Shown piece after piece: positions 1 to 37,590 of a stretch of DNA of 37,590 bases. Both the position numbers and the translations under genes were made by a program. The DNA comes from Sulfurospirillum sp. (GTDB lineage: Bacteria; Campylobacterota; Campylobacteria; Campylobacterales; Arcobacteraceae). The DNA is taken from the NCBI GenBank assembly GCA_030491005.1, contig JAKZMJ010000023.1:81029-118618 (forward strand), written 5' to 3'. The stretch's first letter is position 1, and the number at the start of each line of letters is the position of its first letter. The notes under the pieces were generated by a model that made no database searches, was not told the DNA's origin, and saw only the letters and a program-made list of their open reading frames with translations.

Positions 1-2
1 AT

Positions 3-493
3 TTGAAGTATTTTTTTACATTTTCTGTTGAAAAAAAATCAATAATTCTTGATTACTTTGCAGGAAGTGCTACAACTGGACACGTAGTAATAAACTTAAA
101 TCGTGAAGACAATGGAAAAAGAAAATATATCTTAGTTGAGATGGGAGAATATTTTGATAGTGTTACAAAGCCAAGAATACAAAAAGTAATATATACGGAT
201 AGTTGGAAAGATGGCAAACCAACTACTAAAAATGGTGTATCTCAAATCTTCAAATACTTCAAACTTGAAAGCTATGAAGATACTCTAAATAACCTTGAAT
301 TCAAAAGAACAAAAGAACAAGCCGATGCTTTAGGCTTGTATAATGAAGCTAAAGAAGATTATATACTCAATTATTCTTTAGATGTAGAGAGCAAAGGCTC
401 ACTTTTAAATATAGATACTTTCAGCACTCCATTTAATTACAAACTTAAAATTGCTACTTCAAGTGTTGGAGAAACACAAGAAACAGCTATTGA
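3..493 (+). pseudogene. mod: Type III R-M DNA methyltransferase (Mod), interrupted; upstream segment (5' end outside window)
   Basis: This is the middle part of a beta-class adenine DNA methyltransferase of type III restriction systems. Near its start is the AdoMet-binding motif I (DYFAGSATTGHVV), followed by NREDNGKRKYILVEMGEYF and then VTKPRIQKVIYTDSWKDGKP, the usual C-terminal third of Mod proteins. In this class the catalytic DPPY motif precedes motif I, so it should lie outside the window. The frame is open from the window edge; the TTG at position 3 is not a real start. The gene is broken after codon AT(T)GA at 493 by an insertion sequence, and its last 81 bp (413-493) are repeated at 1522-1602, where the coding frame resumes. 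As it stands it would make a truncated protein that runs about 26 codons into the element (stop near 572). The family assignment is confident; the recognition site cannot be told. Confidence 0.85.
413..493 (+). repeat. 81-bp perfect direct repeat, copy 1 (left of IS in mod)
   Basis: Positions 413-493 are identical base for base to 1522-1602 (offset 1109). The repeat is part of the mod coding sequence and brackets the truncated IS481-type element. It is far longer than the 6-bp target duplication seen at the other copy of the same element. Recombination between the two copies would remove the IS and rejoin mod in frame. Confidence 0.95.
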
Positions 494-504
494 CCTTAAA
501 TATT

Positions 505-1027
505 TCAGGTTTCGTTTGAAACCAACTTTGAACTGCATTAAATGGAGTTCTAACTTTCAATTCTTTTCTTAAAGAACCATGTCTTCTATTGAAGTTGTAG
601 TATATCAAAAATTTATTTAAATCTTTTTTAACATCATCTATATTTTCATAGTCTTGGGCTTTGATTGTAGCATTTTAATAGTTCCGTTTACTCTTTCTAC
701 CATTCCATTGGTTTGTGGTGTATATGGAGCTGTTAGTCTATGTTCTATACTATCTTCTTTACATTCTACATCAAACTTGTGATTACCACTTACAATTCCT
801 TTGCCTCTTGCCCATTTATCTGTAAATTCCAATCCATTATCTGTTAAAATATGAGTTAAGTAAAAAGGAAAAAACTCTTTACAAACTTTTAGAAATTCAA
901 CTGCATTATTAGATGATTTGTTTTCATACACTTTGTAATATAGTAGCCTTGTAGCTCTGTCTATTGCTACAAATAGATAAAACTTTTGTTTATCAAACTT
1001 TGGTAAATAGGTTACATCTATATGCAA
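505..1027 (-). pseudogene. IS481-like transposase catalytic part (orfB), frameshifted and truncated
   Basis: This is the DDE integrase-core half of the transposase, with HIDVTYLP (first Asp), ILTDNGLEF (second Asp) and GMVERVNGTIK (Glu). After GTIK the frame breaks: at about 672-676 this copy has four A residues where the complete copy has five, giving a premature stop at 638. Beyond the shift the remaining codons can still be followed to about 505, where the element is cut. It has no ATG start; translation would depend on a -1 shift from the preceding orfA, as in the complete copy. It is a dead gene. Confidence 0.85.
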
Positions 1028-1419
1028 ATATCCAGGTTCGTATTCTTTAAATTTCTTTGCTTTTCTTTTTGTTCTTGTGGGACTCTATTTATATCAAAGG
1101 CTTTTAAAGTTCTATAGATATTACTTCTATTTGCATTTGGGATAATATCAACTATTGTATCTGTTAAGTCATCTAGCTCCATCCAAGTCATTGTCCTAAC
1201 TACTTTTATTAACTCTTTTTCTAAAGATGTTAAAGTTGTTTTTATATTATGTGGTCTTGAACTTTTATCTTCAATAAAATCCCTATCTTTCCATTTAGAG
1301 ATAGTTTTAATATTTAGATTATAATTATTTGCTAATTCAACATTTGTTAAATTAGATTTCTGTATTATTTCTCTTATGTGCTGGTTTGTTCTAGCATTAG
1401 AGTGATAGGTTTGTGACAT
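1018..1419 (-). CDS. IS481-like transposase N-terminal part (orfA, helix-turn-helix)
   Basis: This 133-aa protein begins MSQTYHSNARTNQHIREIIQKS, the form of start seen in IS481-family transposases. Its region around residues 25-50 (NVELANNYNLNIKTISKWKDR) reads as a DNA-binding helix-turn-helix. It is identical to the orfA at 24768-25169. Its last residues are out of frame: the conserved continuation (KKFKEYEPGYLHIDVTYLP) is in the -1 frame, overlapping orfB by 10 nt. On its own it would bind terminal repeats but not catalyse transposition. Confidence 0.8.
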   Translation of the reverse strand: MSQTYHSNARTNQHIREIIQKSNLTNVELANNYNLNIKTISKWKDRDFIEDKSSRPHNIKTTLTSLEKELIKVVRTMTWMELDDLTDTIVDIIPNANRSNIYRTLKAFDINRVPQEQKEKQRNLKNTNLDICI

Positions 1420-1521
1420 ATTTTAAATCCTTATGTGTTGTAAAGATTTTACACTTATGTTGTTTAATCTATCACTTTCTTATTTATGAAGACAGGCAAC
1501 CATAACGTAGTGAAACTGGAC

Positions 1522-1602
1522 AGATACTTTCAGCACTCCATTTAATTACAAACTTAAAATTGCTACTTCAAGTGTTGGAGAAACACAAGAAACAGCTATT
1601 GA
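1522..1602 (+). repeat. 81-bp perfect direct repeat, copy 2 (right of IS in mod)
   Basis: This is an exact copy of 413-493, lying directly against the terminal inverted repeat of the IS (last IS base 1521). The mod frame continues through it into the C-terminal segment without any disturbance. Confidence 0.95.
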
Positions 1603-1909
1603 TTTAGTAGAAACATTTAACTACCTTTTAGGGCTTGAAGTTAAAAGAATGGAGATGATAAAAGATTATATTATTGTAGAGGGGCAAAATCTTAAAGGGG
1701 ATAAAATCCTTATTATTTGGAGAGATGGACAAAGTAATGAAAAGCTAAATGAGTTCTTCAAAACTATGGCTTGGAGTTCAAAAGACAGAGAGTTTGACAT
1801 CATCTATGTAAATGGGGATAATAATTTAGATAACCTTAGAAAAGATGAAGACCACCATAAAGTGAAGTTGATAGAGCAAGAGTTTAAAAAATTGATGTTT
1901 GGAGAATGA
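1522..1909 (+). pseudogene. mod: Type III Mod, C-terminal segment after the IS
   Basis: This is the last ~128 codons of mod: FSTPFNYKLKIA, then AIDLVETFNYLLGLEVKRM, IIVEGQNLKGDKILIIWRDG and a final EFKKLMFGE, ending in TGA at 1907-1909. It is the expected C-terminal domain of type III Mod proteins. An internal ATG at 1649 gives an 86-aa open frame but has no reason to be a genuine start. Removing the IS and one 81-bp repeat joins it in frame to the upstream segment. The next gene begins one base after this stop, so translation is normally coupled. Confidence 0.85.
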
Positions 1910-1910
1910 T

Positions 1911-4115
1911 ATGAGTGAAGAAATAATTGAATTAAAAAAAATAAGTTATCACTTAAAAAATTTATATTTAGACCCTAATAATTATAGATTTGTTGATAAT
2001 GAAGATTATAAAATAGTTGAAAATGAAAATATATATGATGAAAAAATTCAAAGAAGAACAAAAACTTTTATTGAGGGTAATAAAAGAGAAAATTTAAAAG
2101 ACTTAGTATTAAGTTTCAAAGAAAATGGTTTTTTAAATGTTGATATTATACAAGTCAAAAATTTAGGAAACAATAATTACTTAGTTCTTGAGGGAAATAG
2201 ACGGGTAGCAACACTAAAAGCATTACAGGAAGATTATGAAAATGGACTTGATATTGGTTTATTAAACCCTGGAATATTTAAAAGTGTTCCATTTGAAATA
2301 CACGATAATGAAGATGATAAAAAGCATTTAATTATTATGGGATTAAAACATATTAGTGGAAATAAAAAGTGGTCAGCAATTAATCAAGCTCAATTAATTT
2401 ATGATTATCTTAAAGCATATTGGGAGTTAGAAAGATATTTTGTAGAAGAAACAAAATTATGTAAATCACTTGGTATTACAAAAGTTAAATTAAGGTCATC
2501 GCAAAGGGCATATCACTTAATAGTTGAATATAAAAAAAGTGATTATGGAGACCAATTTAAAAGTGATGATTATTCAATATTTGTAGAAATAATTAAAAGA
2601 CCAAATATTAAAGAATGGTTAGAGTGGGATGACACTTGGTATAAAGCTCATAATCAATATAACTTACAAAGATTATTCTCTTGGATTTCAAATACGGAAG
2701 AGATTAAAAATGAAGATAATGATGATGAAGAATATGAAGAATATGAAGAATTTGAACCAATAATAACCAAATCAGCAGAAATAAGAGATTTAGCAATTTT
2801 TATAAAAGATGATAATGCTTTAAACATTATGGAAAAATATAAAAGTGTATCAAGAGGTCTAATAGCAAGTGGAGAGATAGATAAGCAAAATTATGAGGCT
2901 TCTCTTAAAGAGTTAGCCGATGGTATCAATAAATTAAAAAGCTATAAGGATATGATTTCTTTATCTGATGCTGATGTTATTGAAAGCATTAAAAAAGAAT
3001 TTTTGGAATTAATTCCTAAAAAAAGTTCATTAGATATTGGTCAAGGGAATTTTTCAGTTTGTTTTGAATATGGAAAAAATACAACTCAATTTGATAGTAT
3101 TGAGATAACTAATTATAAAGTTTTTAAAGATTTCAGTATTAACAAACTAAACAAAATAAATATTTTTGCTGGGTTTAATAACAGTGGAAAAACTTCACTT
3201 CTTGAAGCAATATATTTATTAACAAAACAAAATGATATTACTTCATTTTTAGAGTTAATTAGATTAAAAAACAAACTCAGTTCATTAAATCCAAATTGGT
3301 TAAATCAAGTTTTTGATGAAGGTATTATTGTATCTGGTATATTTAACCATATTGAAACTTCTATACATTTAGAGAAATTTGAAGCAACAAATATTGATAA
3401 AAAGGATGATTATATAGCATCATATAAACTTGATGCGAAAGTTGATAATAGAACTTTAAATAATACAATTCATACATTTGGTTATGAAACATTAAAAAGA
3501 GATAATAGCAAGGTAGAGCATCTATGTAATGCTATTTTTAAAAGTCCTTATTTTTATAATCTTAATGAGATACTTCAAACATACACAAAGAGTATTGAGT
3601 ATAAAACAGAAGATGGTAAGTTAGCTATCAATATGGTTATAGAGTTTATAAAAGGTATTGATAGTTCTATTAATGATATAAGACTAAGCGATAGTAATAA
3701 TATAAAAAGATTTATAATTGACTCAGATAAATTCAAAGAAAAAAATCTTGATATAACAAATTATGGAGAAGGCTTACAGAGAATATTTGAAATTGCTTTA
3801 GGTTTTGCTTATTCGCAAAATGGGATTTTATGTATAGATGAATTTGAAACAGCCATACACAATACATTGTTAAAAAGCTTTACAGAGTTTGTTCAAAAAT
3901 TAGCTCATATGTTTAATGTTCAAGTCTTTTTAACTTCACACTCAAAAGAATGTATAGATGCCTTTGTGAATAATGATTATAATAATGATGAAATATCAGC
4001 ATACTTTTTGGAAAATGTTAATAATGAGATAAAAACAAAGTTTGTTAAAGGCGAAAGATTAAAATATCTTGTAGATAATCTTGACCTTGATATAAGAGGT
4101 AATACTAATGAATAA
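1911..4115 (+). CDS. ParB/sulfiredoxin-like domain fused to OLD/ABC-type ATPase (defence-associated)
   Basis: This 734-aa protein has two modules. Residues ~1-150 look like a ParB/sulfiredoxin-type domain, with LVLEGNRRVATLKAL at about residues 91-105 matching the EGNRR nucleotide-binding motif of that fold. An acidic linker (DNDDEEYEEYEEFE) lies at about 260-280. From ~390 there is an AAA_15/OLD-like ATPase: Walker A GFNNSGKTS at ~421, Walker B LCIDEFE at ~642, and an H-loop LTSHSKE at ~675. ATG 1911 is chosen over the in-frame ATG at 1899 because GGAG lies 7 nt before it and it starts right after the mod stop. Its stop overlaps the TOPRIM gene by 8 nt. ATPase/TOPRIM pairs are known from OLD, Gabija and PARIS systems; the ParB fusion and the place between mod and res are unusual. 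The exact function is inferred. Confidence 0.75.
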   Translation: MSEEIIELKKISYHLKNLYLDPNNYRFVDNEDYKIVENENIYDEKIQRRTKTFIEGNKRENLKDLVLSFKENGFLNVDIIQVKNLGNNNYLVLEGNRRVATLKALQEDYENGLDIGLLNPGIFKSVPFEIHDNEDDKKHLIIMGLKHISGNKKWSAINQAQLIYDYLKAYWELERYFVEETKLCKSLGITKVKLRSSQRAYHLIVEYKKSDYGDQFKSDDYSIFVEIIKRPNIKEWLEWDDTWYKAHNQYNLQRLFSWISNTEEIKNEDNDDEEYEEYEEFEPIITKSAEIRDLAIFIKDDNALNIMEKYKSVSRGLIASGEIDKQNYEASLKELADGINKLKSYKDMISLSDADVIESIKKEFLELIPKKSSLDIGQGNFSVCFEYGKNTTQFDSIEITNYKVFKDFSINKLNKINIFAGFNNSGKTSLLEAIYLLTKQNDITSFLELIRLKNKLSSLNPNWLNQVFDEGIIVSGIFNHIETSIHLEKFEATNIDKKDDYIASYKLDAKVDNRTLNNTIHTFGYETLKRDNSKVEHLCNAIFKSPYFYNLNEILQTYTKSIEYKTEDGKLAINMVIEFIKGIDSSINDIRLSDSNNIKRFIIDSDKFKEKNLDITNYGEGLQRIFEIALGFAYSQNGILCIDEFETAIHNTLLKSFTEFVQKLAHMFNVQVFLTSHSKECIDAFVNNDYNNDEISAYFLENVNNEIKTKFVKGERLKYLVDNLDLDIRGNTNE

Positions 4116-4947
4116 AATTATTATTGTCTTTTGTGAAGGACAGCACGACATCGCTTTTTTATCAAAGATTTTATTTGTGGATGGATTTACAGCTTATAAT
4201 AAAAAAATAAAAAATTTTATTGAGCCTTTGAATAAACAATATGAAACTGAATTATCAGAAAAAAAGATTGCTGATAAAAAGCTTGGATTTCAATCTGAAC
4301 ATATGCTTCCATCCGTTGCCTTACAAAAAGATGAGAATATATTAGTGTTATTACATAACTTAAATGGCGATACTGAAGTTAGTAAAAGAAAACAAATCTT
4401 GGATATGTATCAAAATATACAAAGTGAAGATGATGATTTTACAAAGGAATTCAACTTAAACTTTAGGTTTATATATTTTTTTGATGCTGATAAAAAAGGT
4501 ATTGCCGCAAGAGTGGATGATATTAATAATGAGTTAGAATTAAGTGCTAACTTAGAACATAACAATATTAACAAGATTGACCTATATGAATGGGGCTGCT
4601 ATGTATTTCATAAAGATAAAGATAGTGGAGACTTAGAAGATATATTATTAGACTTAATGAAACCAAATAATGAAAAAATTTTTATAGAGAGTTTATCTTT
4701 TTTAACTACCAATAATTTAAGTGAAGAAAGACAAAAAGAGTTTATCTGTAATGATACAGAAGAAAAATATAAAGATAGAATTAAGTTCAAAGAAAAAAAA
4801 TCAATCATTTCAATTGCTGGACAATTACAATTTTCAAGTATGAATAATTCTGTAATCATTGCCAAGAGTGATTATATAAAAAAGAGTGATATTTCTTCTA
4901 ATACACATTGTATAGATATATCAAAATTATTTTTGGAAAGTATATAA
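4108..4947 (+). CDS. TOPRIM-like nuclease-type protein (DUF3226-like), partner of the ATPase
   Basis: This 279-aa protein has TOPRIM-fold signatures: IIIVFCEGQHDIAFL near the start (the Glu of motif I) and FIYFFDADKKG around residues 122-132 (the DxD motif). These are followed by YEWGCYVF and DSGDLEDILLDLM, typical of DUF3226-type proteins. Such domains cleave DNA or RNA using divalent metal. The ATG overlaps the end of the ATPase gene by 8 nt, so the two are translationally coupled and probably work together as a split OLD-like ATPase-TOPRIM pair. The res gene starts 2 nt after the stop. The family label is by motif recognition; enzymatic activity is not shown. Confidence 0.65.
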   Translation: MNKIIIVFCEGQHDIAFLSKILFVDGFTAYNKKIKNFIEPLNKQYETELSEKKIADKKLGFQSEHMLPSVALQKDENILVLLHNLNGDTEVSKRKQILDMYQNIQSEDDDFTKEFNLNFRFIYFFDADKKGIAARVDDINNELELSANLEHNNINKIDLYEWGCYVFHKDKDSGDLEDILLDLMKPNNEKIFIESLSFLTTNNLSEERQKEFICNDTEEKYKDRIKFKEKKSIISIAGQLQFSSMNNSVIIAKSDYIKKSDISSNTHCIDISKLFLESI

Positions 4948-4949
4948 GT

Positions 4950-7900
4950 ATGAAGTTCAACAAAAAGTTAGTATTAAACTCCTACCTATTATCACTATTT
5001 GGTGTAAAAGATTTTGATGAGTTAGCAAAAGACTTAAAAGCTTCACGACTTGAAGATGTTGAAGAAGATGGTAGCTCTCTTTTTTATCACGAGCTAAAAG
5101 ATAAGCCAATAGGCACAAGTAAGCAAATCACTGATGATAAACTTTTAGAGTATGATGAAAATATTGTAAAACATACTAAGACTATGGGTCGTGGTATAAA
5201 ATGGAAATACTTCCAATACTTATCACTGCTTTTTATAGAGATATATTTAGATAAATATTTTGATGATAAGAAACAACTACTTGAAGACCTAAACACTTTT
5301 CTTATAGAGTTTAATACTGATATAGAAACAAAAGAAAAACTTACAGAGTATGAGGAAAAAGAGCTAAATAAATTAGCTTTATATAATGCCACTGGCTCAG
5401 GAAAAACACTTTTACTTCAAATGAATTTATTACAGTTTAACCATTACTCAAATGGTAAAATGAAAATCAATAAAACAATTTTGATTACACCAAATGAAGG
5501 ATTGTCAAATCAACATTTAGAAGAGTTCCAAGCTTCAAATATAGAAACAGAAATATTTAATAAAAATCAAACATCATCTTCTGGACATAAACAAAGTAAA
5601 ACAAATTACAGTGATATTGAAATTATAGAGATAACCAAGCTTAGCGAAACTGATGGAGACAAGACAGTAGCCGTTGATAGTTTTGAAGACAATAACCTTG
5701 TGTTTATTGATGAGGGACACCGTGGTGCTAAAGGCGAAGTGTGGAAAACGAATAGAGATAAACTTTCGGCTAAAGGTTTTGCTTTTGAATACTCAGCTAC
5801 TTTTGCTCAAGCGATTAATAGTAGCACTGGAACAACTAAAAAGAAGTTAGAGAACGAGTACACTAAGGCAGTTATATTTGATTATAGCTACAAGTATTTT
5901 TACAAAGATGGCTATGGTAAAGACTACTCTATTCTAAATCTAAGTGAAGACAATGAGGAGATAAGACAAACTTACTTAACAGCTTCACTACTAAGCTTTT
6001 ATCAACAAATGAAAATATTTGATAGTTCAAGAGTTATGATAAAACCTTATCTTATTGAAAAGCCTCTTATGGTTTTTGTTGGTGGAAGTGTTAATGCCGT
6101 ATTTAAGAAAAAGAATGACCTTGGAAAAAATATAAAAGATGCCAATGGTAAAGATATTGAAACCTCTGATGTGATTGATGTATTGCTTTTCATAAATGAG
6201 TTTATCAAAAATAGAAGTGAGAGTATCACTAATATAGAAAAAATTATGAGCCAAGACAGTGGATTGACTAAGAAAGATGACAGTGATATATTTGCTAAAA
6301 AGTTTGAGTTTCTAAAGCATATAAAAAATACAAAAAAGTTTAATGCTACTGCTATGTTTGATGATATATTAAACATAATATTTAATGCTTCAAGTGGTGG
6401 TCTTCATATAGAAAACTTAAAAGGTGTAGATGGCGAGATAGCTCTTAGAGTTGGCGAAAATGAATACTTTGGTGTTATCAATGTTGGAGATAGTCAAAGC
6501 CTTATAAAACTATGTGAAGCCAATGGTATGAGTATAACAAGTAAAGATTTTTCAAACTCTTTGTTCAAGACTATAAACAACACTACTTCAAACCTAAATA
6601 TTCTTATAGGTTCAAAGAAGTTTAGTGAAGGTTGGAGTTCTTGGAGAGTATCCACAATGGGGCTTATGAATATAGGAAAAAAAGAGGGTTCTCAGATAAT
6701 TCAATTATTTGGTCGTGGAGTAAGACTAAAGGGTTATGATTTTTGCCTAAAAAGAAGTAATTCCATTAAAGATAAAAATCTTGAAAGCAAATATCAAGCA
6801 ATTGAAACATTAAATATATTTGGACTAAAAGCTGATTATATGAAAGCTTTTAAGGAATACCTAAAAGATGAAGGTGTTCCAACTGATGAGATAGAAACAT
6901 TTGTGTTGCCATTGATATATGATAATACCTACAAGACTAAGAAACTTAAAGTGTTAGATATTAGAGCTGATAAAAAAGATAGATTCAAAGTAGAAGAAAA
7001 ACTTGATTTAGAATATGTTCAAACAACTACTATACATAAAAGAGTAGTCCATAGTTTATATAAGCCAGTTGATGAGATAGCAAGTTTAAGTAAAAGTGGA
7101 AATAAACTTGAATTGACAGTTGCGAAACTTGAAGATGCCCACCTTAGCTTTATCAGTATTGATAATTTATTTTTCGCACTACAACAGTTCAAAAATGAAA
7201 AAGGTTGGAGTAATCTAAATATCTCTAAGACAAATATTCAAGAGCTGCTTAGAACTAATGATTGGTATAATTTATATGCTCCAGAGAAAGTTATGGAGAT
7301 AAGCAGTTTCAAAAGACTTGCTTATTTTGAGCAGATTATGATTACACTACTTAAAAAATATATGAAAGCATTTTATGAGTATGAAAAGAGTAAGTGGGAA
7401 AGTAAATATTTAGAATACAGAGAATTAGATGAAGAGAGGGACAAAGCCAATTTAATCAAAGACTACACCATAACAGTAGCAGATAAAGAAACAGAGCTTA
7501 TAGATAGGTTAAATGCTCTTAGAACAATGCTTGAGAGTGGCAAGATTGATGAAGTTGAACTCAAAAATCTATCTGAAAAAGATTTTAGTGCTTTTGTATT
7601 TGATAAACATCTTTATAAGCCTCTTGTATTCAAAGATAAAGGGGAAACAGCTTTATCTATCAAACCTGTAGAACTCAATGATGGAGAAAGAGATTTTGTT
7701 AAAGATTTAGGTGTTTATATAAAAAGAACAACTGATGAATACAAAGATGTAGAGATATATCTACTTAGAAACCAAAGTAAAACAGGTCTTGGCTTTTTCA
7801 CAGAGGGTAATTTCTATCCAGATTTTATTATGTGGATTATCAAAGATGCTAAGCAATACATTACTTTTATAGACCCAAAAGGTATAAGAAACTCAAACCC

Positions 7901-8135
7901 AAAAAATGACCCTAAGATGAACTTAGCAATTATTATAAAAGATATTGAAGCAGAACTTGGCGATACAAACACAGTGTTGAACTCATTTATACTTTCAAAT
8001 ACTTCATTATCTACGTTGAATGAGCTACACACAAACTTAACACATCAGTTCTTTGAAAATAAAAATGTATTGTTTCAAGTTGGAAGTCATAAGAATAGTT
8101 ATATTGGTGTTATGTTTGATAGAATATTAAAATAA
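4950..8135 (+). CDS. res: Type III restriction enzyme Res-like helicase-nuclease
   Basis: This 1061-aa protein is a superfamily 2 helicase with a C-terminal nuclease. Motif I ATGSGKT is at ~147, motif II IDEGHR at ~253 (a DEGH box), motif III SAT at ~282, and motif VI QLFGRGVRLKG at ~585. Near residues 957-975 YPDFIMW plus TFIDPKG form a PD-(D/E)XK-like site. In type III systems Res needs Mod to recognise DNA and then cleaves after ATP-driven communication between sites. The start at ATG 4950 is preferred over the upstream in-frame ATG at 4908, which would overlap the TOPRIM gene; GGAAAG lies 9 nt before 4950. With mod broken, Res probably lacks its targeting partner in this chromosome state. 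Confidence 0.85.
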   Translation: MKFNKKLVLNSYLLSLFGVKDFDELAKDLKASRLEDVEEDGSSLFYHELKDKPIGTSKQITDDKLLEYDENIVKHTKTMGRGIKWKYFQYLSLLFIEIYLDKYFDDKKQLLEDLNTFLIEFNTDIETKEKLTEYEEKELNKLALYNATGSGKTLLLQMNLLQFNHYSNGKMKINKTILITPNEGLSNQHLEEFQASNIETEIFNKNQTSSSGHKQSKTNYSDIEIIEITKLSETDGDKTVAVDSFEDNNLVFIDEGHRGAKGEVWKTNRDKLSAKGFAFEYSATFAQAINSSTGTTKKKLENEYTKAVIFDYSYKYFYKDGYGKDYSILNLSEDNEEIRQTYLTASLLSFYQQMKIFDSSRVMIKPYLIEKPLMVFVGGSVNAVFKKKNDLGKNIKDANGKDIETSDVIDVLLFINEFIKNRSESITNIEKIMSQDSGLTKKDDSDIFAKKFEFLKHIKNTKKFNATAMFDDILNIIFNASSGGLHIENLKGVDGEIALRVGENEYFGVINVGDSQSLIKLCEANGMSITSKDFSNSLFKTINNTTSNLNILIGSKKFSEGWSSWRVSTMGLMNIGKKEGSQIIQLFGRGVRLKGYDFCLKRSNSIKDKNLESKYQAIETLNIFGLKADYMKAFKEYLKDEGVPTDEIETFVLPLIYDNTYKTKKLKVLDIRADKKDRFKVEEKLDLEYVQTTTIHKRVVHSLYKPVDEIASLSKSGNKLELTVAKLEDAHLSFISIDNLFFALQQFKNEKGWSNLNISKTNIQELLRTNDWYNLYAPEKVMEISSFKRLAYFEQIMITLLKKYMKAFYEYEKSKWESKYLEYRELDEERDKANLIKDYTITVADKETELIDRLNALRTMLESGKIDEVELKNLSEKDFSAFVFDKHLYKPLVFKDKGETALSIKPVELNDGERDFVKDLGVYIKRTTDEYKDVEIYLLRNQSKTGLGFFTEGNFYPDFIMWIIKDAKQYITFIDPKGIRNSNPKNDPKMNLAIIIKDIEAELGDTNTVLNSFILSNTSLSTLNELHTNLTHQFFENKNVLFQVGSHKNSYIGVMFDRILK

Positions 8136-8156
8136 GACAAAATAGATTCACTGATA

Positions 8157-8191
8157 AAATAACAATTTGACTTTAAGCCAATTTGTTATTT
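8157..8191 (+). terminator. Hairpin after res (possible terminator)
   Basis: A perfect 9-bp inverted repeat AAATAACAA / TTGTTATTT with a 17-nt loop lies between res and fic. It is AT-rich and followed only by a short T-containing run, so it may be a weak terminator or an attenuating hairpin ahead of fic. Confidence 0.4.
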
Positions 8192-8223
8192 GTCTATATA
8201 TTTAATTTAAAGGAAAGTTCTTA

Positions 8224-9183
8224 ATGAAAGATTATATTCCACCATATACAATAACATCAAAGATTTTAAAACTTTCTACTAAAATAAGTGAAGAGTTAAC
8301 AAAACTTGAATTTGTTTCATCTTCAAAAGCATCTCTTATGCTTAGAAAAAAGAATCGTATTAAAACATTAGCAGGTACTTTAGAAATTGAAGGTAATTAT
8401 CTAGGCGAAGAAAAAATCACAGCTATCTTAGAAGGAAAAAGAGTATTAGCAACAACTAAAGAACTTTATGAAGTAAAAGGTGCTATAAAAGCTTATGCGA
8501 ACTTAGATAAATATAGTTTTGATAATATAGATGATTTGTTAAAAGCACATAAAATATTAATGAGCAATATTTTAAATAATGCAGGAAGCTTTAGGAGTGT
8601 TAATGTAAAAGTAGCTAATCACATAGCTCCAAAAGCTAGTTTTGTAAATGATTTAATGTTACAATTGTTTTTATGGCTTAAAAATAGTGATGAACATATG
8701 CTTTTAAAATCTTGTATTTTTCATTATGAGTTTGAATTTATACATCCATTTACAGATGGTAATGGAAGAATAGGAAGACTATGGCAAAGTGTAATATTAA
8801 ATACCTATAATCCACTATTTTCTTTTTTAGCAATTGAGAGTATAGTAAGAGATTATCAAGAACAATATTATGAAGCTATTGAAAAATCAACCACGATGGG
8901 ACAAAGTACACCTTTTATTGAGTTTATGTTATCAATGATTTTAGACTCAATAAAAGTATCTTTAAAAAGTGACCAAAAAAGTGACCAAAAAAGTGACCAA
9001 AAAAGTGACCAAAAAATATTATCACAAATTACTAAAAATAATAAGGTAACAATCAAAGAATTATGTGAAATACTTTCAATGAGTGAATCAGGAATTAAAA
9101 AAGTTATAAAAAAATTAAAAGATGAAAATAAGTTAAAAAGAGTAGGGAGTTTAAAATCAGGATATTGGGAACTAGTAATATAA
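8224..9183 (+). CDS. Fic family protein with N-terminal inhibitory helix and C-terminal winged helix
   Basis: This 319-aa protein is a Fic (FIDO) enzyme, a family that usually transfers AMP from ATP onto target-protein hydroxyls. The catalytic motif HPFTDGNGRIGR is complete at ~174-185. Residues ~52-57 (TLEIEG) match the (S/T)xxxE(G/N) inhibitory motif, and its N-terminal location means class II self-inhibition. Residues ~268-318 (TIKELCEILSMSESGIKKVIKKL) form a winged-helix DNA-binding domain, so the protein may also be a regulator. The linker contains four SDQK units coded by a 12-bp tandem repeat. AAGGAAAG lies 5 nt before the ATG. Fic genes of this form often sit beside restriction-modification loci; whether it belongs to the upstream operon or has its own promoter is unclear. 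Confidence 0.9.
   Translation: MKDYIPPYTITSKILKLSTKISEELTKLEFVSSSKASLMLRKKNRIKTLAGTLEIEGNYLGEEKITAILEGKRVLATTKELYEVKGAIKAYANLDKYSFDNIDDLLKAHKILMSNILNNAGSFRSVNVKVANHIAPKASFVNDLMLQLFLWLKNSDEHMLLKSCIFHYEFEFIHPFTDGNGRIGRLWQSVILNTYNPLFSFLAIESIVRDYQEQYYEAIEKSTTMGQSTPFIEFMLSMILDSIKVSLKSDQKSDQKSDQKSDQKILSQITKNNKVTIKELCEILSMSESGIKKVIKKLKDENKLKRVGSLKSGYWELVI
8968..9016 (+). repeat. 12-bp tandem repeat (x4) inside fic
   Basis: The unit GTGACCAAAAAA occurs four times without error from 8969 to 9016. It encodes SDQK repeated (residues ~249-264), between the catalytic Fic domain and the winged helix. Because the unit is a multiple of three, changes in copy number would alter linker length without shifting the frame. 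Confidence 0.95.
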
Positions 9184-9284
9184 AATAAATTCCTCATTTA
9201 AAGTCTAATATAATAATGTAAACTAGCTTTAAATAATCTATTTTTCCAAATTTCAAAATTTCTCAATAATTCCATAAGAAAGCC

Positions 9285-9313
9285 TTGACAAATGATAGAA
9301 AATTGTCTATAAT
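9285..9313 (+). promoter_or_regulatory. rRNA operon promoter (consensus sigma-70)
   Basis: TTGACA at 9285-9290 is followed after exactly 17 bp by TATAAT at 9308-9313; both hexamers match consensus fully. Transcription should begin near 9320, giving a leader of about 245 nt before mature 16S. The region 9184-9284 before it contains no gene that I can support. Confidence 0.85.
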
Positions 9314-9377
9314 TCCCGTCCAAATTCACACGAACTGTATAAGATTTAGAGTCATATGAGAGAGGGTGTATTAGGAA

Positions 9378-9388
9378 GTTCTTTAAAA
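9378..9388 (+). promoter_or_regulatory. boxA-like antitermination site in rrn leader
   Basis: GTTCTTTAAAA resembles the boxA element (TGCTCTTTAACA in E. coli) bound by NusB/S10 to prevent early termination in rRNA operons. It lies about 60 nt after the predicted transcription start, a usual place. The assignment rests on sequence likeness and position only. Confidence 0.5.
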
Positions 9389-9409
9389 TTAGATAGTTTA
9401 TAAAGTAGT

Positions 9410-9444
9410 CTTTATAAACTGAATTATGAAACTTTGTATTTTTA
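9410..9444 (+). other. 16S processing stem, 5' arm
   Basis: CTTTATAAACTGAA (9410-9423) is exactly complementary to TTCAGTTTATAAAG at 11143-11156. The following bases to ~9444 continue to pair with 11123-11142 with small bulges. Such a stem brings the two ends of pre-16S RNA together for RNase III. The same arm can also fold locally with 9395-9405 (11-bp perfect hairpin, TAGT loop). Confidence 0.75.
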
Positions 9445-9566
9445 GATCTTGATTAAAGATTAAAAATATAATTTATTTAAGTATATACAAGAATACAATT
9501 CTTGTCTATTAACTTTTGAGTGATGATTTTGTTTAAATACATAATTGTCAGTTTCAAACAAACCAA

Positions 9567-11082
<1,516 letters not shown>

Positions 11083-11122
11083 CAGAGAATTAAGTCAAGA
11101 TTAGTTTCTTGACTTAGAATTT

Positions 11123-11156
11123 AGGAAAATATAAAGTTCATGTTCAGTTTATAAAG
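11123..11156 (+). other. 16S processing stem, 3' arm
   Basis: This is the partner of the arm at 9410-9444; the core 14 bp (11143-11156) is perfectly complementary to 9410-9423. It lies 40-75 nt after the 16S 3' end and before tRNA-Ile. Confidence 0.75.
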
Positions 11157-11179
11157 ATTATAATGAAAGTAAGCAATAT

Positions 11180-11256
11180 GGGCCTATAGCTCAGCTGGCT
11201 AGAGCGCTCGACTGATAATCGTGAGGTCCCAGGTTCAAGTCCTGGTAGGCCCACCA
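11180..11256 (+). tRNA. tRNA-Ile (GAT)
   Basis: This is a 77-nt cloverleaf with acceptor GGGCCTA/TAGGCCC, anticodon GAT at 11214-11216, T-arm GGTTCAAGTCC and an encoded CCA end. It is the usual first tRNA in the 16S-23S spacer. Confidence 0.97.
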
Positions 11257-11264
11257 TATTACTT

Positions 11265-11340
11265 GGGGAATTAGCTCAGCTGGGAGAGCGCCTGCCTTGC
11301 ACGCAGGAGGTCAGCGGTTCGATCCCGCTATTCTCCACCA
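11265..11340 (+). tRNA. tRNA-Ala (TGC)
   Basis: This is a 76-nt cloverleaf with acceptor GGGGAAT paired to ATTCTCC, anticodon TGC at 11298-11300, T-arm GGTTCGATCCC and encoded CCA. It lies only 8 nt after tRNA-Ile, the standard Ile-Ala pair of bacterial rRNA spacers. Confidence 0.97.
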
Positions 11341-11684
11341 TTTGATCTGTCTGATATATTAAAATCAAATATAAATTCTTTTTTTATTTTAAGAGTGTTT
11401 ATGTTTGGTTTTATACCAAATGTTATTTTAAAATTTATTGTTAAAGTCTTTAATTTTTTTCATTTTAATTAATGTTAATATTATGTTGTATGTTATTTGT
11501 TTAATATATGATTATTTTATTTTTGTTTTAATTAGAATTAGAAATTTATTATCTAATTGTTTTTGTATTAAGAGATTAATATAAAATATAATATAGATAG
11601 AACACAACTAATTTATTAAATGTATGTTTAATAAGATAGTAGCCAAGAATAATTATCAAAAGCGACAAATTTAATTTGTTTATT
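11341..11684 (+). other. tRNA-Ala to 23S spacer with processing arms
   Basis: This is a very AT-rich spacer with no open frame of interest. TAAAGTCTTTAATT (11442-11455) pairs exactly with 14675-14688. A longer stretch, 11608-11644, ending TAATAAGATAGTAGCC, pairs with 14632-14669. Together they close two stems around pre-23S RNA, consistent with RNase III processing. Nothing else is seen. Confidence 0.75.
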
Positions 11685-14618
<2,934 letters not shown>

Positions 14619-14631
14619 TTTTATTATTCGA

Positions 14632-14688
14632 GGCTACTATCTTATTAAGTGTATACTTAGTAAAATAAGTGTTGAATTAAAGACTTTA
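14632..14688 (+). other. 23S processing stem, 3' arms
   Basis: GGCTACTATCTTATTA (from 14632) is the exact complement of the 5' arm ending at 11644, and pairing continues to 14669 with few mismatches. AATTAAAGACTTTA (14675-14688) pairs with 11442-11455. This indicates coaxial processing stems around 23S. Confidence 0.8.
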
Positions 14689-14790
14689 TACAATATTACT
14701 CATATTAAAGTGAGTAATGAGTGAATATATAAATATATGTTTTACATAATACATATTTTATTTATATATAATATTCATTGATTACTCATT

Positions 14791-14908
14791 TTCTAGTGGT
14801 TATAGAGAAGTGGAAATACCCAGTCCCATATCGAACCTGGTAGTCAAGCACTTCATCGCTGATAATACTGCATCTTTCAGGTGTGGAAACGTAGGTCGCT
14901 GCTAGATT
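14791..14908 (+). rRNA. rrf: 5S ribosomal RNA
   Basis: This is a ~116-118-nt 5S gene. The ends TCTAGTGGTTATAG and CGCTGCTAGA form the terminal helix, and the internal GGAAATACCCAGTCCCATATC and GTGTGGAAACGTAGGTCGC blocks are typical. Ends are estimated from the helix. Confidence 0.93.
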
Positions 14909-14954
14909 TGAGTATTGTTTCTAAAAAAGATTATATCTTTTATGACTCAATTCT

Positions 14955-14978
14955 ATTATTATTATTATTATTATTATT
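14955..14978 (+). repeat. ATT trinucleotide repeat (x8)
   Basis: Eight uninterrupted ATT units lie between 5S and the operon terminator. The repeat is non-coding, and copy number may vary between strains. Confidence 0.9.
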
Positions 14979-14979
14979 T

Positions 14980-15033
14980 AGCTTTTACTTATTTAAACTT
15001 TTTTAAGTTTTTACAAGTAAAAGCTTTTTTTTT
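14980..15033 (+). terminator. rRNA operon terminator
   Basis: The stem AGCTTTTACTT (14980-14990) / AAGTAAAAGCT (15015-15025) is followed by nine T residues. This is a Rho-independent terminator closing the rRNA operon. Confidence 0.85.
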
Positions 15034-15509
15034 GTCTGGGATTTAGTTTTAGTTAACTGCTATGGTATTTATTAGTAATTAGATTAGCTTAATTAATGAA
15101 AATATTTGTGAAAAATATTTGTGATAGAATATCAAAATCTACAATAGTAGGTCTTTGGTGTAAATATACCTAGTTAGATGTATAACTTATTTTATTATGC
15201 AAAAACTTGTAGTGAAATACGAGTACTTAAATTTATCCATTCAATTTTACTAATTTTATTTTAATAAAACCTACATTCAACTCATAAGTGCAATAAATGT
15301 ATATAAAATTATGTTCTATTTTTCTTAGGATTTTATTGCGAAATCTTATTTTAGTGTACTTAGTAGACAATTATGCTAAAATTAATAAAAAAACAATATT
15401 ATGAATAAGAAAAAAGATAAAGCACTATATAATAGTATTATAATTTTTATACGAAATGAATATGTCAATATAAAATAATTTTATTAAATTTTTAAAAATA
15501 AGGAAGATT
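15034..15509. other. Long spacer between rRNA operon and folE
   Basis: This is 476 bp of AT-rich sequence without a convincing gene. A 13-bp sequence AAAATATTTGTGA is repeated in tandem at 15099-15111 and 15112-15124. An extended -10 like TGCTAAAAT at 15374-15382 is the best folE promoter candidate, leaving a leader of about 120 nt. A 25-codon frame at 15401-15478 has no ribosome site and is not called. Confidence 0.5.
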
Positions 15510-16082
15510 ATGAGTGAAATTTTAAAAATGGAAACTTCAATTCAAAATATCTTAGAATATGTTGGAGAAGATATAAATAGAGAAGGTTTAAAAGACACCC
15601 CAAATAGAGTTAGAAAAGCTTATGAATTTATGTGTAGTGGTTATAAACAAAATGCAAAAGATATAATAGAACAAGCTTTATTTACTTCAACAAATCAAGA
15701 AATGGTTGTTATGAAAGATATAGAATTCTATTCTATGTGTGAACATCATATCTTACCTATTTTTGGTAAAGTTCATGTAGCTTATATTCCAGATGGAAAA
15801 GTTATAGGACTTTCTAAAATACCAAGAATTATTGATGTGTTTGCAAGAAGACTACAAATACAAGAACAATTAACTGAAGAAATTTGTGATGCTTTAAATG
15901 AACATTTAAAACCAAAAGGAGTGGCTGTTATGATAAATGCAAGACATATGTGTATGGAGATGAGAGGGGTAGAAAAAATATGTTCAACGACTGTAACATC
16001 TGCACTAAGAGGAATATTTAAAAAAGAGAAAAAAACAAAAGATGAATTTTTATCAATAGTTGCATCTTCATTTAATAAATAA
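15510..16082 (+). CDS. folE: GTP cyclohydrolase I
   Basis: This 190-aa type I enzyme converts GTP to 7,8-dihydroneopterin triphosphate, the first step of folate synthesis, in the cytoplasm. The zinc/catalytic motif CEHH is at residues 77-80, with a further zinc Cys at ~148 ([10 protein letters not shown]). Other family blocks are [33 protein letters not shown] and VTSALRGIF. The length is normal. The ATG follows AAGGAAG by 4 nt. A pabA-type gene follows 47 nt later, so both folate branches are fed from one place. Confidence 0.96.
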
Positions 16083-16129
16083 ATATTAAAATGTTATAAT
16101 ACTGCACTTAATATAAGGAAAAAAGAAAA

Positions 16130-16699
16130 ATGATTTTAATGATTGATAACTATGATAGTTTTACATATAATATTGTGCAGTATTGTATGCAATTAGGTGC
16201 AAACTTAAAAGTTATAAGAAACGATGAATTAAGTATAAAAGAAATTGAAAAATTAAATCCTTCAAAGATTATCATATCCCCAGGACCTTCCACTCCTGAT
16301 AATGCAGGTATTTGTTTAGAACTTATAAAACATTTTGCAGATAAACTACCAATACTTGGTATATGTTTGGGGCATCAAAGTATTGCTCAAGTTTTTGGAG
16401 GAAAAATAATTCGTGCTAAAAATATGATGCACGGTAAAACATCTAAAATAAAAGTCATAAAAGATACTGTTTTATTTAAAGATATTCCAAAAGAATTTAT
16501 ACAAACAAGATATCATTCTTTAAGCGTACAAAAGGATAATCTACCCAAAAATATTATAATTACATCACTTAGTTTAGATGATAATGAAATTATGTCTTTG
16601 GAAATTAAAGATAAGCAAATATATGCAGTTCAATTTCATCCTGAGTCTATTATGAGCCAATACGGACATGAGATATTAAATAATTTTTTGAAAATATGA
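16130..16699 (+). CDS. pabA: Aminodeoxychorismate/anthranilate synthase glutamine amidotransferase subunit
   Basis: This 189-aa class I glutamine amidotransferase releases ammonia from glutamine for a chorismate-using partner (PabB or TrpE). It shows IDNYDSFTYNIVQY at the N-terminus, the nucleophile elbow GICLGHQS with Cys79, and the His170/Glu172 pair in QFHPES. The neighbour folE suggests the p-aminobenzoate/folate branch, hence pabA, but TrpG-type use cannot be excluded, since one protein often serves both. AAGGAAAAAAG precedes the ATG. The stop TGA overlaps the next gene's ATG (ATGA). Confidence 0.9.
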   Translation: MILMIDNYDSFTYNIVQYCMQLGANLKVIRNDELSIKEIEKLNPSKIIISPGPSTPDNAGICLELIKHFADKLPILGICLGHQSIAQVFGGKIIRAKNMMHGKTSKIKVIKDTVLFKDIPKEFIQTRYHSLSVQKDNLPKNIIITSLSLDDNEIMSLEIKDKQIYAVQFHPESIMSQYGHEILNNFLKI

Positions 16700-17889
16700 T
16701 AAAAGAGCATTATTATAAGTATTTATTTTATATAATATTTATTTTAGTTATAAGTATCTTACTTTTTGTATCAAATACTTTAAGTATTTCATATAAAGAA
16801 GCATTAAATGTTTTTATAAATCAATCAATGCTATCTTATATTACAAAAAGTTCTATATATTTTTTCGGACAAAACGATTTTGCATTACGATTTCCTTTTA
16901 TTGCTTTTTATATTTTAAGTGTAATTTTAATGTTTTTAATAACTAAAAATTATTTTAAATATGAATTCGATAGACTTATTTCCATTGTTTTATTTATGTC
17001 TTTACCAGGCTTATTAAGTGCTGCTTTATTAGTAAATAGTGCTGTTGTTGTGACTTTTTGTACCCTTTTATATATTTTTTATTATCAAAAAACAAATAAA
17101 CATTGTTATATATTGTTAGTTCTTTTTTTATTTGTTGATAATTCATTTGCGATATTATTTTTTGCTTTATTTTTTTATGCAAGATCTTCAAAAGATAAAA
17201 CTCTTTTAATAGTTTCTTTTCTTCTTTTTATTTTATCTATGTATATTTATGGTTTTGATACAGGGGGTAAACCAAGAGGATTTTTCCTTAATATTTTTGC
17301 GATTTATGCGTCAATTTTTTCTCCTTTATTATTCATTTATTTTTTTTATTCAATGTATAAAATTGGTATAAAAGGAGAAAAAAACTTAACTTGGCATATT
17401 TGTATGTCTGCACTTTTTTTATCTTTTTTATTTTCTTTTAGACAGTATATACCTATAGAAGACTATGCTCCTTATATTATTATTGCTATTCCTTTAATGG
17501 TTAAACTTTTTTTCCATACTCTTAGGATTAGACTTCCACAATTTAGGCTTAGACATTATGTAATAACATTTTTTGTATTGCTAGTTTTAATGGTGAATAT
17601 TTTTTTAACTTTGTTTAATAAACCAATTTATCTTATCTTAGATAATCCTAAAAAACATTTTGCTTTTCAATATCATTTTATCAAAGAACTAGCTTCTTTA
17701 TTAAAAAAGAATAATATAAACAATATTGAATTTAAAGATAAAAACTTGGCATTAAGGTTAAAATTTTATGGAATAAATGAAGGTACAAAATATCTTTTAT
17801 CAAAAAAAGAACTAGCTAGTTTTGATAAAAAACTTGTAATTTCTTATCATAAAAAAGATTTATTTACTGTATATTTAATCAAACAGTAG
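16696..17889 (+). CDS. Multi-pass membrane protein, ArnT/GT39-like glycosyltransferase candidate
   Basis: This 397-aa protein has many hydrophobic segments over residues ~8-315 and a soluble C-terminal tail (~320-397). The layout, with SYKEALNVF in the first loop and FGQNDFALRFPFIAFYILSVI after it, resembles lipid-linked sugar transferases of the ArnT/PMT (GT39) superfamily, where the first periplasmic loop carries acidic catalytic residues; here a clear DE pair is not seen. It starts within the pabA stop codon (ATGA) and ends overlapping the GTG of the pseudopilin by one base, so all are co-translated. The sugar and acceptor are unknown. The call is tentative. Confidence 0.55.
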   Translation: MIKEHYYKYLFYIIFILVISILLFVSNTLSISYKEALNVFINQSMLSYITKSSIYFFGQNDFALRFPFIAFYILSVILMFLITKNYFKYEFDRLISIVLFMSLPGLLSAALLVNSAVVVTFCTLLYIFYYQKTNKHCYILLVLFLFVDNSFAILFFALFFYARSSKDKTLLIVSFLLFILSMYIYGFDTGGKPRGFFLNIFAIYASIFSPLLFIYFFYSMYKIGIKGEKNLTWHICMSALFLSFLFSFRQYIPIEDYAPYIIIAIPLMVKLFFHTLRIRLPQFRLRHYVITFFVLLVLMVNIFLTLFNKPIYLILDNPKKHFAFQYHFIKELASLLKKNNINNIEFKDKNLALRLKFYGINEGTKYLLSKKELASFDKKLVISYHKKDLFTVYLIKQ

Positions 17890-18503
17890 TGAAACAATCT
17901 TTTTTATTAATTGAGTTAATTTTTGTCATTGTATTATTAAGCATACTTAGTTCATTTTTTATTCCTAAAAAAATCAACAATGATTTAGTATATGCTAGCA
18001 AAACAATATTACTTTACTTAAAACAAGTAAGATATAAAGCATTAATTGATGATAAATATAATTTAAATAATAAGCTATGGCATAAGCAAAGATGGACTCT
18101 AAAGTTTTTTAGATGTAAAAAAAGTATAGGAGGTTTGTATTATGTTATTTATAGTGATACAAATAATACGGGACATCCAAATCAAAATGAAAGCTTAAAA
18201 GATGCCTTGAGTAGTAAATATATTTATTCTTCAAATTATTGCAAGGCTAATAATAAAAATAGTAAATATGTACTTTTAACACAAGAATTTGGTATTAGCA
18301 ATGTGAAATTATCATGCAATAAAACTTCAAGCTTGGGACAAATATCTTTTGGAAATGATGGCAAAATATATTCAAGGCTTAGTAATAAAGAAAATGAATA
18401 TGATAAATATGAAATCATAAAAAGCTGTACTTTAAAGCTTTATCATACAAATGGCACTTACAAAAATATTTATTTAGAGCCAAAAACTTCTTTTGTATTT
18501 TAA
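17889..18503 (+). CDS. Prepilin-type N-terminal cleavage/methylation domain protein (pseudopilin)
   Basis: This 204-aa protein starts at GTG 17889, overlapping the previous stop by one base (TAGTG). Its N-terminus KQSFLLIELIFVIVLLSIL is a type IV pilin/type II pseudopilin signal: Phe at +1, Glu at +5 and a hydrophobic helix. The residue before the cleavage point is Ser rather than the usual Gly. The rest is a soluble globular domain with four Cys. A minor pseudopilin would assemble in the inner membrane after peptidase cleavage. No other pilus genes are in the window, so its machine is unknown. An IS3 element begins 20 bp after the stop. Confidence 0.75.
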   Translation: MKQSFLLIELIFVIVLLSILSSFFIPKKINNDLVYASKTILLYLKQVRYKALIDDKYNLNNKLWHKQRWTLKFFRCKKSIGGLYYVIYSDTNNTGHPNQNESLKDALSSKYIYSSNYCKANNKNSKYVLLTQEFGISNVKLSCNKTSSLGQISFGNDGKIYSRLSNKENEYDKYEIIKSCTLKLYHTNGTYKNIYLEPKTSFVF

Positions 18504-18522
18504 GATATTTGGAATAATATAC

Positions 18523-19861
18523 TGTCCCCAGATAAAACAAGCAATTAATAAAATATTTTTATTACAATAGATACAATATAAAGATAAGAAAAGAGGATAA
18601 TACATTATGAGTAGAAAAAGAACAACATACACAGCAAGTTTTAAAGCAAAATTAGTTTTAGAAGTTTTAGAGGGCACAAAGACATTAAATGAGATAGCAA
18701 CACAGTATGAATTATTACCAAAGAATTTATTAAATTGGAAGAAACAGTTTTTAGATAATGCAAGTTTAGCATTTGATAAAAGTGCTTTAGTTAAAGAGTA
18801 TAAAATAGAAATTGAAACATTACAAAAAGATAAAGATAATATGGCAAAGAAAGTTGGTGAATTAACTTTAGAGAAAGATTTTCTTGAGGGAAAGCTCGTA
18901 AGCTTGGTATCATTAAATAAGAGAAAAGAGATGATTGATACTAAGCATAAATTATCATTGAATAAGCAATTAGTACTATTAGATATATCTAAAACAGCAT
19001 ATTACTATGAACCTGTAATACCATTTAGTTCTAATGAAGATATAAAGCTTTTAAATACTATAGATTTAATACACACAAAGCACCCATATTATGGAACAAG
19101 AAGAATTGTTAAACTATTAGCTAGACTAGGCTTAAATTGTGGTAGAAAGCTAATAAAAACAGCTATGAAATTTATGGGCATAAGAGCTTTGTATCCCAAG
19201 GCTAGAACTACTATAGCTAATAAAGAACATAAGAAATACCCATACCTTTTAAAAGAGTTTAAAAATGATAAAAATCAAGTAATTATAGATACTCCAAATA
19301 AAGTATGGAGTACAGATATAACTTATATTCGACTAGAGAAAGGATTTGTTTATTTGGCTGCTATTATACATTGGAATACTAAGAAGATATTATCTTGGAG
19401 CTTATCTAATTCAATGGATGTATCCTTGACAACTAGTGTATTAAATGAAGCATTATCTCTATATCCAAGACCTCAAATATTAAATACTGATCAAGGGAGT
19501 CAATACACTGCAAATGAACATATTAAAATATTAGTAGATAATGATATATCTATATCTATGGATGCAAAAGGTAGGAGTATTGACAATATAGTTATTGAGA
19601 GATTTTGGAGAACATTGAAATATGAAGATGTATATCCATCTTCATATAAAGATATCAAGGAGGCAAGAAAAGGAATAGATGAATATATCAATATTTACAA
19701 TAAAGAGAGATTACATTCATCAATAGATTATTTAACACCAGATGAAGCATATTATAATTGTGCTAATGATAAATGTTATAATGCTAAAGAAGTGTTACTA
19801 AAAGTAGCTTAGAGGTTTGGAATATAAATATATTTAGGATTGGTATTGACAAAGAGGGACA
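18523..19861 (+). mobile_element. IS3-family insertion sequence
   Basis: This is a 1339-bp element bounded by TGTCCC (18523) and GGGACA (19861). The inverted match actually extends outwards to AATATACTGTCCC on both sides. It holds one transposase gene. I cannot find a 3-4-bp target duplication at any of the possible boundaries, so it may have lost its original flank by deletion or recombination. Confidence 0.85.
18607..19812 (+). CDS. IS3-family transposase (single open frame)
   Basis: This 401-aa protein has an N-terminal helix-turn-helix (residues ~10-45, TASFKAKLVLEVLEG and LLNWKKQF), a leucine-rich coiled stretch (~60-100), and an rve integrase core with Asp237 (WSTDITY), Asp295 (NTDQGSQY) and Glu331 (IERFWRTLK). 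It is the two-part IS3 layout, but both parts are in one frame; the usual second-frame start region (MIDTKHKLSLNKQ, residue ~109) is reached without frameshift. All catalytic residues are present, so it may be active. AGAGGA lies before the ATG. Confidence 0.93.
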   Translation: MSRKRTTYTASFKAKLVLEVLEGTKTLNEIATQYELLPKNLLNWKKQFLDNASLAFDKSALVKEYKIEIETLQKDKDNMAKKVGELTLEKDFLEGKLVSLVSLNKRKEMIDTKHKLSLNKQLVLLDISKTAYYYEPVIPFSSNEDIKLLNTIDLIHTKHPYYGTRRIVKLLARLGLNCGRKLIKTAMKFMGIRALYPKARTTIANKEHKKYPYLLKEFKNDKNQVIIDTPNKVWSTDITYIRLEKGFVYLAAIIHWNTKKILSWSLSNSMDVSLTTSVLNEALSLYPRPQILNTDQGSQYTANEHIKILVDNDISISMDAKGRSIDNIVIERFWRTLKYEDVYPSSYKDIKEARKGIDEYINIYNKERLHSSIDYLTPDEAYYNCANDKCYNAKEVLLKVA

Positions 19862-19874
19862 GTATATTTTCTCC

Positions 19875-19967
19875 TATGAAAAAACTAATTAAAATACATA
19901 ATGGTTTTACTAAAAGTTTAAAGATAAAAATGGTGGATGATTATCTAGTTAATCTAAAAAAGGGTTA
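19875..19967 (+). CDS. Short open frame between two insertion sequences (30 aa)
   Basis: ATG at 19875 opens a 30-codon basic frame (MKKLIKIHNGFTKSLKIKMV, then DDYLVNLKKG). I do not recognise it, and it has no clear ribosome site. It may be the 3' end of a gene whose upstream part was lost when the IS3 element arrived, as the frame is open back into the IS end. Confidence 0.25.
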
Positions 19968-20505
19968 ATTCCCCGTACCCTTGGGTCGCTAAAAAGTTAG
20001 CTATAATAGAGATATGAGAGATGAACATATATATAAAAGTCATAATAAGACTTTACTACTATATCATTTGGTATTTCCAGCTAAATATAGAAAAAAAGTA
20101 TTTGATAATAAAATAGATAAAAAACTTAGAGAAGTATGTATTGATATATCTCAAAGATATGAAATTGTATTTGTAGAAATTGGTAATGATGAAGATCATG
20201 TACATTTTTTAGTTCAAAGTGTACCAACAATATCTGTAACTAAACTAGTAACTACAATAAAGAGTATAACAGCAAGAGAGATATTTAAACAATTTCCTCA
20301 ATTAAAAAAAGAAATGTGGGGTTCAAGTCTTTGAACAAGTGGATATTATGTAAATACAGTTGGACTCTACGCAAGTAAAGATACAATTAAAAATTATATT
20401 AAAAATCAAGGCTCAAATGAAAAAGAATATGTCAAAATATATGATGGGCAATTAAAGTTTGATTTATAGAAAAAGATACCCCGTACCCTTGGGTCGGTGG
20501 AGCAT
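19960..20505 (+). mobile_element. IS200/IS605-family element (tnpA only), degraded
   Basis: This is a single tnpA flanked by two copies of CCCCGTACCCTTGGGTCG (19972-19989 and 20480-20497). Each folds as a short hairpin (CCG-T-ACCC TT GGGT-CGG on the right) with one unpaired T in the stem, the form of end recognised by HUH TnpA. A second small palindrome GCTAA AAAG TTAGC follows the left hairpin. Exact cleavage points cannot be fixed from one copy, so the limits are approximate. Confidence 0.75.
20014..20469 (+). pseudogene. tnpA: IS200-type transposase TnpA with in-frame TGA
   Basis: This is a Y1 single-strand transposase. It has YHLVFPAKYRKKVF, the HUH pair DHVHFLV (His62, His64) and ITAREIFKQFPQLKKEMWG. 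At codon 107 (20332-20334) a TGA stands where the family has Trp (GSSL-W-TSGYY). The frame then continues with TSGYYVNTVG, including the catalytic Tyr (111/112), to TAG at 20467-20469, giving the normal length of 151 codons. The truncated product would lack the catalytic Tyr. TGA is used as a true stop elsewhere in the window, so this is a nonsense mutation, not recoding. Confidence 0.85.
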
Positions 20506-20619
20506 CATTTATAAGGTAAAGTGATTATTCTGGCACCCGAAAGTTTCATTAAGTCGGATTTTTTTAAACATTTGAAAAAATAGGATATATGAGTACTTTT
20601 TAATTATGCAGTCGGCTCA

Positions 20620-20946
20620 TTAAGACATATATTTTGTAAGTTGGGAACTTCCTACTATTGAGTCTTCACTTATTGTTATTGTTTTTCCATAGATATATCT
20701 TTGTGAATTTGTAATGGAATTCTCATCTTTAATCAAACATTTTACATCTATATCAGCATATTCTTCTATAGCTAAAGGATATTTAGATACAAATGTTATA
20801 TCAAAAGTATAAGGTGTTCCTACTGCACTTTTTCCATGTAGTTCATATACATTAAACTCTTCTCTTATTTTATGTTTAAACCATATCTTACAAGCTATTT
20901 TTTGGTTGATTTTATTTGTTAGTTCTTTGGTGATGGTGTTTATCAT
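20620..20946 (-). pseudogene. vgrG: Fragment of type VI secretion VgrG (N-terminal ~100 residues)
   Basis: This 108-aa frame reads as the beginning of a VgrG spike protein: EEFNVYELHGKSAVGTPYTFDITFVS, followed by ALAIEEYADIDVKCLIKDE-like sequence and RYIYGKTITISEDSIVGSS. These are the first beta strands of the gp27-like domain. VgrG proteins are usually 600 residues or more; here the sequence ends with LTKYMS and a stop, close to the IS200 element, and no remaining vgrG sequence is seen. No other type VI genes are in the window. It is best read as an orphan remnant. The name comes from recognised sequence style, not from a search. Confidence 0.55.
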
Positions 20947-21211
20947 ATGGAAACCTTTTTTATATTTTCATAATTAGTAAAGTTCAGTATATGATGGTAT
21001 CAATTAAAGTATTAATTTAGAATAAAAATAAAATAAAATCAAACAATAATCAAAAATAAACTTGTGTTTACTATCTTATGATTATTACACTTTTACATTA
21101 ATATTTTATTTAATTTGAATTTCTTCTAATATAAAGTAGCCATATCAAAGTGATTTAAAAGAAACTGGTGGGTTTACACAGTTTATTTTACACTCTGTTA
21201 TTTTATAAGTT
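20947..21211. other. AT-rich spacer with possible IS end remnant
   Basis: No gene is seen. At 21164-21199 the sequence GGTGGGTTTACACAGTTTAT and following TTTACACTC resembles the terminal repeats of Mutator/IS256-type elements, but there is no transposase. It is noted as a possible relic only. Confidence 0.25.
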
Positions 21212-22272
21212 CTACCAAGCTTTAACTTCATTATAAATAGAATCTCTTTCAACTGCTTTAAAACCTGAATTTTTAATCAATGCAACTAAAGTATCTACTT
21301 TCATACCATTAGAGCTACTTGCCCCTGCAGCACTTTGAATTGATTCTTTTTCAATAGTGCCATCTAAATCATTTGCACAAATTCTTGAGCTAATAGTGCT
21401 AACTTTATAGTTGATGTTACCCAATATGCTTTTATGTTATTAACATTATCAAGTAAGATTCTTGAAATAGCTATGGTTTTTAGAATTTCTTGTCCAGTTA
21501 AAAAATCTTTTACTTTTAAAAAGTTATTCTCTTTTTGATACACAAGAGGTATAAAAGCATTAAAACCTCCTGTTATATCTTGTAAATCTCTTATTCTTAA
21601 GATATGATCAATTCTATTGTTTCTACTTTCTATATGTCCAAAAAGCATAGTAACATTGCTTTGCTTTCCTTTTTTATGCCATAGCTTATGTATTTCCAAC
21701 CATTGTTCACTTGTGACTTTGCCTCCACAAATTCTTTTTCGCACCCTTTCATCAAAAATCTCAGCTCCACCACCAGGGAGCGAATCAACGCCATTTTCAA
21801 TCATCTTATCTAATAATTCATCATAAGAAAGATTGTATTCTTGTGCTAAAAAATGTATTTCAGCAGCTGTTAAAGCTTTAATATGAATATGGGGATATTT
21901 GTCTTTTATTTGTTTAAATATATCTAAATACCAATTTAATCCAGTATCAGGGTTATGAGCAGATACTATATGCACCTCTTTAATTCCTTTTTGCACAGAA
22001 CTATCAACAATATCCAGAATTTCTTTATGTTTTAAAGTATAAGGATTTGGATTTTTTCTACTTGAAGAATATGCACAAAATAAACAAACATCTTTACATA
22101 TATTTGTAGGATTAATATGTCTATTTATATTAAAATATGTTTTATTTTGATGCTTATCTTTTCTTATTTTATTTGCATAATGTGCAAGAGTGAATATATC
22201 TAAATCATATAACTTAATGGCTTCTTCATAGTTTAATCTTATATTATTATCTAATTTATCAATTAAATTCAT
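21212..22272 (-). pseudogene. mqnE: Aminofutalosine synthase MqnE, single-base frameshift
   Basis: This is a radical-SAM enzyme of the futalosine menaquinone pathway, joining AdoMet to 3-[(1-carboxyvinyl)oxy]benzoate. The start is ATG 22272. It has CKDVCLFC (Cys59/63/66, CxxxCxxC), FNINRHINPTNIC and DSLPGGGAEIFDERVRKRIC, typical of MqnE. The frame ends early (VQMI stop, 21364). The expected C-terminus (ANDLDGTIEKESIQSAAGAS ... YNEVKAW) is in another frame, ending 21212. Restoring one base near 21378 (GAATTTGGTGCA instead of GAATTTGTGCA on the coding strand) rejoins about 353 codons. This is either a sequencing error or a real lesion in a gene expected to be needed for respiration. Confidence 0.88.
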
Positions 22273-22301
22273 TTGTTATCCTATTATTGTTCTATATTAT
22301 T

Positions 22302-22625
22302 TTATAAAGTGCAATCTATATTTTGCTCATATTTTTTTGAATTATTTTTATACACAAAACCTATGCAATTTTTTTGTGCATTATTATCAAAAAACAATAG
22401 CTTAAAAGAAATACCTCTTCTTCTTGTGTCTTTATTTTCAACATATGTTCTATTAACAACTTGAACATTTTTTATACTTGTGTATCCTAAATCATACAAT
22501 ATCTGTGTGACTTTTGCTTCTCTTGTAACATTAATTATATAATAAACAAAACAGCCTAAAATTACTAATATAAACATAACAAAAATATATTTCTTAGGAA
22601 TTTTTCGCTTGGCTATTTCACTCAT
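22302..22625 (-). CDS. Small single-pass membrane protein, unknown function
   Basis: This 107-aa protein has a basic start (MSEIAKRKIPKK), one transmembrane helix at ~13-32 (YIFVMFILVILGCFVYYII) and a soluble domain with two Cys (NCIGF, NIDCTL) that is probably periplasmic. I do not recognise the family. Its ATG overlaps the stop of carbonic anhydrase (ATGA) and mqnE follows 29 nt later, so it is a true member of this operon. Confidence 0.65.
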   Translation of the reverse strand: MSEIAKRKIPKKYIFVMFILVILGCFVYYIINVTREAKVTQILYDLGYTSIKNVQVVNRTYVENKDTRRRGISFKLLFFDNNAQKNCIGFVYKNNSKKYEQNIDCTL

Positions 22626-23266
22626 ATGATATATTCATTAAGTGCTTTAAATGTATCGTCATTTTTATCATAAAAGCTCATATCTCCTGTTTCTATCTCA
22701 TAATACCAAGCATGTATTTTAATAGCACCTAGTTTTAGGCGTTTTTGTATATCAGGATAAGTTAAGAGGTTTTTCATTTGTGAAATTACAGAATATTTTT
22801 CTGTAATTTTATACATTTCTTCTTTTGTTGTAAACTTATTTTCTTTCAATGTTTTCTCTTTTGCTTTTAATCCTAAGCTTAACCATGTTTTTATATGTAT
22901 TAAAGACTCATTGTTAGGTATATCTTTATACAAGCTTTCACAAGCCCCACAATGTGAATGACCACAAACTATGATATGTTTTACTTTTAAAACAGCAACT
23001 GCATAAGCAATAGCAGCAGCATTGCCATGTAAATCTTCATCATAAACATAAGGAGGTACAAAGTTTCCGACATTTCGTAAAATAAACATATCTCCAGGTT
23101 TTGTACTTAACATTAAATCAGGAGTAACTCTTGAATCACAACAACCAATAAACATAATCTTTGGGTGCTGACCTTGTTTTACAAGATGTCCAAATTCTTT
23201 TTCTAGCTTTGGAAACCTTTCTTCTTTAAACTTCGTGTGTCCTTGTATTAATTGTGATAATTTCAT
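22622..23266 (-). CDS. Beta-class carbonic anhydrase
   Basis: This 214-aa zinc enzyme interconverts CO2 and bicarbonate. It carries the full beta-class site: CCDSR (zinc Cys42, Asp44-Arg46 dyad) and GHSHCGAC (zinc His103 and Cys106). The blocks ILRNVGNFVPPY and HGNAAAIAYAV are also typical. No signal peptide is seen, so it is cytoplasmic. Its ATG overlaps the bioF stop (ATGA) and its own stop overlaps the next gene. Supplying bicarbonate for carboxylases would fit a biotin-related neighbour, but that is inference. Confidence 0.95.
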   Translation of the reverse strand: MKLSQLIQGHTKFKEERFPKLEKEFGHLVKQGQHPKIMFIGCCDSRVTPDLMLSTKPGDMFILRNVGNFVPPYVYDEDLHGNAAAIAYAVAVLKVKHIIVCGHSHCGACESLYKDIPNNESLIHIKTWLSLGLKAKEKTLKENKFTTKEEMYKITEKYSVISQMKNLLTYPDIQKRLKLGAIKIHAWYYEIETGDMSFYDKNDDTFKALNEYII

Positions 23267-24372
23267 TTTATTTCTTTGTCTAATAATTTTGTTAATTCTT
23301 TACAAATAGTGATTAAGTCTTGATTTTTAATATCTATTTTTGCTATTAATCGCATTATAGCACTTTTAACTGTGGGCTGTCTAATTGCACCTAATAAAAA
23401 ACCTTTTTCTTTTAAAATACTTTGTATCAAGATAACTTTTTTGTTATTTCCTACATCAATGGGAATAATTAAACTAGATGATTTTATATTTAAATATTTT
23501 TCTATAATATTTAAATTATTTTTGATTTTAAATTTTAATACTTCTTTATTGTTTAAAATATATTTCAAACCCTCATGTCCTAATGCTATGTCAAATAATG
23601 ATGGGGCTGTTGTATAAATAATTGCCTTAGATCTATTAAGTAAAAATTCTATAATAACCTTACTTGCTAAGATATATGCCCCATAACTTCCATACGCTTT
23701 TCCTAGTGTTCCCATCTTAATATGATTTTGTTGTACTTTGATTTTATACAAATCAAAAATACCTAAAAGATTATTTCCTAAGACACCAGAAGAATGTGCT
23801 TCGTCAACTATTAATAAGGCATTTTTACTATTAGCAAATTCAAAAATCTCTATATTGGCTAATTCGCCCCTCATAGAATAGACACCTTCTATTGCTATTA
23901 TATTTCTAGTATTTTTATTAAATTTTTCAAATTTTTCTTTTAAATCATTTATATCATTGTGTTTAAATACAATTACTTGACTTTTATTTAAGACTTTTGA
24001 AGCAAAAATACCACTAGCATGATAATATTCGTCTATATATAAAATATCACTTTTTCTAACTAAAGCTTCAATTAAAGCAATATTTGCTAAAAAACCACTT
24101 CCTACAACTAGTGCATCTTCAAAATGATTAACCCTGCATAGTTCTTGTTCAAATTCTTTATGAATTAAAGAGTAGCCATTTACAAGCATTGAGGCTTTTG
24201 ATGAGTTATACTGCTCTTTTAATACTCTTTCATAAGCTTTTTTTAAAAGCTCTTTATTTGAAGAAAGACCTAAATAATCATTTGAGGCTAAGTCTATTAA
24301 GTTTTTATCAAAGACTTCTCTAGCTCTTAAACGATTTGATTTTTTTATAGAATTCAATTCTTTTTCATACAA
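23263..24372 (-). CDS. bioF: 8-amino-7-oxononanoate synthase (BioF-type)
   Basis: This 369-aa PLP enzyme of the alpha-oxoamine synthase family condenses pimeloyl thioester with alanine in biotin synthesis. It has LIDLASNDYLGLS near the start, IEGVYSMRGE, DEAHSSGVLG (Asp190, His193) and the PLP lysine in GTLGKAYGSYGAY (Lys225). The start is probably TTG at 24372, with AGGGG 5 nt before it; there is no suitable in-frame ATG near. Other family members (KBL, ALAS) are less likely given the length and DYLGLS block. It leads a minus-strand operon with carbonic anhydrase, a membrane protein and mqnE. Confidence 0.9.
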   Translation of the reverse strand: MYEKELNSIKKSNRLRAREVFDKNLIDLASNDYLGLSSNKELLKKAYERVLKEQYNSSKASMLVNGYSLIHKEFEQELCRVNHFEDALVVGSGFLANIALIEALVRKSDILYIDEYYHASGIFASKVLNKSQVIVFKHNDINDLKEKFEKFNKNTRNIIAIEGVYSMRGELANIEIFEFANSKNALLIVDEAHSSGVLGNNLLGIFDLYKIKVQQNHIKMGTLGKAYGSYGAYILASKVIIEFLLNRSKAIIYTTAPSLFDIALGHEGLKYILNNKEVLKFKIKNNLNIIEKYLNIKSSSLIIPIDVGNNKKVILIQSILKEKGFLLGAIRQPTVKSAIMRLIAKIDIKNQDLITICKELTKLLDKEIK

Positions 24373-24386
24373 GAAAACCCCTAAAA

Positions 24387-24414
24387 ATTTTATACTTTAT
24401 TAAGTTTATGTCAA
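24387..24414 (-). promoter_or_regulatory. Possible bioF promoter
   Basis: On the minus strand TTGACA (24414-24409) and TAAAAT (24392-24387) are separated by 16 bp. The leader would be very short, so transcription may start from another site; the call is tentative. Confidence 0.4.
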
Positions 24415-24506
24415 GTTTATATTAACGAAAATGCAATAAAATTAAAATAAAATATAAAATTTTACAAAAATTTGCTACTATATTAAAAAATTATTTGGAG
24501 TTTTGT

Positions 24507-24656
24507 ATGCTTGACACATTTGATGATTTTATCTTTCTTATTATTTTTTTATTGATTCTTATTCCTGTACTAATTGCTTCTTTCTTTTTTTATAATAAAA
24601 ATGATGAAAACGATAATAATGAGGAAGATGATATCAATAGTGATATAGATTTTTAA
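24507..24656 (+). CDS. 49-aa membrane protein with acidic tail
   Basis: This small gene has ATG 24507 with TTGGAG 6 nt before it. Residues ~7-31 (FDDFIFLIIFLLILIPVLIA then SFFFY) are one hydrophobic helix; the tail is almost wholly Asp, Glu and Asn (NDENDNNEEDDINSDID). It is divergent from bioF and ends 8 bp before the complete IS481-type copy, whose insertion spared it. The function is unknown; its shape recalls small subunits that anchor to membrane complexes. The good ribosome site and composition make it likely real. Confidence 0.6.
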   Translation: MLDTFDDFIFLIIFLLILIPVLIASFFFYNKNDENDNNEEDDINSDIDF

Positions 24657-24658
24657 TA

Positions 24659-24664
24659 ATATAG
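24659..24664 (+). repeat. 6-bp target site duplication, left (ATATAG)
   Basis: ATATAG directly precedes the IS at 24665 and is repeated at 25756-25761 directly after it. This marks a simple, fairly recent transposition. Confidence 0.85.
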
Positions 24665-24767
24665 TGTCCAGTTTCACCACGTTATGGTTGCCTAGTTTCA
24701 TAAATAAGAAAGTGATAGATTAAACAACATAAGTGTAAAATCTTTACAACACATAAGGATTTAAAAT

Positions 24768-25169
24768 ATGTCACAAACCTATCACTCTAATGCTAGAACA
24801 AACCAGCACATAAGAGAAATAATACAGAAATCTAATTTAACAAATGTTGAATTAGCAAATAATTATAATCTAAATATTAAAACTATCTCTAAATGGAAAG
24901 ATAGGGATTTTATTGAAGATAAAAGTTCAAGACCACATAATATAAAAACAACTTTAACATCTTTAGAAAAAGAGTTAATAAAAGTAGTTAGGACAATGAC
25001 TTGGATGGAGCTAGATGACTTAACAGATACAATAGTTGATATTATCCCAAATGCAAATAGAAGTAATATCTATAGAACTTTAAAAGCCTTTGATATAAAT
25101 AGAGTCCCACAAGAACAAAAAGAAAAGCAAAGAAATTTAAAGAATACGAACCTGGATATTTGCATATAG
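24768..25169 (+). CDS. IS481-like transposase orfA (DNA-binding part)
   Basis: This 133-aa protein has a helix-turn-helix N-terminus (NVELANNYNLNIKTISKWKDR) and a second helical domain (SNIYRTLKAFDINRVP). IS481-family transposases are normally one chain; here the frame leaves the conserved path near QEQKEKQRNL and stops at 25169, while the expected KAKKFKEYEPGYLHIDV is in the -1 frame. An A-AAG run (GAA AAG C, about 25122-25128) is a possible slip site. It is identical in the other copy, so the arrangement is older than the last transposition. Confidence 0.85.
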   Translation: MSQTYHSNARTNQHIREIIQKSNLTNVELANNYNLNIKTISKWKDRDFIEDKSSRPHNIKTTLTSLEKELIKVVRTMTWMELDDLTDTIVDIIPNANRSNIYRTLKAFDINRVPQEQKEKQRNLKNTNLDICI

Positions 25170-25753
25170 ATGTAACCTATTTACCAAAGTTTGATAAACA
25201 AAAGTTTTATCTATTTGTAGCAATAGATAGAGCTACAAGGCTACTATATTACAAAGTATATGAAAACAAATCATCTAATAATGCAGTTGAATTTCTAAAA
25301 GTTTGTAAAGAGTTTTTTCCTTTTTACTTAACTCATATTTTAACAGATAATGGATTGGAATTTACAGATAAATGGGCAAGAGGCAAAGGAATTGTAAGTG
25401 GTAATCACAAGTTTGATGTAGAATGTAAAGAAGATAGTATAGAACATAGACTAACAGCTCCATATACACCACAAACCAATGGAATGGTAGAGAGAGTAAA
25501 CGGAACTATTAAAAATGCTACAATCAAAGCCCAAGACTATGAAAATATAGATGATGTTAAAAAAGATTTAAATAAATTTTTGATATACTACAACTTCAAT
25601 AGAAGACATGGTTCTTTAAGAAAAGAATTGAAAGTCAGAACTCCATTTAATGCAGTTCAAAGTTGGTTTCAAACGAAGCCTGAAATATTTAAGATTTTAC
25701 CAGATGTGTTTCAAGATATTGTTTTTGGAATGGTACAACGTGGTGAAACTTGA
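25160..25753 (+). CDS. IS481-like transposase orfB (DDE catalytic part)
   Basis: This 197-aa integrase core has Asp4 (HIDVTYLP), Asp63 (ILTDNGLEF) and Glu111 (VERVNGTIK), then YYNFNRRHGSLRKELKVRTP and a short tail ending within the right terminal repeat. The frame opens only with TTG, and the conserved protein sequence continues upstream of it in the same frame, so it is probably made as an orfA-orfB fusion by -1 frameshifting. All three catalytic acids are present. Confidence 0.85.
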   Translation: MHIDVTYLPKFDKQKFYLFVAIDRATRLLYYKVYENKSSNNAVEFLKVCKEFFPFYLTHILTDNGLEFTDKWARGKGIVSGNHKFDVECKEDSIEHRLTAPYTPQTNGMVERVNGTIKNATIKAQDYENIDDVKKDLNKFLIYYNFNRRHGSLRKELKVRTPFNAVQSWFQTKPEIFKILPDVFQDIVFGMVQRGET

Positions 25754-25755
25754 CA

Positions 25756-25761
25756 ATATAG
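25756..25761 (+). repeat. 6-bp target site duplication, right (ATATAG)
   Basis: This is the partner of the repeat at 24659-24664, directly after the last IS base. Confidence 0.85.
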
Positions 25762-26050
25762 TATTAACAATTTGAGCTAGAATAAAGTATGAAAATATAG
25801 ATAAAAAAAATTTAGATAAGACTTATTCTTTTAAACTTAATAGATACAATTAATGATAATGAAGTTATTTTTAAAGGTATAGAACAATCATATTATTACT
25901 AAGGATATCAAAAAAATTAAGAAGAATTTATTATGAAAAAAAGAAGTTTTACTTTAGTAGCAAAATTTTGGATGTTCATTTTTTAACAGTAATACTTAAT
26001 TATAAACAAATAAAATTTAAGATAGAATTTAAAAAAATAGGAGTTTTGTT
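25762..26050. other. Spacer with gene-like debris before the HDOD gene
   Basis: There is no intact gene. A 28-codon frame ends LIDTINDNEVIFKGIEQSYYY (stop near 25901). A 17-codon frame MKKRSFTLVAKFWMFIF starts at 25933 behind AAGAAG. Both look like pieces of coding sequence rather than random spacer, but I cannot name a parent gene. Confidence 0.3.
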
Positions 26051-26869
26051 ATGACTGATGATATTATAGAAAGAATTGAATCTTTGCCACCTTTACCACA
26101 AACTATTATAGAAATAGAAGAATTTAGAAAAGACCCAGATAAAGAGCTTTTTGACTTAGTTAAAATTATAGAAAAAGATGCTTTAATCGTATCTACTTTA
26201 CTAAAGATAACAAATTCAGCTATGTTTGGTTTTAGAAGTAAGGTTGAAACTACGAGTAAGGCTATTCATCTTTTAGGAACAAATTTTACAATTTCAGTTG
26301 CTATTGGTGGAACTATACAAAACTTGTTAAAAACGAACTTATCGCCTTATGATATAAATAGTGAAGATTTTATGAGAGCTTCTTCCTTGGCAACTACTTT
26401 TGCTACATATTGGCTTTCAAAAGTATCTTTTGAATTAAAAGAAGAATTAGTAATGCCTGCATTATTACAAGAAGCTGGCAAGTTTATTTTAGCTGATTTG
26501 ATTATTTCTTTAGATAAAGAAAAAGAATTTAAAGATTTAATTATTTCTGGTAAAAAAATTTATGAAGCAGAAAAAGAAATTGTAGGATTAAGTACCTCAG
26601 AAATAACAGCAAAAATATTTTCACATTGGAAATTAAGTGAGAAATTAATCAAAGTAATTGAAAATGTTGATAGTATTTCAAAATGTGAAGAGAAATACTT
26701 AAAAAAGACACAAATGCTAGACATCATTAGAACAGTTTGTTGTGTAAGCGCACCTTTAAGCGAAAAAAATATTGAAGAAGCTTTAATCAAAGCTAAAAAA
26801 TATTCTCTTGATACCAAATATATAAAAGCAGCTATTGTAAAATTACAAGATAAATTATTAGATGAATAA
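26051..26869 (+). CDS. HDOD domain protein
   Basis: This 272-aa protein is one HDOD domain. It begins IERIESLPPLPQTIIEIEEF, the classic start of these proteins, followed by KIIEKDALIVSTLLKITNSAMFGF and the helix KAIHLLGTNFTISVAIGG. HDOD proteins resemble HD phosphohydrolases but lack catalytic metal residues and act in signalling and regulation. No other domain is attached (no EAL, GGDEF or kinase). TAGGAG lies 7 nt before the ATG. The gene stands alone between IS debris and recO. Confidence 0.9.
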   Translation: MTDDIIERIESLPPLPQTIIEIEEFRKDPDKELFDLVKIIEKDALIVSTLLKITNSAMFGFRSKVETTSKAIHLLGTNFTISVAIGGTIQNLLKTNLSPYDINSEDFMRASSLATTFATYWLSKVSFELKEELVMPALLQEAGKFILADLIISLDKEKEFKDLIISGKKIYEAEKEIVGLSTSEITAKIFSHWKLSEKLIKVIENVDSISKCEEKYLKKTQMLDIIRTVCCVSAPLSEKNIEEALIKAKKYSLDTKYIKAAIVKLQDKLLDE

Positions 26870-26878
26870 ACTTTAAGG

Positions 26879-27496
26879 CTACAAGCCTTGGAGTAAAATA
26901 TCCCATAAATAATTGATATCATCATCTTCAAAATTTATAAGGCTTTTTTCTTCTAAAAGTTCTTTTGTATGTGTAAAGTTTAAAGTTTTACTATAGGCAC
27001 AAAAAGAATGCACAGGCATAAAACTTCGCACTAAAGATATGTCTTTTATAATATCTTTATCACATAAAAAACAATTATATTGAGTATGCAAGCGTCCTTC
27101 AAATGCTAAGAAATTGATATATGTCGTGCAAATTGCTCTTTTAGAATTTTGTTTTATCATCTTGTGTGTTAAGTCATCTAAGGCATTAAAATAAAAACTA
27201 TCAATTTTATCAATGTCTTTAAAGTGAAAATGAAATAACTTTATAAATCTTTGCCAAGAGTATAATTTCTCATTATTAAATATCCATTGAAAACCTAAGT
27301 GTATAACATCTTTTAATCTTGGGATTGATGTTTTTGTATTATATTCTAACTCAAAATCAATTTTATAACCTATATTAATAATAGAATGTCTTGCTCCATA
27401 AAACCTATATGTTGTATGAATATAATCTTCTGTCAATATTAAAACTATTAAGTCATCATCTCTAACAGCTTTAATATCTATTATATATCCTTGCAT
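26879..27496 (-). CDS. recO: DNA repair protein RecO
   Basis: This 205-aa protein is of the short Campylobacterota RecO type: an OB-fold N-terminus (MQGYIIDIKAVRDDDLIVLILTEDY ... YRFYGARHSI), a helical middle, and a CxxC pair (CFLCDKDI). RecO helps load RecA on single-stranded DNA with RecR. It converges on the HDOD gene with a 9-bp gap. The ATG at 27496 has only a weak ribosome site. The identification rests on overall layout and the N-terminal pattern, as RecO is poorly conserved. Confidence 0.75.
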   Translation of the reverse strand: MQGYIIDIKAVRDDDLIVLILTEDYIHTTYRFYGARHSIINIGYKIDFELEYNTKTSIPRLKDVIHLGFQWIFNNEKLYSWQRFIKLFHFHFKDIDKIDSFYFNALDDLTHKMIKQNSKRAICTTYINFLAFEGRLHTQYNCFLCDKDIIKDISLVRSFMPVHSFCAYSKTLNFTHTKELLEEKSLINFEDDDINYLWDILLQGL

Positions 27497-27577
27497 AATA
27501 AGTTATAATTTCACATATTTTAAAAATTTCATAATAAATTATAACAAATTCAAAATAGATATTTGCTTCAAATAAAA

Positions 27578-27600
27578 ATTATGCTAGTATTAAGCATAAT
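27578..27600 (+). promoter_or_regulatory. Inverted repeat upstream of ppnP (possible operator)
   Basis: ATTATGCT and AGCATAAT form a perfect 8-bp inverted repeat with a 7-bp centre, 20 bp before the ppnP start and overlapping a TATGCTAGTAT -10-like sequence. It could bind a dimeric regulator or fold in the leader RNA. No regulator can be named. Confidence 0.35.
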
Positions 27601-27619
27601 AAGTTTTAAGGAAAAATGA

Positions 27620-27934
27620 ATGGCAGAATTTAAAAATGTTACGATTGAAAAAGCTGCAAGTATCTTTTATGATGGTAATGTAACTGGTAGAAGTATACTT
27701 TTTGATGATGGAAGTTATAAAACACTTGGTATTATGCTTCCTGGTGAATATGAGTTTAATACTGTACATAAAGAAGTACTAGATATACAATCTGGTATTT
27801 TAGAACTTAGGTTACCTGCTTTAGATTGGGTTGAGTACAAAGCTCCAGCTTCTTTTGAAATACCTGCAAATTCTAAGTTCACACTAAGAGTAAATTATCT
27901 TGTAGACTACTGTTGCTCTTTTATTAAGCACTAA
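27620..27934 (+). CDS. ppnP: Pyrimidine/purine nucleoside phosphorylase (DUF1255)
   Basis: This 104-aa single cupin-like barrel of the PpnP/YaiE family splits nucleosides with phosphate into base and ribose-1-phosphate. The sequence FDDGSYKTLGIMLPGEYEFN, then EVLDIQSGILELRLP, and the end FTLRVNYLVDYCCSFI follow the family closely, and the length is exactly as expected. AAGGAAAAA precedes ATG 27620. The gene is monocistronic. Confidence 0.92.
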   Translation: MAEFKNVTIEKAASIFYDGNVTGRSILFDDGSYKTLGIMLPGEYEFNTVHKEVLDIQSGILELRLPALDWVEYKAPASFEIPANSKFTLRVNYLVDYCCSFIKH

Positions 27935-27962
27935 AACTTAATTCGCTAATTTACACTATAAG

Positions 27963-29080
27963 CTAAGGTCTATTTTTTAAATATTCCCTTAGTCTTCTTA
28001 TTCCTTCTTTCATATGCTTTATATCTCTTGTATATGCAAAACGCAAATATAAGTTTGTCTTATTTTCTCCAAAGTCCATACCTGGTGTACTTGCTAAATG
28101 AATATTGTCTAATAACTCTTTTGCAAAAGCAAAACTATCATTTGAATATTTAGAAATATTAGCCCAAAGATAAAAAGCTCCATCTGGCTTGGCATCTATT
28201 GTGAAAATATCATTTAATTCTTGAAATAAATAATCTCTTCTTTGCTTAAAAGTATCTTTAATATAGTCTAAATATTCATAATCAAAAGCTTCAAGTGCCG
28301 CATATTGGGAAAGGGTAGGAGGACAGATAAAAAGATTTTGTGCTATTATCTCAGCTTTTCTACTTAGGTGTTGGGGAACTATAATCCAACCTAACCTAAG
28401 TCCTGGCATACAATAGTATTTTGAAAAACCATTTATAACAAACACATCAGGTGAAAATTCTAATGCACTTTTGGCTTCTTTTTCATAAACTAAACCATGA
28501 TAAAGCTCATCTGAAATAAATGCGATTTTATTTTTACTACAGTATTGTACTAATTGTTCTAAATTATCTTTTTCATAAATATTACCCGTAGGATTTGCAG
28601 GTGAGGAAATTTGTAAGGCATCAATTTTATGTTTTTCTAAATCTTGCACATGTAGTTGATAATTATTCTTTTTAGAAATATTCATAAAAACGGATCGATA
28701 TCTAACATATGTGCAAAGTTTTTATAACAAGGATAAGAAGGGTCACTAAGTCCAAGTTTTTGCTTATATTTTAAACTTAAAGTATAAGCTACTAAAAATG
28801 CTCCTGATGTGCCAGGAGTTAATAAAACTCTTGAAGTATCTATATTTACATTATAAGTTTTTTTATAATGTTTTACAATTTTTTCTCTAAGTTCTAATAA
28901 ACCAAGACTTTGGGTATAAGAAAACTTATTTTCATCTAATGCTTTTTGTAAACTCTGTTTTACTTTTATTGATGGATTTAAATCTGGTTGACCTATTTCA
29001 AAATGAATTGTATCTTCATATTTTAATGCCTCACGAACAATATCCATAACAATAAAAGAACTCATATTTTCATATCTCAT
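27963..29080 (-). pseudogene. Class I/II PLP aminotransferase, single-base frameshift
   Basis: This is an aspartate aminotransferase-like fold-type I enzyme. Part one (from 29080) reads SSFIVMDIVREALKYE, FEIGQPDLNPS and LTPGTSGAFLVAYTL and stops after MLDIDPFL at 28682. Part two continues in another frame, MNISKKNN, SSPANPTGNIYE, SDELYHGLVY, GFSKYYCMPGLRLGW (PLP Lys) and GMDFGENKTNLYLRFAY. Adding one base near 28690 (as in DIDPVFMNIS) joins them into ~372 residues. The exact substrate is not clear. ATG 29080 (MRYENMSSF) is preferred over an upstream TTG at 29095. Whether the indel is real or a read error cannot be told. Confidence 0.85.
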
Positions 29081-29145
29081 GAAAAAAGTATACAATAAAA
29101 ATGATTTATTTTAAGATATTTATTAAATTATGAGTTTTTTTTAGT

Positions 29146-29151
29146 TAAAAT
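29146..29151 (+). promoter_or_regulatory. Likely thrC promoter -10
   Basis: TAAAAT preceded by a run of eight T residues (GAGTTTTTTTTAGT) fits the Campylobacterota sigma-70 pattern, in which a T-rich periodic tract replaces a -35 hexamer. It lies 25 nt before ATG 29176. Confidence 0.45.
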
Positions 29152-29175
29152 AAAAAATCAATATAAAGGTAAAGA

Positions 29176-30657
29176 ATGAATTTTGTAGAAACAAGAGGGA
29201 ACGATACAAAACATAAAGAAGAAGTCTCTTTTAGTCAAGCTATCTTAAACCCAAGTGCATCTTTTGGTGGACTTTATGTCCCTAAATATTTGCCAAAACT
29301 AGAAGATGATTTTATACAAAAGCACATAAATACTTCGTATAAAGCATTGGCATTTGATATTTTAAAAGCATTTGATATAGATATAAATGATGAACAAATA
29401 CAAAAAGCCTTGGATTTATATGATAATTTTGATAATCCTTTAAACCCTTGTCCTGTTGTTAAAATAGAAGAGAATTTATTCGTTCAAGAGCAGTTTCATG
29501 GACCAACGAGAGCTTTTAAAGATATGGCATTGCAACCTTTTGGTTCAATATTAAGTTCTCTTGCAAAAATAAAAGATGAAAAATATTTGATTTTAGTAGC
29601 CACTTCAGGTGATACAGGTCCTGCTGCTCTTAATACTTTTAGAAATAAAGAAAATATTCAAGTAGTATGCTTGTATCCAAATGGTGGAACATCTGATGTA
29701 CAAAGACTACAAATGGTTTGTGAAGATGCTACAAACACAAAAGTTATAGGAATAGAAGGAAATTTTGATGATGCTCAAGATGCCTTAAAAAAGTTACTTA
29801 TATCAAAAACATTTAATGATAAACTTCAAAAAAACAATATCAAGTTAAGTGCTGCAAATTCTGTTAATTTTGGAAGAATTATATTCCAAATAATTTATCA
29901 TTTCCATTCGTATATACAACTTTTAAAACAAAATGAAATTAAAAATAATGAAAAAATTTATCTAATTGTACCAAGTGGAAACTTTGGAAATGTACTTGGT
30001 GCATTTTATGCACAAAAAATGGGACTTAAGGTTGAAAAATTATTAGTTGCTTCAAATGAAAATGATATATTAAGCCAATGGATTAATACAGGTATTTATG
30101 ACATAAGAAATAAAAATTTAAAACTTACAAAATCACCTGCTATGGATATTTTAAAGTCATCAAATATTGAAAGGATATTGTATTCTTTATTTGGAGCTAA
30201 ACAAACAAAAATATTTATGGAAGATTTAAAGCAAAATGATATTTTTTCTATGAGCAAAGAGCAAACAAAAGAATTGAGAAAATATTTTGATGCAGTTAAT
30301 TCAAATGATGATTATGGTTTAAAAATTATTAATAAATATGCACAAAAAAACTATATAATGGATCCACATACAGCAACTTGTCTAAAACCATTTGAAAGCT
30401 TAAGAGAAAAAGATTTAAAAACTATTATTTATTCAACAGCACAATGGACAAAATTCTCACCAACGGTATTAAATGCACTAAATAATGATAATAACAATTA
30501 TTCAGATAAAGAAGCTTTAGAAGAAATATCGAAAAAATATAATATAGAAGTGCCTAAAAATATAAAAGCTTTATTTACCTCTCCTATAAAACATAAAGAT
30601 ATAATAAATAAAGATTCAATAGAAAAAGAAATATTAAATTTCCTTTCTATTGTGTAA
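29176..30657 (+). CDS. thrC: Threonine synthase
   Basis: This 493-aa PLP enzyme turns O-phosphohomoserine into threonine. The PLP lysine is Lys115 in GPTRAFKDMALQ; other family blocks are ILNPSASFGGLYVP, VATSGDTGPAALNTF, CLYPNGGTSDVQRLQM, NSVNFGRIIFQIIYH and VPSGNFGNVLGA. Length and order match the long (E. coli-type) threonine synthases. AAAGGTAAAG precedes the ATG. It is divergent from the aminotransferase. Confidence 0.97.
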   Translation: MNFVETRGNDTKHKEEVSFSQAILNPSASFGGLYVPKYLPKLEDDFIQKHINTSYKALAFDILKAFDIDINDEQIQKALDLYDNFDNPLNPCPVVKIEENLFVQEQFHGPTRAFKDMALQPFGSILSSLAKIKDEKYLILVATSGDTGPAALNTFRNKENIQVVCLYPNGGTSDVQRLQMVCEDATNTKVIGIEGNFDDAQDALKKLLISKTFNDKLQKNNIKLSAANSVNFGRIIFQIIYHFHSYIQLLKQNEIKNNEKIYLIVPSGNFGNVLGAFYAQKMGLKVEKLLVASNENDILSQWINTGIYDIRNKNLKLTKSPAMDILKSSNIERILYSLFGAKQTKIFMEDLKQNDIFSMSKEQTKELRKYFDAVNSNDDYGLKIINKYAQKNYIMDPHTATCLKPFESLREKDLKTIIYSTAQWTKFSPTVLNALNNDNNNYSDKEALEEISKKYNIEVPKNIKALFTSPIKHKDIINKDSIEKEILNFLSIV

Positions 30658-30762
30658 AAATATAACTAAAAAGGTAATATTATCTTAAGCTAGTACTTGT
30701 ATTATGATGATTTAAGATAAAAATCTATATACTTACTAAAATTTCAAAATTAAGGAATATGA

Positions 30763-31269
30763 ATGTCTAATGAAAAAAATAGACGAGATTTTCTAGGTTA
30801 TACATTTGCAGCTACTGCTCTAGTTGGTGGTGTAGTATCGCTTTATGGTATGAAACGAGCTTGGGATCCTCTTCCTAGTGTTTTAGCTGGTGGATTTAAA
30901 AGTGTAGACTTAATGCCTTTAAAAGCAGGAAAACCAAAAACTGTAGAATGGAGAGGAAAACCTATCTTTATTTTAAAGAAAACTGCACAAATGGAGAAAT
31001 CACCAAGAGATTTGATCGTTAATAATGAAAGATTTATCATTGCCATTGGTCTTTGTACTCACTTAGGTTGTATTCCTGCATGGAAAAAAGATATGTGGAA
31101 ATGTGCCTGTCATGGAGGAGCATTTAATTCAAGTGGGACTCAAACATTTGGACCTCCTCCTGTACCTCTTAAATTACCAGAATTTAGCCTAAAAGGAAAT
31201 ACTATTGTTTTAGGTGAAACTGGTGAAGAATATGAAAAAATTGCTAGTTATCTAGCAAGTCAAGTATAA
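30763..31269 (+). CDS. petA: Ubiquinol-cytochrome c reductase Rieske iron-sulfur subunit
   Basis: This 168-aa subunit of the cytochrome bc1 complex takes an electron from quinol with its 2Fe-2S cluster. The N-terminus RRDFLGYTFAATALVGG is a Tat-type signal anchor; cluster ligands are in CTHLGC (Cys98, His100, Cys103) and CHGG (Cys116, His117). GTQTFGPPPVPL forms the Pro loop. AAGGAATATGA precedes the ATG. petB starts 9 nt after the stop, so petABC is one operon. The substrate in this group is probably menaquinol. Confidence 0.96.
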   Translation: MSNEKNRRDFLGYTFAATALVGGVVSLYGMKRAWDPLPSVLAGGFKSVDLMPLKAGKPKTVEWRGKPIFILKKTAQMEKSPRDLIVNNERFIIAIGLCTHLGCIPAWKKDMWKCACHGGAFNSSGTQTFGPPPVPLKLPEFSLKGNTIVLGETGEEYEKIASYLASQV

Positions 31270-31278
31270 GGGGCAGTA

Positions 31279-32527
31279 ATGGCAAAAATCACAAAAGCAA
31301 AATCTTTAGGAGATTGGTTTGATCAAAGATTAAATACAACAACTTTCAATAAAGTTATGATGACTGAGTATTGGATACCAAAAGATATAAATTTCTTATG
31401 GGCCATGGGTGTACTGTTGGCTACTACCTTTGGTAATTTTAGTAATATCTGGTATTTTTTTAATGATGTATTATAAACCAGATATTAATTTAGCATTTGA
31501 TAGTGTAAATTATACTATTATGCAAGAAGTTGCATTTGGTTGGTTATTTAGACATATGCACGGTGTTGCTGCTTCTGTAATATTTCTTATAATTTATATT
31601 CATATGTTCGCTGGAATTTATTATGGTTCATATAAACAAGGTCGTGAGATGGTATGGATATCTGGAATGTTATTATTTATGACATTTTCAGCTGCTGGTT
31701 TCTCTGGATATATGCTTCCTTGGGGACAAATGTCTTATTGGGCAGCCATGGTTATTACTAATTTATTTGGTGGAATTCCTCTTATAGGTGATGCACTTGT
31801 AGTTTGGATAAGAGGTGACTTTAATGTAGCTGATGCTACTTTGACACGATTTTTCATGCTACATGTTTTTTTATTACCTATTAGTATTATGGGAATTATA
31901 GGTTTGCATTTTTATGCACTTAGAATACCTCATGTAAATAATCAAACATCAGAAGAATTAGATTATGATTTAGAAGCTGAAAAATATTTATCAGGAAATA
32001 AAAAAGAATCAAAAGTTATACCTTTTTGGCCTGTATTTATATCAAAAGATTTTGCAGTTCTTGGAGTATTTCTAATATTTTATTTTTATTTAGTGTTTTT
32101 CCATTATAATTTTGCAATGGATCCTGTTAACTTTGATCCAGCTGATAATATGGTAACTCCTGCTCATATATATCCTGAGTGGTATTTCTTATGGTCATAT
32201 GAAGTATTAAGAGGTTTCTTTTTTGATATAGCTGGTGTTAAGGCATTTGATATTGGTTTAGCCGCTTTTGGTTTTGCTAATGTTGCTTTTTTATTATTGC
32301 CATTTTTAGACAGAGATACTAAAATATTACCAGCACATAAAAGACCTGCCTTTTTTATATGGTTTTGGATTATGATTATTGATTTAATTGTATTAACCGT
32401 TTGTGGTAAATTACCACCTGAGGGAATATTTACATGGATAGGTTTTGGGGCAGCCGTTGGTTTTATTCTTATATTCGCAGCCTTACCTATTGTTACAAAA
32501 ATAGATGCTTCAAGAAGGGGTGAATAA
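31279..32527 (+). pseudogene. petB: Cytochrome b subunit, single-base frameshift
   Basis: This is the integral membrane core of the bc1 complex, with two b hemes and both quinone sites. The first ~53 codons (MAKITKAKSLGDWFDQRLN ... GVLLATTFG) run into a stop at 31476. The rest continues in another frame: ILVISGIFLMMYYKPD, heme-binding His in RHMHGV, IYIHMFAGIYYGS, MLHVFL and GLHFYALRIPHV, and YPEWYFLW. Removing one A at ~31434-31436 (GGTATTTTA for GGTAATTTTA) gives a continuous ~415-aa protein. A broken petB would stop bc1 function, so a read error is quite possible. Confidence 0.9.
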
Positions 32528-33399
32528 TGAGAGAATTAAAAATATTAGCAGTTGTAGTATTCTTTACTCTAATTATGTATATAGGAGTTGAACCGTTTGC
32601 TCATTCACAAATGCATCCACATGTAGAACCAGCAGACTATACATTTAGTGATGTTGATGGATTAAAAGATTTAAAAGGTGATGCAAAAAATGGAGCTACG
32701 CTTGTACAAGCTAATTGTACTGCTTGTCACTCTATAATATCTCAAAACTTTCCTCCTGTAATGGACAATGCAAGTTCAGCAGCAGCGTATGGTGTTGTAC
32801 CACCTGATTTAAGTACAGCAGGTAAACTATATAATGAAAATTATTTAGCTGCTTTTATTAAAGACCCTGCAAAAGCTGGAAAAGTTGAACATAAATATGA
32901 AGATGGTGCAGTTCATCCAATGCCAAAATATGATTGGATGAAAGCTAGTGAAATAGCAGATATGGTCGCTTATTTAAAAAGTATAGCACCTGAAACTATG
33001 ACAAATAAAGAAGTATTCGCTGATTCATGTCTTAGATGTCATGGTATAAAATATGCTGATATGCAAAAAGGAACTATGAATTCTATAACACCAAGTGAAA
33101 ACCTTGAAACATATATGGGTAAAATTCCACCAGATTTATCTCAATATATTAGATCAAGAAGTAAATCATATTTACATGAATTTATTAATGATCCACAAAA
33201 ACATCTTGAAGGTACAGCAATGCCTAGAGTTGGATTAACAAAAGATGCACAAGAACAAGTTGTAGCTTATATGGAAGAAATAGGTGATTCTAAAAAAGAG
33301 CAAAGAAATGAATTAGGTCCTAAGTTTTTAATATATTTACTTGTATTTGCTATCATGGCATTTTTATGGAAAGCTAGTAAGTGGAGAGATGTTCATTAA
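32527..33399 (+). CDS. petC: Diheme cytochrome c1-type subunit of bc1 complex
   Basis: This 290-aa protein has an N-terminal helix (ILAVVVFFTLIMYIGV), two c-type heme sites, CTACH at 64-68 and CLRCH at 168-172, and a C-terminal membrane anchor (FLIYLLVFAIMAFLW). A diheme cytochrome as the third subunit is the form usual in Campylobacterota, in place of the monoheme c1. Its domains lie in the periplasm and pass electrons to soluble or oxidase-bound cytochrome c. The ATG overlaps the petB stop (TAATG). Confidence 0.93.
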   Translation: MRELKILAVVVFFTLIMYIGVEPFAHSQMHPHVEPADYTFSDVDGLKDLKGDAKNGATLVQANCTACHSIISQNFPPVMDNASSAAAYGVVPPDLSTAGKLYNENYLAAFIKDPAKAGKVEHKYEDGAVHPMPKYDWMKASEIADMVAYLKSIAPETMTNKEVFADSCLRCHGIKYADMQKGTMNSITPSENLETYMGKIPPDLSQYIRSRSKSYLHEFINDPQKHLEGTAMPRVGLTKDAQEQVVAYMEEIGDSKKEQRNELGPKFLIYLLVFAIMAFLWKASKWRDVH

Positions 33400-33412
33400 T
33401 CTTTCTAAATAT

Positions 33413-33438
33413 AATCTTGTATTTTTAATTACAAGATT
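33413..33438 (+). terminator. Hairpin after petC
   Basis: AATCTTGTA / TACAAGATT is a perfect 9-bp stem with an 8-nt loop, 13 nt after the petC stop. It has no long T tract afterwards, so it may stabilise the pet mRNA end or be a weak terminator. Confidence 0.45.
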
Positions 33439-33485
33439 GTATCCTATCGCTTATTTTTCAGCATTATATAAAATATAAAGATTAT

Positions 33486-33915
33486 ATGATGCTAAAAAAA
33501 AATATTATTTATACTTGTATTTTTCTGTACTTATATATTTGCACAAGAAAAAGCTAGCCTTAATGAAAGATGGTATACACAAGAAGATGTGACAAAAGGA
33601 AAAAAACTATTTATAAACAACTGTTCGTCCTGTCATGGTAAAAAAGCACAAAAAACTTTAAACTGGAAAAGAACTTTAAAAGATGGTACTTATCCTCCTC
33701 CTCCCTTAAATGGTACTGCTCATGCTTGGCATCATCCAAAAAGTCAATTAGAAAGAATTATATTAAATGGTGGACAACTTTATGATGGTACAATGCCAGC
33801 TTTTAAAAATGTATTAAATAAAGAAGAGATTAGCTATATAATATCTTATTTTCAAAATTTCTGGAATAATGAAATATATAATACTTGGTTTAATAATGCA
33901 GGATTAACTAGATAA
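33486..33915 (+). pseudogene. Monoheme cytochrome c with signal peptide out of frame (A9 tract)
   Basis: The mature part reads EKASLNERWYTQEDVTKG, NNCSSCHGKK (heme), PPPPLNGTAHAWHHP, and YDGTMPAFKN with the likely axial Met, ending at 33915. The first plausible ATG of that frame is only at 33589, inside the mature domain. Upstream, ATG 33486 starts MMLKKN in another frame. With eight instead of nine A residues at 33494-33502 the two join as MMLKKILFILVFFCTYIFAQ, a perfect secretion signal. So the gene is off by one base at a homopolymer: a read error, slippage-based on/off variation, or decay. It may be an electron carrier for the upstream bc1 complex. Confidence 0.8.
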
Positions 33916-33967
33916 TGTATTTTAAAAGAGTAATAAAACAATAAAAATATTAAAAATCAATAACTTA

Positions 33968-34008
33968 AAATATAGTACAAAGTAAATTTCATACTTTGTA
34001 CTATATTT
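33968..34008. terminator. 17-bp perfect hairpin between cytochrome c gene and atpB
   Basis: AAATATAGTACAAAGTA (33968-33984) and its exact complement (33992-34008) enclose a 7-nt loop. It begins 53 nt after the cytochrome c stop and is the strongest short hairpin seen outside the rRNA region. It probably ends the upstream transcript before atpB. Confidence 0.65.
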
Positions 34009-34043
34009 ACTACTCATTCATACGATTTTTAGAAAACTAATAC

Positions 34044-34049
34044 TATAAT
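34044..34049 (+). promoter_or_regulatory. Possible atpB promoter -10
   Basis: TATAAT lies 33 nt before ATG 34083, after the upstream hairpin. No good -35 hexamer is present, as is common in this group. Confidence 0.5.
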
Positions 34050-34082
34050 GGCATTGATTTTAAGATTTTAAAAAGGACATAA

Positions 34083-34769
34083 ATGGAAGAAAGACTATTT
34101 ACATTCTTAGGTTCACTTGGTGGACATGGACAAGAATGGCTTATATTATCACACTTTATTTTAGCTATTGGGATTATATTTTATATTGTTAGAAAAGCTA
34201 CAAATAAACTTCAGCTAGTACCAACTGGTTCACAAAATGTAATGGAAGCATTTGTTGGTGGTATTGTTTCTATGGGTGCTGATACTATGGGTGAGAAAAA
34301 TGCTAGAATATACTTACCATTAATAGGCTCTTTAGCTCTTGTAATTTTTGTAAACAATATGATGGGTATTATTCCTGGTTTTGAATCAGCAACTGGAAAT
34401 ATCAACTTTACTTTAGCTTTGGCTTTAATAGTATTTGTTTATTATAATTATTTGGGTATTAAAATCAATGGCTTTTTTAATTATTTTAAACACTTTATGG
34501 GACCTATGCCTATACTTGCACCTTTAATGTTTCCTATTGAATTAATATCACATTTTTCAAGAATTGTATCATTGTCTTTTAGACTTTTTGGTTCAATCAA
34601 AGGTGATGATATGTTTTTAATGGTACTTTTAATGCTAGTACCTTGGGTTTTACCTTTGCCTGGTTTTTTCTTATTAACTGCATTTGGTTTATTACAAGCA
34701 TTTATTTTTAGTATATTAACTTATGTTTACATAGCAGGTTCAGTTATGATGGCAGAAGAAGAACACTAA
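34083..34769 (+). CDS. atpB: F0F1 ATP synthase subunit a
   Basis: This 228-aa membrane subunit forms the proton half-channels next to the c-ring. It has ~5-6 hydrophobic helices and the conserved helix SRIVSLSFRLFGSIKGDDM, with the essential Arg in SFRLFG, plus PIELISHFSR before it. NNMMGIIPGFESATGNIN is also a family block. AAAAAGGACATAA precedes the ATG. It stands alone, away from the other atp genes, as is known in Campylobacterota. Confidence 0.96.
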   Translation: MEERLFTFLGSLGGHGQEWLILSHFILAIGIIFYIVRKATNKLQLVPTGSQNVMEAFVGGIVSMGADTMGEKNARIYLPLIGSLALVIFVNNMMGIIPGFESATGNINFTLALALIVFVYYNYLGIKINGFFNYFKHFMGPMPILAPLMFPIELISHFSRIVSLSFRLFGSIKGDDMFLMVLLMLVPWVLPLPGFFLLTAFGLLQAFIFSILTYVYIAGSVMMAEEEH

Positions 34770-34794
34770 GTAGAAAATTTCTATAATTAAAAAA

Positions 34795-34830
34795 GGCAAA
34801 GAGATTAGTATTTTCTCTTTGTCTTTTTTT
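34795..34830 (+). terminator. Rho-independent terminator after atpB
   Basis: The stem GGCAAAGAGA / TCTCTTTGTC (10 bp, one G-U) has a 9-nt loop and is followed by seven T residues. Confidence 0.85.
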
Positions 34831-34866
34831 ATGTCTGATTTATATATACTTTCTAGGATAAGATAA

Positions 34867-35457
34867 ATGAGTAAAAAAACTAAGCAAGAGTTTGTTAGGT
34901 ATTTAATTACAGACCCACAATATTATTCAAATGATTTAAAAATATTTGAGACAAAACTAAACTTAGTTTTACAAAATTTTAATGTTGATATTATTTGTTT
35001 TAGAGATAAGACTTCAACAAACTATGAGGAACTAGCAAAAAAATTCATTGAAATAGCAAAAAAATTTAAAATAAAAAAGATTTTGTTGAATACTCATTAT
35101 AAACTAGCAAAAAAATTAGGAGCAAATGGAGTTCATCTTCCTAGCTCTTCGTTTAATGACATAACAAAAGCTAAAGAATTAAACCTTTTTACTATTCTTT
35201 CTTGTCATAATGATGAGGAAATTAAACAAGCCCTAAAATTAAAAGTTGATTGTATTACTTACTCACCCATATTTACTAGTCCTAAAAAAGGACAAGCCAA
35301 AGGCATTGAAGCGTTAAAAAAAGTATTATCTACATATAATCAAATGGATATTATAGCCCTTGGTGGTATAATAAATCAAGATCAAATAAGTGAGATAATG
35401 CAAACTAAAGCTTATGGTTTTGCTTCAATTAGATATTTTATACAAAAAAACAAATGA
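34867..35457 (+). CDS. thiE: Thiamine phosphate synthase
   Basis: This 196-aa TIM-barrel protein of the ThiE/TenI family joins the thiazole and pyrimidine halves of thiamine. Blocks include YLITDPQYY, DIICFRDKTSTNYEELAKKF, ILLNTHYKLAKKLGANGVHL, TYSPIFTSPKKGQAKG and IIALGGIINQDQI, as in the family (phosphate and metal sites). It is slightly shorter than the E. coli form and has the standard GVHLP step. GGATAAGATA lies before the ATG. It could be a TenI-like paralogue; ThiE is preferred as most motifs are kept. Confidence 0.85.
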   Translation: MSKKTKQEFVRYLITDPQYYSNDLKIFETKLNLVLQNFNVDIICFRDKTSTNYEELAKKFIEIAKKFKIKKILLNTHYKLAKKLGANGVHLPSSSFNDITKAKELNLFTILSCHNDEEIKQALKLKVDCITYSPIFTSPKKGQAKGIEALKKVLSTYNQMDIIALGGIINQDQISEIMQTKAYGFASIRYFIQKNK

Positions 35458-35516
35458 AATAATTTATTAAAATAGATATATTAAATTTAAATGGGAATAA
35501 GAATATTTAGTATCTA

Positions 35517-35552
35517 GTTGTAAATATGTTATTTTATTAAAATATTTACAAC
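35517..35552. terminator. Bidirectional hairpin between thiE and acpS
   Basis: GTTGTAAATAT and ATATTTACAAC make a perfect 11-bp stem with a 14-nt loop. It overlaps the last codons of acpS and lies 60 bp after thiE, where the two convergent transcripts meet. Confidence 0.5.
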
Positions 35553-35882
35553 CACTGCAATAGCAAGCCCACTATCATGAGATATAGAAACAAAAGATTT
35601 TTTTATATTATATTTTTTTCTAAGACTTTTTTTATATTTTAGTAAAGGAGCATTATGTTTGTTTTTTTTTATTTTTATATCAAGAAAACTACATTTTTTC
35701 CCAATGCCTGTGCCTATTGCTTTACTTGCAGCCTCTTTTAATGCCCAAAAACCAGCTGCTGTTTGAGGTGATTTGATTAAAAGTATTTCTTTTTTACTTA
35801 AAAATCTTTCATATGCTTTAGCACCAAATTTTTCATACATCTTTGTAATTCTGTCAATTTTAACTATATCTATACCTATCAT
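35529..35882 (-). CDS. acpS: Holo-[acyl-carrier-protein] synthase
   Basis: This 117-aa enzyme moves 4'-phosphopantetheine from CoA to acyl carrier protein. It begins MIGIDIVKIDRI (metal-binding Asp) and has FWALKEAASKAIGTGI (catalytic Glu-Lys motif WxxKEAxxK) and FVSISHD. The start at 35882 is chosen because the family begins with MIGIDIV; a TTG two codons upstream would add MK. It lies 26 nt downstream of dnaB on the same strand. Confidence 0.94.
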   Translation of the reverse strand: MIGIDIVKIDRITKMYEKFGAKAYERFLSKKEILLIKSPQTAAGFWALKEAASKAIGTGIGKKCSFLDIKIKKNKHNAPLLKYKKSLRKKYNIKKSFVSISHDSGLAIAVVVNILIK

Positions 35883-35908
35883 TTTCAACCTATTTTTTAA
35901 ATCAGATA

Positions 35909-37348
35909 TTATATAATATCTGGTAATTCAATATGTGTTTCTTTTTGAATATCAGCAACACTTTCATATATAGTTTCTATTGGAGCGCTTGAGTCATTTT
36001 CTTTATCAATAAATTTTGTAAGGTTTTTGTGGAAGTCTAATTTTACTGTGCCTATTGGACCATTTCTTTGTTTTCCAATTATAATTTCAGCTTCTTCTAC
36101 TGATTTGTGTAAAAATTTTGATTTATATTCATCGCCTTTATCTTTAGCTTCTTTTTCTTTTCTAGCCTCATCTCTTTCTTTATAAACATCATCTCTATAA
36201 ACAAACATAATAATATCAGCATCTTGTTCAATAGAACCTGATTCTCTTATATCACTTAACATGGGTCTTTTATCAGGTCTACTTTCTAAACCTCTATTTA
36301 ATTGAGACAAAGCAATTACAGGTATCTTCATCTCTCTTGCTAAAAGTTTTAATCCTCTTGAAATATCAGACACTTCTTGATGTCTATCTTTATTTCCAGT
36401 TCCTTGCATTAGTTGTAAATAATCAATGATAACCATTGAAATATTATTATCTTCATTTTGTGCTAGTTTTCGCACTCTTGAGCGTAGTTGATTAATATTT
36501 AAACTACCTCCATCATCAACAAAAAGTTTTTTAGTACTTAAATCATCAAAAGCATTTGTAAGTCTTGACCACTGCTCATCATTTAAATCACCTTTTCGTA
36601 AATTTTGTAAGGGTATAGATGTTTTTGCAGATAGTAGTCTTAGCATTAATTGTTCAGAAGGCATTTCAAGTGAAAATAAAACTACACCTTTGTTTAATTC
36701 TATATTCTTTAAAGCCATATTTAATACAAGCGCAGTTTTTCCCATAGCTGGTCGTGCTGCAATGATGACTAAATCACCAGCGTTGAAACCTGTAGTTTTT
36801 TTATCTAAATCATAAAAACCTGTAGTCTCTCCAATTAAGTGTTTATTTCCTAATTCTTTCATCTTCTTAATATAAGATAAAGTATCATCTGTAATTTGCA
36901 CCATATCTTTTAACTCTGAATTAATAGAGTTAGTTGATATTTTATATAGTTCACCTTGTACCGTATCTAAGGCTTCATTTGCACTTATATCTTCTTCAAT
37001 TGAGACTCTTTTTATAGTAGTTGCTAAAGTAGAAAGTTCTCTTTTAATAGAAGCATCTTTAATCTCTTTAACATAAGCACTTGTATTTGTAATTGGATTT
37101 GCTAAGAGTATTTCTATTAAAATAGAATCATCAAGATCTTTTGTATTAACTCTTTTTCTAATAAATTCTTCATCAAGAGGCATATCATCATTATATAGAT
37201 TAATCATAATCTCAAAGATTTTTTGATGAGCAAGAAGATAAAAATCTTTTGCTTTTAAAACTTCTATAATATTTTCAAATTCTTCAGGATTAAACAGTAT
37301 TGAACTTAATACTGCTCTTTCAATATTTACTCTATAAATACTATCCAT
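35909..37348 (-). CDS. dnaB: Replicative DNA helicase DnaB
   Basis: This 479-aa hexameric 5'-3' helicase unwinds DNA at the replication fork and binds primase. The N-terminal domain (~8-105) begins [15 protein letters not shown]; the RecA-like C-terminal domain has Walker [11 protein letters not shown] (Lys204), IDYLQLM (Walker B) and [20 protein letters not shown]. There is no intein and the length is standard. The ATG overlaps the end of ispG by 8 nt, so the two are co-translated. Confidence 0.97.
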
Positions 37349-37590
37349 TTTCTTGCCTTATTTTGGCTTCTTTTTCAACTTCTTCTAAAAATCTATCAAG
37401 TAATTCTTCTGTAGGTAGCTTAGCTATTGTTTCACCTTTTTTAATAATAAGTCCAGATCCTTTTCCATAAGCAATAGCAATATCAGCACTTTTAGCCTCA
37501 CCTAGAGCATTTACAACACACCCCATAACAGATACATCTAAAGGCACTTTGATATGCTTTGTTTTTTCTTCAACTTGTTTTACTGCTTCA
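37341..37590 (-). CDS. ispG: 4-hydroxy-3-methylbut-2-enyl diphosphate synthase IspG (GcpE), C-terminal part
   Basis: These are the last ~82 codons of ispG; the gene begins beyond the window end. The enzyme makes HMBPP in the non-mevalonate isoprenoid pathway with a 4Fe-4S cluster. [32 protein letters not shown] is its signature end, with a cluster Cys in MGCVVN. The frame is open to 37590. It ends in TAG inside the first codons of dnaB. Confidence 0.92.

Follow-up and report, generated by a model that had tools for sequence, protein, structure and literature searches.

An ATPase-TOPRIM gene pair between mod and res of a Sulfurospirillum type III restriction-modification operon: probably an independent module in an exchangeable slot

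In PARIS, an ATPase (AriA) and a TOPRIM protein (AriB) are encoded by separate genes, and the system has been proposed as class 4 of the OLD proteins in the part of the source at hand (PMC10568477). The phage defence candidates (PDCs) of PADLOC were gathered by guilt-by-embedding and go back to a preprint by Payne et al., according to the accessible sections of PMC12988326 and PMC10855318. One of them, PDC-M38 (multi-gene 38), is the same pair as the one described here, with both genes in full length, adjacent, and A before B. The pair itself is no different; what is particular in the present case is its siting inside a SNF2-Mod-Res type III restriction-modification (R-M) operon. A literature search for "PDC-M38" gave no match.

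Second effectors have also been discussed in other methylation-based defence operons. OLD-TOPRIM modules were proposed as back-up effectors in BREX (PMC12839542, available part), and a paper on HEPN proteins proposed multi-pronged R-M operons, its accessible portion naming PrrC/RloC, RhuM and Doc proteins in such operons (PMC3710099). These cases share with our locus the idea of a second effector in a methylation-based operon, but host systems and effectors differ. DarTG2 lies between hsdS and hsdR of a type I R-M operon, a junction regarded as a potential recombination hotspot in the section of PMC12255303 at our disposal. It is likewise an independent defence module within an R-M operon, but the system is of type I, the cargo is a toxin-antitoxin pair, and the case was experimentally tested. 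HEC-01 (Hma-embedded candidate; an ATPase and a DUF4276 protein) also places an ATPase with a small partner into the mod/res slot, but consists of other protein families, and its ATPase of approximately 375-430 aa has no ParB-like N-terminus. Neither the order mod-pair-res nor a mod/res cargo slot was named in the titles and opening lines of abstracts listed by our literature search, and an earlier description, for instance in a preprint, is possible; the available part of PMC10853773 holds nothing on this order.

The window analysed here is a stretch of 37,590 nt from Sulfurospirillum sp. (contig JAKZMJ010000023.1 of assembly GCA_030491005.1). A preliminary description had claimed the gene order mod-ATPase-TOPRIM-res, with a 1-nt gap, an 8-nt overlap and a 2-nt gap. 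This is borne out by the coordinates: mod stops at 1909, the ATPase gene (1911..4115) starts with its ATG at 1911, the TOPRIM gene (4108..4947) overlaps it by 8 nt, and the type III res gene (4950..8135) follows after 2 nt, all on the plus strand. The further claim that the four genes represent one unit agrees with these spacings, but not with the state of mod in the window. Its 3' part (3..494, plus strand), which belongs to an ORF starting upstream of the window at L009:6863, runs into an insertion sequence (IS) on the minus strand (495..1522). One ORF of the IS (638-1027) encodes an integrase core domain, the other (1018-1419) is without Pfam match, and more than 15 long copies of the element occur across the source genome. 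The C-terminal part of mod follows at 1522..1909 (plus strand), begins with an 81-bp repeat (1522-1602) that is absent at the 6 other IS copies examined, and includes the mod stop, with GGAG as a motif within the final codons. With mod interrupted, the four genes of the window copy do not form an intact unit.

A second, near-identical locus is found on contig C2 of the same assembly. It is headed by an intact mod of 980 codons and ends inside res at the contig end. Among the PADLOC models, MTase_III PDLC03646 matches the intact mod homologue (L010:6760-9702) with an E-value of 4.6e-228, and the N6_N4_Mtase domain was matched in the intact Mod of C2, as expected of the N6-methyltransferase of a type III system. 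Res shows the SF2 helicase and nuclease that belong to such a system, with matches to REase_III (E = 2.7e-192) and ResIII, where the C-terminal PD...DxK nuclease-like motif was read by eye only. The locus is also larger than the four genes described initially: genes for a SNF2 helicase and a PemK-like protein lie upstream of mod, and a Fic gene (SoFic model; 8224..9183, plus strand) follows res. Membership in DISARM was considered and rejected: the SNF2 helicase reaches 699 bits against NCBIfam DrmD_b, whose cut-off is 950, and for the six further proteins of the locus that were scanned, a drm model is never the best match.

The first gene of the pair encodes an OLD/Rad50-type ABC ATPase (AAA_15/AAA_21) with a ParB/Srx-like N-terminus, the second a TOPRIM-fold DUF3226 protein. 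PDC-M38A covers residues 1-730 of the ATPase (E = 5.7e-299) and PDC-M38B residues 1-275 of the TOPRIM protein (E = 1.7e-107); our assignment to PDC-M38 is based on full-length matches to both models in adjacent genes with A before B, and not on PADLOC's own score and coverage rules. As in PARIS, ABC ATPase and TOPRIM nuclease are located on separate adjacent genes, and the AriA model matches the ATPase with an E-value of 3.7e-17. The pair differs from PARIS in its additional ParB-like N-terminus, and the PDC-M38 models fit far better. PARIS proper was discarded as an assignment, as the AriB model is unmatched at E<=0.01 and the six PADLOC matches of the TOPRIM protein are all PDC-M38B.

The protein families named in the preliminary description were recovered for Mod (in the intact copy), Res, AAA_15/AAA_21 and DUF3226, while ParB/Srx stays below threshold: the ATPase N-terminus matches Pfam ParB_N with an E-value of 0.0081 and 16.6 bits (cut-off 26.3). 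ParB_N is matched at E<=0.01 in 8 of 31 members of the ATPase family, and the motif EGNRR is invariant in all 31 sequences. A profile of the N-terminal part found two matches only among PDB sequences at E<=1, SbnI (E = 0.32) and a "ParB-like nuclease domain protein" (E = 0.45). ParB is absent among the VIA matches listed for the ATPase model, a list filled by the ATPase domain. From these profile matches, a ParB/Srx domain at the N-terminus appears plausible, if sub-threshold. The predicted model of the TOPRIM protein resembles the OLD TOPRIM domain (Z = 9.3) and GajA (Z = 7.7; values under 8 count as weak for this tool), with unrelated folds reaching at most 6.5.

The ATPase domain resembles Rad50, SMC and RecF, which together with the ParB-like N-terminus could speak for a role outside defence, such as DNA repair or partitioning, or for a chance passenger without benefit, all the more as mod is already disrupted in one of its two copies. 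We consider this improbable. The catalytic residues are invariant in the 31 ATPase and 25 TOPRIM sequences aligned (E10 and D126xD128 in the latter), and a dN/dS of approximately 0.2 against the copy in G104, a genome of the same order, indicates purifying selection. The siting of the pair also argues against it, since the pair occurs in BREX, in prophages and in an R-M slot where other loci carry defence candidates.

The pair is found without a Mod or Res homologue nearby in all 29 genome loci, 10 of which are on short contigs, and in all 12 viral contigs; neighbours were screened by BLAST with the Mod and Res of the source genome only, and thus unrelated R-M types could be missed. The 29 loci include six other genomes of the same order with a ParB-type pair, none of which has a Mod or Res neighbour, where the G250 locus is cut after the ATPase gene and that of G104 is spread over two contigs. 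Our draws by order, by class and from genome_contigs overlap (G007, G081, G035, G250, G287 and G104 are L032, L034, L039, L040, L041 and L058), and hence the loci are not all independent. The partner beside the ATPase resembles the TOPRIM protein of the window (P0003) in 19 of the 29 loci and a shorter protein of about 187 aa in 3; contig ends cut 5 loci, and 2 are without a TOPRIM partner. One pair lies inside a type 1 BREX operon between pglX and pglZ. P2-like portal or terminase genes accompany the pair in 8 of the 12 viral contigs, the exceptions being L062, L064, L065 and L066; other phage genes are present in L062 and L066. Nine rows of the tree, eight viral contigs plus L055, bear the label "P2like_prophage", which is therefore too narrow for L062, L064 and L066.

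In the ATPase tree, the window copy is nested among free copies, with the free copy of G104 as its sister (100/100). The ATPase alignment A3 omits the incomplete or duplicate sequences of L040, L043, L054, L057-L061, L065, L070 and L071, of which L061 covers the same DNA as L055, and alignment A4 additionally omits loci with a truncated, split, short or missing TOPRIM partner. G104 and G007 each carry a free pair and, on a different contig, a Res gene or a Res fragment, respectively. Searches in other collections were negative within their scope. Plasmids yielded no full-length ATPase relative, with 80% query coverage reached in 0 of 139 records, and phages no TOPRIM relative; in the phages, a weak ParB-like match alone occurs in 4 Wphi/P2 records. 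When a prophage copy of the pair was searched for in E. coli genomes, nothing close was found. Res was not found at E<=1e-40 in 11 pair-bearing genomes, an empty answer that alone shows nothing, nor in the one other genome of the genus examined. Conserved synteny of the four genes across genomes, which the preliminary description would have taken as support for a unit, was not observed: among the loci examined, the arrangement occurs in the source genome only. Its statement that it knew no described system of this exact order agrees with our literature search as far as the arrangement is concerned, but the pair itself is already part of PADLOC.

Seen from the R-M operon, the survey comprised 35 Mod-Res junctions at which both flanking genes could be seen; 25 of them are empty and 10 filled. 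The cargo comprises at least 8 kinds, among them the PDC-M38 pair (source genome only), Fic, AlbA, RhuM, DUF1016, DUF559 and HEC-01. In G104, the slot is occupied by a Fic gene, whose product is 54% identical to the Fic protein located 3' of res in the window. Of 27 plasmid records, 13 did not enter the survey, most of them near-duplicates of the Klebsiella type, and neither did G128, G809 and G942 (cargo present, mod absent from the contig) and G007, G906, G1096 and L124. G889 was scored as occupied by a DUF559 gene despite a mod in two ORFs and loosely packed genes; the junction of the Klebsiella plasmid pKAM622_3 was scored as empty, because the short gene preceding res there is a fragment of mod. 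The borders of the slot are sharp. In 30-nt bins, the last mod bin has an identity of 0.90 to L082 and 0.97 to L081, identity past mod drops to approximately 0.5 and then near chance, and res starts with 0.87 and 0.80, respectively. L080 shows identities of 0.70 ahead of the mod stop and 0.80 where res begins.

The single tight operon in both source-genome copies might suggest that the type III enzyme includes the pair as a permanent additional subunit, required for restriction or to control Mod and Res. The survey contradicts this, and we regard it as very improbable: 9 of the 10 filled junctions hold other genes, and with most junctions empty, including 8 of 8 in one phylum draw, cargo is evidently not needed. 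A composite guard, in which the pair would detect that Mod/Res is lost or inhibited, e.g., by a phage anti-restriction protein, and would then fire its nuclease, as in PrrC with R-M or PARIS with Ocr, is an unlikely but more serious alternative. It is in agreement with the tight embedding in the R-M operon and with the BREX copy, which places the pair a second time beside a DNA methyltransferase gene, as well as with the HEC-01 ATPase pairs in the mod/res slot of two loci (Aeromonas plasmid pE31A and G560) and the proposals for BREX and multi-pronged R-M operons cited above. Set against this, the other copies of the pair examined are without a Mod/Res neighbour, and the slot accepts unrelated proteins, e.g., Fic, RhuM and DUF1016; a Mod/Res-specific contact thus seems unnecessary for maintenance of the pair.

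Our preferred explanation, to which we assign a probability of roughly 0.77, is an independent mobile OLD/PARIS-like module that was inserted into the exchangeable mod/res junction of a SNF2-Mod-Res type III operon. The Rad50/OLD-type ATPase would hold a metal-dependent TOPRIM nuclease in check, with the ParB/Srx-like N-terminus as a putative sensor or DNA/nucleotide-binding part. A phage cue may switch the module, and the nuclease would then cut nucleic acid, probably as a back-up for failed restriction. The pair is thus probably a second line of defence. Speaking against this explanation, the tight spacing in both source-genome copies could mean local integration. Such a second-effector role, part of the composite two-layer system envisaged in the preliminary description, is reasonable given the tight spacing within the operon; a conserved and dedicated four-gene system is not supported, as the pair lives freely elsewhere. 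The same description would have called the pair a passenger rather than a part of the system if it occurred scattered and mod-res without it were the normal form in close relatives, and largely this was found, with Mod-Res carrying other cargo or none.

More tentatively, the junction itself may be a dedicated effector slot of the SNF2-Mod-Res family. Unrelated defence cassettes would be swapped cleanly between mod stop and res start and use the ribosome binding motif in the last mod codons, yielding a co-translated second effector that is perhaps triggered by blocked restriction. The odd operon turns into a testable rule: the mod/res place of this family can take interchangeable defence genes, and reading the slot is a way to find new effectors. 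A natural comparison is provided by related R-M systems with different or no cargo and by the same pair in free form, in BREX and in prophages, which could tell whether embedded effectors act alone or guard restriction.

The two genes between mod and res, which encode a ParB-like/ATPase and a TOPRIM protein, are best read as a mobile OLD/PARIS-like module inserted where an SNF2-Mod-Res type III operon has an exchangeable slot. We assign this reading a probability of roughly 0.77, slightly lowered from 0.78 because the match to GajA is weak and the Res of one genome with a free pair (G007) is a fragment.

In the window (G000:C23:81029-118618, part of a 2.69-Mb assembly), the ATPase gene (1911-4115) follows the mod stop after a 1-nt gap, the TOPRIM gene (4108-4947) overlaps it by 8 nt, and res (4950-8135) starts after a further 2-nt gap. 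These three genes and their spacings agree with the four-gene unit of the preliminary description, but mod itself is not an intact member of it: the gene begins upstream of the window (L009:6863, in the wider stretch around the locus) and is interrupted at 495-1522 by an insertion sequence, which has many copies in the genome and an integrase core domain in one ORF. An exact 81-bp direct repeat lies on both sides of the insertion (413-493 and 1522-1602), and no such long flanking repeat occurs at 6 other genomic copies of the element; either a tandem duplication or an assembly artefact would account for it. An SNF2 helicase gene and a PemK/MazF-like gene are located upstream of mod, and a Fic gene downstream of res. 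The PemK/MazF-like gene (L009:6367-6789) overlaps the SNF2 gene and precedes mod; no antitoxin gene was noticed beside it.

An almost identical locus is found on contig C2, where mod is intact (980 codons) and res is cut by the contig end. Upstream, ~28 kb of the compared stretch are identical between the two contigs; the central part of mod, which we take to be the target-recognition part, differs, and identity is 99.4% downstream of it. This pattern suggests either that the sequenced population has two alleles of mod or that a duplication took place; the alleles could stem from a mixture of strains, from duplication or from recombination within the specificity region. Since the window mod is broken, activity of the system at this copy is doubtful, with an intact copy present in the same assembly.

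Along its entire length the ATPase fits the PADLOC model PDC-M38A (E 5.7e-299), and its TOPRIM partner fits PDC-M38B (E 1.7e-107); the pair is therefore, as judged by these profiles, a catalogued defence candidate (PDC-M38). The ATPase domain is similar to Rad50/SMC/PtuA (Z ~17), and its Walker A, Walker B and H677 residues are conserved in 31 sequences. In the N-terminal region an EGNRR motif is invariant, which resembles the ParB GERR box. All ParB profile matches to this region are below the profile cut-offs, and a PDB sequence search with the N-terminal profile (E<=1) yielded two matches only, neither of them significant: SbnI and an entry that its depositors labelled ParB-like. A protein of phage Wphi (AY135739, 31561-32421, gp98) and of a P2 record resembles the ParB-like N-terminal part of the ATPase in one prophage copy (24% identity, covering 42% of the query).

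The proposed DUF3226-like TOPRIM assignment holds, as the Pfam DUF3226 cut-off is passed (28.7 vs 27 bits). The predicted model of the TOPRIM protein (mean pLDDT 89.5) is similar to PH0156 (Z 15.9 and rmsd 3.4 over 218 aligned residues), to the OLD C-terminal region (Z 9.3 and rmsd 5.2 over 174) and, at a weak level, to GajA (Z 7.7 and rmsd 4.2 over 153); unrelated folds reach up to Z 6.5. E10, D126 and D128 do not vary across 25 sequences. A shorter partner of ~187 aa with a weak PDC-M38B match (E ~1e-6) stands beside three ParB-type ATPases (L035:4941-5507, L036:2380-2943, L037:2477-3037).

The pair also occurs outside the restriction operon. A match (E<=1e-60) is present in 10 of the 298 genomes of the order, in seven of them as the ParB-type form. 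In the six ParB-type genomes other than the window genome, neither Mod nor Res adjoins the pair (the G250 locus is truncated behind the ATPase, and the ATPase of G104 is split over two contigs). Scans of genome and viral contigs gave 29 loci from several phyla, the order's six included, and 12 loci, respectively. No Mod or Res match (E<=1e-4, <=10 kb flank) was obtained at any of the 29 genome loci, 10 of which are on contigs <9 kb, or on the 12 viral contigs; this BLAST screen used the window-genome Mod and Res, and other R-M types could escape it. G104 and G007 hold the free pair on a different contig from a Res gene and a Res fragment, respectively. At locus L056 (1599-17558) the pair is located inside a type 1 BREX operon, brxA-brxB-brxC-pglX-[pair]-pglZ-brxL, with each gene profile-confirmed. 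The neighbours of the pair at L063 are terminase, portal and replication genes, presumably of P2 type, and relatives of the L063 portal or terminase are present on 8 of the 12 viral contigs. In the ATPase tree, the window copy groups with the free copy of G104 (100/100) within free copies mostly of Campylobacterota. In the comparison with G104, the ATPase gene has a dN/dS of ~0.2 and the TOPRIM gene one of 0.17, the dS of the latter (1.18) being near saturation.

The borders of the inserted pair are sharp in comparison with other Mod-Res loci. Between the window and L082 or L081, identity in 30-nt bins is 0.90 or 0.97 in the last mod bin, ~0.5 in the next and then near chance, returning to 0.87 or 0.80 at the res start; the corresponding values for L080 are 0.70 (ahead of the mod stop) and 0.80 (res start). 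In the window, and likewise in L082 and L081, GGAG occurs in the last mod codons, just ahead of the ATG of the cargo; L080 does not have it. Such overlap is frequent among coupled genes and not special by itself.

Res searches covered the order (296 genomes, of which 6 matched, one being the window genome), the class (298, 3, all already seen), the phyla of G503 (259, 3), G507 (178, 7) and G504 (179, 9), plasmids (27 records matched, 14 opened) and viral contigs (3 with a match). Where mod and res were both visible, the junction was occupied in 10 of 35 cases: 4/4 in the order, 2/3, 3/4 and 0/8 in the three phyla, 0/2 on viral contigs and 1/14 on plasmids. Besides the PDC-M38 pair of the window genome, the cargo comprises Fic (G104; 54% identity to the Fic downstream of the window res), an AlbA/HATPase_c_4 protein (G223), a PHP-AAA protein with an AlbA protein (G002), HEC-01A/B (an Aeromonas plasmid and G560), RhuM, i.e., PDC-S05 (G645), DUF1016/YhcG, i.e., PDC-S02 (G797), a PDC-M36A-like gene with a weak Abi_C match (G921) and DUF559 (G889). 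In seven of the ten occupied slots, the top-ranking PADLOC model for a cargo protein is that of PDC-M38, SoFic, HEC-01 (twice), PDC-S05, PDC-S02 or PDC-M36A; the PHP-AAA protein matches Ppl and the AlbA proteins pAgo-type models only, partially, in a scan that left out the DUF559 protein. Because the samples are modest, overlapping and without a control junction, the term slot is founded on recurrence and variety of cargo, not on a measured excess.

TOPRIM-linked OLD ATPases were proposed as back-up effectors in BREX (PMC12839542), R-M operons that include ABC-ATPase, Fic/Doc and RhuM proteins were proposed to be multi-pronged (PMC3710099), DarTG2 is located within a type I R-M operon (PMC12255303), and the PADLOC PDC set was itself obtained through guilt-by-embedding (PMC12988326, PMC10855318). 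In view of these reports, a defence module embedded in an R-M or BREX operon is of a known kind. No prior description of the mod-pair-res combination or of the cargo range at this junction was found in the literature searched (bioRxiv not covered). By analogy, the pair may serve as a back-up defence in the R-M operon. In the Klebsiella plasmid pKAM622_3 (L100), the mod of the SNF2-Mod-Res operon is broken into several ORFs, the last being a mod piece, and res has full length.
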